From Petrimonas sulfuriphila (GTDB taxonomy: Bacteria > Bacteroidota > Bacteroidia > Bacteroidales > Dysgonomonadaceae): a stretch of 64,000 nt of DNA. Shown here in pieces: positions 1 through 64,000 of this stretch. The translations under genes and the position numbers were made by a program. Numbering within the stretch: the first letter of the stretch is position 1; every line of letters starts with the position of its first letter. Location of the stretch: assembly GCA_038561985.1 (NCBI GenBank), contig CP073276.1, positions 992,001 through 1,056,000 on the forward strand, read 5' to 3'. A model generated the notes under the pieces. It saw only the letters and a list, made by a program, of their open reading frames with translations, did no database searches and was not told the origin of the DNA.

Positions 1-113
1 AAAAAGGATACACCTATATTTTTGACCTGGCTGCTGGAAATCCGGTTTACTTCAATGCTACAACCGCAGAGGATGCCACTCCTTTGGTTAAAACCAAACT
101 GGGTATCAAATAA
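1..113 (+). CDS. C-terminal end of an unidentified protein (partial)
   Basis: An open frame enters from the left edge (first full codon at 3) and stops at TAA 111-113. The 36 visible residues end in LVKTKLGIK and include the stretch YIFDLAAGNPVYFNA. I do not recognise the family. The frame is credible as coding because it runs straight to a stop followed by a strong terminator hairpin. Confidence 0.55.
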   Translation, partial: KGYTYIFDLAAGNPVYFNATTAEDATPLVKTKLGIK

Positions 114-128
114 TTATCTCTCGCAGAG

Positions 129-167
129 GCATAAAAAAACTCCCGAATTTCGGGAGTTTTTTTATGC
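129..167. terminator. bidirectional intrinsic terminator
   Basis: Perfect inverted repeat: GCATAAAAAAACTCCCG, loop AATTT, then the exact reverse complement. The A-run and T-run flanks make it work in both directions, serving the + strand gene ending at 113 and the - strand gene ending at 168. Confidence 0.9.
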
Positions 168-524
168 CTAGTCCTCTTTAGCACCCGTTTCCGTATCCTG
201 TGCCATACCTGAAGCTGTGTCAGTCTCTTTTTTGAAAGCTTGTTTAACCCGCTCAAAATCTTCTTTCCACGCTTCCCCTACTTTAGAAAAGAAATTGGAG
301 GCACTTTCTCTAACTACATCCCATTTATTTTCAGCAATATCATCAAACTTTCCCAACTTTTCCGACAGTTCATCTTTCAAGCTTTTCAATTTTTCTATTT
401 GCTCGGCATATTCTTCTTTGGCGTCTTCGGTAATGTTGCTGATGCCTTGCTTCATTTCATCAATTTTTGCATCGAGCTGATCCAATATCTCCTGCGTCTT
501 TTGCTTAAACTCCTGTTTGTTCAT
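168..524 (-). CDS. small charged coiled-coil protein
   Basis: 118 residues from the ATG at 524 (MNKQEFKQK). An upstream in-frame extension to 584 is possible but reads like leader sequence. Residues about 5-65 are rich in Lys/Glu with heptad-like spacing (QEILDQLDAKIDEMKQGI), typical of a coiled coil. The C-terminal part has an amphipathic stretch around FFSKVGEAWKEDFERV and an acidic tail. No signal peptide or catalytic motif is visible. Similar small helical proteins in Bacteroidota are annotated only as coiled-coil or stress-response-like proteins. Function unknown. It ends in the shared terminator at 129-167. Confidence 0.75.
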   Translation of the reverse strand: MNKQEFKQKTQEILDQLDAKIDEMKQGISNITEDAKEEYAEQIEKLKSLKDELSEKLGKFDDIAENKWDVVRESASNFFSKVGEAWKEDFERVKQAFKKETDTASGMAQDTETGAKED

Positions 525-612
525 ACGATATTTTTTTAAAAAGTTTTCTGACATTAAAACAGATATCGCCCTAATTAAGTTCAAAACGATAAATTAAAAG
601 CAAAAAAAACCT

Positions 613-620
613 TATCTTTG
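613..620 (+). promoter_or_regulatory. candidate -7 box upstream of adk
   Basis: TATCTTTG matches the Bacteroidota -7 consensus TAnnTTTG exactly. It lies about 170 nt before the adk ATG, which would give a long leader. No good -33 box is visible. Confidence 0.5.
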
Positions 621-791
621 TAATCATTAAAGTAATTCAATAGATATTCAATTGTAATTTGATTGTAACGATGAAATTTTCAACGCTACAACAAATATCA
701 ATTAAATAATACGAAACAAATCATCGTTGGATATCTGTTAGTTATATCTTTATATGGATTATTACACAAACTTATCTCATAGATAATTTTT

Positions 792-1370
792 ATGTTAAAC
801 ATCGTGATTTTTGGCGCTCCCGGTTCTGGAAAAGGAACACAAAGTGATTTATTGATTAAAAAATACGGACTGAAGCACGTATCAACGGGAGATATATTGA
901 GATTTGAAATAAAGGCTGGCTCAGCGTTAGGCAAAATAGCAGATCAATATATTTCGAAAGGACATTTGGTTCCCGACGAGATTATGATCGAAATGCTGGA
1001 AGATCTGATCCGGAAAAACCTGGATAAAAAAGGATTTATTTTCGATGGATTTCCCCGTACACTTCCGCAAGGAGAAGCCTTGGACAACAAAATGAAGAAA
1101 AACGGTTTGGACATCACCTCTGTACTAAGCCTGGAGGTTAAGGACGAAGAACTGATTGACAGGCTGCTGAAACGCGGGCAACTATCGGGTCGCTCCGATG
1201 ACAACGGGCATACCATCAAATCGAGGCTCAACGTATACCACCAGCAAACAGAACCGTTGAAAGAGTATTATGCCGGACAGAACAAATTAGTATGCATACC
1301 CGGTGAGGGAGCTATCGAGGAGATCTTTAATTCGATAGTAGAAGTGGTTGATAATCTTACTGGCAGATAA
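792..1370 (+). CDS. adk: adenylate kinase
   Basis: 192 residues. Catalyses ATP + AMP to 2 ADP in the cytosol. The P-loop GAPGSGKGT is at residues 8-16. It is followed by the AMP-binding segment (STGDILR) and the FDGFPRT motif. The LID region ([12 protein letters not shown]) is the short type without the four-cysteine zinc insert. This is the usual length for the short-lid form in Bacteroidales. It is followed after one nucleotide by the obgE ATG at 1372, so the two genes are probably translationally coupled in an adk-obgE-pgeF operon. Confidence 0.97.
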
Positions 1371-1371
1371 A

Positions 1372-2514
1372 ATGGCTGAAACAAATTTTGTTGATTATGT
1401 AAAAATCTTTTGCAGATCGGGAAAGGGAGGACGAGGGTCAACCCATTTCAGAAGAGAAAAATATATCCCAAAGGGCGGGCCTGACGGTGGAAACGGTGGC
1501 GATGGAGGACATATAATCTTACGCGGCAACAGAAACTACTGGACACTGCTCCATTTGAAATTCCAACGCCATATCTTTGCCGGACATGGTGAAAGCGGCT
1601 CAAGACGTAACAGCTCTGGCAAGAGAGGCGACAGCAAAATCATTGAAGTACCGTGCGGAACTGTGGCCTATGACGCTCATACGGGTGAATACCTGTGCGA
1701 CATTACCGACGATGGACAAGAAATAGTTTTGCTGAAGGGTGGACGTGGAGGATTGGGAAACACGAACTTCAAATCGGCAACCAACCAGGCACCGCGTTAT
1801 TCCCAACCGGGAGAGCCTTACGAAGAGAAATGGATTATTCTTGAATTGAAATTGCTCGCCGACGTGGGATTGGTTGGCTTTCCCAACGCCGGAAAATCAA
1901 CACTCCTGTCCGTGGTGTCTGCAGCGAAGCCAAAGATTGGTAATTATCCATTCACCACATTGGAACCCAATTTGGGGATAGTAAGTTATCGCGAAGGAAA
2001 ATCGTTCGTGATGGCGGATATTCCAGGCATCATAGAAGGAGCCAGCGAAGGGAAAGGACTCGGTCTGCGATTTTTACGCCATATTGAGAGGAACTCGCTA
2101 CTTTTGTTTGTGGTACCTGCCGATGCCGAAAATATTCACGAAGAATACAACATTCTGTTGAACGAACTCACCAAATATAATCCCGAGTTGCTAGACAAAC
2201 ATCGTGTTCTCGCAATCTCTAAAGCAGATATGCTGGACGACGAATTGATACACGAGATTTCCTATGACTTACCGAAAATTCCCTATGTTTTCATATCGTC
2301 CATCACCGGATACGGAATCCCTGCGTTAAAGGATATTCTCTGGAGGGAATTAAATTCAGAAGAGACCATCCACGTTTCCACATCGAGGGAGTCGCTTGTT
2401 CACAGACGCCTGGACGTTCAATCCCTGGAGTTTGAACCCGAAGAAGAAATTGAAGAGGATTTGGACGATGAATACGGGGAGGAAGAAGAAAATTATTACG
2501 AAGAGGATTTTTAA
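1372..2514 (+). CDS. obgE: GTPase Obg/CgtA
   Basis: 380 residues from the ATG at 1372 ([10 protein letters not shown]), chosen over an in-frame start at 1348 that lies inside adk and adds non-conserved residues. The N-terminal glycine-rich Obg fold covers about 1-160. The G domain has the P-loop GFPNAGKST at residues 169-177, switch motif DIPGIIEGA and the SKAD base-recognition motif. The C terminus is very acidic (runs of Glu/Asp), common in Bacteroidota Obg proteins. Ribosome-associated GTPase required for 50S maturation and stress responses. Operon with adk and pgeF. Confidence 0.97.
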
Positions 2515-2517
2515 ATT

Positions 2518-3330
2518 ATGTTTCGCCACCCCAATTATTCAAACCTGCTTTTCTTCACTATTTTCTCCAATGAACAGCGGTTGCTTCATTTCTCTACTAC
2601 ACGGGCAGGCGGCGTGAGCCGCGGTGAATTCCGGTCGTTAAACCTGGGAAATTACTCCGATGATAATCCGCTGAATATTTTTGAGAACAGATCCATTGTG
2701 GCCCGAAAGTTCTACAAAGAGGCCAATGATCTGATAACTCCGCATCAAACCCATGGTAATAGGGTACTGCTTATTGACGCTGAGTTTCTGAATCTCTCCA
2801 ATGCAGAAAAAATTGAAAGGCTCTACGGATACGACGCATCCGTTACACAGGAGAAAGGTTACTTCTTGTGTGTCACCACGGCCGACTGTGTTCCGCTGTT
2901 GTTGTTCGACCGGAAAAACGAAGCTATCGGTGCTATTCACGCCGGATGGAAAGGGACCTCAGGGAGAATCGTTGAAAAGACACTTCTTGAAATGAAGAAA
3001 AACTTTGGAACTGAAACCCGGGACATTCTCGCAGCAATTGGTCCGGCAATCGGCATCGATAATTACGAAGTAGGGAGGGAAGTTGAGGAAGAGTTTCAAA
3101 AAAGCGGCTTCAATCTCAATAAATCCATTTCGTATCGCCATAACTTATCCCGGAAGTTGCATATTGATCTCAAGGAAATCAACCGACAGGAACTCATTAG
3201 GATGGGCGTTCCCAAGCACCAGATTGAGAAAACGCGGTATTGTACCTACGGTAATAGCCGCCTGTTTTTCTCGGCCCGGCGGCAATCGTTGCACTCTGGA
3301 AGAATGCTTTCCGGTATAATGCTTCGTTAA
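2518..3330 (+). CDS. pgeF: YfiH/LACC1-type multicopper-oxidase-like purine nucleoside phosphorylase
   Basis: 270 residues, starting 3 nt after the obgE stop. The family once called laccase-domain or DUF152 contains zinc-dependent purine nucleoside phosphorylases/adenosine deaminases; E. coli YfiH/PgeF has also been linked to peptidoglycan editing. The metal ligands expected for the family are visible as His79 (HQTHGN), Cys124 (TTADCVPLLL) and His141 (AIHAGWKGT). The GPAIG and C-terminal CTYGNSRLFFSARR motifs are also present. No signal peptide, so cytosolic. Followed by an intrinsic terminator at 3345-3388. Confidence 0.92.
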   Translation: MFRHPNYSNLLFFTIFSNEQRLLHFSTTRAGGVSRGEFRSLNLGNYSDDNPLNIFENRSIVARKFYKEANDLITPHQTHGNRVLLIDAEFLNLSNAEKIERLYGYDASVTQEKGYFLCVTTADCVPLLLFDRKNEAIGAIHAGWKGTSGRIVEKTLLEMKKNFGTETRDILAAIGPAIGIDNYEVGREVEEEFQKSGFNLNKSISYRHNLSRKLHIDLKEINRQELIRMGVPKHQIEKTRYCTYGNSRLFFSARRQSLHSGRMLSGIMLR

Positions 3331-3344
3331 CGGCTACCAACAAA

Positions 3345-3388
3345 ACAGCCGTCAGGAAAGTCGGACGGCTGTAAGATTTTGTTTTTTT
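3345..3388 (+). terminator. intrinsic terminator after pgeF
   Basis: Stem ACAGCCGTC / GACGGCTGT (3345-3353 and 3364-3372) followed by a T-rich tract at 3377-3387. Confidence 0.85.
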
Positions 3389-3396
3389 GGAAAACA

Positions 3397-3618
3397 TTAA
3401 TACTCATCTTCGTTAAAAAAGAAGTCTTCTTTACTGGGATAATCGAGCCATATATCTTCTATCGTTTCAAAAACTTCCGTGTCGTCCTCAATTTCCTGTA
3501 AATTCTCAATCACTTCAAGCGGGGCACCGGAACGTTGAGCAAAATCAATGAGCTCGTCTTTTGTTGCCGGCCAGGGAGCGTCTTCCAATTTAGAAGCTAA
3601 TTCGAGTGTCCAATACAT
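3397..3618 (-). CDS. DUF2795 family protein
   Basis: 73 residues, the normal full size. The sequence begins MYWTLELASKLEDAPWPATK and has the family pattern of an N-terminal helix, a WPATKDELIDFA segment and an acidic, aromatic C-terminal tail (DYPSKEDFFFNEDEY). DUF2795 proteins are small cytosolic proteins without an assigned role. The start is well supported: an unusually good Shine-Dalgarno AAGGAG lies 6 nt upstream at 3625-3630, and a -7 box lies at 3658-3665. Confidence 0.9.
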   Translation of the reverse strand: MYWTLELASKLEDAPWPATKDELIDFAQRSGAPLEVIENLQEIEDDTEVFETIEDIWLDYPSKEDFFFNEDEY

Positions 3619-3624
3619 AATTAT

Positions 3625-3630
3625 CTCCTT
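3625..3630 (-). promoter_or_regulatory. strong Shine-Dalgarno for the DUF2795 gene
   Basis: AAGGAG on the minus strand, 6 nt before the ATG at 3618. Most genes in this window have no recognisable SD, so this one stands out and suggests high translation. Confidence 0.7.
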
Positions 3631-3657
3631 AGGGTTTGTTGTTTCATAAATTTAGCG

Positions 3658-3665
3658 CAAAAATA
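3658..3665 (-). promoter_or_regulatory. -7 box for the DUF2795 gene
   Basis: Minus-strand TATTTTTG, an exact TAnnTTTG match, 40 nt upstream of the start codon. Confidence 0.6.
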
Positions 3666-3687
3666 TACAAAAAAATCAGATATTATC

Positions 3688-4236
3688 CTATTCCCAGTAT
3701 ATTTCTTTTCCGGTCTTGTTACTTTCGTATCGTGCGAGCACGAAAAAGTAGTCTGACAAACGATTTAAGAAAATTAGAACAAAATCGGCTACTGGAAATT
3801 CTTCAGCCACCCGATAAACGTTTCGTTCAGCTCTTCGGGAAACGGTGCGACAGATATGTGCACGTGCAGCAGCTTCATTGCCTCCGGGAAGAATAAAACG
3901 GTTCAACCGGGGTAAAGTATGGTCTATCCGATCGATTTCCTTTTCAACTTTTTCAATGTCTTCCGGGGAGATGATACTGGCAGCTTTAGGGGGAATCTGC
4001 TCTGTTTCTGTTGCCAGGTAAGAGCCTACCGTAAAAAGCTTGTGTTGTAGAAAAGAAAGGAAGAGACCGGTTTCCTCATCATCAACACCGCAGTTCAACC
4101 AACCGATAAAACTGTTCAATTCGTCGATTGTTCCGTAAGCCCCTAGCCGGACATGCGTTTTTTTTACCCGGGTGCCGCCAACCAACGATGTTTTACCCTT
4201 ATCTCCCGATTTTGTATATACAGTACTTTTTTTCAT
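3688..4236 (-). CDS. cob(I)yrinic acid a,c-diamide adenosyltransferase, PduO/MMAB type
   Basis: 182 residues from the ATG at 4236 (MKKSTVYTKSGDKG); an ATG four codons upstream at 4248 is the alternative. The enzyme transfers the adenosyl group of ATP to cob(I)alamin to form coenzyme B12. The N-terminal ATP-binding motif (TKSGDKGKTSLVGG) and the YGTIDELNSFIG segment are those of the PduO-type family. The C-terminal arginine-rich helix with RTVSRRAERNVY is also typical. Cytosolic. No other corrinoid gene is nearby, so it probably serves salvage or a methylmalonyl-CoA mutase elsewhere. Confidence 0.93.
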   Translation of the reverse strand: MKKSTVYTKSGDKGKTSLVGGTRVKKTHVRLGAYGTIDELNSFIGWLNCGVDDEETGLFLSFLQHKLFTVGSYLATETEQIPPKAASIISPEDIEKVEKEIDRIDHTLPRLNRFILPGGNEAAARAHICRTVSRRAERNVYRVAEEFPVADFVLIFLNRLSDYFFVLARYESNKTGKEIYWE

Positions 4237-4319
4237 TTCAAAATCCATTTTAGGCCTCAGGCACTCAGGTTGTTTTATTGTCAGGAATTTTACCTCTTAT
4301 TTAATGTCTAATTGCCTTT

Positions 4320-4958
4320 TTAAATCAAATAACTCGCTTTGTGATACGATTTCTTTAAAACGACAACACCAATATCTTTCATGTCGAAAGTAATTCTTGC
4401 CCTTTCATCTGCGACGACAGCCTTCCAGAAACGTTTGCCATTACCCGATTTTATTCCCGCGATAACCCAGAACGTATCGTCTGAACTCATCGATAGCAGG
4501 CTCTCCATATCAACAGGAAATGAGTTTAAATAGACAAATATTCCGTCGTACAACTCGGAAAGGTCTATTTCATCGATAAACTCAACATGCCTGTTATACG
4601 TTGTATGCAAATTTCTTGCCAGCAACACATTTTTCCCTTCCGGATCAAAACAGTGACAAACGGCATCCTTAGAAGCTGCACTTAGATAGAGCGTATTAAT
4701 CCCCTTTCCCGTATCCAGTTCGAGAACCCTCCCGGGTTTAAAATACCTGACAAGCTTGTATGACAAATGATGAAGCTTTTTATCGGACGTCTCTATGTTG
4801 TGTGCGCGTAACAGCTGGTCAATATCCAGAAATGCCGTGTACCCATATTCTTCGTTAATAATATGGGTGACAAAATTATAAGCAAAAGGAGAATGAATAC
4901 CGAACCCTCTTGCCTGCTTTCTTCGTTTAAACCACTTGAAACACAAAACCGGGAACAA
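4320..4958 (-). CDS. class I SAM-dependent methyltransferase-like protein
   Basis: 212 residues. The N-terminal GFGIHSPFAYNFVTHII segment is a recurring signature of a Bacteroidota methyltransferase-like family. A Rossmann-type motif I (RVLELDTGKGINTLYL) begins near residue 76, but the glycine motif is weaker than usual (ELDTGKG). The only upstream start is the TTG at 4958, immediately after the ispF stop codon and in the same reading frame. Expression is therefore very likely coupled to ispF. Substrate unknown; it may be a degenerate or specialised methyltransferase. Confidence 0.7.
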   Translation of the reverse strand: MFPVLCFKWFKRRKQARGFGIHSPFAYNFVTHIINEEYGYTAFLDIDQLLRAHNIETSDKKLHHLSYKLVRYFKPGRVLELDTGKGINTLYLSAASKDAVCHCFDPEGKNVLLARNLHTTYNRHVEFIDEIDLSELYDGIFVYLNSFPVDMESLLSMSSDDTFWVIAGIKSGNGKRFWKAVVADERARITFDMKDIGVVVLKKSYHKASYLI

Positions 4959-5438
4959 TTATAATGTATAAATTAAAGCTACTGCATAGGCTGTTATGCC
5001 TTCCTGCCGGCCCACAAACCCCATCTTTTCAGAGGTGGTGGCCTTGATGGAAATAGTGTTGACATCCGTCTCCATTATTTCGCTTAACGTCTTTTGCATA
5101 GCCGGAACATGCGGGTTCATTTTGGGAGCTTCGGCACAGATGGTTGCGTCAATGTTACCTACCTCAAACCCATTTTCTCGCAACAAGGCAACGCTTTTCT
5201 TCAACAGTATTTTACTGTCGACACCCAGAAACTCGTCTGCGGTGTCAGGAAAATGAAAACCGATATCCCGCAGGTTGGCCGCACCAAGCAATGCATCACA
5301 AATGCTGTGGATCAATACATCGGCATCGGAATGACCCTGCAGGCCTTTTTCAAAGTCTATTTTTATTCCTCCCATCCAGAGGTCTCTGCCTTCTGCCAGG
5401 CGATGCATGTCGTATCCAAAACCTACCCTTATCTTCAT
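4959..5438 (-). CDS. ispF: 2-C-methyl-D-erythritol 2,4-cyclodiphosphate synthase
   Basis: 159 residues, full length. Catalyses formation of MEcPP in the non-mevalonate isoprenoid pathway. The metal ligands are visible as Asp10 and His12 (GYDMHRL) and His44 (HSDADVLIHSICDALLGA). The FHFPDTAD loop and the C-terminal KATTSEKMGFVGRQEGI motif, which contacts CDP and the substrate, are also present. Cytosolic trimer in the family. The stop codon is directly followed, in frame, by the TTG start of the methyltransferase-like gene. Confidence 0.97.
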   Translation of the reverse strand: MKIRVGFGYDMHRLAEGRDLWMGGIKIDFEKGLQGHSDADVLIHSICDALLGAANLRDIGFHFPDTADEFLGVDSKILLKKSVALLRENGFEVGNIDATICAEAPKMNPHVPAMQKTLSEIMETDVNTISIKATTSEKMGFVGRQEGITAYAVALIYTL

Positions 5439-5453
5439 AGAAAAATTACTCGA

Positions 5454-6623
5454 TTACCGCAACAACTGTTTTATTCCATCGATATCAAAACCGAGCGACA
5501 AGCGCAAGGTCTGATCCAACGGATTGGACTGGGCCGTTGAGACTAAATAAGCCGCATCAATTTGAAAGGCGTTCATTTTAAATCCGGCTCCAAAAGCCAT
5601 ATAACGGCGATTTCCCTTGTATTCGCTCTCGTGGTAATACCCCGTACGGAGCGAAAACCGATTATCGTAAGAATATTCTACTCCCAGCGACCAGATCACT
5701 TCCTGCATCTCTTCCTTAAATCCCCCGGGAGCATCACCAAAAGAGTTGAAAATACCGGCAACGGGAGAAGTATCGGCATATTTCTGTACCCTTTTCGTCC
5801 TCTCCTCTTCGCTCTCCCCTTCAGCAGGCAGTTGTGGCGTCGGAACAAGCAACTTGTTGACATCAACACTGAAAGAGAAACTGTTTTTATCATCAACCGG
5901 CAGCCCCAGTGATGTACCCACCCTCAAGTTCGCAGGCAAAAACATGGATGTGTTGCCTCCGTCATAAGATATCTTTGTTCCTATATTTGAAATATTAAAC
6001 CCAAACCCCAACAATGCTTCCGACTGTCCCAGGTTGAGATAGGTCTCATTGTAACCGGAAATATCGGCTGAGAAAGCGTTGCCGGGTGTCACGTCATCGC
6101 TTCCCGTGGAATAATCGGCACGTATATACCGCAAGGTGACCGCTCCTGAAAAGGTTTCAGAAAGTTTTCTTGAATACGCCACATCGAAAGCAAATTCATG
6201 GGGGGATACGGCCATCACGTAATCGGTGTTCTGATCAAATACATCAACGTCTCCCAGAGAAAAATAACGGAGTGAAGTACTGATAGCGTTCAGGTTTTCG
6301 TTCCCGAATTTCCAAAAACCGGTCAGATACACCAGATCAATGTCGTTTACCAGCTTACTTAACCAGGGAGTATACGAGATCGAAAATCCGGTACTGCCGG
6401 ATATAAACGGATACTTGGCAGCATTCCAATACTGTGAATAGACATCGGGCATGGAGGCAGCACCTATATCGCCCATACCGCCGCCCCGGGCATCGGATGC
6501 GATCTGAAGAGAAGGCATTGCCACGGGAATCGGATTATATTGTTGGGCAAAAGCCTTGTCGGAAAACAGTATAAATAGGCTCAAGAAACAAACGGTAGTG
6601 AAGAAACTTGATTTCGATTGCAT
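5454..6623 (-). CDS. porV: type IX secretion system outer membrane protein PorV (LptO)
   Basis: 389 residues. Signal peptide of about 26 residues ending KAFAQ. The mature start has the conserved PSLQIASDARGGGMGDIGAAS segment, then alternating beta strands ending in an aromatic-rich barrel (FDIDGIKQLLR). PorV is a 14-stranded outer membrane barrel of the FadL superfamily that shuttles T9SS cargo from the translocon to the sortase/attachment complex. Monocistronic-looking: its own -7 box at 6653-6660, with ispF starting 15 nt downstream. Cargo proteins with T9SS C-terminal domains are not obvious in this window. Confidence 0.93.
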   Translation of the reverse strand: MQSKSSFFTTVCFLSLFILFSDKAFAQQYNPIPVAMPSLQIASDARGGGMGDIGAASMPDVYSQYWNAAKYPFISGSTGFSISYTPWLSKLVNDIDLVYLTGFWKFGNENLNAISTSLRYFSLGDVDVFDQNTDYVMAVSPHEFAFDVAYSRKLSETFSGAVTLRYIRADYSTGSDDVTPGNAFSADISGYNETYLNLGQSEALLGFGFNISNIGTKISYDGGNTSMFLPANLRVGTSLGLPVDDKNSFSFSVDVNKLLVPTPQLPAEGESEEERTKRVQKYADTSPVAGIFNSFGDAPGGFKEEMQEVIWSLGVEYSYDNRFSLRTGYYHESEYKGNRRYMAFGAGFKMNAFQIDAAYLVSTAQSNPLDQTLRLSLGFDIDGIKQLLR

Positions 6624-6652
6624 AGATCTGTATATGTTGTTTAATTTCTAAA

Positions 6653-6660
6653 CAAATATA
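6653..6660 (-). promoter_or_regulatory. -7 box for porV
   Basis: Minus-strand TATATTTG, exact TAnnTTTG match, 30 nt upstream of the porV ATG. Confidence 0.6.
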
Positions 6661-6682
6661 ATCTCTTTTTATTGTATTGGTG

Positions 6683-7297
6683 CTATTTAATTTTAAAATC
6701 GAGCAGCTTCTTATTTTCAATATAGCCCTCAAGACGATCGTTGATGGATACACCTCCAATTCCTGCCGGAGTTCCGGTAAAGACAAGATCCCCTATCTTA
6801 AGCGTAAAAAAGCGACTGATGTAAGCGATGATTTTATCGAAAGAGTAAATCAAATCACAACTATTCCCTTGCTGTACAGTTTTTTCATTGATATCGAGAC
6901 GAAAGTTTATGTTGTTAATGTCCGGTATTTTCTTTATGGAAATAAATTCTCCTACGGGCGCAGAATTATCAAAACCTTTGGCTATCTCCCAAGGCAGGCC
7001 CAATTCCTTTTGTTTCCGTTGCAAATCACGGGCGGTAAAATCTATACCTACGGTAATTTCATCGTAATAACGGTGAGCAAATTTTTCGGCAATGTTCTTT
7101 CCCAACCGGTTAATTTTTAGCACCAATTCTGTTTCGTAATGAATTTCACTGGAAAAATCAGGCAGGAAAAAAGGGTTTCCGTTACGCAATAAAGCCGTAT
7201 CGGGTTTCATAAAGATAACCGGTTCACTGGCCTCAAAGACCCGCTTCATCTCCCGGTTATGCGAATCGTAATTTAAGCCGACAGCAAAAATTTTCAT
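6683..7297 (-). CDS. fumarylacetoacetate hydrolase (FAH) family protein
   Basis: 204 residues, the single-domain FAHD1-like size. The N terminus (MKIFAVGLNYDSHNRE) carries the family GxNYxxH motif. The metal-binding acidic residues lie in the HYETELVLKI segment and around GIDFTARDLQ. A C-terminal GDLVFTGTPAGIGG motif completes the fold. Members act as acylpyruvases or oxaloacetate decarboxylases; the substrate here cannot be read from sequence. It starts 5 nt after the rex stop codon, so the two form an operon transcribed from the rex promoter. Confidence 0.9.
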   Translation of the reverse strand: MKIFAVGLNYDSHNREMKRVFEASEPVIFMKPDTALLRNGNPFFLPDFSSEIHYETELVLKINRLGKNIAEKFAHRYYDEITVGIDFTARDLQRKQKELGLPWEIAKGFDNSAPVGEFISIKKIPDINNINFRLDINEKTVQQGNSCDLIYSFDKIIAYISRFFTLKIGDLVFTGTPAGIGGVSINDRLEGYIENKKLLDFKIK

Positions 7298-7302
7298 TGG
7301 TG

Positions 7303-7944
7303 CTACCCCTCCTTCACAAGCCGGTTAAACATGACCGCCAGGTGCGCGTAAAGCGATGTATTCTGCAACACAATGTGCTCGGGAACGCGAATCCGGAAAG
7401 GAGTAAAATTCCATATTGCCTGAATCCCTCCCGCAATCATAAAGTCGGCAACTTCCTGAGCAATATCGGGGGGAACGGTGAGAATACCAATTTGGGCATC
7501 TATTTTTTTGTTTTTTGCCGCGAAATCATCGGAGTGAAACACGGGGATGTTGTTAATTTTCTGTCCGACGATGGATGGATTCACGTCAAATCCAGCACGT
7601 ATCTTTAGGCCGTATTGCTCTAAACCCGAATCGGAAAGCAAGGCAGCCCCCAGACTTCCTACCCCGAAAAGCACGGCGGTATGCATCTTTTTGAAACCCA
7701 AAAAATCTTCCAGCACACCTATCAGCTTATCAATATCATAGCCTACCCGGGTTTTACCGCTGACATTTACATAGGAAAGATCTTTCGCAATTTGAGTGGC
7801 TGACACATTGATCTTTTTGGCGATTTGTGTAGAAGACACTTTGCTGTATCCTTGTTTTTTTAACAACTTAACGTAAGACAAATACCACGGCAGCCTTCGC
7901 AAAGCCGGTTCAGGGATTCTCGAATGATAGTTGTCGTGATTCAT
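7303..7944 (-). CDS. rex: redox-sensing transcriptional repressor Rex
   Basis: 213 residues from the ATG at 7944 (MNHDNYHSR). A TTG at 7968 is in frame, but it sits inside the -7 box, so it would precede transcription. Residues about 8-80 form the winged-helix DNA-binding domain, including PWYLSYVKLLKKQG and STQIAKKINVSATQIAKDL. The NAD(H)-binding Rossmann motif GVGSLG is at 94-99. Rex senses the NADH/NAD+ ratio and represses fermentation and respiratory genes when NADH is low. Co-transcribed with the FAH-family gene. Confidence 0.95.
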   Translation of the reverse strand: MNHDNYHSRIPEPALRRLPWYLSYVKLLKKQGYSKVSSTQIAKKINVSATQIAKDLSYVNVSGKTRVGYDIDKLIGVLEDFLGFKKMHTAVLFGVGSLGAALLSDSGLEQYGLKIRAGFDVNPSIVGQKINNIPVFHSDDFAAKNKKIDAQIGILTVPPDIAQEVADFMIAGGIQAIWNFTPFRIRVPEHIVLQNTSLYAHLAVMFNRLVKEG

Positions 7945-7965
7945 TGACAGATCTGTTTTAATTTG

Positions 7966-7973
7966 CAAAGATA
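7966..7973 (-). promoter_or_regulatory. -7 box for rex
   Basis: Minus-strand TATCTTTG, exact consensus. Transcription would begin near 7959, which excludes the TTG at 7968 and supports the ATG at 7944 as the start of Rex. Confidence 0.65.
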
Positions 7974-8045
7974 CTCGTTTTTTGCTAAAAATTTTTATCC
8001 CGGCAGATAATTAAAGAAAAAAGTCCGTAATTGGACAAAAAAAAC

Positions 8046-8053
8046 TATTTTTG
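8046..8053 (+). promoter_or_regulatory. -7 box for the sulfatase gene
   Basis: TATTTTTG, exact TAnnTTTG match. The G of this box is the first base of an in-frame GTG, so transcription from here supports the downstream ATG at 8077. Confidence 0.6.
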
Positions 8054-8076
8054 TGAAAACGGAATCCCAAGAGCCA

Positions 8077-9642
8077 ATGGAACTCAATCAGAACAATCTA
8101 TTATTCACCATCGCCGGAACAGCCTTGCTGGCTTCGTGCACAGGAACAGAAAAAACGGTAAATACGAAACCGTTGAACATCGTTTATATCATGACGGACG
8201 ACCATACCCGGCAAATGATGAGTTGTTATGACAAGCGCCACATAGAAACACCTAACCTCGACAGAATAGCTAATAACGGAGTGAGATTTACCAATGCTTT
8301 CGTGGCAAACTCCATCTCTGCTCCCAGCCGTGCATGTCTGCTGACCGGAAAGCACAGCCACAAAAACGGAAAAATCGACAACATCACTTCGTTCGACGGC
8401 AGTCAGCAAACCGTCCAGCAACTGCTGCAACAGGCGGGATACCAAACAGCAATGATTGGAAAATGGCACCTGGACAGTCAACCCACTCATTTCGACTACT
8501 GGACAATTCTTCCCGGTCAAGGCCATTATTATCAACCCGATTTTATCACCCCTGAAGGAAGAAAAAACCACCAGGGGTACGCCACAAACCTCATTACTGA
8601 CTTCGGACTGGATTGGCTCGAGAACGGACGCGACAAGAAAAAGCCTTTCTGCCTGTTCCTGCATCACAAAGCGGCACACCGTAACTGGATGTCCGATACG
8701 ACTTACCTAAAAGCTTACGAAGACAAAACATTTGAGCTCCCTACCAATTTTTACGACGATTATTCAGGGAGAAAAGCAGCAAAAATGCAGGAGATGAGCA
8801 TCGCTAGCGACCGCGATATGGACATTGTGAATGACCTGAAGATGCTGCGTCCGGGTGTCAGCACCCGGTTGTCGGAACAATATATCCAGGGGGAATATGC
8901 CCGGTTGGATTCTGCACAGAAAACAAAATGGGATGCTCATTACCAGCCAATCATTGATGCATTTTACGCGTCTGGCTTACAAGGCAACGAATTGGCAGAG
9001 TGGAAATATCAACGCTATATGCGTGATTACGCCAAAACCATAAAGTCGCTGGATGAAAATGTGGGGCGTATTCTCGACTACCTGGAAAAAAACGGAATGC
9101 TGGAGAACACCGTTGTCATTTACACGTCCGATCAGGGTTTTTACATGGGTGAACACGGTTGGTTCGACAAACGATTCATGTATGAAGAATCGTTCAGCAC
9201 ACCCCTGGTTATGTGGCTTCCCAAATCATACAAGAAACGGGGCGACATACCACAACTGGTTCAAAACATCGATTTTGCACCGACAATGCTTGAGCTTGCG
9301 GGTGCTCCTATCCCTTCAGATATACAAGGCGTCTCCCTGGTACCTTTACTCAAAAACGAAAAAGCTCCCGCTAATTGGAGAAAATCCCTGTATTATCATT
9401 ACTACGAATATCCCGGTGAACATGCCGTAAGGCGTCATTATGGAGTGAGAACGGAACGGTACAAACTCATTCGCTTCTACGGAGACATAGATGAGTGGGA
9501 ACTGTTCGACCTGCAAGCCGATCCGATGGAAATGAACAACCTGTACGGAAAAACCGGATACGAAAAAATTACCGGCGAGCTTTGCGCCGAACTTAAACGC
9601 CTCCAGGAGCAATACGATGACCCGATCAGGAAGGACAACTGA
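8077..9642 (+). CDS. secreted Ser-type sulfatase, arylsulfatase family S1
   Basis: 521 residues from the ATG at 8077; a GTG at 8053 is the alternative, but it overlaps the promoter box. A probable lipoprotein signal ends in the lipobox LLASC, although the n-region lacks Lys/Arg. The N-terminal metal motif IVYIMTDDHTRQM precedes the modification motif SAPSRACLLTGKHSHKNG. The formylglycine residue is Ser81, so an anaerobic maturase (anSME) is needed. The later GKWHLD, SDQGFYMGEHGWFDKRFMYEES and C-terminal segments are typical. It likely desulfates host or algal glycans in the periplasm; the substrate is not readable. The stop is immediately followed by the next gene. Confidence 0.9.
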   Translation: MELNQNNLLFTIAGTALLASCTGTEKTVNTKPLNIVYIMTDDHTRQMMSCYDKRHIETPNLDRIANNGVRFTNAFVANSISAPSRACLLTGKHSHKNGKIDNITSFDGSQQTVQQLLQQAGYQTAMIGKWHLDSQPTHFDYWTILPGQGHYYQPDFITPEGRKNHQGYATNLITDFGLDWLENGRDKKKPFCLFLHHKAAHRNWMSDTTYLKAYEDKTFELPTNFYDDYSGRKAAKMQEMSIASDRDMDIVNDLKMLRPGVSTRLSEQYIQGEYARLDSAQKTKWDAHYQPIIDAFYASGLQGNELAEWKYQRYMRDYAKTIKSLDENVGRILDYLEKNGMLENTVVIYTSDQGFYMGEHGWFDKRFMYEESFSTPLVMWLPKSYKKRGDIPQLVQNIDFAPTMLELAGAPIPSDIQGVSLVPLLKNEKAPANWRKSLYYHYYEYPGEHAVRRHYGVRTERYKLIRFYGDIDEWELFDLQADPMEMNNLYGKTGYEKITGELCAELKRLQEQYDDPIRKDN

Positions 9643-10230
9643 ATGATGCTTCCAATCGAGACTCACCCTTTGCAACCCTTTTTACCCGGCAAAACCAGGT
9701 TACTGATGCTGGGCAGCTTTCCTCCACCGAAGGCGAAGTGGAAGATGGATTTCTATTATCCGAATTTCCAAAACGATATGTGGCGGATTTTGGGGCTGGC
9801 GTTTTTCAATGAAAAAGACTATTTCCTTTCGGAAAACAAGTTCTCTTTCGATAAAGAAAAAATTATGGAATTCCTATCCTTGAAAGGTATTGCCGTATGT
9901 GATACGGCACACGAAGTACACCGGCTGAAAGGAAATGCGTCGGATAATTTTCTGGAAATAGTTACTCCGCTCAACCTTGAAAACATTTTATCGAAAATCC
10001 CTGACTGCAAAGCGTTCGCTACAACCGGTGAAAAAGCGACTGAGACTCTTCGGTCGCTTTTTCCCGCCACAACTCCCATTCCTAAGATTGGGAACAGCGT
10101 GACCGTTGATTTCCTCAATAAGAAATACAAATTTTACCGGATGCCTTCCTCATCAAGAGCATACCCCAGGCCATTATCCGAAAAGGCCAAAATATACAGG
10201 CAACTTTTTACAGAGATGGAAATTCTTTAG
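9643..10230 (+). CDS. uracil-DNA glycosylase superfamily protein (MUG/TDG-like)
   Basis: 195 residues; ATG codons at 9643 and 9646 are both possible, directly after the sulfatase stop. The motif MLGSFPPPKAK at residues 21-31 corresponds to the first active-site loop of the UDG superfamily. It is followed by YPNFQNDMWRILG, a GIAVCDTAHEV region and a C-terminal loop MPSSSRAYPR in place of the HPSP-type loop. Probably a cytosolic base-excision enzyme for mismatched or damaged bases. Linkage to the sulfatase seems to be only transcriptional. Confidence 0.8.
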   Translation: MMLPIETHPLQPFLPGKTRLLMLGSFPPPKAKWKMDFYYPNFQNDMWRILGLAFFNEKDYFLSENKFSFDKEKIMEFLSLKGIAVCDTAHEVHRLKGNASDNFLEIVTPLNLENILSKIPDCKAFATTGEKATETLRSLFPATTPIPKIGNSVTVDFLNKKYKFYRMPSSSRAYPRPLSEKAKIYRQLFTEMEIL

Positions 10231-10236
10231 AGAGCG

Positions 10237-10647
10237 TTAAATCTCAGCGTCACCTAACACTCCTTCGAAATTCAATGGAAATACCTTGGTTATCTTTTGG
10301 CTTTTGATGAGTGGCTTCAGTTTTTTCAGAACAATCTCTTTAAAATAAGAAGCATTGGAATGCACTTTATATGCAGCTTCACTCTCGTAGCTCTCGTAGA
10401 TAAATACACGAGCAGGATCCTCTTCACTCAACAAAACATCGTAAACCAGGCAACCCTCTTCGTTTTCAAGGGTTTGCAATTGAATGTCTGATAACAACTC
10501 TATGGCCTCATCTACCCGGCTCTCATCCAACGTAAATTCAACCAAAATCACATAGGGTTCACCTGCATTTTGTGCCTGTGAATGGCGGGGATAAGCAGAA
10601 AGAAGCGTCAGAAAAAGCACACAGAAAAGAAAAAATTGCTTTTGCAT
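10237..10647 (-). CDS. secreted antibiotic-biosynthesis-monooxygenase (ABM) domain protein
   Basis: 136 residues. Signal peptide with a hydrophobic core LFCVLFLTLLSAY, probably cleaved near SQAQ. Residues about 30-115 form a ferredoxin-like ABM fold (YVILVEFTLDESRVDEAIELL, EGCLVYDVLLSEEDPARVFIYE, YKVHSNASYFKEI). Family members include quinol monooxygenases such as YgiN and haem-degrading enzymes. Export to the periplasm is less common, and the true substrate is unknown. Confidence 0.82.
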   Translation of the reverse strand: MQKQFFLFCVLFLTLLSAYPRHSQAQNAGEPYVILVEFTLDESRVDEAIELLSDIQLQTLENEEGCLVYDVLLSEEDPARVFIYESYESEAAYKVHSNASYFKEIVLKKLKPLIKSQKITKVFPLNFEGVLGDAEI

Positions 10648-10766
10648 AGGTTAAGAAAATTTAAAAACTGTTTTGATTATTTATGCACTGTTTGTGTCAT
10701 TTTTTATGAACCTGGATTTTCGCATCATACGGCGTATGGAACAAAAGGAAACTTCAAAACAGTTTC

Positions 10767-11567
10767 TTAATTTCGCAGACCGGAAACATTTTTCAGCACA
10801 GCGCGTATAGCTCCAATCTTTAAATGCGTGTTGATGATAATGGGAATTCTGTTCGCATCATCGGTCAATGAAGCACTAATAGCCTCTTTCTTGTCTTTAA
10901 ACGCCTTATCGTAGATGGTCAGGGAGATTTGAACCGTGTTGTAGGTTTGCCCGTCATTGGCTTTAATCTTGGACAAACCGTTGTAGTTTACAGCCATGTT
11001 CACGATCTCTCTTCCGGAAATAAACTGTATTTGCTTTTGGTCACCGGGTTCCATATCCGTGTAGTCCAGGTTCCGGATCAACGCCAATACCGACAGGTAA
11101 TCGTATGTACATTCATGGGTAGTAATGGTTTCCTCAAATTTCTTTTTTCCGTTAAAAACACGGTTTGTCCTTACTTTTATCCCATCCTCTACATAACTGA
11201 AAGACTGCACTTCCCGGGAATAATCCTTTCCTTCAAATGCATTTTTAGTGAAGAGCAGCGGTCGCAAATTCATGTCGATATACGACACAAGCGTATCATT
11301 AACCGTATAAACACTTCCTGCCAATCCACTCGTATTAAGCAACATGCGAACATTGAAAGCGCTGTTGCCCTTGTAGTTTACCAGATTGGTCTTTAATGAT
11401 CCTGTGCCGGCTTTGGCATTCACTATGCCGTAATTGAAATACAAATCGTAAGAGATGTTCTCTCCGTCTTTAAAAGAGTTATTGATGATCTTACACTGGG
11501 CAATTGCTCCCTGAGGCAGGGAGACAACCAAGATAAATAAGAGAAACAATTGAATCGTTTTGTTCAT
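10767..11567 (-). CDS. DUF3108 domain protein, exported
   Basis: 266 residues. Cleavable signal peptide (about 1-23, ending QGAIAQ). The body matches the DUF3108 pattern: an opening DGENISYDLYFNYGIVNAKAG, repeated beta strands, and a HECTYDYLSVLALIRNLDY segment. It ends with THLKIGAIRAVLKNVSGLRN. DUF3108 proteins are periplasmic, mostly beta, and of unknown function. The gene sits 25 nt downstream of the large lipoprotein gene at 11593 on the same strand, so it is probably transcribed with it. Confidence 0.85.
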   Translation of the reverse strand: MNKTIQLFLLFILVVSLPQGAIAQCKIINNSFKDGENISYDLYFNYGIVNAKAGTGSLKTNLVNYKGNSAFNVRMLLNTSGLAGSVYTVNDTLVSYIDMNLRPLLFTKNAFEGKDYSREVQSFSYVEDGIKVRTNRVFNGKKKFEETITTHECTYDYLSVLALIRNLDYTDMEPGDQKQIQFISGREIVNMAVNYNGLSKIKANDGQTYNTVQISLTIYDKAFKDKKEAISASLTDDANRIPIIINTHLKIGAIRAVLKNVSGLRN

Positions 11568-11592
11568 TTTCGTTCGTTTGGATTAAGTGCGG

Positions 11593-13563
11593 TTATCGGG
11601 CAGGAGCAACCGGTCTCTGCATTGGAGTGGCCGGTCCGCCCATACTTCCGGCCCCGCCGGGAAAAGAAGCTCCTCCGCGTCGGTTTTGCTGCTGTTGCTG
11701 GCGTTCGCGTTCTTCGTTGAGGTTACGGCGTTTCTTTTCTTCGGGTTTATTTTTAGTGACATCAAGCGGTTTTTGCTTGTCTAACGGCAACTCCGTCACA
11801 TTCCACGACTCTTCATGGTCAGTGTATGCCCTAATCTCATACGCACCCGGATAATAGTAAACTCTTTCGGGCTGTCTACCCTTCTCATAGTCACCTGTCG
11901 TCCATTCACCGTCTTCGTTGTCATCGATGAAAAGTCGGGCATACAGCGTTCCCGGATTAATATCGAAAATCAGGGCTTCGCTGTTTTTGACACGTACTTT
12001 TCGAAAAGGTTTATCCGATTTGTCCAGCAACTCTACATAAGCCGGTTTCCCTACCGGCAGTCCCGACAGCTGAAACATTAAGTTTCCGTACTGATCCAGT
12101 GCTTTTACGGCAAACGTCTGCTCTACCTTGTTGTTCCACAATCCGTAAATACTGTGAACAGTCGCTGAATCGATGGTTAATTTATACTTCCCTCCGGGTT
12201 CCCATTTGTGCCGAAGCGTATACTTTCGGGGGTTGAGCGTGTCGCCAAGCATAGTGAAAGGGACATGCGAGAAAACAGAGTCCACTTCGTATGTGAGGTG
12301 AACTTTCGATGAATCAAAATCGATTACCGGTTGTTCAAACTCCAACTGAACCGGCAAGTAAATTTCGTGTGAAGATTGGATATTGTGATTAACGGCAAGC
12401 AAACGCACTTCTTCTTCCTTCCCTTCGTTTTCTTTTTCTCTACGGGTTTGTCGCGGTTCGCGGAAGTTAAAACTCAATGTATCCGACTGCAAAAGGTCCC
12501 GGTTCAACGAATCTGTTTTCAGGTAATCCATCTTCAGTATAACGGTATCCTGCCTTAAGACCAATGAGTCGGATATCCACAGGGAAAGGGTATCGTTATC
12601 TTTGCTTTTCTCCATCACGTACCAGTTTTCATTGCCTGATACCGGTTTTAACAGTTCGAAAGCAGGCTCCTGGGTTGGAGCCGCAAAAAAGACAACAAGT
12701 TTTTCACGCTGGGTTCGTTCGTGTTTTTGAAAATATTTCCGTTGAAATCCGGATGAAAATGAGCGAAGTAAAATATTATCAGGCAGAAAACGGGTGTAAT
12801 TTATCGTTTTTACGGTATCAATGGTCACACTGTCTTTGAAAACCGTATCCTGTCGTATAGCAGGCATCGATGACGGCACGACAATGGAATCAAGAAAGGC
12901 TATGGCCTCCTGCGGGTTGTCATATTTATAATCCCTGTTTTTATCGTCGAGAGCAAAAATCCTGTATTTACCTGCGGCTAATCCTCTTACTGTAAACCTT
13001 CCGCGTGAGTCAGTCCTTGAAATCCTTTCAAAAGGAGTCCTTACAAAAGCGGTGTCATCCAGGTTGGTGTGCATGCCCACATAAATACCTTGAGCAGGTT
13101 CCAGGTTTTCTGCGGATAACACTTTGCCGGAAACGGCGAGCGTATCGAGTTGATCTCCTGTAGAGAAAGAGAGGGAGAAGTTTTCGAGCGGATTCCCTTC
13201 GTTATTATCGACAATAGCATCAGTAAAATCGATCGTATAAGTAGTGTTTGGCAATAGTTCATCGTTGAATTCCACAACGGCTTTCTTTCCCACCGATTTT
13301 ATCACAGGCATATTTATCTGCGGAGGCGTAATGATCACTTTCTCTGTCGGTTTTTCAACTTTTATGTTCTCGTCAAATTCAATTTCAACGATGTTGCGGG
13401 TTACGTTTAATGCGCTGTTTTGAGGATTGGAACGGATCAGCCGGGGTGGCTTTTCGTCGTACCGCCCACCCGTGGGCGCTGCCATATTGGCGCATGAATT
13501 CAATACGAACAGTATTCCTCCCGGAAAAATGAGTATGAGTATATATTTCAACAACCTTATCAT
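11593..13563 (-). CDS. Ig-like (Big_5) domain lipoprotein
   Basis: 656 residues from the ATG at 13563; a longer frame to 13605 lacks sense as a signal. Lipobox at Cys24 (VLNSCAN). Residues about 40-135 form the Big_5 domain (RSNPQNSALNVTRNIVEIEF, LLPNTTYTIDFTDAIVDNNEG). A carboxypeptidase-regulatory-like fold follows (VSGKVLSAENLEPAQGIYVG, GRFTVRGLAAGKYRIFALDD). A long region of beta strands leads to a C-terminal tail rich in Arg/Gln and then Gly/Pro. Conserved in Bacteroidota as a surface or periplasmic lipoprotein of unknown role. It has its own -7 box at 13595-13602. Confidence 0.85.
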   Translation of the reverse strand: MIRLLKYILILIFPGGILFVLNSCANMAAPTGGRYDEKPPRLIRSNPQNSALNVTRNIVEIEFDENIKVEKPTEKVIITPPQINMPVIKSVGKKAVVEFNDELLPNTTYTIDFTDAIVDNNEGNPLENFSLSFSTGDQLDTLAVSGKVLSAENLEPAQGIYVGMHTNLDDTAFVRTPFERISRTDSRGRFTVRGLAAGKYRIFALDDKNRDYKYDNPQEAIAFLDSIVVPSSMPAIRQDTVFKDSVTIDTVKTINYTRFLPDNILLRSFSSGFQRKYFQKHERTQREKLVVFFAAPTQEPAFELLKPVSGNENWYVMEKSKDNDTLSLWISDSLVLRQDTVILKMDYLKTDSLNRDLLQSDTLSFNFREPRQTRREKENEGKEEEVRLLAVNHNIQSSHEIYLPVQLEFEQPVIDFDSSKVHLTYEVDSVFSHVPFTMLGDTLNPRKYTLRHKWEPGGKYKLTIDSATVHSIYGLWNNKVEQTFAVKALDQYGNLMFQLSGLPVGKPAYVELLDKSDKPFRKVRVKNSEALIFDINPGTLYARLFIDDNEDGEWTTGDYEKGRQPERVYYYPGAYEIRAYTDHEESWNVTELPLDKQKPLDVTKNKPEEKKRRNLNEERERQQQQQNRRGGASFPGGAGSMGGPATPMQRPVAPAR

Positions 13564-13594
13564 TATTACCTTCCTGTCATTTGCATAATTGGCG

Positions 13595-13602
13595 CAAAAA
13601 TA
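13595..13602 (-). promoter_or_regulatory. -7 box for the Ig-like lipoprotein gene
   Basis: Minus-strand TATTTTTG, exact consensus, 32 nt before the ATG at 13563. Confidence 0.6.
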
Positions 13603-13678
13603 CAACGAATTAAGTAGTTTTTAGCGTTTTGATGTTTAAAAAAACGGAAATTCAGTAAATACAAGATGTTTTGCAGCG

Positions 13679-14953
13679 CTATCGGGCTAAGATTTGATTT
13701 CCGATTTTGCAGTACAGGCACTTCCGCTTATCGCAGTACTCTTTTTTCAATTGAATGAGCGCTTGCGAATCGAATGCACTGACAGGAGATATACCGGAAA
13801 CTGCAAATTCAGCAACGATAGCATTTCGTTCTGGTTCTACCGTCTCCAGTATCTGCAACGCTCTGTCACAAAATTTCTCCTGGCCGGTTTTTCTTCCGTA
13901 AGCAAAGAGCATAGGAACAACCGTGTTGATAAGGATAACATGGAAAGAAGATTCCCCCAGGTACTTTCGGGATCTTTCCGACTCTTTTCCGAAAGAATAA
14001 TGGGTATGCCAGTAATCGGAGGTATCAACCTGAAAATAACTCCATAACTGTCTATAGTCTTCTCTCTCGAGTATGGAAGAAAAGAGACGGTCCGACTGCT
14101 TCAGCAGAGTTGCCAGCTGTGCGATACGTACTTGTGGAAATGCGCGGGGACGGACACGCAACTTCTTGAATAAAAATCCATCGATAGGCTTAAGTTGGTA
14201 TTTGTGTTTTAAGAACCCGTATTCTTTTCTGAGTTGCAGGTAGTAATCATCGGAAACAATGTCGTCATACAACAATCCGGCTTGCCCATACAGCAACGCT
14301 TCTATCTGAAAAAGGCTATCGCTGTGTCTCTGAATACAGTTGAGAGGAAGGCTCAACGCCAGTCGTTCAAATCCGTCGGAATTTAATCCGAATCCAAAGT
14401 TCCGGACAAGCAACACATAAAAGGAATGATCCCATGAATTGTTGAATCGGGCCATATGTGTAAAAATATCGTTGATCTTCCGCTCCAACCGTTGAAGCCC
14501 CATCTCAACCATCCAGGCACATATTACTCCCCTTTCCACCAGCGGGAGATGATTCTTGCAAGGGATACTCGACTTGCTGTTGAGCAAATACGCTGCATTT
14601 TTTCTTACATCTTCAGGTACAATCAATTGCATTTGCGGAACCTGCACACCTTTTTGGTTCCTCACCACACCTTTCACTCTTTCCGCCACGTGCAAAATCA
14701 CCGAGTTGTAGCTTTCATCGGTATGGTGTCCGTGTTTGGTCCAATCACCTGATGATGGATGAATCTCCACATCCCCTGCCCACATCTTATCCCCTATTTT
14801 GATTTTGGCATTGAAGAAATCAGCTCCGGCATCAGTGTTGTGTGTTCCCGGATCGATGATATCTACTTTTTGTCCATCCATCGTTTGGAGGTCAGCCCGG
14901 TCGAAAAGCCGGTATTTCCAAACATAATGAAGCAAATATTCGTTGTTTGTCAT
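13679..14953 (-). CDS. DUF2851 family protein
   Basis: 424 residues, full family length. It opens with NNEYLLHYVWKYRLFD, followed by DGQKVDIIDPGTHNTDAGADFFNAKIKIGD and the conserved WAGDVEIHPSSGDWTKHGH. That segment has acidic and histidine residues arranged as in a nuclease-like fold, which is my inference. It ends in a cysteine cluster CDKRKCLYCKIGNQILAR (CxxxxCxxC) that may bind zinc. No signal peptide. Function is not established for the family. Divergent from the gene at 15108, with separate -7 boxes. Confidence 0.88.
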   Translation of the reverse strand: MTNNEYLLHYVWKYRLFDRADLQTMDGQKVDIIDPGTHNTDAGADFFNAKIKIGDKMWAGDVEIHPSSGDWTKHGHHTDESYNSVILHVAERVKGVVRNQKGVQVPQMQLIVPEDVRKNAAYLLNSKSSIPCKNHLPLVERGVICAWMVEMGLQRLERKINDIFTHMARFNNSWDHSFYVLLVRNFGFGLNSDGFERLALSLPLNCIQRHSDSLFQIEALLYGQAGLLYDDIVSDDYYLQLRKEYGFLKHKYQLKPIDGFLFKKLRVRPRAFPQVRIAQLATLLKQSDRLFSSILEREDYRQLWSYFQVDTSDYWHTHYSFGKESERSRKYLGESSFHVILINTVVPMLFAYGRKTGQEKFCDRALQILETVEPERNAIVAEFAVSGISPVSAFDSQALIQLKKEYCDKRKCLYCKIGNQILAR

Positions 14954-14977
14954 ATCTCTTTAAGGCTGTTTGGAGTT

Positions 14978-14985
14978 CAAATATA
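14978..14985 (-). promoter_or_regulatory. -7 box for the DUF2851 gene
   Basis: Minus-strand TATATTTG, exact consensus, 25 nt before the ATG at 14953. Confidence 0.6.
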
Positions 14986-15065
14986 CAATTATATTTTAAT
15001 CCTGTCAACGGTACGTCTGTTTTTCATTATTTCTCCTTTCAACCGGCTTTCTGTCGATTTTTATG

Positions 15066-15073
15066 TAACTTTG
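15066..15073 (+). promoter_or_regulatory. -7 box for the cysteine desulfidase-like gene
   Basis: TAACTTTG, exact consensus, 34 nt before the ATG at 15108. Confidence 0.6.
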
Positions 15074-15107
15074 CCGTATACTTAAAATCATTGAACCACA
15101 AATTTTC

Positions 15108-16391
15108 ATGTTAAACCCGCAAGAGAGAAAAAAAATCAAGCAACTGATGCAACGTGAAATAATTCCGGCTATCGGTTGCACAGAGCCTGTCGCCGTATCG
15201 CTTTGTGTCGCACAGGCAACGGAAACACTGGGACGAAAACCCAAACAGATCGAGGTAATTCTGAGTTCCAACGTCCTTAAAAACGCTATGGGTGTAGGAA
15301 TTCCCGGAACAGGAATGATTGGGTTGCCTATAGCCGTTGCCTTGGGCGCACTGATCGGGAAACCGGAGTACGGCCTGGAAGTTCTCCGGGATCTCCAACC
15401 TGCGGACGTGGAACGCGCCAAACAATACATCCAAGACAAACGAATAAAAATCGATGTTGAAAAGGAAATTGAAGATAAACTGTATATAGAAGTCCGGTGC
15501 TACGCCGGAAATGAATCGTCCGTAGCTGTTATTCGCGGCAGCCATACCCAGTTCTCCTACGTCGAAAAAAACGGAACTGTGCTGCTGAAAAATAAAACGG
15601 AAACAGCAGAAGAAAAGGAAGAGGATGTACAGCTCACGTTCCGGAAAGTATACGAATATGCCGCTGAATCGCCTATAGATGAATTGGATTTCATCCTTGA
15701 AGCGGCAAGAATGAATCGGGAAGCTTCACTACAATCCCAAAAACAAAGTTACGGACACAACGTGGCCAAAAGCCTGACAGGCGATAGGGGAAAGGCCCTT
15801 TTCGGAGAAAATCCACACAGCCGCATGATCTCTGCAACGGCTGGTGCCTGCGATGCAAGGATGGACGGAGCCCTAATTCCGGTGATGAGCAACTCCGGAA
15901 GCGGAAACCAGGGTGTAGCCGCGACACTTCCCGTGTTAACCTATGCAGAGGACGCTGGCTGTGACGAAGAAAGTCTTATCAGAGCACTGATTCTCAGCAA
16001 CCTATCGGTTATTTACATCAAACAATACCTGGGAAGGTTATCGGCATTATGCGGTTGCGTAGTGGCGTCAGCGGGTTCCAGCTGCGGCATAACGTACCTT
16101 ATGGGAGGCAATTATAGACAGGTTACGTTCGCCATAAAAAACATGATTGCCAACATAACCGGTATGATTTGCGACGGGGCAAAGCCCAGTTGTGCACTTA
16201 AAATAGCCAGCGGCACCTCCACGGCAATGCTCTCTGCCCTGATGGCCATAGAAAACCGGGTGGTAACGTCACAGGAAGGTATCGTGAATGAAGACGTGGA
16301 CAAGACCATTCAAAACCTAGCCATCATTGGTAACCAGGGCATGGCAGAAACCGACAGGATTGTATTGCAAGTAATGACGCACAAAGGATAA
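15108..16391 (+). CDS. L-cysteine desulfidase / UPF0597 (CyuA/YhaM) family protein
   Basis: 427 residues. The N terminus has EIIPAIGCTEPVAVSLCVA and then SSNVLKNAMGVGIPGTGMIGLPIA, signatures of the UPF0597 family. Later parts carry SNSGSGNQGVAATLPV, a cysteine-rich region (ALCGCVVASAGSSCGITYLMGG) and GMICDGAKPSCALK. The cysteines are candidates for an FeS cluster, as in archaeal L-cysteine desulfidase and L-serine dehydratase alpha domains. Likely converts L-cysteine to pyruvate, ammonia and sulfide in the cytosol; serine dehydratase activity is the alternative. Confidence 0.88.
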   Translation: MLNPQERKKIKQLMQREIIPAIGCTEPVAVSLCVAQATETLGRKPKQIEVILSSNVLKNAMGVGIPGTGMIGLPIAVALGALIGKPEYGLEVLRDLQPADVERAKQYIQDKRIKIDVEKEIEDKLYIEVRCYAGNESSVAVIRGSHTQFSYVEKNGTVLLKNKTETAEEKEEDVQLTFRKVYEYAAESPIDELDFILEAARMNREASLQSQKQSYGHNVAKSLTGDRGKALFGENPHSRMISATAGACDARMDGALIPVMSNSGSGNQGVAATLPVLTYAEDAGCDEESLIRALILSNLSVIYIKQYLGRLSALCGCVVASAGSSCGITYLMGGNYRQVTFAIKNMIANITGMICDGAKPSCALKIASGTSTAMLSALMAIENRVVTSQEGIVNEDVDKTIQNLAIIGNQGMAETDRIVLQVMTHKG

Positions 16392-16493
16392 AAATCGTTC
16401 GAACATAAACCCTGGAAATTTCGTTATAAGACGGACAGATCTTGCTGTGCCGGTAGTTACCGGAAAATTAAAATTTTAAAGCGCAATTTCACT

Positions 16494-17870
16494 GTGCGAC
16501 AATCGATCACAGATACGGAACTTACTCTCGAAACAAAAAAAATAAGCGTTCTGGTATGGGAATATTCTATTCCCGCCATCATCGGCACCCTTGTAAATTC
16601 GCTCTACAACATCGTTGACCGAATTTTTATAGGCCAAGGGGTTGGAGCGTATGCTATTTCGGGACTGGCCATCACTTTCCCGGTTACCATACTTGCCTCT
16701 TCGCTCGGGATGTTGGTTGGTGTAGGTGCCGCAAGCCGGATTTCTATCAGTTTGGGCGAAAGGAAGAAACATACGGCAGAACAAATCCTCGGCAACTCCC
16801 TGATACTTATACTTTTGTTCAACGCAGTGATCATGACGCTTTTCTACGTTTATCTCGATCCTATCCTTCTCGCTTTCGGAGCTACCGCAAACACACTGCC
16901 CTACGCACGGGAATATTTACAAATCGTTCTTATCGGAAATGTCTTTATCAGTCTCTGTTACAGCTTTAATAACATGATGCGGGCCTCGGGATATCCCAAA
17001 AAAGCGATGATAACGATGTTAATCGGAGCTCTGTTGAACATCATCCTCGACCCGGTGTTTATTTTCGTTTTTGATCTCGGTATTGCCGGAGTGGCTTGGG
17101 CCACAGTTATTTCCATGTTTGTAGGAATGTTATTTGTGATGCATCATTTCATACAGGACAGCAGTCTTATACGCTTGCGGAAAGAGAATATCCGGCTAAA
17201 TAAAAATATCGTCCTGGCTATCGTATCTATCGGTCTTTCTCCCTTTTTTATGCAGGTAGCAGCATCAGGAGTAGCCGTTTTGTTAAACACCTCACTGTTG
17301 AAACACGGAGGCGATTTAGCCGTAGGTGCCTATGGAATACTTAACTCCATGTTGTTGATCATAATTATGACTGTAGTGGGGTTAAACCAGGGTACGCAGC
17401 CGATTATCGGGTATAACTACGGTGCAGGGAACTTTTTGCGGGTCAAAGACACTTTTTTCTATACCGTAAAAGTGGCGACTATTATCACGAGTGCCGGATT
17501 TATTATCGGCATGTTCTTCCCCCGTCAATTTGCCAGTGCGTTCACCGGTGACCAGGAATTGCTTGAAATTGCTGAAAACGGTATCCGGCTTAGCTTGATT
17601 GCTTTTCCCTTAGTGGGTTTTCAAGTTGTTGCAGGGAATTTCTTTCAAAGTATCGGGCAAGCGAAAAAAGCCATTATACAAAGTTTGAGCCGGCAGATTA
17701 TCTTTCTGGTCCCCGGGTTATTGATCTTCCCTGCGTTGCTTGGGTTAAACGGCGTTTGGATCGCTATGCCGGTTTCAGACTTCCTGGCATCGCTCCTGTC
17801 CCTCTATTTACTGGTGGGACAAATAAGAATTATTCGTAACATGCAAGAGAATCAACCCTTGTACCGCTGA
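16494..17870 (+). CDS. MATE family efflux transporter
   Basis: 458 residues with about 12 hydrophobic segments arranged as two homologous halves. It starts at GTG 16494; no ATG exists before the first conserved segment (KISVLVWEYSIPAIIGTLVNSLYN). Typical MATE motifs are GVGAYAISGLAITFP, MRASGYPKKAMITMLIGALLNIILDPVFIF and, in the second half, GLNQGTQPIIGYNYGAGN. Inner membrane exporter of cationic drugs or metabolites coupled to Na+ or H+; substrate unknown. It closely follows the desulfidase-like gene (102 nt) and may share its transcript. Confidence 0.93.
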   Translation: MRQSITDTELTLETKKISVLVWEYSIPAIIGTLVNSLYNIVDRIFIGQGVGAYAISGLAITFPVTILASSLGMLVGVGAASRISISLGERKKHTAEQILGNSLILILLFNAVIMTLFYVYLDPILLAFGATANTLPYAREYLQIVLIGNVFISLCYSFNNMMRASGYPKKAMITMLIGALLNIILDPVFIFVFDLGIAGVAWATVISMFVGMLFVMHHFIQDSSLIRLRKENIRLNKNIVLAIVSIGLSPFFMQVAASGVAVLLNTSLLKHGGDLAVGAYGILNSMLLIIIMTVVGLNQGTQPIIGYNYGAGNFLRVKDTFFYTVKVATIITSAGFIIGMFFPRQFASAFTGDQELLEIAENGIRLSLIAFPLVGFQVVAGNFFQSIGQAKKAIIQSLSRQIIFLVPGLLIFPALLGLNGVWIAMPVSDFLASLLSLYLLVGQIRIIRNMQENQPLYR

Positions 17871-17924
17871 GCCATCGTTATGTAAATAGCCCGATAAAAA
17901 TTCGGAAAATTCATCCTTTTTGAG

Positions 17925-17932
17925 TAGTTTTG
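17925..17932 (+). promoter_or_regulatory. -7 box for gpmA
   Basis: TAGTTTTG, exact consensus, 42 nt before the gpmA ATG. Confidence 0.6.
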
Positions 17933-17974
17933 TCCCTCCAAAACGATAAACAATAATTAAATAAATTATACACA

Positions 17975-18724
17975 ATGAAGAGAGTAGTATTAATTCGTCA
18001 CGGCGAAAGCGTGTGGAACAAGGAGAACCGTTTTACGGGATGGACCGATGTGGATTTAACTGAAAAAGGTGTTGAAGAAGCACACAAAGCAGGGAAATTA
18101 TTGAAAAAAGAGGGTTTTCATTTTGAAAAGGCTTACACCTCTTACCTGAAAAGAGCTGTTAAAACTCTCAACGTCGTCCTGGATGAAATGGATTTGGACT
18201 GGATTCCCGTAGAAAAAACATGGCGCCTCAATGAAAAGCACTACGGCATGCTGCAGGGACTAAATAAATCTGAAACAGCCGAGAAGTACGGCGATGAACA
18301 AGTACTTATCTGGCGCAGAAGCTACGATATTCCTCCAACAGAACTGGCCAAGGACGATCCCCGTTCTCCCTTTATGGATGTCCGCTACAAGGGGGTTGAC
18401 GAAAAGGACTTACCACTTACCGAAGCGTTGAGCCACACAGTAGATCGCATTCTTCCTTACTGGAACGATACAGTTGTTCCCGAAATGAAAGAGAAATACA
18501 ACGAAGTGATTATTGCCGCTCACGGAAACAGTTTACGTGGAATTATCAAACACCTGAAAGGTATTTCTGATGAAGATATCGTTAGCTTAAACCTGCCAAC
18601 AGCTGTTCCCTACGTGTTCGAATTTGACGACAACATGAATCTGGTGAAAGATTATTTCCTGGGCGATCCGGAAGAAATCAAGAAACTAATGGATGCCGTG
18701 GCTAATCAAGCCAAGAAGAAATGA
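17975..18724 (+). CDS. gpmA: 2,3-bisphosphoglycerate-dependent phosphoglycerate mutase
   Basis: 249 residues, full length. Interconverts 3- and 2-phosphoglycerate in glycolysis and gluconeogenesis. The RHGESVWN motif places the phosphohistidine at His9. The KRAVKT segment, [16 protein letters not shown] and the second catalytic region [11 protein letters not shown] are all present. Cytosolic. Own -7 box upstream and a strong terminator downstream indicate a single-gene transcript. Confidence 0.97.
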
Positions 18725-18727
18725 ATA

Positions 18728-18770
18728 AAAAAAGTCAGGGTGCTCAGAACAGGCACCCTGACTTTTATTT
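18728..18770. terminator. intrinsic terminator between gpmA and the thioredoxin-fold gene
   Basis: Stem AGTCAGGGTGC / GCACCCTGACT with an A-run before and a T-run after. It can serve the convergent genes on both strands. Confidence 0.9.
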
Positions 18771-18787
18771 TAATACATTCAAATTAC

Positions 18788-19279
18788 TTAGATCAGTTCT
18801 TTTAATTTTTCAATCGAGAGGTCTATCGCCAAAATAACTCCGTTTTCATCGATCAAGTAATTTTTGAAACCATGCCTCAACCTGAATTCTTTATAAATCG
18901 CTGAGCTGGCTCCTGTTTCATCGCAAAACTGCGAATTTAAATCAATCTTGTCCAAGAGCGCCGTTCTTTCAGAGACGTTCCGGTTCTCGTCAAACGAGAT
19001 CGATAGAAACGTAACGTCAGGGGCTGCTTCTTTTAAATAATTATACAGCTGAACGTTGCTGGCTCTTGATTGGGCATCGTAAGCCGCCCAAAAGCTTAAT
19101 ACTACTTTTCTGCCTTTATATTCGCTTAAGTCGAGATGTTGTCCTTCCAATCCACTGAGAACAATATTTGGAATCTGTTCGCCGGGATAATAACCTGTGG
19201 AAGTTTTTTCGGTTTTGATTGAGCTCGACATAAAGAAAAGCGAAACAATTGCTACAAGACAAAAGTTCACATACTTCAT
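18788..19279 (-). CDS. exported thioredoxin-fold (TlpA/redoxin-like) protein without the CxxC
   Basis: 163 residues. Signal peptide about 1-20. The body follows the TlpA/AhpC-TSA pattern: PGEQIPNIVLSGLEGQHLDLSEYKGRKVVLSFWAAY, FLSISFDENRNVSERTAL, and the cis-Pro region replaced by RHGFKNYLIDENGVILA. At the position of the WCxxC motif the sequence is WAAYDAQSR, so Asp68 and Ser71 stand where the cysteines should be. One Cys remains at QFCDETG. It cannot be an ordinary dithiol oxidoreductase; a structural or sensory role is possible. Own -7 box at 19302-19309. Confidence 0.82.
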   Translation of the reverse strand: MKYVNFCLVAIVSLFFMSSSIKTEKTSTGYYPGEQIPNIVLSGLEGQHLDLSEYKGRKVVLSFWAAYDAQSRASNVQLYNYLKEAAPDVTFLSISFDENRNVSERTALLDKIDLNSQFCDETGASSAIYKEFRLRHGFKNYLIDENGVILAIDLSIEKLKELI

Positions 19280-19301
19280 AAAAAATGTTTTAATTAATAC
19301 T

Positions 19302-19309
19302 CAAACTTA
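19302..19309 (-). promoter_or_regulatory. -7 box for the thioredoxin-fold gene
   Basis: Minus-strand TAAGTTTG, exact consensus, 23 nt before the ATG at 19279. Confidence 0.6.
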
Positions 19310-19595
19310 CTTGTGCTTCACGCATTTAACTAAGTTTATTTACTGTTGACTTTTCGCTAAAAGTCATCATTTCCAGGGACAAAATTACGTCCGTTTTTAT
19401 TAAAAAAAAACTTTTACGCCAAAAACTTTGTTTCCAAGTGTTAAAATCAACTTAAATAAACATACGATAACCTATCTATCAGGGATATACAAACAATCAC
19501 CCCGAATCGTATTGAGGTAAATTTCCACACCCAGTAACGAACATCAACAAAGTACCAAAAAACAGGAACGATCCCTTTCAATTAAAAAATAATTA
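19310..19595. other. divergent intergenic region, no gene seen
   Basis: AT-rich spacer between two divergent genes. I see no coding frame, RNA gene or long repeat in it beyond the two flanking promoter boxes. Confidence 0.6.
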
Positions 19596-19603
19596 TACCT
19601 TTG
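19596..19603 (+). promoter_or_regulatory. -7 box for the DUF1080 gene
   Basis: TACCTTTG, exact consensus. It contains the in-frame TTG at 19601, so that codon cannot be the start; the ATG at 19658 follows about 50 nt after the expected transcript start. Confidence 0.65.
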
Positions 19604-19657
19604 TTCCAATTGTTAAGTAGCGGCTATAAGTGCATAAAAAAAGCAAAACATTTCTTC

Positions 19658-20335
19658 ATGCAAATAAAAAATTCACTTTACAAGAGAACAACCCCTTATA
19701 TCGTAGTAGCTTTTCTGATTGGTTTATCTGCTTGTGTTGGCAATCAAAAAAGTAAGAACGCCACTGAGACTATACCCCAACGTGTTGATTCCGGCTGGGT
19801 TCAGTTGTTTGATGGCAAATCACTGGATGGCTGGCAAATTACCAACTTTGGTACGCAAGGCACGGTTCAGGTTATTGAAGGTGAAATTGTGCTTGGAATG
19901 GGAGATGGCTGTACAGGTATTACCTGGAATGGGAATTTCCCAAAAACAGATTACGAAGTGAAGCTGGAAGCTAAAAAAATAACCGGTAACGATTTTTTTT
20001 GCGGAATGACTTTCCCTGTGAAAGATTCGTTTTGCACTTTGATCATAGGAGGATGGGGCGGTCCGGTGGTGGGTCTTAGCAACATCGACGGATCAGACGC
20101 ATCGGACAACGAAAGTCACACTTTGAAAAAATTCGACCACGATACCTGGTACGCCATTCACTTAAAAGTATCCTCCGAAAAGATTGAAGCATGGATTGAT
20201 GGGGAACAAGTCGTAGATTTTTCTACCTCGGGAAAGCAACTTTCCGTCCGCAGTGAAGTAAGCCTTTCAAAGCCCTTTGGCATTTGTTCGTGGAGGACAA
20301 CCTCAGCTTTGCGAAATATTCACTTGAAAGAGTAA
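19658..20335 (+). CDS. DUF1080 (3-keto-disaccharide hydrolase) domain lipoprotein
   Basis: 225 residues from the ATG at 19658. Lipoprotein signal with lipobox LSAC at Cys26. The domain starts with WVQLFDGKSLDGWQI and runs as a concanavalin-like beta sandwich (IEGEIVLGMGDGCTGITW, DYEVKLEAKKITGNDFFCGMTFPV, WYAIHLKVSSEKIEAWIDGEQVVDF). DUF1080 proteins bind or cleave (3-keto) glycosides at the cell surface in Bacteroidota and Planctomycetota. Tryptophans and acidic residues are present, but the substrate is not readable. Located next to sialidase-like genes. Confidence 0.87.
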   Translation: MQIKNSLYKRTTPYIVVAFLIGLSACVGNQKSKNATETIPQRVDSGWVQLFDGKSLDGWQITNFGTQGTVQVIEGEIVLGMGDGCTGITWNGNFPKTDYEVKLEAKKITGNDFFCGMTFPVKDSFCTLIIGGWGGPVVGLSNIDGSDASDNESHTLKKFDHDTWYAIHLKVSSEKIEAWIDGEQVVDFSTSGKQLSVRSEVSLSKPFGICSWRTTSALRNIHLKE

Positions 20336-20723
20336 GTAAGTATTAGCTACTTTTTAACAGTCACTTTTTATCGTCAACCCCAATTGTCTGAAGAACAAAG
20401 CTTGGTAAAACTCAACTACCACCACAGATCTAGCTGCAGTGCAAAATATTGTTCCATATGCATAGAACCGATACCGGATGGCTCCAAAACTTGGTTCTAT
20501 TTACTTATAATCGAGTTGATAAACTTGTTTTGTATTTCCTCCGGTGTTTGGATTTCACAATGGTAAGTCCGATATTTATTTGAAAATTATGGTATTTTTG
20601 TTTTTTATTCGAACGAAACATCACTTAATTTAACTTTCCATGAGTCAAACAAAATTAATCAGCTCATTTCTAAACAGATACAAACCTCTACGCGATTGAA
20701 TATTTATTCGATAACAGAAAAAG
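20336..20723. other. intergenic region with a possible promoter
   Basis: About 390 nt without a convincing gene. A 60-codon open frame at 20384-20566 shows no family features. A TAnnTTTG box (TATTTTTG) lies at 20593-20600, in place to transcribe the sialidase remnant. Confidence 0.55.
20593..20600 (+). promoter_or_regulatory. -7 box before the sialidase remnant
   Basis: TATTTTTG, exact consensus, 124 nt before the ATG at 20724. Confidence 0.45.
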
Positions 20724-21248
20724 ATGGACAACAGAAAGTACAACAGACGCAATTTCTTAAAAATCTCCGGATTGACAACAATGGGAAGCCTACTGACCCA
20801 TCGATTGCCGACAAACAATAAGCATATTTATTCCGTTTTGAACCAAGGAACAATACCCGCGGACACACCACAAAACAGGATCGCTGAAATCGTGGAAACA
20901 AAGCTTGTCTCCAAAGAGTCCGGAAAGTACCTGATTATTGGTCAGTCAATTGACGAAAACGGCCATCCAAAAGCAACCCAACCTTTTATCGAACCTAACC
21001 GCTGCCTCGGCTGGCCTTCGATCACAAAAACCGATAAGGGAGAGTTGCTGATTGTTTACTCGGGAGACAGAGATTCACACGTTTGCCCCTGGGGAAAAAC
21101 CCGACTCATCCGCAGTACGAATAATGGGAAAACCTGGTCTGAACCAGAAACAGTAAACAACAGTCCATTGGATGACCAGGAGACGTATTCTATCAACAGG
21201 AAAATCAAGGGGGACCTACATCTGTCTTCACAACACACTGGAAATTAA
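20724..21248 (+). pseudogene. truncated sialidase (BNR/Asp-box) with Tat-type signal
   Basis: 174 codons open, less than half of a normal sialidase-like protein. The N terminus has a twin-arginine motif (NRRNFLKISG, residues 7-16). After the signal come strands typical of the family (GWPSITKTDKGELLIVYSGDR) and one Asp box, STNNGKTWSEPETVNNSPLDD. The frame then degenerates and stops at TAA 21246-21248. In the -1 frame the sequence continues GGPTSVFTTHWKLKQGNS before a stop, so a frameshift plus loss of the C-terminal part is likely. The GC-rich pirin gene begins 28 nt later, at the probable breakpoint. Confidence 0.75.
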
Positions 21249-21276
21249 AACAAGGTAATTCATAAAATAAAATAAT

Positions 21277-22152
21277 ATGTCAAACATTGGATTGATCATT
21301 GAAGAACGGGCGGCCAGTATCGGTAACTTTATGGTAGGACGTCTTCTGCCTTTCCGACAGAAAAGGACGGTAGGCCCTTTCGCATTTATCGACCATATGG
21401 GGCCTGCCACGATGCAGTCCGGAGAGAACCTGGATGTACCGCCACATCCCCATATCGGCCTTTCCACCCTCACCTACCTGTTCGACGGGGCAATCATGCA
21501 CCGTGACAGCATCGGCAATGAGGTGGAGATTACACCCGGGGCTGTGAACTGGATGACAGCCGGTAGAGGAGTGGTCCACTCGGAGCGAACACCCGAGCGA
21601 CTGCGCGACACCAAAAAAGTGCTCCACGGTATGCAAATATGGGTGGCACTCCCCACAGCAATGGAGGAGACAGAATCTTCATTCTTCCACATCCCCGCTG
21701 AAGAGATACCCGCCTGGGAGATGCACGGGATACAAACAAAGTTGATCGCCGGTGAAGTGTTCGGGAAGAAATCACCGGTACCGGTCTACAGCCCTCTATA
21801 CCTGATCGAGCTGAAAAGCGACAAGCCGCAGATGTTCAATCCGGACGGTGAACTGTATGGGGAGAGCGGACTCTATATCCTGAAAGGGAAGGTGCGAATT
21901 GAAAACTACAGTTTTGGGCCCGGAAAGTTGCTGATTGCACAAAACAGCCGTCTCTGCGCGTTCGAGATGGGCCCTGACACCAGGGTCTACCTCTTTGGCG
22001 GCGAACCTTTTCCAGAACGGCGTTATATAGACTGGAACTTCGTCTCTTCGAGAAGGGAGAGACTTCTACAGGCAAAAGAGGATTGGGTTAACCGTCGCTT
22101 CCCGGAAGTGCCGGGAGAGTCAGAATTTGTGCCTTATCCGGAATTTAAATAG
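21277..22152 (+). CDS. pirin family protein
   Basis: 291 residues, normal pirin length with two cupin halves. The N-terminal cupin has LPFRQKRTVGPFAFIDHMGPATM, then the metal-ligand region PPHPHIGLSTLTYLFDGAIMHRDSIG and the glutamate in EVEITPGAVNWMTAGRGVVHSERTP. These give the His/His/His/Glu set typical of pirins. Some bacterial pirins are quercetin dioxygenases, others bind enzymes or regulators; which applies is unknown. GC content is visibly higher (about 53% in a 60-nt sample) than in the flanking sialidase genes. It is followed after 9 nt by the oxidoreductase gene. Confidence 0.93.
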   Translation: MSNIGLIIEERAASIGNFMVGRLLPFRQKRTVGPFAFIDHMGPATMQSGENLDVPPHPHIGLSTLTYLFDGAIMHRDSIGNEVEITPGAVNWMTAGRGVVHSERTPERLRDTKKVLHGMQIWVALPTAMEETESSFFHIPAEEIPAWEMHGIQTKLIAGEVFGKKSPVPVYSPLYLIELKSDKPQMFNPDGELYGESGLYILKGKVRIENYSFGPGKLLIAQNSRLCAFEMGPDTRVYLFGGEPFPERRYIDWNFVSSRRERLLQAKEDWVNRRFPEVPGESEFVPYPEFK

Positions 22153-22161
22153 AGAAAATTG

Positions 22162-22764
22162 ATGAAAACACTGTTAATCGGTGCCACGGGTGCTACGGGC
22201 AGCGACCTGCTGCAGCTGTTGCTGAACGACGGCGAGATAGAGAGCGTAGAGATTTTCGTCAGGAGAGACCCGCAGATACGACACGCTAAACTGACGGTAA
22301 ACCGGATCGATTTTGAAAGGCCGGAGCAATGGGCCCACCGGGTGAAGGGGGATATCCTCTTCTCTTGCCTGGGGACCACCCTGAAAGACGCCGGCAGTAA
22401 GGCAGCGCAATGGAAGGTGGATTTCGATTACCAGTACCGGTTTGCTAAAGTTGCCAAAGAAAACGGAATGAAATGCTTTGTCCTGGTCTCATCGATGAAC
22501 GCCTCCTCGAGATCACCGTTCTTTTATGCCCGGATGAAAGGAAAACTGGAGGAAGCAGTGCGGAAACTGGAATTCCCAAAACTATTGATATTTCGGCCTC
22601 CATCACTGATACGCAAACAGAGCAATCGGACGTTGGAGCTGGCCGGGGTGAAAGCGATTCGTTTCTTCAACCGGCTGGGACTCTTCCCCTCGCTGCGACC
22701 GCTACCGACAGACCAGCTGGCCAAAGAAATGCTCCGTGCTGCCAAGGAGAGTGTCGTCGGATGA
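22162..22764 (+). CDS. NAD(P)H-binding atypical SDR-family protein
   Basis: 200 residues from the ATG at 22162 (MKTLLIGATGATGSDLLQLL). The glycine-rich Rossmann motif GATGATG is at residues 7-13. It is followed by IEIFVRRDP-type strand 2, the DILFSCLGTT segment and KCFVLVSSMNASSRSPFFYARMKG, where a Y-x-x-x-K (YARMK) could be catalytic. A C-terminal ILRPPSLI-like segment (LIFRPPSLIRK) also fits. Related to HTATIP2/NmrA-like proteins; substrate unknown. Forms a two-gene unit with the pirin gene and shares its raised GC. Confidence 0.85.
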   Translation: MKTLLIGATGATGSDLLQLLLNDGEIESVEIFVRRDPQIRHAKLTVNRIDFERPEQWAHRVKGDILFSCLGTTLKDAGSKAAQWKVDFDYQYRFAKVAKENGMKCFVLVSSMNASSRSPFFYARMKGKLEEAVRKLEFPKLLIFRPPSLIRKQSNRTLELAGVKAIRFFNRLGLFPSLRPLPTDQLAKEMLRAAKESVVG

Positions 22765-22795
22765 TTCAGACAAAATAAAAATTTATAGTATTTTT

Positions 22796-23950
22796 ATGTA
22801 TAAAAAGTTCATATTTTGCTGGCAATTAAGTCTTGTTGTTGCCAACGCCCTAATTATTGGGTTACTCATTTCTTGCTTATCCATTAGAGATGCAAACAGA
22901 TTATCCGATTATTCTCCTAATACAGTATTAAAACTACCTCCCTCAAGCAATAATCCCCGGAACAGTGAAGGCGATTTTATAACTCTTAAAGACGGCAGGG
23001 TTTTGTTTGTGTACAGCCACTACACCAGTGGATCCGGAGGAGATCATGATCCGGCCTTTCTGGCGGGCCGATATTCTGCAGATGGAGGAAGAACCTGGAC
23101 TACTGAAGATGAAACCATCATTGAGAATGAAGGAGGGATGAATGTGATGTCAGTTTCGTTGCTTCGTTTACAAAACGGGAACATAGCCCTCTTTTACTTG
23201 AAGAAAAACTCAACGGAAGACTGTATTCCCATGATGCGAATTTCTAGAGATGAAGCCAAATCCTGGAGTGATGCCGTACCCTGCATCACTGATAAAAAAG
23301 GTTATTTTGTCCTCAATAACGACAGGGTCATCCAATTACAAGATGGGCGATTATTGATGGCTGTTGCATTACATCAAATTCCTGGAGGGAAATGGGAGAA
23401 CCAAGCTGATTTATATTGTTACTTTTCGGATGATAATGGACAAACCTGGCAATCTAGCTCCCAAGTTCCTAATAATACCGACATTATCACTCAAGAACCC
23501 GGATTAATCGAGATGAAGGACGGTAGAATAATGATGTATATTCGCGCAAGTGGAGGGTTTCAGCGGTTGTCTTATTCATCGGACAGGGGGCAAACCTGGA
23601 GCCACATTGAAGCCAGTAATATACCGTCTCCCTTATCACCAGCGACTATCGAAAGGATTCCTGGTACTGGCGACTGGTTGCTGGTATGGAACAACAACGA
23701 TGGCTCGAATCTTGAAATCAAGGATAAAAGGACACCGATAACGATTGCCGTTTCCAAAGATGAAGGAAAGACATGGGAGAAAATCAAAAATATTCATGCT
23801 GATCCAGACGGATGGTATTGCTATATAGCAATTCACTTTGTAGATAATAAAAATATTTTACTGAGTTATTGTGCTGGAAGCCAATCTCAGAAAACACACT
23901 TGGCTGTCACAGAAAATACGTTATTGCATATAAAATGGTTGTATGAATAA
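22796..23950 (+). CDS. sialidase-like (exo-alpha-sialidase fold) lipoprotein
   Basis: 384 residues from the ATG at 22796. Lipoprotein signal with LLISC at Cys27. A six-bladed propeller is indicated by at least three Asp boxes: SADGGRTW, SSDRGQTW and SKDEGKTW, plus a near match SDDNGQTW. The strand pattern EGDFITLKDGRVLFVYSHY and EPGLIEMKDGRIMMYIRAS is typical of sialidase-superfamily glycosidases in Bacteroidota. I cannot locate the full catalytic arginine triad with certainty, so the glycosidic bond cleaved is unknown. Codon use is like the chromosome average and unlike the GC-rich pair just upstream. Confidence 0.85.
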   Translation: MYKKFIFCWQLSLVVANALIIGLLISCLSIRDANRLSDYSPNTVLKLPPSSNNPRNSEGDFITLKDGRVLFVYSHYTSGSGGDHDPAFLAGRYSADGGRTWTTEDETIIENEGGMNVMSVSLLRLQNGNIALFYLKKNSTEDCIPMMRISRDEAKSWSDAVPCITDKKGYFVLNNDRVIQLQDGRLLMAVALHQIPGGKWENQADLYCYFSDDNGQTWQSSSQVPNNTDIITQEPGLIEMKDGRIMMYIRASGGFQRLSYSSDRGQTWSHIEASNIPSPLSPATIERIPGTGDWLLVWNNNDGSNLEIKDKRTPITIAVSKDEGKTWEKIKNIHADPDGWYCYIAIHFVDNKNILLSYCAGSQSQKTHLAVTENTLLHIKWLYE

Positions 23951-23997
23951 TTTTTATAACGGAGCTTGGGAATAGCATCATTAATTTCAGTAGAGAC

Positions 23998-24834
23998 CTA
24001 TTCAATAGAAATATAACGACTTTTTATACCTTCGGAAGTTATTGTGATTATTCTCATCCCCGGCTCCGCATTACCCAAAGGTTTTCCAACGGCATTGGTG
24101 GTAATCATTGAAATGCCGTTGTGCGATGCTTCGGCATTATTATGCAAATGTCCGGCAAAAATAGCATCCACACCATACCTTTCGAATAATTGAAAGTATC
24201 TATCCCTCACCTCTACGCTTTGATTTGAATAAGTTTCTTTTTCATTAAAGTCGTAAAGAAAGAAGGGATAATGTGTAAATAAGACAATACTGCCCGATTT
24301 TTTTGCTTTGCGCAGTTGGTTTCTCAACCACCGGAATTGTTTTTTCTCCTCTTTCTTGTTTTTATTCGACTTAACAATGACCGAGTTAAGACCAATAAAA
24401 GCCAAATTTTTATGCTTAAATGAAAAACGGTCGGTTCCCCTGCCGTAGTTAGAAAAATAGAAATTAAAGTCATTCTTTGTGGGTGATTGCCCCAAATCGT
24501 GATTACCCGGACTTAGGTAAACCGGAACGTTCTGATGGATGAGAGACGTAATTCTCTTAAATTCTCCAATTTGCAAAATATTTTTTGAGTCGTTAACAAA
24601 ATCGCCGGTAATAACAACAAAATCAGGCTTCAATTCATTGATTCGTCGAACTGCTTTTGTGTAAAGTTCAGTCTCTTTTTCAAAACCTGTGTTATTCTCA
24701 AAAAATCCAAACTGTGTGTCGGTAATTTGCACGATCACCGTGGAGTCTGACTGTGCAAAAGAGTGGGTACAAGACAAGATCAGCATTCCGACAAAGCTGA
24801 CCAGTAGACGAAAATGTTGTTTTGAGGAAGTCAT
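23998..24834 (-). CDS. exported calcineurin-like metallophosphoesterase
   Basis: 278 residues from the ATG at 24834; an upstream ATG at 24852 is less likely. Signal sequence with LILSC or an AQ cleavage site near residue 28. Binuclear metal motifs are all present in order: Asp39 in ITDTQFGF, GDFVND (77-82), GNHD (110-113), FTHYPFF and GHLHNN. A periplasmic phosphodiesterase or phosphatase; substrate unknown. The remnant of a second metallophosphoesterase lies directly upstream on the same strand. Confidence 0.9.
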   Translation of the reverse strand: MTSSKQHFRLLVSFVGMLILSCTHSFAQSDSTVIVQITDTQFGFFENNTGFEKETELYTKAVRRINELKPDFVVITGDFVNDSKNILQIGEFKRITSLIHQNVPVYLSPGNHDLGQSPTKNDFNFYFSNYGRGTDRFSFKHKNLAFIGLNSVIVKSNKNKKEEKKQFRWLRNQLRKAKKSGSIVLFTHYPFFLYDFNEKETYSNQSVEVRDRYFQLFERYGVDAIFAGHLHNNAEASHNGISMITTNAVGKPLGNAEPGMRIITITSEGIKSRYISIE

Positions 24835-24873
24835 AAAAATGGGAGTTTTCATTAATTAACGCTTATTCAACAA

Positions 24874-25176
24874 TTATTTGAGATGATCGGATATACAAAT
24901 CCTTTCATAAGGTGCCGAACTTATTGCCGGATAATATTCGAAAAATATTTCATCGCTATCCTCCAGCCATATCCGGTATGAACTTTAGCAGCGGCTGTTC
25001 ACTTGTGTATACTCTTTTACTTGCCGTACATCATCAGGCTTTGTTTTTAGCCAATCCATATCGTGATCTTCGATGAGGTCGTAATGAATATCTCTCAAAA
25101 CGATAAAACTTTTTTCCTGAGCAACAGCAATTAGAGAAAAGAATAACAATGCAGCAAGCAAGGAAATCTTCTTCAT
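24874..25176 (-). pseudogene. remnant of a second exported metallophosphoesterase
   Basis: The first 63 codons encode a signal peptide (MKKISLLAALLFFSLIAVAQ) and the opening of a metallophosphoesterase: IVLRDIHYDLIEDHDMDWL, with DIH the first metal motif. The frame stops at TAA 24985-24987. Reading on in the same frame gives 36 more sense codons, with IWLEDSDEIFFEYYPAI and ISDHLK, ending at TAA 24874-24876. This looks like N- and C-terminal ends left after a large internal deletion. The GNHD and GHxH motifs are missing, so no activity is expected. Confidence 0.65.
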
Positions 25177-25440
25177 AAAACGAATTATTTAATATTTATT
25201 AGGATTCTTCTGCATTTATACCATTATAAACATGGCAACAGTTCATATTGTTGTAAAAAAAAGTAAAAACTATTTGTTACTTCACTCCTGCCTCACATCC
25301 CGGAAATGCAATAATTGTTGGTAAGTTCAATTGAATGCTTACCGTATCCCAACATGTTTATGTGAAAATTCAAGTAAATTCTTGAAGAAATGGACAAAGC
25401 GAATTAATAACTTGAGATTTATTTTAATTCAATTTTTAAT

Positions 25441-25448
25441 TATCTTTG
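25441..25448 (+). promoter_or_regulatory. distal -7 box for the GH95 gene
   Basis: TATCTTTG, exact consensus. Confidence 0.5.
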
Positions 25449-25539
25449 AAAATCAGTTTCAACTCTAAAGACAACTAAAGCATCCGCTTTATAATTACAC
25501 AAATTTTGTACTGGGCTCCATTTATTAATACCCGCCCTT

Positions 25540-25547
25540 TATTTTTG
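25540..25547 (+). promoter_or_regulatory. proximal -7 box for the GH95 gene
   Basis: TATTTTTG, exact consensus, 29 nt before the ATG at 25577. Confidence 0.55.
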
Positions 25548-25576
25548 TATTTATCAAACATGAAGAAAACTCAAAC

Positions 25577-28099
25577 ATGAATACTAAATCATTAATTCTT
25601 CCTTTACTGTTCTCGTACGTTGCCGTCTTTTCTCAATCCGGGAAAATTGAACCTCTAAAAGCCACTTCGCGGACCGACAATATCAGCGCTGCATGGACCG
25701 ATCGCGTATTGTTTTCAGGTAAAGCGTCTAAACCGGAAGGGCGCAATGTTCTCTGGTACCGTGAACCGGCCAAAGTATGGGAAGAAGCTTTACCGTTAGG
25801 CAACGGACGTTTAGGAGCGATGGTCTTTGGAGGCGTGGCTGATGAAAGAATTCAACTTAATGAAAGTTCTTTGTGGGACGGTTACTCACTCGACCCCAAT
25901 AATCCCGAAGGAGTAAGGGCTTTACCTGAAGTTCAACGGCTTATTTTCGAGAACAAAAACAACGAAGCCGTACAACTGGCCGAAAAAAAAATGATGGGCA
26001 TCCCGAAAGGTGTGAGACCCTACCAGTCATTGGGCGAATTATGGTTTGACACTCCTCATGAGCGGGCAGACAACTACCTTCGCAGCCTCGATTTAACAAC
26101 AGCCATCGCCACAATAAAATACACGTTTGAAGGCAAAGAGTATGTCCGCGAAAACTTCGTGTCGGCAGCAGATGGGGTTATGGTAGTCCGTTTCACCTCG
26201 ATAAACGGTGGAAAAATAAACGCATCATTTACCTTGCGTCGTCAGCAGGATGCAGAATGCAAAAAGCATTCGTCGGAATCGAACACATTGCTTTTAAAAG
26301 GCCGGCTTCCTATAAAAGATACAAAAGGAAATACACGCGGAATAAGTTTTGCAGCACAGGTAAAAGCCATTACCGATGGAGGAACAATCGGCTTCAACGG
26401 CAACATCATGTCGGTAGCTGAAGCCAACTCATTGACACTTTATGTTGCAGGCGCTACCGATTATCCGGGGTTAGACAATCTCGGGCAGACCCCCCTCCCG
26501 GGTAATCCCGAGCAGACCTGCCTCGAAGCGATCAACAAAGCTTCCGCTAAACCCTACGAGATGTTGAGGTCGGCTCACATAGCTGACCATCAGGCTTATT
26601 TCAACCGGGTTGCCCTCGACCTCGGCCCGGAATCGGCCCTTCCAACCGACGAACAACTAAAGGAAGCGAAGAGGACAGGACAACCCAACGCCAACCTGGT
26701 GGAAACCTATTTCCAGTTTGGCCGTTACCTGCTTATCGCCAGTTCACGGCCGGGAACCATGCCTGCAAACCTGCAGGGACTGTGGGCATGGCAAATGAAT
26801 CCACCCTGGAATGCCGATTATCACACCAACATAAATCTACAGATGAATTATTGGCCTGCTGAAATAACCAATCTGGCGGAAATGCACCTCCCCTTATTTG
26901 ATCTTTGCGAAGCCCTTGTTCCATTTGGCCGGCGCAGCGCCAAAGTAATTTACGGAGCCAGGGGCTGGGTAGTACATCACCTTACCGATGCGTGGGGATT
27001 TTCTGCCCCGGCCGACGGGCCACAAGGCGTGTGGCCGATGGGTGCCGCCTGGCTGGCACAACATCCCTGGGAACATTACTGCCACACACTCGATAGAAGT
27101 TTTCTTGCAAAACGGGGTTATCCACTGATGAAGGGCGCAGCAGAGTTCATTCTCGACTTTTTGGTAACCGCTCCCGAAGGTACGGCTTTCGCCGGAAAAC
27201 TGGTAACAAACCCTTCCTATTCTCCTGAAAACGCTTTTATATTGCCCAACGGTGAACGTGCAGTTTTTACCTATGGCGCCACCATGGATCTGCAAATCAT
27301 TCATGATTTGCTTACAAATTGCATTGAAGCAAGTAAAATACTGGGTGTAGATAAAAATTTCCGCAGCCGGTGTACGCAAGCATTGAAACAGCTGGCCCCA
27401 ACACGTATCAGTAAAGAAACCGGACGTATAATGGAATGGGCGGAAGACTATAAAGAAGTAGAACCGCATCACCGCCATACATCACACTTATTTGCATTGC
27501 ATCCCGGGAACCAGATTTCAGTCACCGGAACGCCCGACCTGGCCGAGGCCGCACGCAAAACACTTATTGCCCGCGGCGACGACGGGACCGGCTGGAGCCT
27601 CGCCTGGAAAATAAACATGTGGAACCGGCTTCATGACGGAAATCATGCTTACAAGCTATTGTCGGTATTGTTGGGTTCCAAAACCCTCCCGAACCTGTTC
27701 GACACACATCCTCCGTTCCAAATCGATGGGAATTTCGGCGCCACCGCCGCCATTGCAGAGATGTTGATTCAAAGCCATGTCCGCACCCCAGACGGAGGAT
27801 TCGAATTGCACCTTCTCCCATCGCTCCCGTCGGCAATACCTGAAGGCTCTGTAAAAGGGCTGCGGGCACGCGGCGGTTTTGAGGTGGATATCGACTGGAA
27901 AGCCGGTAAACTTAACCACGTCAGCGTTCGCTCCGATAAAGGGGAAAAGTTGCACTTACGCTACGGGGGAAAAATCCTGACACTTGAAACCCAAAAAGGC
28001 CAGCAGTTTTTCCTGGATGAGGAGTTAAAAGTAAAGAAGAGAAAACGGGATTCTGATCAATTATTGCCAATGACAAACGAAACATCAATCAGCTTTTGA
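25577..28099 (+). CDS. glycoside hydrolase family 95 (alpha-L-fucosidase type)
   Basis: 840 residues. Signal peptide about 1-20 ([11 protein letters not shown]). The N-terminal beta domain opens with [20 protein letters not shown] and [13 protein letters not shown], the usual GH95 start. The (alpha/alpha)6 catalytic domain has [18 protein letters not shown], which carries the Asn pair of the active site. It also has EWAEDYKE with the general-acid Glu, [14 protein letters not shown] and [14 protein letters not shown] with the conserved Asp. GH95 enzymes invert alpha-1,2-L-fucosidic or alpha-L-galactosidic bonds of host glycans or plant xyloglucan/pectin. Periplasmic. Stands alone with its own promoters. 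Confidence 0.95.
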
Positions 28100-28119
28100 A
28101 ATTTCCGTCAATCGTAAAA

Positions 28120-28371
28120 ATGAAAGGTCCTGTCGTCGCTCATGGCGACAAATATTTTTCCGAAAAAAGATTCTCCGAAACTTAGGCAGAAACATCGTGG
28201 CATCGATGATTAAATATCGCTGCGGGAGTTCTTCTGACTTTTGTTCAGGTTGGCCCACTGTTCGTAGGTAAGCCGACGTTGCCTTATGCCTTCTTTAGCC
28301 TTATCGAAATTACAACTGCCTCAGTTATTGATTGGTTAGTGTTACGGTGGGAAAATGAGGATACAGCATAA
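28120..28371 (+). pseudogene. frameshifted remnant of a membrane protein
   Basis: From 28210 to the stop at 28369-28371 one frame encodes a hydrophobic stretch (IAAGVLLTFVQVGPLFVG, then LPYAFFSLIEITTASVIDWL) with a charged end (RWENEDTA). This is the look of the last two membrane helices of a small integral protein. It has no start codon and is preceded by stops; a neighbouring frame upstream reads KKILRNLGRNIVASMIKY, which would join it with one frameshift. I do not recognise the family. A shorter 36-codon antisense frame at 28210-28320 is less convincing. Confidence 0.4.
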
Positions 28372-28374
28372 TAA

Positions 28375-28420
28375 AATCCTCCCCCTTATAATCAACAAAA
28401 ATAAAGGGGAGGATTGTTTT
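28375..28420 (-). terminator. terminator for tRNA-Arg
   Basis: Arms AATCCTCCCC (28375-28384) and GGGGAGGATT (28406-28415). On the minus strand the hairpin follows the tRNA and is succeeded by TTTATTAT. Confidence 0.75.
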
Positions 28421-28428
28421 AATCTTTG

Positions 28429-28500
28429 TAGCCCGGCCGGGAATCGAACCCGGATCTAAAGTTTAGGAAACTTCTATTCTATCCATTGAACTACCGCGCC
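28429..28500 (-). tRNA. tRNA-Arg, anticodon CCT
   Basis: 72-nt cloverleaf on the minus strand. D arm GTTC...GAAT, anticodon arm GAAGT-TTCCTAA-ACTTT with CCT at positions 34-36, and T arm CCGGG-TTCGATT-CCCGG all pair. CCA is not encoded. The acceptor stem GGCGCGG / CCGGGCT has one G-G mismatch (4-69) and a terminal G-U. Reads AGG codons. A -7 box just upstream and a terminator downstream support expression. Confidence 0.92.
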
Positions 28501-28510
28501 AAATACACTG

Positions 28511-28518
28511 CAAAAGTA
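28511..28518 (-). promoter_or_regulatory. -7 box for tRNA-Arg
   Basis: Minus-strand TACTTTTG, exact consensus, 10 nt before the tRNA 5' end. Confidence 0.65.
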
Positions 28519-28642
28519 ATGTTTTTTCCGATATTCTCAAACATCCGGACATATTTGCTCAAATCAATTGGCCCCCCAAACAATTTTTCATTTAAACTGT
28601 TTAGAGTGTAAACAATTTATTTCAACCCATAATTTTTCATTC

Positions 28643-29143
28643 ATGAGCCATATTGCAATACTTTACGGCACTTCCGGCGGTAACACTGAATCCGTGGCTA
28701 AAAGCATCCGGAACCTTTTCGACGATAATGCCGACCTTTACAACGTCGATACGATTAAGATTGACGACATAAAACCTTATAAATACCTGATCCTGGGCAC
28801 TTCAACTACAGGAATTGGCGATTTGCAGGACGACTGGGACAGTTTTCTTCCCGTTTTTTCGAAAGCCGACCTATCGGATAAAACCGTTGCAATCTTTACG
28901 TTGGGTGACAGCGCCTCGTTTTCGAGCAGTTTTGCCGAGGCAATGAAAGTAATTTACGATGCCATAAAGGATAAAACAAAGGTGGTTGGCTTCGTCGACG
29001 ATGAGGGATACACCTACGATGACTCTACCGCTGTTGTAGACGGACGTTGGGTAGGCCTTCCCATTGATGAGGACAATGAATACGATCAAACCGACGCCCG
29101 GCTTAAGGCTTGGGTAGAGGAATTAAAAAAAGAGTTTATTTGA
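28643..29143 (+). CDS. fldA: flavodoxin
   Basis: 166 residues from the ATG at 28643 (MSHIAILYGTSGGNTESVAKSI). The FMN phosphate loop GTSGGNTESV is at residues 9-18. The FMN-stacking loops are GTSTTGIGDLQDDWDSF and TLGDSASFSSSFAEAM. Long-chain type, judged by the extra loop before GRWVGLPIDEDNEYDQT. A soluble one-electron carrier that replaces ferredoxin under iron limitation, for example with pyruvate:ferredoxin oxidoreductase. Followed by an intrinsic terminator. Confidence 0.95.
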   Translation: MSHIAILYGTSGGNTESVAKSIRNLFDDNADLYNVDTIKIDDIKPYKYLILGTSTTGIGDLQDDWDSFLPVFSKADLSDKTVAIFTLGDSASFSSSFAEAMKVIYDAIKDKTKVVGFVDDEGYTYDDSTAVVDGRWVGLPIDEDNEYDQTDARLKAWVEELKKEFI

Positions 29144-29165
29144 TCAAACTGTCTTAAGGATACGG

Positions 29166-29206
29166 ACAGGGCTGAGTTGTACAGGCGATTCAGCCCTGTT
29201 TCTTTT
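29166..29206 (+). terminator. intrinsic terminator after flavodoxin
   Basis: Stem ACAGGGCTGA / TCAGCCCTGT (29166-29175 and 29190-29199) followed by TTCTTTT. Confidence 0.85.
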
Positions 29207-29267
29207 ATGGGGTTTCCCTTGTTCAAGTTGAAGTTTTATCGTAATTTCGTTGCCAAAAATAAATTTT

Positions 29268-32063
29268 ATGCAACGTTTCTTTTACTACAGGCCCTTTGTA
29301 TTTATTACTTTGCTTACGCTCAGTCTATCGAGCTTCTCTCAGAAAAAACAACTCGATCACTCCGTTTACGACAACTGGAAAAGCCTCCAGGAAATTTCCA
29401 TCAGTAATGACGGCAGGTTTATCAACGCCGTTATCAGCCCGCAGGAAGGCGACAGCACACTTTATATCTATGATTCAAAGAAAGAAAAAGAGTTACTAAT
29501 TCACCGGGTAAACAAATATACGCTGTCGCCCGACGGACGATACACGGTCGCTTTGTTGAAAGCCCCTTTTTCAGAAATTCGTCAGGCAAAGATCAAGAAA
29601 AAGAAAGCCGATGATTTTCCCAAAGACTCGTTGGTTATTGTCGATAATGAAGCATTTACGCTTTACAAAATAGCCGATGTAAAATCTTATGCCACATCTA
29701 CAGAGATGGCTGGACACATTGCCTATAAAAAAGCCGCACCGAAAGATACGGCAAAAAACAAACCAAACAAACCGGCAGACCTGCTAATTATCCGAAACCT
29801 AAACACCTCTGCGGAAGATACCGTTAAGAACTCCAAAGAGTTTGCTTTTAACAAGTTCGGAAATTCACTGGCCGTCTCAGTGGAGCCCGAAAAAAAAGAT
29901 TCCACCGATACGCACAGGGTACTTTTTTTCGATTTAAAAAACGGGAACAAAAAGCAGATCTCCGGCGAAAAAATGGAATACAGATCCTTTTCCTTCGACG
30001 AGCCAGGAAACCAACTAGTCTATTTAGCCACAAAGGACACCTCCAAAATTGAACAAAAAGTATTCGACGTGAGGTATTTCAAAAACACCATGGATTCGGC
30101 CGTTGTGATTGCTTCCAAAACGTCAAGGGGGTTGCCGGAAAACTGGATCTTCAATGAAAACTCAAAGCCTTCTTTCAGTAAAAACGGGCAACGGATCCTT
30201 GTTGGCGCTGCTCCAAGACAAACGCCCAAAGATACTACCCTTGTTGACTTCGAAACAGCAGCCCTTGATATTTGGCACTGGAAGGATCCGGTTGTACAGC
30301 CACAACAACTCTCCCAGCTGAAAAACGAATTGCGCAGGACCTATACCGGCATTATCGACCCCAATCGTCCACGCGAGTTCATTTCTGTTGCCAACGAGCA
30401 AATGCCAAACGCATCGTTCTCCGACGAGGGAAACGGACGGTTTGTCCTGCTCACTTCCGGCTTGCCGTACGAAATTGAAAGCCAATGGGACATTTCCTCC
30501 AAAATGGATACTTGGATTTACGATACGCAATCCAATCAATTGACCGTAATTGCCCAACCTGTTTCGGGAAGGCCACAGATTTCACCCTCGGGTAATTTCA
30601 CCTACTGGTGGAATGCTTCGGAAAAACAGTGGTTTGCTTTCGACAACAAAACCGGAAAAACCATCGGCTTGACACAAGAAATTCCGGTCAACTTCTGGAA
30701 TGAGAAAAATGATACTCCAAGCGAACCGGGTGCATACGGAATTGCAGCATGGGGAGAGGGGGACAAATTCGTACTTATGTACGATGCCTTCGACATCTGG
30801 AAATTAGATCCTTCCGGAAAACAGAAACCGGTGAACATCACCAACAATGCCGGAAGGACTGATTCCATTACTTTCCGGTACATCAACACCGATCCAGATA
30901 AACGTTTCGTCGAAAACAAAGATGTGTTGCTCTTATCGGCGTTCGACAACATAAGTAAGGAGGCCGGTTTCTACACGCTAAGACTACAAGGTCGAAATCC
31001 ACTGTTAAAGAGGGAACTGGATAAATATGGATACACTTCTGTTAAGAAGGCAAAAAACACCGACCTGTTTGTGTTTCAAAAAAGCAATTTCAATACGTCG
31101 CCAGATTTGTATATCACCCAGAATTTATGGCAATCGGCGAAAAAACTCACCGACATCAATCCTCAGATGAAAGAGTATAACTGGGGTACGACAGAACTAA
31201 TCAGGTGGACTGCTTTCGATGGAAAGCAGTCGCAGGGAATTTTGTATAAACCCGAGAATTTTGACCCTTCCAAAAAATATCCGGTAATGATCTATTTCTA
31301 TGAAAAACATTCCGATGAACTTTATCGCTATTTTGCGCCCGCCCCAAGCCGGTCTGTTATCAACATACCGTTCTTCGTCAGTCGCGGCTACATCGTTTTC
31401 ACTCCCGACATCCATTACGGAGTGGGACAACCCGGCCCTGACGCATACAACTACGTTGTTTCGGGAGCGCAGGCATTGGCAAAAAACCAATGGGTAGATT
31501 CGGAAAACATGGCCATACAGGGACAAAGCTGGGGAGGCTACCAGGTGGCCTATCTCATCACCCAGACAAACATGTTTAAAGCTGCAGGAGCCGGAGCACC
31601 CGTATCAAACATGACGAGCGCCTACGGCGGAATCCGATGGGAAACGGGTCGCAGCCGCCAGTTCCAGTACGAGCAGACACAATCGAGGATTGGAGCCACA
31701 ATGAGCGATTCCCTGCAACTGTATATTGAAAACTCCCCCGTGTTCTTTGCCAATAAGGTAAACACGCCACTGCTCATTATGCACAACGATAACGACGGCG
31801 CAGTGCCCTGGTATCAGGGAATTGAATATTTCATGTCACTGCGACGCCTGGGCAAACCGGTTTGGATGCTCCAATACAACAAGGAAGCCCATAACCTGAA
31901 CCAGCGTCGTAACGCAAAAGACCTTTCCATCCGGCTCCAACAATTTTTCGACCACTACCTGAAAGGAGCTCCCGCTCCTGTTTGGATGACACGTGGGTTG
32001 CCGGCTATTGAAAAAGGAAAATCGTGGGGATATGATCTAGAGGCCGGACAACCCGGGAATTGA
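29268..32063 (+). CDS. exported S9 family (prolyl oligopeptidase) peptidase
   Basis: 931 residues from the ATG at 29268; the near-consensus box TAATTTCG at 29242-29249 argues against the earlier TTG. Signal peptide about 1-24 ending SSFSQ. A long N-terminal propeller region spans about 25-670. The C-terminal alpha/beta hydrolase domain has GQSWGGY with Ser754. Asp843 (HNDNDGAVPW) and His875 (KEAHNL) complete the triad. Cleaves oligopeptides, typically after Pro or Ala, in the periplasm. It lies 28 nt upstream of the ECF sigma gene, but a functional link is not obvious. Confidence 0.93.
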   Translation: MQRFFYYRPFVFITLLTLSLSSFSQKKQLDHSVYDNWKSLQEISISNDGRFINAVISPQEGDSTLYIYDSKKEKELLIHRVNKYTLSPDGRYTVALLKAPFSEIRQAKIKKKKADDFPKDSLVIVDNEAFTLYKIADVKSYATSTEMAGHIAYKKAAPKDTAKNKPNKPADLLIIRNLNTSAEDTVKNSKEFAFNKFGNSLAVSVEPEKKDSTDTHRVLFFDLKNGNKKQISGEKMEYRSFSFDEPGNQLVYLATKDTSKIEQKVFDVRYFKNTMDSAVVIASKTSRGLPENWIFNENSKPSFSKNGQRILVGAAPRQTPKDTTLVDFETAALDIWHWKDPVVQPQQLSQLKNELRRTYTGIIDPNRPREFISVANEQMPNASFSDEGNGRFVLLTSGLPYEIESQWDISSKMDTWIYDTQSNQLTVIAQPVSGRPQISPSGNFTYWWNASEKQWFAFDNKTGKTIGLTQEIPVNFWNEKNDTPSEPGAYGIAAWGEGDKFVLMYDAFDIWKLDPSGKQKPVNITNNAGRTDSITFRYINTDPDKRFVENKDVLLLSAFDNISKEAGFYTLRLQGRNPLLKRELDKYGYTSVKKAKNTDLFVFQKSNFNTSPDLYITQNLWQSAKKLTDINPQMKEYNWGTTELIRWTAFDGKQSQGILYKPENFDPSKKYPVMIYFYEKHSDELYRYFAPAPSRSVINIPFFVSRGYIVFTPDIHYGVGQPGPDAYNYVVSGAQALAKNQWVDSENMAIQGQSWGGYQVAYLITQTNMFKAAGAGAPVSNMTSAYGGIRWETGRSRQFQYEQTQSRIGATMSDSLQLYIENSPVFFANKVNTPLLIMHNDNDGAVPWYQGIEYFMSLRRLGKPVWMLQYNKEAHNLNQRRNAKDLSIRLQQFFDHYLKGAPAPVWMTRGLPAIEKGKSWGYDLEAGQPGN

Positions 32064-32091
32064 GCGGCAGGAAGATGGAGAAAAGTAGTCC

Positions 32092-32670
32092 ATGACAAGT
32101 GAAGTAGAAGAACTTATCGCGTTGAAAAACGGTTCGCATAAAGCTTTCGAAGCTATTTACAACAGATATGCGGGAAAGCTTTACAACTTCATCATGACCA
32201 TCTCTCATGGCGACAAGTACATGTCAGAAGAAGTCATCCAATCTGCTTTCGTTCGTTTATGGGAAACAAAAGAAAGAATAGATCCTGAAAAGTCAATATT
32301 GTTCTACTTGTCCACAATCTCGAGAAATCTATTGTTCAACAGATATCAACGTCAAACGATCGAATTTTTGTATCAAAAATTAATGATCAATGAGCAGAAG
32401 CCGTATCACCGACAAACAGAAAATGAGATAGACCGGAAGTGGCTCGAGAGCTTTGTGGATGAACTTATTGACCAGCTTCCGCCTGCGAGGAAAAAGATCT
32501 TTATATTACGCAAGAAGGAAGACCTTTCCACAAGGGAAATTGCTGAAGCAATGAACATATCCGTCAGTACGGTTGAAACGCAATTATCGCTCGCGATGAA
32601 GTTCATGAAAGCCGAATTCGCTAAAAATTACGACAAACTGTTTCTGGCGGTGTTCTTTTTGTTAATTTAA
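32092..32670 (+). CDS. ECF RNA polymerase sigma factor (FecI-like)
   Basis: 192 residues. Region 2 covers about 12-80 (FEAIYNRYAGKLYNFIMTIS, EEVIQSAFVRLWETKERID). Region 4 covers about 120-175 (DQLPPARKKIFILRKKEDLSTREIAEAMNISVSTVETQL) with a clear helix-turn-helix. The short hydrophobic C terminus (LFLAVFFLLI) is common in Bacteroidota members. It precedes the anti-sigma gene and a SusC gene with an STN domain, so it most likely activates this locus on signal from the outer membrane transducer. Confidence 0.94.
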   Translation: MTSEVEELIALKNGSHKAFEAIYNRYAGKLYNFIMTISHGDKYMSEEVIQSAFVRLWETKERIDPEKSILFYLSTISRNLLFNRYQRQTIEFLYQKLMINEQKPYHRQTENEIDRKWLESFVDELIDQLPPARKKIFILRKKEDLSTREIAEAMNISVSTVETQLSLAMKFMKAEFAKNYDKLFLAVFFLLI

Positions 32671-32740
32671 TGTAATGTAAAAATTTGATTAGCGGAAAAG
32701 CAGTACCCGATTGTATCATAACAGAGAGGCTAAATAAAAA

Positions 32741-33721
32741 ATGACCGATAAAAACTACATGGTATTGTTCGAGAAATATCTCCGGGGTGAGTCCACCGCC
32801 GAAGAGACAGAAGCATTAATCGACCTCATCGGCTCCGAAGATAAATTCAAGGAGATGTTGGAGGTCGAACTGATGAATGCAGATCCAACCATTGACGAAA
32901 CGATCAAGAAAAGAATTTTCGGAAAGATCCGCCTAGAAACGACGCGAGAAAAAAGCTATTTGTCGGTTAACTGGCGAAAAGCCATGCAATGGGCAGCTAT
33001 TTTTTTACTACCGGTTCTTTCTGCCTTCACCGTCTACTACTTTACTCAACGTCCGCAAAGGAATCTCCAACCCACTGTGATCACAGCACAAAAAGGGGAA
33101 AAAGCTGAAGTTGTTTTACCCGATGGAAGCAACGTCTGGATCAATTCAGGCTCCACCCTCACCTACGACAGGCATTTCAACGGAAAAGAACGCTCCGTAT
33201 ACTTGCAGGGAGAGGCTTACTTTGAAGTCACGGAAAACAAAAAACGCCCCTTTATCGTCCATACAAAACACATTACCGTACAAGCACTGGGAACTTCTTT
33301 CAATGTACGTTCTTACGAAACCGACTCCCTGGCTTCAGCTGTCTTGCTGGAAGGAAAAGTAAAGGTCTCCGCATCGGGGCATGAGACAATTTTATCCGTT
33401 AATGAACGAGCCACATTCGACAAGAGAAAACAGACCCTGTTGGCAGACCGGGTGGAAGCCCTCAACTTCATTGAGTGGAAAAACGGAAACATTTATTTCA
33501 GCAACCAAACGTATGATGAGATTGCCCGGGCTTTATCGCGCATCTATAACGTGGAAATTCAGTTTGCTTCTGAACAGCTTCGCCCTATGCGATTTTCAGG
33601 AACACTTGGAAGCAGCGGCATTAAGAATGCACTGGATATCTTGTCCATGACCTCTCCCATGTACTACGAAATGAAAGACACCACAATCATTCTGCATCAC
33701 AAAGCCGAAATGGTTAAATAA
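32741..33721 (+). CDS. FecR family anti-sigma factor
   Basis: 326 residues. The cytoplasmic N-terminal domain (about 1-85) would bind the sigma factor. One membrane helix at about 85-105 (AAIFLLPVLSAFTVYYF). The periplasmic FecR domain spans about 110-220 (GEKAEVVLPDGSNVWINSGSTLTY, YLQGEAYFEV, VQALGTSFNVRSY). A C-terminal DUF4974 module follows at about 250-320 (YDEIARALSRIYNVEIQF), which contacts the STN domain of the SusC partner. Same order as in other Bacteroidota transenvelope signalling loci. Confidence 0.95.
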   Translation: MTDKNYMVLFEKYLRGESTAEETEALIDLIGSEDKFKEMLEVELMNADPTIDETIKKRIFGKIRLETTREKSYLSVNWRKAMQWAAIFLLPVLSAFTVYYFTQRPQRNLQPTVITAQKGEKAEVVLPDGSNVWINSGSTLTYDRHFNGKERSVYLQGEAYFEVTENKKRPFIVHTKHITVQALGTSFNVRSYETDSLASAVLLEGKVKVSASGHETILSVNERATFDKRKQTLLADRVEALNFIEWKNGNIYFSNQTYDEIARALSRIYNVEIQFASEQLRPMRFSGTLGSSGIKNALDILSMTSPMYYEMKDTTIILHHKAEMVK

Positions 33722-33849
33722 CATTAAAATATCAACCTGCGTTAGAGTAAACAACCGACTCAACTGTATTCTGTTTATAGGAGTTCCCTTTATGTGGAAC
33801 TTATTATTTATTGCGTAGAATTTTTTAATATTAACTCAATTATTTGTCT

Positions 33850-36800
33850 ATGAATCAGAATCTATTACGAAGGAAAGGCAAAACTTTATGTTCAGCAAAG
33901 TTTCTTGTCGCATTTATTTTCATGTTGTTTTTCTTACCTTCTTTCTCGCAGATTACTGTAAACGTACAGAACAAAACCCTGCGTCAGGCCTTGAAAGAAA
34001 TTGAGAAAGTAAGCAATTACCGGTTCTTCTACAACGAATCACTGGCCATCCTGGATAAAAACAGTTCTATCCAGCTAACGAACTCCAGTATCGATAAAGC
34101 CATGCAAACCTTGCTGGCCGGTACAGATGTTGCGTATGAAAAAAACAACAACATTGTTGTTTTGGTTGATAAGGGGACTGTGGGTCTGCAACCGGGAGAA
34201 ACTCAACAGGATAAAGTAACGGTACGGGGCCGTGTACTTGATGAAGCCGGGGTTCCCATAATAGGGGCAAACGTGATAGAAGAAGGAATAGCCGGAAACG
34301 GTACGGTCACCGATTACAACGGTAATTTCATATTGACTGTTTCGTCAAAAGCAAAAATCAAGATCACCTACCTCGGATACGGAGACGTTGTATTGAATAC
34401 AGCTGGAGGCACCTCCTTCAATGTTGTTATGCAGGAAGACACACGGACTCTTAACGAGGTGGTTGTCACCGCACTGGGCATAAAAAGAGAAGAAAAAGCT
34501 TTGGGGTACTCGGTACAGGCAGTGGAAGGCGATGGGCTACAAACCGTAAAAGGGGTGGATATGGGTACCTCCCTGACTGGAAAAATTGCAGGACTGCTGG
34601 TGCGAAACAGCACGGAATTTTCGGATGCTCCTTCTATCCAAATCCGCGGAGAAGACCCGCTGCTGGTCATTGATGGAGTTCCATACGCCAACATGACCTT
34701 ACGGGATGTTCCTTCTGACGATATAGAGAGCATTAGTGTATTGAAAGGAGCTACAGCCTCGGCTCTTTACGGATACCGGGGAGGGAGTGGAGCCATCATG
34801 GTAACCACAAAAAAAGGGCTCGCCAACAAAGGGCTATCCGTTTCGGTAAACTCGGGGACCATGTTCTCTGCCGGATACTTGGCCATTCCTGAACTGCAAT
34901 CAGATTTTGGACGTGTCGTTAGAAAAAATGCCGACGGAGCCCTCGAATATGTTCGTTCCGGAGACGGATCCTGGGGTGTACCACTGGACGGCCGGGAAAT
35001 AATTCAGTGGGATCCAATAAGCAAAATGATGAAGCCCATGCCCTATTTACCTGTTGGAAAAGATAATTTTCAAAATTTCCTGGAACAAGGCTATATTTTA
35101 AACAATAACGTTAATCTGGCCCAGCAAGGAGAATTCGGAAGTTTCCGGACATCGCTCACATGGGTGAACAACAAAGGACAATACCCCAACTCTACGTTCG
35201 ACAAATTAACCTTCAGCCTTGGAGGAGACATGAAAATCGATAAGTTCCTCCTTACAGCGTCGATGGCATACAATAAACAAGCATCCCCCAACAAGGGGTT
35301 CAGCGGTTATACCGGTTATGACCCGATGTACAACCTGTTAATCTGGTCAGCTCCCGATTACGACATCAGGGACTATAAAGATTACTGGTTAATCAAAAAC
35401 GAAGTCCAAAATAGCAGTTATACCTCAACCAACAACAATCCCTACTTCGACAGATACGAAAGAACGCACAGCATCAACCGCGATATCTTTAACGGATCGG
35501 TATCGTTGGATTATGATTTTACTTCGTGGTTGAAAGGAACTGTCAGAAGTGGATTTGACATTTACAGCGACAGGCAGGATATAACGGTTTCCAAAGGTTC
35601 GTTCCAGGGTGCAGGCAGTGCTACCGTTTTAGCCGGAGGAACACAGGTCTGGGGGGAATCGCAACGAGGTTCCTACAACATTGGCCTTGGCAGAGGGTAC
35701 AGCCTGAACAACGACTTGCTGTTATCCGCCGACAAATCATTTGGAGATGTCCGCATGGAAAGTTTTATCGGAGGAACTATTTATTACACACAAAATGACG
35801 GGATGGAAGCACGCACACAAGGCGGACTCACCATACCGGCTTTCTATTCGCTAAAGGCATCCGTGAATCCGGCAGCCGTAAGCTCTGTGATGTATAAACA
35901 ACAGGTCAACAGTTTATACGGACGGCTCGCCTTATCGTGGAAAAGCCTACTTTACGGAGAAGCAACGCTGCGTAACGACTGGAGCTCCACGCTTTCGGAA
36001 ACGACCCGCTCCTATCTCTATCCTTCACTCTCGGGAAGCTTTATCGTTTCGGAATTGCTGCCCAAGTACAATTGGTTATCGCTATGGAAGTTGAGAGGTT
36101 CATGGACAGCGTCTAAAACCCCTGCCGATGTTTACAGCATAAATTCGGTGTATAACATCACCTCCAATGCTTGGGGAAATTTAAGTTCCGCAGCTTATCC
36201 TTCGGCAATCCGGGGTACCGACGTGCTGCCCGAATCTGCCTCCACTTTTGAAATAGGAACGGCAGTAAATGTCCTGAAAAACAGGGCATCCATCGATGTG
36301 GCTTTCTACCAGAAACGCATGTACGACTTTTTACGATGGGCACCCATCAGCCCTGCTTCGGGCTTTACATCCAACTACATCAATATCGATGAGGAGATAA
36401 CAAGAAAAGGGGTTGAAGTTACCTTAAACGCTACTCCCGTAGTAACCCGGGACTGGCAATGGGATGTATCCTTGAACTGGTCAAAATATGCCCGTTACTA
36501 TACGCAGCTGGATTCGGTTTATTCAACAGACAGGCCCTGGGTGAAAGTTGGCGAAAGAGCCGATCATTATGTTCTCAACGATTACCAGAAAGACCCGCAG
36601 GGCAACATTATCCACAATAACGGACTGCCACTTTATTCGAGTTACCAATCGCTGTTTGGATATTATGATCCGGACTGGTTGTGGGGTATCTCTTCCTCCC
36701 TGAAGTACAAAGATTTCACGTTCGGCATCTCACTGGACGGACGGGTAGGCGGTATCGCACAGACTACTACAGAAATGTATATGTGGAGAGCCGGATCCCA

Positions 36801-37260
36801 TCCCCAATCAGTCGTAGCGGAACGCTTTCTCGACGCTAATCAACCCGGAACAAAAAATTACGTTGGACAGGGAGTTAAGGTTGTATCGGGGTCGGCAACA
36901 TACGACACCTACGGCAACATAACAAGCGATAACAGGACGTATGCTCCAAACGATGTAGCCGTAACCTATCAAACTTACATCAACAACCTGCACAGGGGAA
37001 CAGCGTGGGGAGGGTCACCCTCAACCCTGGATGCATATTCGACAACGTTCTTTAAAATCAGGGAGGTATCGCTTTCCTATACGCTTCCCAAGTCGGTGGT
37101 TGAAAAATTCAGGGCTAACAATGCTACCCTTTCGGCTGTAGGCCAGAACGTTTTCCTGTGGGCAAAACAATTCAAGTATTCCGATCCCGACGGAGGTTCG
37201 GACAATTTTAGCGATCCCTCCATCCGTTATTTGGGTTTCAACCTGAGGGTTGTTTTCTAA
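33850..37260 (+). CDS. SusC/RagA family TonB-dependent outer membrane transporter with STN domain
   Basis: 1136 residues from the ATG at 33850. Signal peptide about 1-34 ending LPSFSQ. STN domain at about 36-100 (LRQALKEIEKVSNYRFFYNES) for signalling to FecR. A CarboxypepD_reg-like domain follows at about 120-200 (VRGRVLDEAGVPIIGANVIE). Then comes the plug domain with SIQIRGEDPLLVIDGVPY and SISVLKGATASALYGYRGGSGAIMV. The rest is a 22-stranded barrel ending in the aromatic GFNLRVVF. Imports oligosaccharides with its SusD partner; the adjacent GH16 gene suggests beta-glucan. Confidence 0.96.
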   Translation: MNQNLLRRKGKTLCSAKFLVAFIFMLFFLPSFSQITVNVQNKTLRQALKEIEKVSNYRFFYNESLAILDKNSSIQLTNSSIDKAMQTLLAGTDVAYEKNNNIVVLVDKGTVGLQPGETQQDKVTVRGRVLDEAGVPIIGANVIEEGIAGNGTVTDYNGNFILTVSSKAKIKITYLGYGDVVLNTAGGTSFNVVMQEDTRTLNEVVVTALGIKREEKALGYSVQAVEGDGLQTVKGVDMGTSLTGKIAGLLVRNSTEFSDAPSIQIRGEDPLLVIDGVPYANMTLRDVPSDDIESISVLKGATASALYGYRGGSGAIMVTTKKGLANKGLSVSVNSGTMFSAGYLAIPELQSDFGRVVRKNADGALEYVRSGDGSWGVPLDGREIIQWDPISKMMKPMPYLPVGKDNFQNFLEQGYILNNNVNLAQQGEFGSFRTSLTWVNNKGQYPNSTFDKLTFSLGGDMKIDKFLLTASMAYNKQASPNKGFSGYTGYDPMYNLLIWSAPDYDIRDYKDYWLIKNEVQNSSYTSTNNNPYFDRYERTHSINRDIFNGSVSLDYDFTSWLKGTVRSGFDIYSDRQDITVSKGSFQGAGSATVLAGGTQVWGESQRGSYNIGLGRGYSLNNDLLLSADKSFGDVRMESFIGGTIYYTQNDGMEARTQGGLTIPAFYSLKASVNPAAVSSVMYKQQVNSLYGRLALSWKSLLYGEATLRNDWSSTLSETTRSYLYPSLSGSFIVSELLPKYNWLSLWKLRGSWTASKTPADVYSINSVYNITSNAWGNLSSAAYPSAIRGTDVLPESASTFEIGTAVNVLKNRASIDVAFYQKRMYDFLRWAPISPASGFTSNYINIDEEITRKGVEVTLNATPVVTRDWQWDVSLNWSKYARYYTQLDSVYSTDRPWVKVGERADHYVLNDYQKDPQGNIIHNNGLPLYSSYQSLFGYYDPDWLWGISSSLKYKDFTFGISLDGRVGGIAQTTTEMYMWRAGSHPQSVVAERFLDANQPGTKNYVGQGVKVVSGSATYDTYGNITSDNRTYAPNDVAVTYQTYINNLHRGTAWGGSPSTLDAYSTTFFKIREVSLSYTLPKSVVEKFRANNATLSAVGQNVFLWAKQFKYSDPDGGSDNFSDPSIRYLGFNLRVVF

Positions 37261-37387
37261 GCAGGTCATTTATATAAACAATTCCTTGTAAAGGAAGTAT
37301 TGAACAAGCATGTAAATCAATTACAACTCAGGAAATGATAGAGGCAAGTTCTGTACAACTTTAAAGAAAAAAATAAAATATAATCGT

Positions 37388-38920
37388 ATGAAAAAAAATT
37401 ATTCCAACATAAGGAAATTCACGGTATTCGTCTTATCTGCTTTTACGTTATTGAGTTGCAATAACTTCGAGGAGATTAACACAAATCCCGACGACCCCAC
37501 CAGCGTAAGCGCCTCATTGCTGGCTACCAACGTTATCCTTCGCGTGACTAAGTTTGCCGGAAGAGACGGAAAATCGCTCATCGCAGATAATGCACTGCCC
37601 AAATACGTCGGGTATGCCAATGAAGGCCAGATGGACCAGCAATACAACAAAATAGGAAGCAGCGATTTCGGTGGAATGACCATTCTCCCGAATATTGAAA
37701 AGATGATTGAATACGCGGAAGGCAGCGTCATGGAAGACTCATACAGGGGCTTGGGAGCGTATGCGAAGGCGTACACTTTTTTCCGGCTTACGATGGAAAT
37801 GGGCGACATACCCTACAGTGAAGCCGGGAAAGGGGCGCAGGGAGTGTATAAAGTGAAATACGATACGCAGGAATCGGTCTTAAAAGGTATCTTGGACGAA
37901 CTGCAAGCTGCTGACCAATATTTTGCGAAGGGCAGAACCTTCGAAGGAGATCCTACACCCTACAAAGGTGACCCGGTGAAATGGAGAAAAGCGGTAAATT
38001 CTTTCGCACTAAAAGTACTGATGACCATAGGCAAGAAAGAATCCGTAGGAGGTATAAACGTAAAATCACGATTTGCCGAAATAGTATCGGCCGGAAACAT
38101 ACTTGATGGTTCTACCGGATTTCTCGGACTGGAATACTCATCGCAAAACAAACATCCGCTTTCCGGTACAAACGATTTATTTACCAGCAGAACGGTCATC
38201 AGCTCCCTGTTGATCGATAACCTGAAAAAGCTGAACGACCGCCGCATCTATTATTTTGCAGAGCCGGCAGGCGCACAAATTGCTGCTGGAAAAACAAAAT
38301 CTGACCTCGAAGCGTACGTTGGAGTAGATGTAGAGATTGAATACGCCGTTATGAATTCAGGTCACAGCAATAACCTGTACTCATTGCTGAACAAAAGGTA
38401 CTTACAGGAAGAGGCAACAGAGCCGTTGCGGATTGTGAGCCACGCAGAACAGCAGCTCATTCTGGCTGAAGCCGTCCTGAAAGGATGGATTTCCGGTGAT
38501 GCGAAAAGCTATTATGAATCGGGTGTAAAATCTGCCTTGGCGGATGTTATGAAAGTGAACAAGAACTATGCACAGGACATGCCGATAGATCAGGCTTACA
38601 TTGACGGTTACTTTACCGGGGAAGCTGCGTTTAAAACCACCCTCCAGGAGCAATTACAGCAAATCTGGATGCAACGTTACATCTTGCAGTTTATGCAGGA
38701 TGCCGAAACAAGCTTCTTCGAATACAGGAGGAATGGATACCCTGTTTTTCCGATAAATGCCGCCACCAGCCTAAACGAGAACAACAAGAACGGTCTTCCA
38801 ATGCGGTGGTTGTACCCCGGATCTGAAACCACCTACAACAGGGAAAACCTGATTGAGGCGTTAAACCGTCAGTACGACGGATACGATGAAATCAATAAGA
38901 TCATGTGGATTTTAAAATAA
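37388..38920 (+). CDS. SusD/RagB family outer membrane nutrient-binding lipoprotein
   Basis: 510 residues. Lipobox LLSC with Cys24. The NTNPDDPTSVSASLLATNVI start and the TPR-like helices (YRGLGAYAKAYTFFRLTMEMGDIPYSEA) identify the SusD-like group 2 family (SusD_2). The C terminus has QQIWMQRYILQFMQDAETSFFEYRRNGYP and ends NKIMWILK. It forms the lid of the SusC pedal-bin complex and binds the glycan at the cell surface. Located 127 nt after susC and 11 nt before the GH16 gene. Confidence 0.95.
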   Translation: MKKNYSNIRKFTVFVLSAFTLLSCNNFEEINTNPDDPTSVSASLLATNVILRVTKFAGRDGKSLIADNALPKYVGYANEGQMDQQYNKIGSSDFGGMTILPNIEKMIEYAEGSVMEDSYRGLGAYAKAYTFFRLTMEMGDIPYSEAGKGAQGVYKVKYDTQESVLKGILDELQAADQYFAKGRTFEGDPTPYKGDPVKWRKAVNSFALKVLMTIGKKESVGGINVKSRFAEIVSAGNILDGSTGFLGLEYSSQNKHPLSGTNDLFTSRTVISSLLIDNLKKLNDRRIYYFAEPAGAQIAAGKTKSDLEAYVGVDVEIEYAVMNSGHSNNLYSLLNKRYLQEEATEPLRIVSHAEQQLILAEAVLKGWISGDAKSYYESGVKSALADVMKVNKNYAQDMPIDQAYIDGYFTGEAAFKTTLQEQLQQIWMQRYILQFMQDAETSFFEYRRNGYPVFPINAATSLNENNKNGLPMRWLYPGSETTYNRENLIEALNRQYDGYDEINKIMWILK

Positions 38921-38931
38921 CATTCAATCAG

Positions 38932-39780
38932 ATGACCAACAAAACGATTCTACTTATTTTTCTTTCCGGAATATTTTTCTTCGCCTGCCAAAGCAGCAAA
39001 CAAGAAAAGCAGCCTGAACAGTTTGAAACAATTAGCACTCAAACCGGAAATTGGCAACTTATATGGAACGATGAGTTCGATTATAACGGATTGCCCGACT
39101 CCGCGAAATGGAGTTACGATACTGACGGTAATACCTGGGGATGGGGCAACAACGAAGCACAACATTACACGGCAAACGACACTGCCAACGCACACGTAAA
39201 AGACGGGCTGCTGACCATCACCGCGAAAATCGATAGTGCAGGAGGTAAAAGATATACTTCTGCCAGACTGATAACCAAGGGCAAGGGCGATTGGCTTTAC
39301 GGCAGATTCGAAATAAAAGCAAAGCTTCCAACAGGATTGGGTACCTGGCCAGCCATCTGGATGCTACCTACCGACTGGGAATATGGCGGATGGCCGGATA
39401 GTGGAGAGATTGACATTATGGAAAACGTCGGCTACGATCCGGATACCATAGTAGGGTCAGCTCACACTAAAAGTTACAACCATGTGCTTGGAACGCATAA
39501 AAATGGCAAGATTTATGTCCCTGACTCCTATACAGGATTCCATGTATATACCCTCGAATGGGAAGAAAAAGAATACCGTGTGTACGTGGATGACCAGCAT
39601 TATTTTACATTCGTAAATGAGGGTACCAGTTTTGCCGAATGGCCTTTCGACAAAAGGTTTCACCTCCTGCTGAACCTGGCTGTTGGTGGAAACTGGGGCG
39701 GACAAAAGGGTATTGATGATTCACTTTTTCCACATCACTTTTATATTGATTACGTAAGGGTTTATCAAAAGGCAGAGTAA
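38932..39780 (+). CDS. glycoside hydrolase family 16 lipoprotein (laminarinase-like)
   Basis: 282 residues from the ATG at 38932. Lipobox FFAC at Cys19. One GH16 domain with WNDEFDYNGLPDSAKWSYD near the start. The catalytic signature GEIDIMENVG gives nucleophile Glu159, Asp161 and acid/base Glu164. Aromatic subsites include WMLPTDWEYGGWP and NLAVGGNWGGQKG. The pattern is closest to endo-1,3-beta-glucanases (laminarinases), but agarase- or lichenase-like specificity cannot be excluded by eye. Surface or periplasmic. Last gene of the locus, followed by a terminator. Confidence 0.93.
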   Translation: MTNKTILLIFLSGIFFFACQSSKQEKQPEQFETISTQTGNWQLIWNDEFDYNGLPDSAKWSYDTDGNTWGWGNNEAQHYTANDTANAHVKDGLLTITAKIDSAGGKRYTSARLITKGKGDWLYGRFEIKAKLPTGLGTWPAIWMLPTDWEYGGWPDSGEIDIMENVGYDPDTIVGSAHTKSYNHVLGTHKNGKIYVPDSYTGFHVYTLEWEEKEYRVYVDDQHYFTFVNEGTSFAEWPFDKRFHLLLNLAVGGNWGGQKGIDDSLFPHHFYIDYVRVYQKAE

Positions 39781-39805
39781 AAGCCACTGAATTATCGCAT
39801 TTAAG

Positions 39806-39849
39806 AAAAGAGCGGGAGACTTACAACGTTTATCCCGCTCTTCCTTTTT
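39806..39849 (+). terminator. intrinsic terminator after the GH16 gene
   Basis: Stem AAGAGCGGGA / TCCCGCTCTT (39808-39817 and 39833-39842) followed by CCTTTTTC. It marks the end of the sigma-FecR-SusC-SusD-GH16 unit. Confidence 0.85.
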
Positions 39850-39941
39850 CAGTAAGATATAAAATTGTTACATTTTTGTTAAGTTTTTGATTTCAAGCAC
39901 AAATTGCTTTTGATTTTTAAATTACAACGAAAATCTTTCGC

Positions 39942-39949
39942 TAATTTTG
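39942..39949 (+). promoter_or_regulatory. -7 box for the phosphate transporter gene
   Basis: TAATTTTG, exact consensus, 60 nt before the ATG at 40010. An in-frame TTG at 39947 lies inside the box and cannot be the start. Confidence 0.65.
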
Positions 39950-40009
39950 TGTCACAATATAAGGAACAACTGGTGTTTTGCTTCAACAAGTGGACAAAAT
40001 AAAATTTTT

Positions 40010-42268
40010 ATGGATCCCATTTACCTAATTATCGTAATCATATTGCTGGGTCTGGCAGTACTCGATTTAAGTGTCGGCGTAGCCAACGATGCCGTCAATT
40101 TTCTCAACTCAAGTATCGGTTCAAAAGTTGCTCCCTTGTGGGTGATCCTCACGGTAGCATCCGTTGGAGTGATGCTCGGGACCTTATTTTCGAGCGGAAT
40201 GATGGAAATTGCCCGAAGCGGGGTCTTTCATCCGGAAATGTTTTCGTTTCCCAACATAATGGTGCTGTTCCTTGCCGTTATGCTTACGGATGTTATCCTT
40301 CTCGATGTTTTCAACTCGCTGGGACTACCGACCTCTACGACGGTTTCTTTGGTATTCGAGTTGCTGGGATCAGCTGTGGCGGTAGCGATTTTCAGTATCT
40401 GGCAGGCGAATGCGGGCGACCTGATTGAATACATCAATACCGGCAAGGCGTTAGCCATTATTTCCGGTATTTTTGTTTCTGTAGCCGTTGCATTCATCGT
40501 GGGTAGTTCGGTAATGTATATTACCCGGATTATCTTCTCTTTTAAATACAGAAAGACGTTTAGATTTTTCGGAGCGCTCTGGTGCGGATTTGCCCTGACA
40601 GCCATGACCTACTTTATCGTTTTCAAGGGGTTAAAGAACAGTCCGATTGTGGCCACAGATTTCCTTTATTTAGTAGAATCCAACATGCTTAGGTCCCTGT
40701 TGGTTACTTTTGCCGGCTGGTCCATACTTATGGCATTGTTGCAGTTCTTGTTCCGGGTTAACATCTTGAAAATAATCGTACTGACAGGAACCATGGCGTT
40801 AGCGCTTGCTTTTGCCAGTAACGACCTGGTCAACTTCATCGGCGTACCTCTTGCCGGATTGGATGCATTCAAAAATGCAAGCGCCACGCTGGCTTCCGGC
40901 GGTTCAATCGATACGTTATACATGGATGCCCTGAACGGACCGGTAAAAGCAGACATAAGAATGCTTCTCGCAGCAGGTATCGTGATGGTTTTGGCCTTGT
41001 GGTTCTCAAAAAAAGCAAAAACAGTAACGGAGACCGAAGTGAATCTGGCACGTCAGGGTAGCGGACTGGAAAGGTTTTCGTCCACTCCTTTATCAAGATC
41101 GATTGTCCGTTGGGGAGTAGATACCAATCGTTTTTTCAACAAATGGACAACGCCTTCTTTCCGGGAAAAACTCAACAGTCGGTTTATTATTCCCGAACAG
41201 ATAGAAGAACAGGGAGTCTCTTTCGACTTGATTCGGGCTTCTGTAAATTTAACCATTGCAGCCTTGCTGATCTCTCTCGGTACCTCCCTGAAGCTACCCC
41301 TGTCTACCACTTACGTGACTTTCATGGTAGCGATGGGTACTTCGCTCGCAGACAGGGCATGGGGGCGCGAAAGTGCGGTGTACAGGATTACCGGCGTACT
41401 AACGGTGATCGGTGGGTGGTTTATCACGGCCATCGTAGCATTCACCGTTGCTATGGTGGTGGCCATGTTCCTGGCCTGGGGCGGGAAAATTGCCATCTTT
41501 ATCGCATTGGCCCTGGTTGGTTTTATATTGTTCAAATCTTCCAAGTTTCACCAAAAAAGGAAACTGGCTGAAAAAGCAAATGCCACATTGATTGAGGATG
41601 AAAGTGGGATAGTGAAAACTTCAACGACCGAAGTAAGGGAGGTCATCGGGAAAATGCTGGATATTTATCACCAAAACGTGAAGGGGTTGACCAGGGAAAG
41701 CCGTTCCTTGTTGAGGGAGATTGCTTCCAAGGCGGATGAGTTATACCTGAACTACAAGAATAAAAGGACGTACGAAGTTGTGCCAACAATCCAGTCCATT
41801 ACATTGAAAGAGTTGGACATAGAGCAGGAATATGTTCAGATTGTGGACTACACGTATGAAATAACCAAGGCGTTACGGGTAATTACTTCCGACAGTTCAC
41901 TCTATATCGAGAACAACCACAAAGGATTTAACAACGAGCAGGAAGAGGACCTGGAAGACTTGAGTAAAAAGGTGACCAACATGTACAAAACCTATATTGG
42001 CATGATGGAGAAAAGCGATTACTCCGGTTTTGCCACGATAACAAACATCCGGGACGAAATTATAGAACAATGTGCCAAGCTTACCAAAAAGCAGATACGA
42101 AGGGTAAAAGATAAAGAATGCAGCACAAGAAACAGTATCTTGTTTATGAACATCCTCAATGAGACCAAGACAATTGTCCTTCAGTCGGTTAACCTGATGA
42201 AGTCGCAACGCAACATGATACTGACCGTTAAAAAGCTAACTGACGAAGAAACCAAAAAGAAGAATTAA
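40010..42268 (+). CDS. PiT family inorganic phosphate transporter with PhoU-like C-terminal domain
   Basis: 752 residues from the ATG at 40010. The N-terminal PiT repeat has LSVGVANDAVNFLNSSIGS; the second has ALAFASNDLVNFIGVPLAGLDAF. Both contain the Asn-Asp signature of the family. About 10-12 membrane helices run to about residue 525. The remaining 230 residues are soluble and helical (EVREVIGKMLDIYHQNVKGLTRESRSLL onward), like a PhoU domain. The fusion suggests phosphate uptake regulated by its own PhoU-like domain. Its stop codon overlaps the stop of the convergent methyltransferase gene. Confidence 0.93.
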   Translation: MDPIYLIIVIILLGLAVLDLSVGVANDAVNFLNSSIGSKVAPLWVILTVASVGVMLGTLFSSGMMEIARSGVFHPEMFSFPNIMVLFLAVMLTDVILLDVFNSLGLPTSTTVSLVFELLGSAVAVAIFSIWQANAGDLIEYINTGKALAIISGIFVSVAVAFIVGSSVMYITRIIFSFKYRKTFRFFGALWCGFALTAMTYFIVFKGLKNSPIVATDFLYLVESNMLRSLLVTFAGWSILMALLQFLFRVNILKIIVLTGTMALALAFASNDLVNFIGVPLAGLDAFKNASATLASGGSIDTLYMDALNGPVKADIRMLLAAGIVMVLALWFSKKAKTVTETEVNLARQGSGLERFSSTPLSRSIVRWGVDTNRFFNKWTTPSFREKLNSRFIIPEQIEEQGVSFDLIRASVNLTIAALLISLGTSLKLPLSTTYVTFMVAMGTSLADRAWGRESAVYRITGVLTVIGGWFITAIVAFTVAMVVAMFLAWGGKIAIFIALALVGFILFKSSKFHQKRKLAEKANATLIEDESGIVKTSTTEVREVIGKMLDIYHQNVKGLTRESRSLLREIASKADELYLNYKNKRTYEVVPTIQSITLKELDIEQEYVQIVDYTYEITKALRVITSDSSLYIENNHKGFNNEQEEDLEDLSKKVTNMYKTYIGMMEKSDYSGFATITNIRDEIIEQCAKLTKKQIRRVKDKECSTRNSILFMNILNETKTIVLQSVNLMKSQRNMILTVKKLTDEETKKKN

Positions 42269-43053
42269 CTCCCCCGCTGTCGCATGGCTTCAAACGTGAG
42301 CACGGCAGTAGAGACCGAGACATTCAGCGAATCAATTTTCCCCCGCATCGGGATTTTGATTCGCTTTGCGGCAGTCTTTAGCCAGAAATCGGTTAACCCT
42401 TCGGCTTCAGTGCCCATCACGATCGCGGAGGGTGTCCGGAAATCAATGTTCTGGTAAAACTCGGCAGCTTGTAATTCGGCGGCATACGGTGTGATGTTGT
42501 TGTTTTTCAGCCACTCCGCCGCATCTCCTGATGAACAGACAGCCGTCTGTACCGTAAATATTCCACCCACGCTGGAACGAACCACATTGGGATTGTATAA
42601 ATCGGTCTGGGGATCACACACAACGACAGCGTCCACAGCTGCGGCGTCGGCGGTGCGGAGAATCGCTCCCAGGTTCCCAGGTTTTTCCACCGCTTCCAAA
42701 ACAATTACAAACGGATTTCCAGAGAGTTTTATGTATTCAAGTGTATGTAGCTTGGGTTTTGCAATCGCCACAACGCCGTCAGAGTTTTCCCGGTAGGCAA
42801 TCTTGCCAAAAACCTCCGGTGAAATATCCAAAACATTTTTCTCCTCCATGCTGTCTAAAACACCGGGATACTTGGTTTTTTCAAACATTTCCCAACAAAC
42901 GTATACCGATTCAACGATATAATCGCTTTGTAAAGCCAGTGACAACTCCCGGGCACCCTCAATTACAAAAAGCTGCTGCTCTTTGCGTTCCCTGCTTTTT
43001 GCAAGTTTTACAATGTTTTTTACCGACGGATTTTGAAGGCTTGTAATAAGCAT
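42265..43053 (-). CDS. TrmH/SpoU family RNA 2'-O-ribose methyltransferase
   Basis: 262 residues. The N-terminal substrate-binding domain begins ITSLQNPSVKNIVKLAKSRERKEQQLFVIEGARE. The C-terminal SPOUT knot has motif 1 VEKPGNLGAILRTADAAAVDAV, motif 2 IVMGTEAEGL and motif 3 IPMRGKIDSLNVSVSTAVLTFEA. It methylates a ribose in 23S rRNA or tRNA using SAM; the exact site is not readable. Convergent with the phosphate transporter, the stops sharing bases 42265-42268. Confidence 0.93.
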   Translation of the reverse strand: MLITSLQNPSVKNIVKLAKSRERKEQQLFVIEGARELSLALQSDYIVESVYVCWEMFEKTKYPGVLDSMEEKNVLDISPEVFGKIAYRENSDGVVAIAKPKLHTLEYIKLSGNPFVIVLEAVEKPGNLGAILRTADAAAVDAVVVCDPQTDLYNPNVVRSSVGGIFTVQTAVCSSGDAAEWLKNNNITPYAAELQAAEFYQNIDFRTPSAIVMGTEAEGLTDFWLKTAAKRIKIPMRGKIDSLNVSVSTAVLTFEAMRQRGS

Positions 43054-43062
43054 ATAACTTTA

Positions 43063-43515
43063 TTATTTTCCCTCTTCCTTGTTCAGAAGAAGCGTATCGA
43101 CAGCTTTTTTAAGCTGGCTCTTGGGTGCTGCACCCAATACCCCTTGCGGTGTTCCGGTCATAGGAACATAAAGTATTGTGGGGATACTCTGAATACCAAA
43201 TGCGCGGGCAAGTTCAGTTTCTTCATCTACATTCACCTTATAAACATAGATCTCCTCTCCATATTCGGCGGCAAGTTCTTCTAAAACAGGAGCAATTTGC
43301 CGGCAAGGGCCGCACCACGCGGCCCAGAAATCGATAATGGCAGGCTTGTCTCCTTTATACTTCCATTCCTTTTCGTTGTTGTAGTCAAAAACCTTTTCCG
43401 TAAAACTCGTCGTGTTCAACGCGATGGGTTTCACTGTTTTTTTAACCTGTGGTTCTGCTGCCCATGCGGAAAGAACCAATGCAAAAACCGCCACTATTAC
43501 CGTTAATTTTCTCAT
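43063..43515 (-). CDS. exported thioredoxin
   Basis: 150 residues. Signal peptide about 1-20 (VIVAVFALVLSAWAA). One thioredoxin domain follows, with the redox site WCGPC at Cys68/Cys71, the cis-Pro segment GIQSIPTILYVPMTG and DFWAAWCGPCRQIAP context. A periplasmic disulfide reductant or oxidant. Stop at 43063, 9 nt before the TrmH-like gene start, so the two genes are probably co-transcribed. Contrast with the cysteine-less thioredoxin-fold protein at 18788. Confidence 0.93.
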   Translation of the reverse strand: MRKLTVIVAVFALVLSAWAAEPQVKKTVKPIALNTTSFTEKVFDYNNEKEWKYKGDKPAIIDFWAAWCGPCRQIAPVLEELAAEYGEEIYVYKVNVDEETELARAFGIQSIPTILYVPMTGTPQGVLGAAPKSQLKKAVDTLLLNKEEGK

Positions 43516-43614
43516 TTTTATTGATTGTATATACCTGTGATTTATAAAATGTTTCCTATAAACGCCTTCATACGGACAAAAGTTTATCGAAAACGTTTAA
43601 TCTGTCCCTGAAGT

Positions 43615-44118
43615 TTAAAACTCCATTCGATCTTTATACGATATGCTTCCTGGGCGCATGATCCCGAATTCTTTCGCGCCCACACTATCCATCCTTAATT
43701 TCCAGATCTTCACGTTATTTACCGCCGGGACTGAATAGGTAAACTTTTTATCGACATACTGTCGCATAATGATATGGAGTGCTTTTTCTTTTTCGGCAAA
43801 ATCATCCTCGAATTCTACCTCACCTTCGCAGATAACACTTCCCGCCTTCATCCGGTAACTACATGCCACATCGGGATGCTGGCGGATAAGTTCGGGGTCG
43901 GAGCAGAAGGTGACACAAATCCGCGGATTTTTCTCCATAGTACGGATGGAACGACCCTCCTGTGCAGAATGCAGGTAGATAACGCCATCTTCATAACCGA
44001 AATTCATCGGCAACACATACGGACGTCCTTCTTCGTCTGCCATACCTACAAAACATACCTTGCACGAACGGATAACGGTTTCAATACGTTCCCGCTCTTC
44101 TATTGAAAATGTTTTCAT
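43615..44118 (-). CDS. pyridoxamine 5'-phosphate oxidase-like flavoprotein (Nim-like)
   Basis: 167 residues, one FMN-binding split barrel. Conserved segments are VCFVGMADEEGRPYVLPMNFGYEDGVIYLHSAQEGRS and NPRICVTFCSD. The RPYVLPMNF and HSAQEG segments match the family to which nitroimidazole reductases (Nim) belong. Members bind FMN or haem and include many of unknown function, so resistance should not be assumed. Cytosolic. It starts 6 nt after the stop of the GH43 gene and may be the third gene of the LytTR-GH43 transcript. Confidence 0.87.
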   Translation of the reverse strand: MKTFSIEERERIETVIRSCKVCFVGMADEEGRPYVLPMNFGYEDGVIYLHSAQEGRSIRTMEKNPRICVTFCSDPELIRQHPDVACSYRMKAGSVICEGEVEFEDDFAEKEKALHIIMRQYVDKKFTYSVPAVNNVKIWKLRMDSVGAKEFGIMRPGSISYKDRMEF

Positions 44119-44124
44119 GCTCTT

Positions 44125-45270
44125 TCACAATTCTTTCTCAGAAGTAGAGGGCCCGTCTACACTAAGGACACCCTTTTCATCCATTTTTAATTCATCGATA
44201 AAAACAACACGCTCTTCTCCCGTTTTACGGGTTCGTCCATGATAAACGGTATACATCTTCTCACTACCTTTCAAACGAAACATCATGTTATGCCCGGTTC
44301 CGGTTACATTGCCGCCACCGTCCCTGTTTTTTTCAAGTATCGGGTTATTTCCGGCTTTTACAAACGGACCCAGGGGATTGTCGGAAACGGCATATCCCAC
44401 AGCATAATTTTGCCCACCAAAAAAGTTGGCAGAGTACATCATGTAGATTTTTCCACCGTGCTCAAAAGCGAACGAGCCTTCTGTCCAACGCCGGTTTACC
44501 TCACCATTCGTAACAGAACGGCTTTCCCATTCCGTTTGCAGGTCACTCATTTTAGAAGGTGGCTGCAAAAGCAAGACCGGTTCACCGATTACGGATGTGA
44601 AGTCGTTGGATATCTCCACGCCATACACCCAACTTTCTTCAATTTCATCAAACAGGTTTTGTGAGCGTGCCCATTCCGCCACTTCACTTTCGACAGGGTT
44701 TTTGTAACAGCAACGTGAATAGTAAAGGTATGTTTTTCCCTTATGCTTCAAGATATTGGCATCGATAATGGGATAACCGGGATCGAAAAGCGGCTTATCG
44801 GACAGCTCCTTGAACGGCCCTGTCGGTTTATCGGCTACTGCCACCCCAATACGGAAATTCTCCGACTCATTTGTGGGATTTACCTTCCAGTCAGCGCTGA
44901 AAAACATGTAGTATTTGCCGTCTATTTCATACACCTCAGGCGCCCAATAATTTTTCAAAGTCCACGATTCTGGAGTGTCTCCCGAATAAACTTGTCCTTC
45001 GTACTGCCAATCCGCCAAATTGTTAGAACTGTACGCGCCAAAACCTTTTTCCACCCCACCCGTTCCGTACATATAATATTTTCCGTCGGAAGCCGAAAGA
45101 ATAAATGGATCGCCAAGAGCAACCGGCAAGGGATTAATATACCTGACTGGCCCTGATGACTTATTATCCGGTGCAATACATCCGGAAAAAATAAGAACAA
45201 ATAAAATGACCGTCAGCAAATTTTGAAGAATCGTTTTAACCTGAAATTGTTTATGCATATTTTTCGACAT
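44125..45270 (-). CDS. glycoside hydrolase family 43 lipoprotein
   Basis: 381 residues from ATG 45270; a second ATG at 45258 gives 377. Lipobox FSGC at Cys31 of the longer form. The five-bladed propeller motifs are present: NPLPVALGDPFILSASDGKYYMYGT with the general-base Asp, NYWAPEVYEIDGKYYMFFSAD, PIIDANIL with the pKa-modulating Asp and WTEGSFAFEHGGKIYMMYSA with the acid Glu. Family activities are alpha-L-arabinofuranosidase, beta-xylosidase or galactosidase. The start overlaps the end of the LytTR regulator gene, so the two are translationally coupled. Confidence 0.92.
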   Translation of the reverse strand: MSKNMHKQFQVKTILQNLLTVILFVLIFSGCIAPDNKSSGPVRYINPLPVALGDPFILSASDGKYYMYGTGGVEKGFGAYSSNNLADWQYEGQVYSGDTPESWTLKNYWAPEVYEIDGKYYMFFSADWKVNPTNESENFRIGVAVADKPTGPFKELSDKPLFDPGYPIIDANILKHKGKTYLYYSRCCYKNPVESEVAEWARSQNLFDEIEESWVYGVEISNDFTSVIGEPVLLLQPPSKMSDLQTEWESRSVTNGEVNRRWTEGSFAFEHGGKIYMMYSANFFGGQNYAVGYAVSDNPLGPFVKAGNNPILEKNRDGGGNVTGTGHNMMFRLKGSEKMYTVYHGRTRKTGEERVVFIDELKMDEKGVLSVDGPSTSEKEL

Positions 45271-46129
45271 CCATTCTTTTTTTTAATTCGACAGCTTTCT
45301 CTCCCGACACGAACACCGAGGGTAATTTAGGATGTAGCTGGAGTTTGTAGCCGGCGGCGTTACTCTCAACCCAGGTAATTTTATTTTTATTTATAATAAA
45401 CTCATCACGGCACCGGAAAAGTTGCTCGAAATGCGTATTTTCTGCTTCAAACTCCTCCAACGTAGCACTTATTGTTAACTCCTCCACGCTTCCGTTATTG
45501 GAAACATTGACCACTAGATAATCCCCTTTTGATTCTGCCGAAATAAACGTATTGATATCAATAGGTTTAATAAATCGTTGCAGGTTGATAAATTGAGGAT
45601 CTGCCTCTGCAGGAGTTTCTTTTTTATCCAGCATTAAACTGATGTTCATTGCCGTCGCCTTCCTCAAGCGTTTTTTCATAAAATAAATATGCCGGATTAA
45701 TTGCGCTGTCAGACACGGAAAGAAACCCACCGATACCACTACCCACAACATCCCCAGATAACCGTGTATATTTGGCGGGAAAACACCTCTGATATAATTG
45801 ATCAACCAAATTGTTGAGGCAATGGTCATCATCTGATAAACACACATGAATAGTTCCTTACCTACTATCCATCTTTCGTTTGAAAAAAACCGTGGGAAGA
45901 ATTTGAGCCAGACAAAATTGATCAGCATAGTGACGTAAGAACCTCCTGCATATAACGCTGCCGTGAGAAACGGATTATCCAGAATGTTCCTGTCTCCTAA
46001 ATTAAAAGGCTGTAAAAAACTCAATACTAAAAAAACACCTGCAGCAATCACAGTACAGGTAGCGATGTAAACTTTAAAATTCGCATATCCCGGGTGAGGA
46101 CGGCAAAACAGGGCTAAAATCCGGTTCAT
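45251..46129 (-). CDS. membrane-anchored LytTR family DNA-binding regulator
   Basis: 292 residues from the ATG at 46129. Four hydrophobic segments in the first 150 residues (VYIATCTVIAAGVFLVLSF, FLTAALYAGGSYVTMLINFVW, MTIASTIWLINYI, LGMLWVVVSVGFFPCLTA). A linker leads to a C-terminal LytTR domain, about 190-285 (FISAESKGDYLVVNV, LFRCRDEFIINKNKITWVESNAAGYKLQLH). No receiver domain, so a membrane signal may directly control DNA binding. It overlaps the GH43 start by up to 20 nt and likely regulates that gene. Confidence 0.9.
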   Translation of the reverse strand: MNRILALFCRPHPGYANFKVYIATCTVIAAGVFLVLSFLQPFNLGDRNILDNPFLTAALYAGGSYVTMLINFVWLKFFPRFFSNERWIVGKELFMCVYQMMTIASTIWLINYIRGVFPPNIHGYLGMLWVVVSVGFFPCLTAQLIRHIYFMKKRLRKATAMNISLMLDKKETPAEADPQFINLQRFIKPIDINTFISAESKGDYLVVNVSNNGSVEELTISATLEEFEAENTHFEQLFRCRDEFIINKNKITWVESNAAGYKLQLHPKLPSVFVSGEKAVELKKRMDVEKYA

Positions 46130-46263
46130 AAAACAAATAAGAATCAATATTCAAGTTGTAAAAATAATGAAAAAAAAGCACCTCTTTCCCTTTTCACCCT
46201 GAAATTTTATTTCTCATTGGAGAAATCTGCCCAAACTTCTTAAGACAGGCGACAAATAATAAT

Positions 46264-46297
46264 AAAAGGGGAAAAACCGGCCGGCCTTTCCCCTTTT
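46264..46297 (-). terminator. terminator of the thrS-infC-rpmI-rplT unit
   Basis: AAAAGGGGAAA ... TTTCCCCTTTT with a GC-rich middle (GGCCGGCC). It lies 23-56 nt beyond the rplT stop on the minus strand; an ATTATTATT tract follows. Confidence 0.8.
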
Positions 46298-46319
46298 GTT
46301 ATGTTACCTCAGAGAGTTT

Positions 46320-46664
46320 TTATTTCACCTTATCCACGATGGCCTTGAACGCTTCGGGATGATTCATCGCCAAATCGGCGAGCACTTTACGGTTGATATC
46401 TATTTCATTTTTGTGCAATGCTCCCATCAGACGGGAATAGGACATGCCATACTGACGTGCGGCGGCATTGATACGTTGAATCCAAAGTGCGCGGAAGTTA
46501 CGCTTTTTATTCTTACGGTCACGATAGGCATAGGTCAACCCCTTTTCCCACGTGTTCTTGGCTACGGTCCACACATTTTTGCGTGCGCCGATATACCCTC
46601 TTGTTAATTTCAGAACTTTTTTTCTGCGGTTGCGTGATGCAACATGATTGACTGATCTTGGCAT
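46320..46664 (-). CDS. rplT: 50S ribosomal protein L20
   Basis: 114 residues, standard length. Starts [20 protein letters not shown] and contains the conserved [27 protein letters not shown] and [20 protein letters not shown] segments. Binds 23S rRNA early in 50S assembly and is a known autoregulator of its operon in other bacteria. Downstream of rpmI by 95 nt. Confidence 0.98.
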
Positions 46665-46759
46665 AATGTTACTTGTTTTTGAATGTCAGCGTTCCCCCGG
46701 GAGGGAATCTTTGGTGCATACATCCGGTTAATAAATCGTTAAGTTGGAAAGCTTCGGGC

Positions 46760-46957
46760 TTATTTCAATCCCAATAAGTGTTTTACGCTGTTCTCATCTA
46801 CTTTGTGAACAAGTCCAGTCTGCGTAAGATTTCTCTTTTGCTTTTTGGTCTTTTTCGTTAAGATGTGACTTTTGTACGCATGCTTTCTCTTGATTTTTCC
46901 TGTTCCGGTAAGGGCGAACCTCTTTTTGGCACCGGAATTAGTCTTCATTTTTGGCAT
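46760..46957 (-). CDS. rpmI: 50S ribosomal protein L35
   Basis: 65 residues, standard length. Starts [21 protein letters not shown] and ends SVKHLLGLK. Very basic. Preceded by a long structured leader with its own -7 box. Confidence 0.98.
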
Positions 46958-46994
46958 TTTGCTCTTGTTTTTTGTAAATTATTTAGTTTAGATA

Positions 46995-47046
46995 ATCAAC
47001 CCGATATTGCTCTTCCCCAAGGGGTCTCGCAATATCGCCGGTTGAT
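46995..47046 (-). ncRNA. long hairpin in the rpmI-rplT leader (candidate r-protein autoregulatory element)
   Basis: Read on the minus strand, arms ATCAACC-GGC-GATATTGC and GCAATATC-GG-GTTGAT pair over about 16 bp with a 2-nt bulge. An inner CCCC/GGGG stem tops the loop. A second smaller hairpin (GAGG/CCTC) lies at about 47055-47072. No T-run follows, so it is not a terminator. It sits between a -7 box at 47090-47097 and the rpmI ATG. Control by L20 or L35 is my inference from position; it may correspond to a known Bacteroidales leader motif. Confidence 0.6.
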
Positions 47047-47089
47047 GTTTATGTTGAGGCTTCCTCAGCCTTTTTCATCAAAAAGTGTG

Positions 47090-47097
47090 CAAAGATA
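47090..47097 (-). promoter_or_regulatory. -7 box for rpmI-rplT
   Basis: Minus-strand TATCTTTG, exact consensus, downstream of the infC stop. Implies a transcript starting near 47083 with a leader of about 125 nt before rpmI. Confidence 0.6.
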
Positions 47098-47143
47098 CAA
47101 CATGTTTTTGAAAAATCGATGCGACTTTTCTTTTTTTATACTT

Positions 47144-47704
47144 TTATTCCGAAGGTTGTTCTTTTTTAGCAGATCCCTGCTTCTTGGGTGTCAGCATTAT
47201 TATCATGCGTTTTCCTTCGAGCACCGGTAGCTGTTCTACACGGGCATAGTCCTCCAGATCGTTAGCAAAACGAAGCAGCAACACTTCTCCCTGCTCCTTG
47301 AACAGAATGGAGCGTCCTTTAAAAAATACGTAAGCCTTCACTTTAGCTCCTTCTTCGAGGAAACTTTTGGCGTGTTTCAGTTTAAAGTTGTAATCGTGAT
47401 CATCGGTCTGTGGGCCGAAACGAATCTCCTTGACCACGATTTTAACCGCTTTTGCTTTTTGCTCTTTTTGTTTTTTCTTTTGTTGGTACAGAAATTTCTG
47501 ATAATCAGTTATTCGGCAAACAGGCGGAACGGCAGTTGGCGAAATTTCCACAAGATCCAATTCTTTCTCTTCGGCAATCCGCAAGGCTTCTCTGGTGGGG
47601 TATATCCCCTGTTCTACATTATCGCCTACAAGGCGGACTTCGGGCACACGGATACGTTCGTTGATCCGATGTTGATCTTTTGTGTCTCTAAAGTTATTCC
47701 TCAT
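47144..47704 (-). CDS. infC: translation initiation factor IF-3
   Basis: 186 residues. N-terminal domain [23 protein letters not shown], a Lys/Gln-rich linker ([23 protein letters not shown]) and a C-terminal domain with [11 protein letters not shown] and [13 protein letters not shown]. It begins with an ordinary ATG, unlike the AUU start of the autoregulated enterobacterial gene. Located 60 nt after thrS. Confidence 0.97.
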
Positions 47705-47764
47705 TCGGATAGTATTATTCCTTTCTTTATAAATGTTAGTACTTTTTAGATTGTCGAAAACGAA

Positions 47765-49717
47765 TTAAATATTTACCTGTGGATTCATCATTTCATCCAC
47801 CTCCTGTTTTATTCTGTGTGCAAAAGTAGTTAATTTTTCTGAACCTTGATCAATTCCGCCTTGTTTTCTTACCGAAACTTCTTCATTTTCTGCCTCTTTC
47901 TCACCCACAATCAATAGATATGGGGTGCGTCTAAGCTCGTTGTCCCGGATTTTCCTGCCCACTTTTTCATTCCGGTCATCCACTTCAGCACGGATATCCT
48001 GCATCTTTAATGTTCGAGCGACAGAATAGGCGTAATCGTTAAATTTCTCGCTCACAGGAAGGATTACCACTTGAGTCGGCGTCAACCACAGTGGGAACTT
48101 TCCGGCAGTATGCTCAATAAGTACAGCCACAAAACGCTCCATGGAACCAAACGGCGCACGGTGAATCATTACCGGGCGATGTTTCTGGTTATCCGCTCCG
48201 GTATATTCCAGTTCAAACCTGTCTGGCAGGTTATAATCCACCTGAATGGTTCCTAATTGCCAGCGCCGGCCAAGGGCATCTTTCACCATAAAATCGAGTT
48301 TTGGCCCATAGAAGGCAGCCTCTCCGAGCTCCACCCGCGCTTTCATTCCTTTTTCTTCACAAGCTTCCAGGATAGCGCGTTCCGCTTTATCCCAATTCTC
48401 GTCTGTGCCAATATATTTTTCTTTGTTTTCGGGATCCCGCAAGGAGATCTGAGCTTCAAAATCCTTGAAATCCAACGCCTTGAAGATAATGAAAATAATG
48501 TCCATCACTTTCAGGAATTCGTCTTTTACCTGTTCGGGCATACAGAAAATGTGCGCGTCATCCTGTGTAAAGCCTCGAACCCGTGTGAGCCCGTGTAATT
48601 CACCGCTTTGCTCGTAGCGATACACCGTGCCGAATTCAGCAAGGCGAAGCGGTAAATCTTTGTAAGAACGCGGGAAAGCCTTGTATATCTCACAGTGATG
48701 CGGACAGTTCATCGGTTTTAGCAGAAACTCCTCATCTTCTTCGGGGGTACGAATGGGTTGAAACGAATCCTTACCGTATTTGGCATAGTGCCCCGATGTC
48801 ACGTAGAGCTGTTTTCCCCCGATATGAGGCGTGATAACCTGTTCGTATTCGAATTGTTGTTGAATTTTTTTTAGAAATTCTTCCAGTTTCAACCGGAGTT
48901 GAGTTCCTTTGGGAAGCCATAACGGCAGTCCAGCTCCGACAACTTGAGAGAAGGTGAAAAGTTCAAGTTCTTTTCCGATTTTACGGTGATCACGTTTTTT
49001 AGCCTCTTCAATCATCTCAAGATACTCGTCCAGCATCTTTTTTTTCGGGAAAGTGATTCCGTACAGACGCGTCAGTTGCGGGCGCTTTTCATCGCCACGC
49101 CAATATGCTCCTGCTACGCTCAACACTTTTACTGACTTTATGTACGAGGTATTGGGTAAATGCGGGCCACGACATAAATCGGTAAAATCCCCCTGAGTAT
49201 ATGTGGTTATGGTTCCGTCTTCCAGTTCACTGATAAGTTCCACTTTGTAGTTCTCATTGCGGTCGGAGAACATTTTAATGGCATCAGCTTTCGATATATT
49301 TTTTCGCCTGATCTCTTCCTTGGCCGCGATAAGTTCCATCATTTTCTTTTCGATAGCGGGAAAATCAGATTCTTTAATGGATACGCCCTCTCCCGGATCA
49401 ACATCGTAATAAAATCCGTTTTCGATGGCCGGCCCGATGCCGAATTTAATGCCTGGATAAAGTGCCTGCAGCGCTTCTGCCATCAAGTGCGCCGACGAGT
49501 GCCAATAAGCATGTTTACCTTCGGTATCCTCCCACTTGAGCAATTGAATGGCAGCATCTTCACTGATGGGTCGGGTTAGATCCCACGTTTCACCGTTTAC
49601 GCTTGCCGCCAGGACTTCTTGGGCCAGTCGTGAACTAATACTCTCTGCAATTTGTAATCCTGTAATTCCTTCTTCGTATTCCCGAACCGAATTATCGGGA
49701 AATGTAATTTTTATCAT
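47765..49717 (-). CDS. thrS: threonyl-tRNA synthetase
   Basis: 650 residues from the ATG at 49717 ([18 protein letters not shown]). A longer frame to 49741 starts with TTG only 17 nt from the -7 box. TGS domain about 1-60, editing domain with [11 protein letters not shown], class II catalytic core with [11 protein letters not shown] and [20 protein letters not shown]-terminal anticodon-binding domain follows ([18 protein letters not shown]). Cytosolic. First gene of the thrS-infC-rpmI-rplT cluster. Confidence 0.98.
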
Positions 49718-49757
49718 AGCGTGTATATCGTTTTCTTCCAATTTTTTTTTCGAACTG

Positions 49758-49765
49758 CAAATGTA
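49758..49765 (-). promoter_or_regulatory. -7 box for thrS
   Basis: Minus-strand TACATTTG, exact consensus, 40 nt before the thrS ATG at 49717. Confidence 0.65.
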
Positions 49766-49799
49766 ATGATTTTGTGGATTATAGCGTACTTATTTTTTT

Positions 49800-50861
49800 T
49801 TATTTTACGCTTATCGTTCGCCTTTCCTCACTGCTTCGAAATGACAACTCAATAATCCTCATTACGTTGCGGGCCTCCTCGGGTTTTACGGCAATCGCTG
49901 CTTTTCCCCAAATAGCATCGCGAAGATTCATGAAATACTCCCGGTAATCACCGTGCTCACTTTCTAGTTTTCCCTGAATTTTAATGCCTTTGTATTCCGC
50001 ATTCACCGTACCCCAGATTTCCTCAGGTTCGCGCCCCCAGTTTTTTCCTTCGGGAATAGCTCCCCCGTCGAGGGTTGCCTCCTGCACATCCAATCCGTAT
50101 TTCACAAACGAACCGTTCGTCCCGTGGATCATGTATGTCGGCCCCGGAATTTTACAAAGCATCCCCGATTTCAACGTAGCGGTAAAAGCAGGATAATGCA
50201 ACCTCACGTCAAAATGATCATCGGCTTTTGCCCAGGGGCGTTGCGAATTTATTTCAGCAGTAACTGCCTCGGGCATCCCGAAAAACCAAAGAGCCTGATC
50301 GATAAGGTGCGCACCCAAGTCGTAAAAAATTCCCGACCCGGGAAGTGGTTTTTCCCTCCAAGCTCCGAAAGGACGGGGCTCCGGGCGATAACGGTCGAAG
50401 TGTGACGCGTAATCGCGCACTTCACCCAGTAATCCGCTGTCGAGCAATTTCCTTACCGTTTTGGTGTCGCTGGTAAAACGGCGATTGTGATAGACGGTTA
50501 GCACCTTGCCCTGTTTTTTCGCCAACTCGATTAATTCGTCGGCTTCGGCGACCGTCACGGTAAACGGCTTTTCCACCAGGACATGCTTACCCACAAGCAA
50601 AGCCGCCTTTGCCCAACGGAAATGGTCGGTATTGGGCGATGTCACGATAGCCAAATCGATATCGGGATCATCGATAATATCCTGCCCATCAGGAACAATA
50701 ACCGTTGATGGATACCTCTTGTTGATCATACTGATACTGTCGGGCTTACGTGTACTGATTTTGGTGAGTTCGTAACCGTCCACTACATCTACAAACGGTG
50801 CGTGGAAAACTCTTCCGGATAGTCCGTATCCGATAATGCCTGTGCGAATGATAGTTGTCAT
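49800..50861 (-). CDS. Gfo/Idh/MocA family NAD(P)-dependent oxidoreductase
   Basis: 353 residues from the ATG at 50861 (MTTIIRTGIIGYGLSGRVFHAPF). Rossmann motif GIIGYGLSG near residue 8. The conserved EKP triplet is in KHVLVEKPFTVT. The C-terminal alpha/beta domain has DLGAHLIDQALWFFG, which carries the catalytic His. Family members oxidise or reduce sugars, inositols or biliverdin; substrate unknown. Last gene of a minus-strand run kinase-porW-rdgB-oxidoreductase, 40 nt after rdgB. Confidence 0.92.
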   Translation of the reverse strand: MTTIIRTGIIGYGLSGRVFHAPFVDVVDGYELTKISTRKPDSISMINKRYPSTVIVPDGQDIIDDPDIDLAIVTSPNTDHFRWAKAALLVGKHVLVEKPFTVTVAEADELIELAKKQGKVLTVYHNRRFTSDTKTVRKLLDSGLLGEVRDYASHFDRYRPEPRPFGAWREKPLPGSGIFYDLGAHLIDQALWFFGMPEAVTAEINSQRPWAKADDHFDVRLHYPAFTATLKSGMLCKIPGPTYMIHGTNGSFVKYGLDVQEATLDGGAIPEGKNWGREPEEIWGTVNAEYKGIKIQGKLESEHGDYREYFMNLRDAIWGKAAIAVKPEEARNVMRIIELSFRSSEERRTISVK

Positions 50862-50901
50862 GTTTGTCAGTTTAAGTCGTTGGTTATTCAAAGGTAATTA
50901 A

Positions 50902-51477
50902 TTAATTCGACAAAAGAAACTCCACCAGTTTGCGGGTAGCTATAGCCCTGTGGCTGATTTTGTTTTTTTCGTCATCTCCCAGCTCTGCAAATGTTTGTTT
51001 GTAACCGTCCGGGAGAAAGACCGGATCATACCCAAACCCGGCTGTCCCGCGTTTTTCTTCTATAATCTGACCTTTTATTTCGCCTTCGAAGAAATGCCTC
51101 TCCCCATTCAACAACAGGGCAATAACAGTTCTGAACCGGGCATTTCTGTTTCTTTCTCCCTGCAACACACGCAAGATTTTATCCATATTATCCTGCGGGT
51201 CACAAGCTTCGCCGGCATATCGCGACGAATAAACACCGGGCGCTCCGTCCAATGCATCCACTTCCAGTCCGGTATCATCGGCAAAGCAATCGAAGCCAAA
51301 CTTATCCTTTATAAACTGCGCCTTCATCAATGCATTCTCTTCGAGGGTCGCTCCTGTCTCAGGGATTTCTTCGTGACAGTTGATTTCCGACAGACTTAAA
51401 ATCTCCATGCTGCCAGCGGTTATCTTTCGGATCTCATGGAGTTTGTGCTTGTTGTTGGTGGCGAATACAATTTTCAT
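50902..51477 (-). CDS. rdgB: non-canonical purine NTP pyrophosphatase (RdgB/HAM1)
   Basis: 191 residues. Hydrolyses dITP/XTP to monophosphates, preventing their incorporation into DNA. Motifs: [12 protein letters not shown] at the N terminus, [25 protein letters not shown] in the middle and [15 protein letters not shown] and SHRAIA near the end. The ATG overlaps the porW stop (ATGA), so the genes are translationally coupled. Confidence 0.97.
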
Positions 51478-54203
51478 TTTTCGTTTCTTTGTTGCACGAT
51501 ACGTTCGCGCTCTTTTAATTTTTCTTTGCGCAACCGCTCCTGCTCTTTCAATTTTTGCTTGCGCTCACGCTCGCGTTGCTTCAGAATTTCTTTTCGGACT
51601 TTTTCCCTTTGTTTCAAATCCCGTTCACGTTGTTTTATCCACTCTTTACGAGCTTCCTCACGCTCTTTCAATATCCTCTCCCTGTCTCTTTTCGAGAAAA
51701 CGTCACCGGTTTGCCGAAGCGCTTCTTCCGCCTTTCTTTCCAATTCTTCCAGGCGTTGCTCATCAGTCAGCCGTTCGGATTGTTTAGGTGTTGGCTTCTT
51801 TGAAGCAATATCTGGTTTACCGGTTTTTTCAGGTTCCAAAGGTACGTTTTTTTCTGTTTCCGTAATCGTCTGCGGTATTTTCACCGAAACAATAAGCGGA
51901 ATAGAGTCAGACAGGCCATCACTTAACTCATTAGTAACGAAAGATATATAATTTTCCAACGGTTCTCCGTCCCGAAGAATTTCCAGGTTTTTATCGGAAA
52001 TAACTAACGGAACAATACCGGTGGTGATATTTTGCCGAAAAATGGAATCTCCTGCAAGCATGCTGGCGTATCGGCCGGCCTCTTCAAACGAACGGAACGG
52101 TTTAATCTGAAGCGCCTCGTACGGAAAGACATAGGTATAATCCGTGTGGAAAGACCGGATCTGGAAATTGGAGAAATTGAAATCGGAAACGGCAAAGAGC
52201 AACTCATTTTTACGGAGCGAGTTTGGTGAGAACAGAAGCAATAAACTGTGGGGGAGGTTTTTCTCCTTTTCAAAACAAACGGAATCTGCGGCATTACCTG
52301 CCACAATGTGGCTTTCCCAATCGATTCCCGAAAAGGGTTGTACATTTGCAACTAGCGTTTTCCCTTCCGAAAGACCCGCCAGGATTTGTTGAGCCATTTT
52401 CGTTTCTTCGGTACCTGGATGTTTTTGAATGAGCTCGCTTAAAGCAGTATTCAACTGTTCCGGATTACCCGATTGTGCCAACGATAAAGCGTTCAGCAAC
52501 ATAAATTTCGGCATCAGGTGTCCGTTGAAGAACAGCTTTTGTGCCCGCTTGAAATTTCCCTGAACCGTTTCCACCTGGCCTTGCCGGTATGCCAGATACG
52601 TCTGTTGGTAAAGCGAATCCTGAACCCGGGCATAGTTACGCACGACATGTTCGTAATCCGGGTCACTCATGGCCGCAGCATATTCACTTTGGGGAAATTC
52701 AGAAATTATTTTGTCCCTTAAGCTTTTAGCCATTGCCCGGTTTCCCATTCTCAGGTAAAGCTGGTAAAGCTGGTGATAAACCTCTTTTCGCCGGATGCTT
52801 TCCGGAAAATCCGTTAAGTGGCGGTTGTAAACCTCAACGGCAAACTCAAAATCCCCCAACCTGTCTTTCGCAATACTTCCGATACGAAACAACTCTCCTT
52901 CAATAATCTTATCGGACTCATCCGGCTGGACTGCCAGTTGCCGCAAACTGTCCTGCCTTGCAAGCACCTCCATATGCGGAACTAATTCACCCAGCACATC
53001 CGTCCGAAACTCCACCCGCGCATAATTTCCGCTACTCCGGGGTAAAGCACCCAATGCCTGGGAATACCGCGATCCCGCTTTCAAAAAATCTTTACGTTCA
53101 AAGTAAATATCACCCAGTGCCACTTGCGTCAACGCTTTTTCAACACCGTTTCTTACACTTTTTTCCTCCGCAAGCAGGTAGTTCTCAATGGCTTTTTCGA
53201 CATTGTTTCGCGACAAGTAAACGTCTCCAATAGCCGCATAGATCCGATCGAGGTAAGTACTGTTTTTCTTGTTTTCGGCCATCTTCTGCAACTCACCTAT
53301 AATCTCTCCGTCTCCAGTGGCTACTTGCGACTGTGCTACGAGGGCGTTAAATACTTCATCGTAAGGTGTACTTAATTTTTTTATTTGTTCAAAAGCGTTG
53401 TACGCATTTTCGCGTTCGCCCAGATGCGCATAAACCTGTCCGAGCAAAAACTGCAGGCGTCTTTTCTGGATTCCGCTTTTTTCGCTCTTGACGGTTTGTA
53501 TAAGAAACGGAAGGGCATCGCGGTATTTTTCTTGGCGAATCAATAGAAAAGCATAAAACTCCGTGAATTTATCGTGCAGATCCTTGGGTAATCTTCGCAC
53601 TTGCAACGTCAACGCAAGGCCTTCGGCATCCGAAAACCATCCCATTTCTGTATAAGCCCGCATCATCCAGATTTGCGCTTCGGAAACCACATCAATATCA
53701 TAGGCAAAAAGCCGTACCGTATAAGACAGTACGGAAATTGCTTCGGTATAATCCTTGTTCTGCACGTGCGCCTTTCCCATCAGGAGCCATGCCCGGTCGA
53801 TGAACGGGTTGAATTCGTTTTGCCGAAGCCAGTCACGGTATTCCTGCGTGTTGGGTTGGGCGGGGTCACGTCGCGGTTTTGCCGTGATGGAATGCTCCTG
53901 GATAGCTGTCGTCATTTTTTCGACTACCCTGTCGAAAGGGCCCCCCGGTTGCTTAACCACAGTATCATTGGGATCAGCACTATTGGGATACATGGGTAAC
54001 CATGTCTGATAATTGTCAATATGACTTTCAGTGATTGATTTTAAGGCCTCGTTGTATGCTTCTTCCGCATTAAAATAGATATTGTACCGTGTGGTAAGCT
54101 CATGCCAGGCACGTGTAGCGGGCGTATTCCTTTTGGAGGAACATCCGGTACACAGGAGAACGATAAACATTCCTGCTGCAATATGTTTTAAATATGCGTG
54201 CAT
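51474..54203 (-). CDS. porW: type IX secretion system lipoprotein PorW (SprE), TPR protein
   Basis: 909 residues from the ATG at 54203; a longer frame to 54332 would run into the upstream kinase gene. Lipobox CTGC at Cys21. The N terminus has the family segment [24 protein letters not shown]. Many TPR-like helices follow to about residue 640, then a mixed domain ([20 protein letters not shown]). The last 85 residues or so are almost only Glu, Arg, Lys, Gln and Leu ([19 protein letters not shown]), predicted as a long charged helix. PorW/SprE is a periplasmic T9SS lipoprotein. Pairs with porV at 5454 in function. Confidence 0.88.
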
Positions 54204-54225
54204 ATTGAGAATAGGGAATAACATT

Positions 54226-55077
54226 TTACACCCATGCCCCTGCCTGAGAACACACATAGGCAGCTCTATCCACAGCGGTCTGATGAGCATCTGAAGCTGA
54301 TTTTCCATCAAGTATGGACGATATAAACGCACCGGTAAACGAATCGCCAGCCCCTACGGTATCTACCACGTTTACTACCGGCGTCTTTATGTATGATAGG
54401 CCTTCTGGCGTGTAAATGATGCTGTAGTTGGCTCCGGCGGTAAGGATTAAAAACTTAAGATTAAACTCTTTTAAAAACCAAAGACAAACCTCTTCATCTG
54501 TAAATGGCTGTTTTTTAAACAACTTTTTCAATAAAATCAGTTCTTCATCGTTCATTTTAAACACGTTAGAACTTCTCAACGAATCCGTAATGACCTTCTC
54601 CGAATAATAATGCTGGCGGATGTTAATATCAAGAATGCGGTAAGAATCTACAGGGACGCAGGAAAGCAATGCTTGTATGGTGTTGCGAGATACTTCCGAC
54701 CGCTGGGCCAATGTCCCGAAACACACGGCGTCGGCACGTTTGGCCAATTGTTTCATCGCTTCGGTGAGAGGAATATAATCCCATGCGACACCTTCGTTGA
54801 TCGTATAGGCAGGAATACCCTCGTTGAGTTCAACCCCTACAGTTCCTGTCGGATAGTTAACCCTTTCAATGACAGGGTTGATATTAACCTTATCGATTTC
54901 CTGTATGATTTCATCACCCAGCGCATCCTTTCCCACCGCGCTGACCGCATAACCTGCCGCACCCAGGCGGGAAGCGTGGTACGCAAAGTTTACGGGTGCG
55001 CCCCCTACTTTCTTTCCTGTGGGAAGCATGTCCCACAGGAGCTCTCCTATACCGATAATAATGGGTTTATTAATCAT
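54226..55077 (-). CDS. PfkB family carbohydrate kinase (fructokinase-like)
   Basis: 283 residues. N terminus IIIGIGELLWDMLPTGKKVGGAPVNFAYHASRLG gives the sugar-binding GGAPxN motif. The C-terminal PfkB signature DTVGAGDSFTGAFISSIL holds the catalytic base in GAGD. Length and the LLWDMLP opening are those of fructokinases. Phosphorylates a sugar, probably fructose, in the cytosol. First gene of the run leading into porW (22 nt gap), with its own -7 box. Confidence 0.93.
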   Translation of the reverse strand: MINKPIIIGIGELLWDMLPTGKKVGGAPVNFAYHASRLGAAGYAVSAVGKDALGDEIIQEIDKVNINPVIERVNYPTGTVGVELNEGIPAYTINEGVAWDYIPLTEAMKQLAKRADAVCFGTLAQRSEVSRNTIQALLSCVPVDSYRILDINIRQHYYSEKVITDSLRSSNVFKMNDEELILLKKLFKKQPFTDEEVCLWFLKEFNLKFLILTAGANYSIIYTPEGLSYIKTPVVNVVDTVGAGDSFTGAFISSILDGKSASDAHQTAVDRAAYVCSQAGAWV

Positions 55078-55140
55078 ATTTTCTGTTTGTCAAGTTATTC
55101 CCAAACGAAGATTCAACTCACTGATGCAATTTTTACTTTC

Positions 55141-55148
55141 CAAAAATA
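55141..55148 (-). promoter_or_regulatory. -7 box for the kinase-porW-rdgB unit
   Basis: Minus-strand TATTTTTG, exact consensus, 64 nt before the kinase ATG at 55077. Confidence 0.6.
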
Positions 55149-55224
55149 CAAAAAAGTATCGAAGCAGCGTTTAGTATTCCATCTTTCATCAATGGTCTCT
55201 CTTCTTCATTGACAAACAAACATT

Positions 55225-55974
55225 CTATTGCTTCTTCAACATATCCAGGACACCGTTAATAAACGTCAGCGGATGGGCTGGATTGCCGGGCACGTAAAGA
55301 TCGACAGGATATTTTGTCAGAAAATCCCTGTCAAGAGCCGGGCTGTCAGCAAAAATCCCTCCACTAATGGCATCAGTACCCACAAGAATAACAATTTTTG
55401 GATCAGGAACAGCGTTGTAGCAGATTTCCAGTGGACCGGCCATGTTTGCAGTAATTGGCCCGGTAATCACCACTCCGTCGGCATGACGGGGTGATGCAAC
55501 AAAGTCAATACCAAACCGGCTCATATCAAACTGCACATTATTGCACGCATTCAGCTCCAACTCACAACTATTGTCTCCTCCCGCCGACACCTGCCTTAGT
55601 TTTAGTGATTGTCCAAATAAAGAGCGCACCCCTTTTCTCACTTTTGAAGGTTCAACCACAATACCTTTATCGTCCCCTTCTTTAACAACCAGGCGTTCTC
55701 TAACGTTTGCAGACAGCTTATAGTCACTGGTGAAAGATATCTTTTCGGGAAACCTGAAAGCACATTCGCCACAAAAAGTACATTTACCCAAATCAATACA
55801 AACCGGATTTCCGGTAATCGCTCCGGTAGGACACAACTCTACCAGGGCAGCCTCATCAACCCCAGATCTTGTTATAACTGGCCTTCCCCTGAATATCCCG
55901 GGTAATTTAGCATTCGTAACGTCGGGAATATACTGTTTTCCCTGATGCCACCATATTTTTATATTTTCAAACAT
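55225..55974 (-). CDS. Ehr-like complex: ferredoxin/small-subunit fusion (HyfH-HyfI / NuoI-NuoB type)
   Basis: 249 residues. Residues about 30-85 are a ferredoxin-like module keeping one possible [4Fe-4S] set: Cys48 (ELCPTGAI) with Cys65, Cys68 and Cys71 (CTFCGEC). The cysteines of the first cluster motif are gone. Residues about 115-249 match the NuoB/HycG small subunit, with GVVITGPITANM and ISGGIF. Of the four proximal-cluster ligands only Cys137 (GGDNSCELE) remains; the others read Asp134, Asp201 (VGTDAISGG) and Asn231 (PGNPAHP). Last gene of the operon, 16 nt after the large subunit. Confidence 0.88.
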   Translation of the reverse strand: MFENIKIWWHQGKQYIPDVTNAKLPGIFRGRPVITRSGVDEAALVELCPTGAITGNPVCIDLGKCTFCGECAFRFPEKISFTSDYKLSANVRERLVVKEGDDKGIVVEPSKVRKGVRSLFGQSLKLRQVSAGGDNSCELELNACNNVQFDMSRFGIDFVASPRHADGVVITGPITANMAGPLEICYNAVPDPKIVILVGTDAISGGIFADSPALDRDFLTKYPVDLYVPGNPAHPLTFINGVLDMLKKQ

Positions 55975-55990
55975 AATTTACCGGTTTAAC

Positions 55991-57559
55991 TTACAGATCA
56001 TGTCCGCAATACGACAAATTGAAGCTCTTATTACAAATCGGAAAATCTGATATCCCATTATTCCTGACAGCCTGGGCCAATGCCATCCAGTTGTGAAAAG
56101 AAGGGTCCTTAATCTTATACAGCCCAAGGCTCCCCTCATTATCCGTAATGGCACAGTGACAAATTTCGCCCCGCCACCCCTCAACCAGCGAAAGGATGAA
56201 CATATTCCTTTGCGGGTTCAACTTAACACCGGCTACCTCTGTGAACTCGGGGATATCAGCTATCATCTTTCTGATATAGCCGATTGACTGGTGTATCTCG
56301 TCTCTTCTGAGCCTGACACGGGCATAAACATCACCGTGGTGTTTGATTACCGGTTCGTGGGTAAATCCCTCTCCAAACAGGTTAAAAGGGTGTGAGGAAC
56401 GGATATCTCTGTTCAAACCACTCATTCGTGCAGCCATGCCCACAGTCCCGATCTCAAGAACCTGTCCATAAGTTACAACTCCTGTTTTCTCGAGACGTGA
56501 CAAGGCTGATGGCAGTTTAAAGAATTTACTCGTCATCTCATTAAAGTCCAGCTCAAATTCATCCAGTATTGAAGCTAATCTCGCACCCAATTTCCGGGAA
56601 AACGGAAAATTTGTCCTCCCAGCGCGTATCAATCCTTTTGCTAAACGATTGCCTCCCCACTCCTGCAGGAAATTAATAATTGGTGTGCGTAATCTGCCAT
56701 ATACGGAGTTTCCAAGTTGATAACCGATATCAGCACAAACAGCGGACATATCACCGGTATGAATAGCAATCCGCTCCAATTCCAATGCGAGTGTTCTCGA
56801 GAAATGAAGCGAGCGGCCGGGTCTATAACCACACAAACTCTCCCATAAATTCACAAACGCAATAGTATGGCCTACTGTGGTATCACCGGCAATATTCTCT
56901 GCCAGGGTGGTCAGTTCAGCCAATTTCTTTTTTTGCAGGAACAATTGTTCTATCCCCCTGTGCTGGTATCCAAGTTGGATTTCAAGATGCATAATCTGTT
57001 CACCATTACATATAAAGCGGAAATGCCCCGGTTCAATGATGCCTGCATGTATGGGCCCAACCCCTACCTCATGAAGCTCATGGCTGTCTGCGCCAAAGAA
57101 GGGGTAGTTCTCAATTGTTTCAGCCTTACCGGCTCTATCGTGTGAATACCTGACCGGTTTGAGCCACGGATGATTGTTGTATTGAATCCCGAAGGCTTCA
57201 TGCATTTCCCTCTCATACTTCTCGAAGTTATGATTTCTGGCTGTGAATGACTCATAAACAACTTCAGGGGCAACCGTAGCTGATGATACGTAAATCTGGT
57301 GTGTCTTGTCGTCAGCGATACAACATATCAGCTTAACATTTTCGCTGTATTCTTTTCTATTTTTATTTTCATCATACTGATCTTCAACCGGCCCACCAGA
57401 TGAATAAACTCCCGTCCAGAAACCAAAATAATTTACGCAATGTCTTTCAGGAGAATCAGTCAACATACCGACATTACTTTCCAGGAACTCCTCATAAGGA
57501 AGTTCCGGAATAGAATCAAGGCTGACAGCCTGATTGTTGGATATGGAAATATATTTCAT
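55991..57559 (-). CDS. Ehr-like complex: large subunit (HycE/HyfG-like, NuoC-NuoD fusion) without NiFe ligands
   Basis: 522 residues. N-terminal NuoC-like domain to about 145 (YEREMHEAFGIQYNNHPWLKP). The rest is the NuoD/hydrogenase large-subunit fold: HLEIQLGYQHRGIEQLFLQKK, RTLALELERIAIHTGDMSAVCADIGYQ and GEICHCAITDNEGSLGLYKIKDPSF. Where hydrogenases have CGIC the sequence is Ala-Gly-Asp-Thr (224-227) before His231. The C terminus reads SFNLSYCGHDL, with no CxxC. It cannot bind a NiFe centre in the usual way and may act as in complex I or in Ehr complexes. Membrane-associated. Confidence 0.9.
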   Translation of the reverse strand: MKYISISNNQAVSLDSIPELPYEEFLESNVGMLTDSPERHCVNYFGFWTGVYSSGGPVEDQYDENKNRKEYSENVKLICCIADDKTHQIYVSSATVAPEVVYESFTARNHNFEKYEREMHEAFGIQYNNHPWLKPVRYSHDRAGKAETIENYPFFGADSHELHEVGVGPIHAGIIEPGHFRFICNGEQIMHLEIQLGYQHRGIEQLFLQKKKLAELTTLAENIAGDTTVGHTIAFVNLWESLCGYRPGRSLHFSRTLALELERIAIHTGDMSAVCADIGYQLGNSVYGRLRTPIINFLQEWGGNRLAKGLIRAGRTNFPFSRKLGARLASILDEFELDFNEMTSKFFKLPSALSRLEKTGVVTYGQVLEIGTVGMAARMSGLNRDIRSSHPFNLFGEGFTHEPVIKHHGDVYARVRLRRDEIHQSIGYIRKMIADIPEFTEVAGVKLNPQRNMFILSLVEGWRGEICHCAITDNEGSLGLYKIKDPSFHNWMALAQAVRNNGISDFPICNKSFNLSYCGHDL

Positions 57560-57632
57560 AATTTTATATTCAGTTATCTGCTCATTGAGTGGATGTACCC
57601 GAAACTTAAATCATTCATAAATTTAATCATGA

Positions 57633-59057
57633 TTACTGAACTAGTTTTACCGATTCCTGAATTAAAACAACAAATTCAGCCGGAGGATTATAGGCCAGAT
57701 AAACCGACAGCGCTAACAAAACAAACTGCGGTAAAGACTCCCATGGGCTGATGTAAGGCAACTTGTCCTCGTTAATTTGTCCAGTAGGAGTAAATAAAAG
57801 TTTAAATATATTTACACCAAAACCCCAGATTATCAATGTAAGGAGTAGCAATACAACAACCAGTAAAACCACATAATGCGATTGAAACAGTGACTGAAAA
57901 ATCATAAACTCGCTAACAAACAGCCCTGACGGAGGCATTGCAGTAGCGGAAAGGAATCCTAAAAGTACTACAAATGCTCCGGTTTTATAATACCTGAAAT
58001 AATTTCCCAAATCATAAACACTCTTGCTTTGGTAAATGGTGTATATCTGGTTAAACTGAAAAAACAGTGTAGGTTTAATAAAAGTATGCAATATAATATG
58101 TAAAATTGCAGCGTACACGCCTACCCCTCCTGCTGCCAGCCCCAGCACAACCAATCCCATGTGTTCAATACCGGAATAAGCAAATAAACGCTTTATATTT
58201 TTTATTCGGGTCATGTAAACAGCTGCCACAAAAACCGAAAGCAAGCCTACAATAATGATAACAGAATTTGCCCATCCTTTCAACGGGGTATGGGCTACTA
58301 TAGCATAAACGCGATATATGCCAACAAAGCCAACATTCATCAATACACTTGCCAACAAAGCCCCTGCAGGCGCCGGAGCTTTGTCTTTTGCATCAATGCC
58401 TGCCGTGTACATAGGCACAAGCCCCATCTTTGCTGTAAATCCCGTGAAGATAAAGAGGAATGCAAGCTTAAGCCAGAAAACATTCAGGTTGTGATGATTC
58501 TCATACAGTACTTTAAATGACATCTCCCCAACACCTGCCGATTTGAGGGACAAACTCAAAAACAAAATACCAATATAGATAAATGTGATACTGATGGCGC
58601 AAAGGAATACATATTTCCATACTCCCTCAAGCGCACGCATACTCCGGTTATGATAAATCAGCACCGAAGCGCTCAGCGTAGTAATTTCCACAAATATCCA
58701 GGTAACAGCAATGTGGTTTGATAGATATGCCATGCAACATGATGTAATCAGCATCACCATGGCAGCAAAGAATAGCCCTCTTGCATGAGGAGCATCATTA
58801 CGGGTTGCTATAAAACGATATCCATAATAAAAAGCAGGGATGCTGACAATAGTCATAGCTATCAGCATTAATAGACCCAACGAATCAGAAGTAAAATAAA
58901 CCAATTGGGTTATTCCCTGATTAATATACTCGTAGACTGTTGTCGTTATAAGTAATGCCAGATAACCAACAACCAATAAATAATTGACTACTGCATTCCT
59001 GTTAAGGATTAAACCGATACTTACCAATACAGCTCCGGATAAAAAAATACCTGTCAT
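57633..59057 (-). CDS. Ehr-like complex: antiporter-like membrane subunit (HyfF/NuoN-type)
   Basis: 474 residues, about 13-14 membrane helices. Conserved features of the Mrp/Nuo antiporter fold: a helix with the charged Glu (TWIFVEITTLSASVLIY) and the Lys-containing GFTAKMGLVPMYTAGIDAKDKAPAPAGALLASVLMNVGF. Also IKRLFAYSGIEHMGLVVLGLAAGGVG and the broken helix before HIILHTFIKPTLFF. These suggest a working proton or sodium channel. Lies between the HyfE-like gene and the large-subunit gene. Confidence 0.92.
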   Translation of the reverse strand: MTGIFLSGAVLVSIGLILNRNAVVNYLLVVGYLALLITTTVYEYINQGITQLVYFTSDSLGLLMLIAMTIVSIPAFYYGYRFIATRNDAPHARGLFFAAMVMLITSCCMAYLSNHIAVTWIFVEITTLSASVLIYHNRSMRALEGVWKYVFLCAISITFIYIGILFLSLSLKSAGVGEMSFKVLYENHHNLNVFWLKLAFLFIFTGFTAKMGLVPMYTAGIDAKDKAPAPAGALLASVLMNVGFVGIYRVYAIVAHTPLKGWANSVIIIVGLLSVFVAAVYMTRIKNIKRLFAYSGIEHMGLVVLGLAAGGVGVYAAILHIILHTFIKPTLFFQFNQIYTIYQSKSVYDLGNYFRYYKTGAFVVLLGFLSATAMPPSGLFVSEFMIFQSLFQSHYVVLLVVVLLLLTLIIWGFGVNIFKLLFTPTGQINEDKLPYISPWESLPQFVLLALSVYLAYNPPAEFVVLIQESVKLVQ

Positions 59058-59062
59058 TGTTT

Positions 59063-59692
59063 TTAATCTTTTAAGTTAGTCAACAGGTTTACATCCGGAT
59101 CACGGATTACGTCTCCAATTTTATTGAAGAAAACTCCCAGTATAAGTACACTTGCAAAAATATCAAGCATAATTCCAAGATTTAGCAACATAGGCATCTC
59201 ATTTCCAATAGCCAGAGAAAGAACAAAAACCCCGTTTTCAATAACAAGGTATCCTACAACATGTGAGATAATCTTTTTCCTGGAGACAACTAAATACAGA
59301 CCCGTGAATAGGGTTGATAATGCCACAACAAAGAATGTTTTATCAAGATTCTTATCCTCTATTGAACCCGAGAGAATAATTGTTGATACAATAATCAGCG
59401 TAACAATAATTAATGACACAAAATTAGGAAGATAGGGTTCTGTTACGCGGGTAATTTTATTACGTTTAATCAGGTAATTCATAAACCAGGGTACGGCAAT
59501 GGCTTTAAAAACAATGGTTTCAAGCAAAACCAACAGAAGGTTTAAGGTACTTACATCGGTAAGAGTCAGGTAAGTAGTTCCAAAAAGGATCAAACCCTGC
59601 AAAACCAGTATATACAGATAGGTCTGTAACCGATCAGCAATACTCATGTAGAGCAGTGTCATGGCCAATGCAATTAATAATATATCTGTCAT
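59063..59692 (-). CDS. Ehr-like complex: HyfE-like membrane subunit
   Basis: 209 residues from the ATG at 59692 (MTDILLIALAMTLLYM); two codons upstream a TTG is possible. About six hydrophobic helices. The N-terminal half resembles HyfE and the C-terminal half a NuoK-like unit, with GYLVIENGVFVLSLAIGNEMPMLLNLGIMLDI, in which a Glu lies in the membrane. Gene spacing 5 nt to the HyfF-like gene and 11 nt to the HyfC-like gene. Confidence 0.9.
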   Translation of the reverse strand: MTDILLIALAMTLLYMSIADRLQTYLYILVLQGLILFGTTYLTLTDVSTLNLLLVLLETIVFKAIAVPWFMNYLIKRNKITRVTEPYLPNFVSLIIVTLIIVSTIILSGSIEDKNLDKTFFVVALSTLFTGLYLVVSRKKIISHVVGYLVIENGVFVLSLAIGNEMPMLLNLGIMLDIFASVLILGVFFNKIGDVIRDPDVNLLTNLKD

Positions 59693-59703
59693 AATCAATC
59701 GGT

Positions 59704-60609
59704 TTACATAAATTTACCAAGGATCAGCAATACCCCGAAAAATATCAATAAGGATAATGAGGTCAGTATAAAAATAAATTCAGGATTATGGCTCATCCTA
59801 TATCGTGCAATAAAAGATTCAATAACACCCACTGTCACGGCGAAACAAAACTGAATCAGCATAAATAATGGAATAGAAAGAATCAATGGCAAGGCTCCAA
59901 TAAAGAAATTTGAGATAATGGCACCATACATAGCAAATTTTAAATTAGTAGTAAAAGTAATTACACCCAGGTCAAATCCGCTATTATCAAGCACCATCAC
60001 CTCATGTATCATCGTCAGCTCCAGGTGAGTCTTAGGGTCATCAAAAGGCATTCTGCTATTTTCAATCATAGCAATCATTACCAGCACAAATGTGGCCAAT
60101 CCCCCTAACATATAAGAGATATATGAACCAAAATCAAGTGCATTAAAGATGCTACTGAATGATGTATGGCCTGTAAATAAAGCAAAAGAACCCATTAATA
60201 TAAAGAACGCAGGCTCCGCAAGCATGGCGAACAGTGCTTCACGGCTTGCCCCCATTCCTTCAAAGCTACTTCCCGTATCAAGAGCCGAAACTATGATCAG
60301 AAATTTACCTAACGCCAACAGATAAGCGAACATCACAAAGTCACCGCTAAAAGAAATAACACCCGGATGAACACCATGCGGCAGCATTAATATAGCCATC
60401 AATACAGAGGCCAAGTAAACAGTTGGAGCGATCTGAAATATAAAGCTGGTTGTTTTGCTATAGACACTTCCCTTTTTCAATAGTCTAATTATATCTTTCA
60501 TATTCTGCATAATACCTGGGCCCTTGCGTCCTGAAGCTATGCTCTTTGTTCGGGTTACTATCCCAACAAAAAAGATACTGGCGAATATGATTAAAATGAC
60601 ACTTACCAT
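59704..60609 (-). CDS. Ehr-like complex: NuoH/HyfC-like membrane anchor
   Basis: 301 residues, about 8 helices. Conserved DDPKTHLELTMIHEVMVLDNSGFDLGVI loop, the signature of HyfC/EchB/NuoH proteins, on the cytoplasmic side at the junction with the hydrophilic arm. GRKGPGIMQNMKDIIRLLKK near the N terminus is also typical of the hydrogenase branch. It connects redox events to the antiporter subunits. One base separates its ATG from the stop of the HyfB-like gene. Confidence 0.93.
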   Translation of the reverse strand: MVSVILIIFASIFFVGIVTRTKSIASGRKGPGIMQNMKDIIRLLKKGSVYSKTTSFIFQIAPTVYLASVLMAILMLPHGVHPGVISFSGDFVMFAYLLALGKFLIIVSALDTGSSFEGMGASREALFAMLAEPAFFILMGSFALFTGHTSFSSIFNALDFGSYISYMLGGLATFVLVMIAMIENSRMPFDDPKTHLELTMIHEVMVLDNSGFDLGVITFTTNLKFAMYGAIISNFFIGALPLILSIPLFMLIQFCFAVTVGVIESFIARYRMSHNPEFIFILTSLSLLIFFGVLLILGKFM

Positions 60610-60610
60610 C

Positions 60611-62644
60611 CTATAATTGATTTAAGAAATTTACCAGTTCAATGATCTTTTCTACGATCACAGGTAACAAGATTGTGAGTCCTACAAAAACAAAGCCGTA
60701 TAAAATATATGCCTGAATATGGCCGTTTTGCAGAAATGTAAAACGTTTCAGGAAACTCCTTATAAACAACAACGGTTTATCAATTAACCAATATTCTATT
60801 TTATCATATGGGTGTGTTGCCTGGCTTATTCTGTCCGGATACAACCCGGCAGCTTCGTTCTTCTTTCTTTTAATCATCAAAACAGGCTCTGCGAGTTTAC
60901 GATAGGTTCTGACAAATGAAGAAGCGGTGTACTGTGTTTTTTCAGCACTTCCGGTATAACCACACCCCCAGGTAACGTCAGAAGCCTGGCTGCGTTTTGC
61001 GGTAACCAGTTTCCTTATAAAATAAAGCAACGCGGTTAACCCAATAAAACCTAACGAGTACCATCCTATCGCGGTCAGGCTCTGTAACGTATTGCTTAAT
61101 TCAAATGTCGCCTGAGTTCCTGACTCCGGGAGGAATAAGTACACTGTTTTAATAAGCATGGGTCCAAACAAAACAGGAAATACGCCAATAATAAGTATAA
61201 ACAAGGCAATAAGATATAGCGGTGCGGCTTTAATGAGACTTTCATTAACCGGAGCTAAAGGCTTTGATGAACGCGGATTGCCAAGGAACACTACTCCAAA
61301 TGCTTTTGTAAAGCAAATCAATGCCAAGCCACCGATCAACACCAACCCCAAAATCGCAAAAAGTATAAAAAGTATAAACAAAAAATTATTGGATATCAAC
61401 CCATTGAACAGGCCATTATAAATAAAAAACTCGGATACAAATCCATTAAAAGGGGGTAATCCACATATTGCCAATGAAGCAATTAAAAATAAATATCCAG
61501 AGTGCGGCATCTTTCGGATAAGCCCACCCAAGGTATCTATTTCCAGATTGTGAGTCGCCTGGTATACATTACCTGAAACGTAAAACAACAAGGACTTAAA
61601 TAACGAATGATTGAGTACATGCAATAATCCACCTCCGAACCCACTGGCTACTAATAGCGGATTATTGTATCCAATACCCAGGCAACCCAACCCTATACCT
61701 ATACCAATAATCCCGATATTCTCAATACTGTGATAGGCCAGCAACCGTTTCAGGTTATGCTGCACTATAGCTAACATCACTCCATATACACCTGTCATGA
61801 CTGAGATGAACAAAATAAAATAGCCTATAAAAACCATGTCACATTTTATTAACAATACCATCCTCAGTATCCCGTATATACCAATCTTGATAATTACTCC
61901 CGACATTACACCTGAAACATGTGCAGGAGCAGCCGGATGTGCTAGGGGCAACCAGGTGTGAAACGGCACAAACCCCGCTTTGATAGCAAATCCACAAAAG
62001 AAAAAAATAAATAATCCAACAGCAATAGCAGCCGGTTGGGTATAGGTTGAAGAAGAGATAGCAGCGAAATCAAAAGTACCTGTATTAACCTTTACCATCA
62101 TAATGGCAATGGTTAGAAACAAAATAGAAACATGTGATTGTATCAGGAAATTAATTCCAGCCTTCAAGGTCCTGATCTTATAATGTTCAAAAATTACCAG
62201 AACGAAAGAACTCAGCGCCATAACCTCCCACAAAATAAGAAACACAAGGCCGTTCTGAACCAGGCAGATATCAACCAATGCAGTATATGCCAGCAAGTAA
62301 GCAGCAGCATGAGAGGCTAAATTACCTGACTGACTCTTATAAGCCATCATGTACCTGATACCATACCAGGCTCCTGTTGCGAAAGTAAAACTGATTATCA
62401 GCACAAACCAAGCCGATAAATAATCAATCCTTACCGGTATCTCTCCCGTAACCCATGAACCGCGATAATAAAATTCAATCAATCCATTGTTAAATACAGA
62501 AATTGCTACCACAGATGCAATAATCACCTGTATTGTTATCACACTAACGGCAAGTATACCCTTTCCTTTTGTTTTAAAAAGAGGAAAACATAAAATTGCA
62601 CCTATCGCAATTAGATTTAACAACTCTACTAAGAATTTTTCCAT
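60611..62644 (-). CDS. Ehr-like complex: HyfB-like antiporter membrane subunit
   Basis: 677 residues, about 16 helices. Charged channel residues are present: FLILWEVMALSSFVLVIFEHY (Glu) and FCGFAIKAGFVPFHTWLPLAHPAAPAHVSGVMSGVIIKIGIYG (two Lys). LLAYHSIENIGIIGIGIGLG and HVLNHSLFKSLLFYVSG also match HyfB/NuoL. First gene of the minus-strand operon. It is read from an AT-rich 370-nt region in which I see no exact TAnnTTTG box, only two near matches. Confidence 0.93.
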   Translation of the reverse strand: MEKFLVELLNLIAIGAILCFPLFKTKGKGILAVSVITIQVIIASVVAISVFNNGLIEFYYRGSWVTGEIPVRIDYLSAWFVLIISFTFATGAWYGIRYMMAYKSQSGNLASHAAAYLLAYTALVDICLVQNGLVFLILWEVMALSSFVLVIFEHYKIRTLKAGINFLIQSHVSILFLTIAIMMVKVNTGTFDFAAISSSTYTQPAAIAVGLFIFFFCGFAIKAGFVPFHTWLPLAHPAAPAHVSGVMSGVIIKIGIYGILRMVLLIKCDMVFIGYFILFISVMTGVYGVMLAIVQHNLKRLLAYHSIENIGIIGIGIGLGCLGIGYNNPLLVASGFGGGLLHVLNHSLFKSLLFYVSGNVYQATHNLEIDTLGGLIRKMPHSGYLFLIASLAICGLPPFNGFVSEFFIYNGLFNGLISNNFLFILFILFAILGLVLIGGLALICFTKAFGVVFLGNPRSSKPLAPVNESLIKAAPLYLIALFILIIGVFPVLFGPMLIKTVYLFLPESGTQATFELSNTLQSLTAIGWYSLGFIGLTALLYFIRKLVTAKRSQASDVTWGCGYTGSAEKTQYTASSFVRTYRKLAEPVLMIKRKKNEAAGLYPDRISQATHPYDKIEYWLIDKPLLFIRSFLKRFTFLQNGHIQAYILYGFVFVGLTILLPVIVEKIIELVNFLNQL

Positions 62645-63018
62645 TTATCCATTGAAAAGTATCCCTAACAACTATACATCTATTCTATTAAATACGCGGA
62701 TACTGCATAAAATCATTATAGGACACCCCATATATTGTCATTTTTTGAAAAGTAACCCCTTTCGATTAAAAGCAAATCCATAAGAAGCGATTGTGTACAG
62801 AAGGCCAATCATTATTATCGAAGTACACGCTTGTTCGAATTCCACAGTAAAATTAACATGTACATTATTCGGTTGGCACACAGAAAAAATTACACATCGA
62901 TGATTATACAAAATAAATGCAAGAATAGTTGAGCTAGCAATAAGTTTTTTAAAGTCATATTATAAAAAATAAATGGTTTAGACAAAAGAAATACCAGAAA
63001 AAATAAAATTGCTTGTTT
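62645..63018. other. AT-rich intergenic region upstream of the Ehr-like operon
   Basis: About 370 nt without a gene. Two copies of a near-consensus minus-strand TACTTTTC (at 62654-62661 and 62747-62754) are the best promoter candidates for the operon. No RNA gene or strong hairpin seen. Confidence 0.5.
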
Positions 63019-63852
63019 TTAAGCTGAAGATTGCTTACTTGAACCGGGATTCCATATTTTCACTATTTTTCCCGCAAAAAACATCACGATCAAAACGAAA
63101 ATGATAAACGCTCCCGACGGCACATTCAGGTAATATGACAATAACAATCCTACAACGCAGGCAACAAAACTGACTCCTACGGAAAGGTAAATGATCCGGG
63201 AATAATTCACAGTAAAAAGATTGGCTGTCATCTGGGGAACAGTAATGAGCGACATCAACAGCACGATGCCGACCAACCGAATGCTTAGAACAATGGTGAC
63301 GGCAACAAAAAGCATCATCGCGTATTCTATAAACCGGGTATTAACCCTCCGGGTCTGGGCAAATTGCGTATCGAATGATACCGATACAATGGCATGGTAA
63401 TTGACTGCGAAAAACAGAAAAAGGACAGAAGTAAGTATGGCGAGAGAAACAATATCTGTTCGGGTAATGGTGAGGATATTTCCAAAAAGATATTCAGATA
63501 AGTTGGGAGCATATCCCGACGTGAGAAATGTAAGCATAATTCCTACCGCCATTCCCAACGACCAGAAAACAGCGATGGCAGAATCTTCCCGAACACCTTG
63601 TTTTCGCGATAACCATTGAATACCGAATGCAGAAAACACCGAGAATATCATCGCCGAAAAGATGGGATTCAGTCCGAAATAAAAACCTATACCCAGTCCG
63701 CCAAACGAAGCATGCGTGATTCCCCCGCTGATAAAAACCAACCGGCGCGTAACCACATAGGTGCCTATAATACCACACGCAATGCTTGCAAAAAAACTTC
63801 CCAGCAATGCATTCCGAAAAAAAGCATAATCCAGTAATTCAATGATATCCAT
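63019..63852 (-). CDS. metal ABC transporter permease (ZnuB/MntB type)
   Basis: 277 residues from the ATG at 63852 (MDIIELLDYAFFRNALLGSFF); a longer frame would overlap the upstream gene. About eight membrane helices. The family segments GIIGTYVVTRRLVFISGGITHASFGGLGIGF and, near the end, SIRLVGIVLLMSLITVPQMTANL are clear. Imports Zn2+, Mn2+ or Fe2+; the ion cannot be told. The ATPase partner and binding protein are not inside the window. It follows the upstream partial gene by 8 nt. Confidence 0.93.
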   Translation of the reverse strand: MDIIELLDYAFFRNALLGSFFASIACGIIGTYVVTRRLVFISGGITHASFGGLGIGFYFGLNPIFSAMIFSVFSAFGIQWLSRKQGVREDSAIAVFWSLGMAVGIMLTFLTSGYAPNLSEYLFGNILTITRTDIVSLAILTSVLFLFFAVNYHAIVSVSFDTQFAQTRRVNTRFIEYAMMLFVAVTIVLSIRLVGIVLLMSLITVPQMTANLFTVNYSRIIYLSVGVSFVACVVGLLLSYYLNVPSGAFIIFVLIVMFFAGKIVKIWNPGSSKQSSA

Positions 63853-63860
63853 GGGTGGGG

Positions 63861-64000
63861 TCAAGCATGCATTTTTGCTTCGCGTAAATCGCTGACAACA
63901 AGCACAATTTCGTCTTTTATCTGATCGGGGACAGCGATTCCGCGTAGCTGCAGGCTGCGTACCCATCGCGGCTTCTCTTCATCCACAATAGTGTAGAATA
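63861..64000 (-). CDS. C-terminal end of an unidentified protein (partial)
   Basis: The frame enters from the right edge and ends at TGA 63861-63863. The last 45 residues include VDEEKPRWVRSLQLRGIAVP and end VVSDLREAKMHA. It does not look like the tail of a metal ABC ATPase, the gene one would expect here, and I do not recognise it. Only 8 nt separate it from the permease start, so both are probably in one operon. Confidence 0.6.
   Translation of the reverse strand, partial: FYTIVDEEKPRWVRSLQLRGIAVPDQIKDEIVLVVSDLREAKMHA

Follow-up and report, generated by a model that had tools for sequence, protein, structure and literature searches.

The Petrimonas window analysed here (64,000 nucleotides, positions 992001-1056000 of a 3.83 Mb single-contig genome) encodes a complete relative of the respiratory proton pump in which both the NiFe site of the large subunit and the proximal [4Fe-4S] (N2-position) cluster of the small subunit have been replaced by conserved residues that should hold neither. 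The complex may therefore move ions without the electron transfer that drives its relatives, although its reaction is unproven. By sequence it is an energy-converting hydrogenase-related (Ehr) complex, encoded by a six-gene operon whose proteins are 97-100% identical to those of Petrimonas sp. IBARAKI.

The six genes run head to tail on the minus strand. The first encodes a HyfB/NuoL-like antiporter-type subunit (60611-62644, 677 aa; NF005086 HyfB, E 1.8e-138, below that model's curated cut-off), followed by a HyfC/NuoH-like subunit (59704-60609, 301 aa; PF00146, 2.7e-31), a HyfE-like membrane subunit (59063-59698, 211 aa; NF008556, 1.2e-15, below cut-off) and a HyfF/NuoN-like antiporter-type subunit (57633-59057, 474 aa; PF00361, 2.1e-39). 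The large subunit (55991-57559, 522 aa; PF00346, 1.8e-28 and PF00329, 1.9e-5) has fused 30-kDa and 49-kDa domains, and the small subunit (55225-55974, 249 aa) is a ferredoxin-like domain (Fer4, 18.6 bits, below its cut-off of 21.1) fused to a NuoB/HycG-like domain (PF01058, 4.6e-21). AlphaFold2 predicts confident folds for the small and large subunits (pLDDT 88.6 and 85.1), with HycG (7z0s_G) and HycE (7z0s_E), respectively, as the best PDB matches. A promoter scan was at chance, and terminator-like sites numbered 11 against 7.5 +/- 2.8 in shuffles.

To place the operon in its genomic context, we searched the host genome for related systems. There is only one PF00346 protein and one NuoB-family match, the small subunit itself. 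HypD, the only Hyp protein searched, gave no match, while the same search was positive in 4 of 14 control genomes. The genome thus shows no complex I and lacks a protein needed to build a NiFe site. It does have an RnfC-type hit and two HndC-type hits to PF01512 (types judged by frame length), two NQR2/RnfD/RnfE-type hits and three [FeFe]-hydrogenase domain hits. The flanking PfkB kinase and ABC-3 permease are not conserved neighbours.

The preliminary description had noted the loss of both halves of the NiFe site within a group 4-like operon and proposed an Ehr complex, and our analysis confirms the first point and supports the second. A224-G225-D226-T227 (56879-56890) aligns without gaps to C241-G-I-C244 of E. 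coli HycE, and S516 and G519, within the C-terminal SFNLSYCGHDL (residues 512-522; 55994-56026), align to C531 and C534; HyfG gives the same picture. C518 lies at HycE S533, one position off the C534 ligand, and is C, S or A in relatives (66/12/4 of 82), so that it does not replace a ligand. The protein ends one residue after D521, at the position of HycE R537, while HycE itself runs to 569 aa. These changes are not due to chance: among 82 large subunits of the clade (the window, 80 loci retrieved with the large subunit alone, and one further locus, L144), G225, D226, S516, Y517, D521 and L522 are invariant, A224 is A or V, T227 is T, S or N, G519 is G in 81 and A in 1, and no row has Cys at any of the four ligand positions. 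The acid of the beta1-beta2 loop, E176 (57032-57034; HycE E193, MbhL E21), is present in 82 of 82, and H179, at the MbhL K24 position, in 77 of 82. In Mbh, Glu21, Lys24 and Asp379 are proposed coupling steps (PMC11228991); equating Asp379 with D521 is our inference from spacing. The window protein also has an insert of roughly 22 residues in its N-terminal domain (about residues 48-69; 57353-57418) that is modelled at low confidence and is absent or nearly so from the other 19 rows of one alignment; two of the retrieved loci (L003, that of strain IBARAKI, and L004) have the length of the window protein.

The small subunit, which was not mentioned in the preliminary description, has lost the proximal cluster as well. 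At the four proximal-cluster Cys of HycG (C48, C51, C115 and C145), whose cluster occupies the N2 position of complex I (PMC9474812), it has D134 and C137 (both within D134-N-S-C137, 55564-55575), D201 (55372-55374) and N231 (55282-55284). The 80 loci were retrieved without regard to the small subunit; 74 hold one in the fetched stretch, 72 cover the site, and all 72 have Asp at sites 1 and 3 and Asn at site 4. Together with the window, L144 and three additional loci (L168-L170), this amounts to 77 of 77 covered rows, while C137 drifts and is kept in only 63 of 77. By contrast, the ferredoxin-like domain keeps one four-Cys set, C48 (55831-55833; 79 of 79 rows) and C65-x2-C68-x2-C71 (55762-55782; 77 of 77 covered rows), but in the window lacks the Cys of the other motif. 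One [4Fe-4S] cluster is therefore encoded, where fuller relatives such as that on Variovorax sp. PBL-E5 plasmid 3 (L083 3466-20735, where two different Ehr operons lie next to each other, one with a ferredoxin-fused small subunit) appear to encode three. Some N2-intact relatives (L147, L149 and L155) also lack this second ferredoxin motif, so its loss is separate.

We next asked how unusual the ligand swap is, using homologous operons from Bacteroidota, from the phylum of a Fibrobacterales-named MAG, and from plasmids. In Bacteroidota, 15 of 395 genomes have matches with E below 1e-90, of which 13 are intact at the four sites and 2 are N2-less; both weaker matches (about 1e-55) are intact. In the second phylum, 9 of 60 genomes match, 8 intact and 1 N2-less. 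A contig titled Fibrobacterales (L063) carries an N2-less operon that nests among Bacteroidales rows in the tree, indicating transfer or mis-binning. Of 16 plasmid regions, 12 are intact and 3 have lost the ligands: two near-identical operon copies on the Allomeiothermus silvanus plasmid (L084 and L093; T/D/E/S) and one in Mycobacterium branderi (N/D/D/A). The remaining one, a Streptomyces plasmid small subunit (L133 8833-9357), has Arg at site 1 and no other Ehr gene in the 18 kb stretch. For a residue-by-residue comparison we used 24 rows (L083, L145-L167) that were sorted as intact by these very sites, so that their Cys content is by construction; they too have no Cys at the NiFe positions. 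With the same filter (at least 93% in the clade, at most 10% in the comparators), only one other small-subunit position, N90, separates the groups, compared to 10 in the large subunit, 3 in HyfB, 8 in HyfC, 6 in HyfE and 9 in HyfF. Four N2-intact operons (L154, L156, L157 and L162) have two HyfB-type genes side by side, which could lengthen the membrane arm.

The N2-less form is common in Bacteroidales and not a curiosity of one genome. With a profile built from N2-less rows, 67 of 295 genomes match at 1e-50 or better, in 53 of 184 genera. Of their 68 matches, 65 (64 genomes) are N2-less and 3 intact (the 70 loci recovered include two from a scan of the genus, where 3 of 10 genomes match). Within the 65, site 1 is Asp (Glu in 2), site 3 is Asp (Glu in 1), site 4 is Asn, and 16 have no Cys at any of the four sites. 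Of the 64 N2-less genomes, many of them drafts, 21 have no other NuoB-family match at E <= 1e-10, 40 have one stronger than 1e-41 and 3 an intermediate one, so the complex neither requires nor excludes complex I.

A 59-row tree of the large subunit (IQ-TREE, LG+C20) places 21 N2-less rows in one clade (support 90/79, not starred), with the N2-intact L145 as sister (the 22 rows 100/100) and N2-intact lineages around them, making one loss for this clade the simplest account. Grouping Allomeiothermus or M. branderi with the clade is rejected by AU tests (p-AU 0.0005 and 0.003), so the ligands were lost at least three times, with the caution that both are long branches. Interestingly, in each loss exactly two of the four sites are acidic, and site 3 is acidic in all three; however, this pattern rests on three origins, two of which are plasmid operons of one organism each. 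In the same tree, 56 rows (55 with no Cys at the four NiFe sites, M. branderi with one) stand apart from HycE/HyfG (100/98) and NuoCD; the branch that joins the 56 is 90/87, and long branches meet at the root.

The canonical proton-path residues are at least 99% conserved in the clade: HyfB E140, K222, K350 and E405 (NuoL E144, K229, K342 and K399) are 100% in the rows that cover them, HyfF E124 is 99% and K210 and E383 are 100% (NuoM E144, K234 and E407), and HyfC E132, D190 and E197 (NuoH E157, D213 and E220) are 100%. HyfE K65, E154 and D179 are also 100% conserved. HyfC K193 (60031-60033), at the position of NuoH E216, is Lys in all 64 clade rows and Asn in 15 of roughly 21 comparators, another clade-specific change, in a subunit that borders the interface. 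Pairwise dN/dS is 0.01-0.11 for the large and small subunits in clade pairs where dS was estimable, indicating purifying selection, although the two closest pairs with the window give 0.12-0.38 from few changes. In four Bacteroidales MAGs (isolate names Nc350, Cc175 and Kf353; a termite-gut source is our guess), a large subunit occurs alone (L060, L061, L062 and L074), which at first looked like loss of the complex. However, the small subunit lies elsewhere in three of the four genomes, and an Ehr-type HyfC in all four (462-474 bits with the clade profile, compared to 38 for E. coli NuoH), showing that the operon is scattered; for the genome of L074, no small subunit was found. In one locus (L010 6531-9464), HyfF and the large subunit share one open reading frame of 977 codons, a fusion or an assembly error. 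To obtain clues to the substrate, we also examined 358 flanking ORFs (90 aa or more, within 5 kb) of the 80 loci, but no family recurs in more than 5 loci. ORFs inserted between operon genes in some loci looked, by eye only, like mobile or unrelated genes rather than subunits.

Taken together, these data are best explained by an Ehr complex whose peripheral arm no longer delivers electrons to the arm-membrane interface. We infer that no cubane cluster forms at the N2 position, that the membrane arm still translocates ions and, because the relay lacks one hop, that the large-subunit cavity is not driven by electrons from the remaining cluster. The electron hops in formate hydrogenlyase are each under 14 Å (PMC9474812), so dropping one should leave too long a jump, although this is inference and not a measured distance. 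We consider it most likely, with a probability of about 0.5, that the Asp/Asp/Asn site, together with the remodelled large-subunit pocket (D226, S516, Y517 and D521), binds a metal ion or small ligand, or carries a fixed negative charge in place of the cluster, and that its binding or protonation moves the beta1-beta2 loop (E176), which in Mbh is proposed to start ion movement. The complex would then be a ligand-gated or redox-sensing ion translocator rather than a redox-driven one, with the remaining cluster as a sensor or docking element. The charge argument is that an oxidised [4Fe-4S](Cys)4 probably carries about -2, as do two carboxylates. This reading rests on sequence without any biochemistry; the structure models are single chains, the pocket is inferred from alignment, and the D134-C137 loop is modelled with modest confidence (pLDDT about 67). 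More tentatively, a widespread clade of complex I-superfamily machines may translocate ions without electron transfer at this interface, the cluster having been exchanged for a site that binds a redox-inert metal or ligand or mimics its charge, with a similar exchange to two carboxylates at least three times. If so, ion pumping in this superfamily can be driven or gated by non-redox chemistry. How redox chemistry at the interface drives distant pumps is a central question for complex I, and a natural lineage that kept the key pump residues but removed both redox centres there, with sister lineages that removed only one, separates what the pump needs from what the chemistry needs.

The main alternative, which we regard as possible but less likely, is that the complex is still a ferredoxin-linked redox pump, in which electrons enter at the remaining [4Fe-4S] cluster and go to an unknown substrate or to a non-cubane metal at the Asp/Asp/Asn site, close enough for one hop. 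The conservation of all four Cys of this cluster in every covered row argues that electrons still matter somewhere, the cluster kept is probably the one whose complex I counterpart lies nearest N2, and the RnfC-, NQR2/RnfD/RnfE-type and [FeFe]-hydrogenase hits make ferredoxin-based metabolism likely in the host. However, no relative appears to use such a site, O-rich ligands suit redox-inert ions better, and the flanking ORFs reveal no conserved partner oxidoreductase beside the operon. That the peripheral arm is degenerate or a mere scaffold, and the membrane arm works as a Mrp-like secondary antiporter, would fit the conserved membrane residues and the absence of an encoded redox centre at the interface, but is unlikely given that the large and small subunits are constrained, keep their pocket residues and are both retained in three of the four genomes with scattered operons.

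Assembly of a cubane cluster with Asp/Cys/Asp/Asn ligands is very doubtful. Single Asp ligands to [4Fe-4S] clusters do seem to occur in other proteins, but here three of four ligands are non-Cys, and the last Cys is absent in 14 of 77 rows of one set and 16 of 65 of another, possibly overlapping set, leaving no thiolate at those sites. Finally, a working group 4 [NiFe] hydrogenase or quinone reductase, as the overall fold and operon might suggest, is already contradicted by the absence of NiFe Cys and of a HypD match in the genome, by the alignment of G225 to the Tyr of E. coli NuoCD in the first motif (probably the quinone-site Tyr), and by the loss of the N2 ligands.

Ehr complexes (Coppi 2005; Marreiros 2013) are described as lacking the NiFe ligands (PMC10284858, PMC7304191, PMC6349859, PMC4378227, PMC10432482), and their function is called unknown or undetermined in several studies (PMC10284858, PMC4378227, PMC10432482, PMC6728331). 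There is a possible formate link in Geobacter from protein abundance, a proposed formate-dehydrogenase partner in lineages near Cyanobacteria (PMC6349859) and a pH-homeostasis suggestion in Methylacidiphilum; the present lineage would give a concrete handle on what these common complexes are for. Loss of the N2-position ligands in Ehr is not mentioned in the passages we consulted, which did not include the two founding papers, so that its novelty is probable rather than proven. The window operon shares with Ehr complexes the hyfBCEF-large-small layout, the loss of the NiFe ligands and the xGD[TS] and NKSFxLSYxGxDL-type motifs, but most other Ehr small subunits sampled keep four N2-position Cys, while this clade has Asp/x/Asp/Asn. 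With regard to E. coli formate hydrogenlyase and hydrogenase-4 (HycE-HycG, HyfG-HyfI), HycE and HycG head the fold matches, HycE/MbhL and MbhJ/HycG head the sequence matches and the beta1-beta2 loop Glu is kept, but there is no NiFe site and there are no proximal-cluster ligands, and the flanking genes searched are not formate dehydrogenase or Hyp genes. Respiratory complex I (NuoBCD, H, K, L/M/N) has a homologous core, with the NuoL, NuoM and NuoH proton-path equivalents kept, but the operon has no NADH module, no N2 ligands and apparently no quinone-site Tyr, and the NuoH E216 position is Lys193. Mrp cation/proton antiporters share the antiporter-type subunits but seem to have no NuoB/NuoCD-type peripheral arm.
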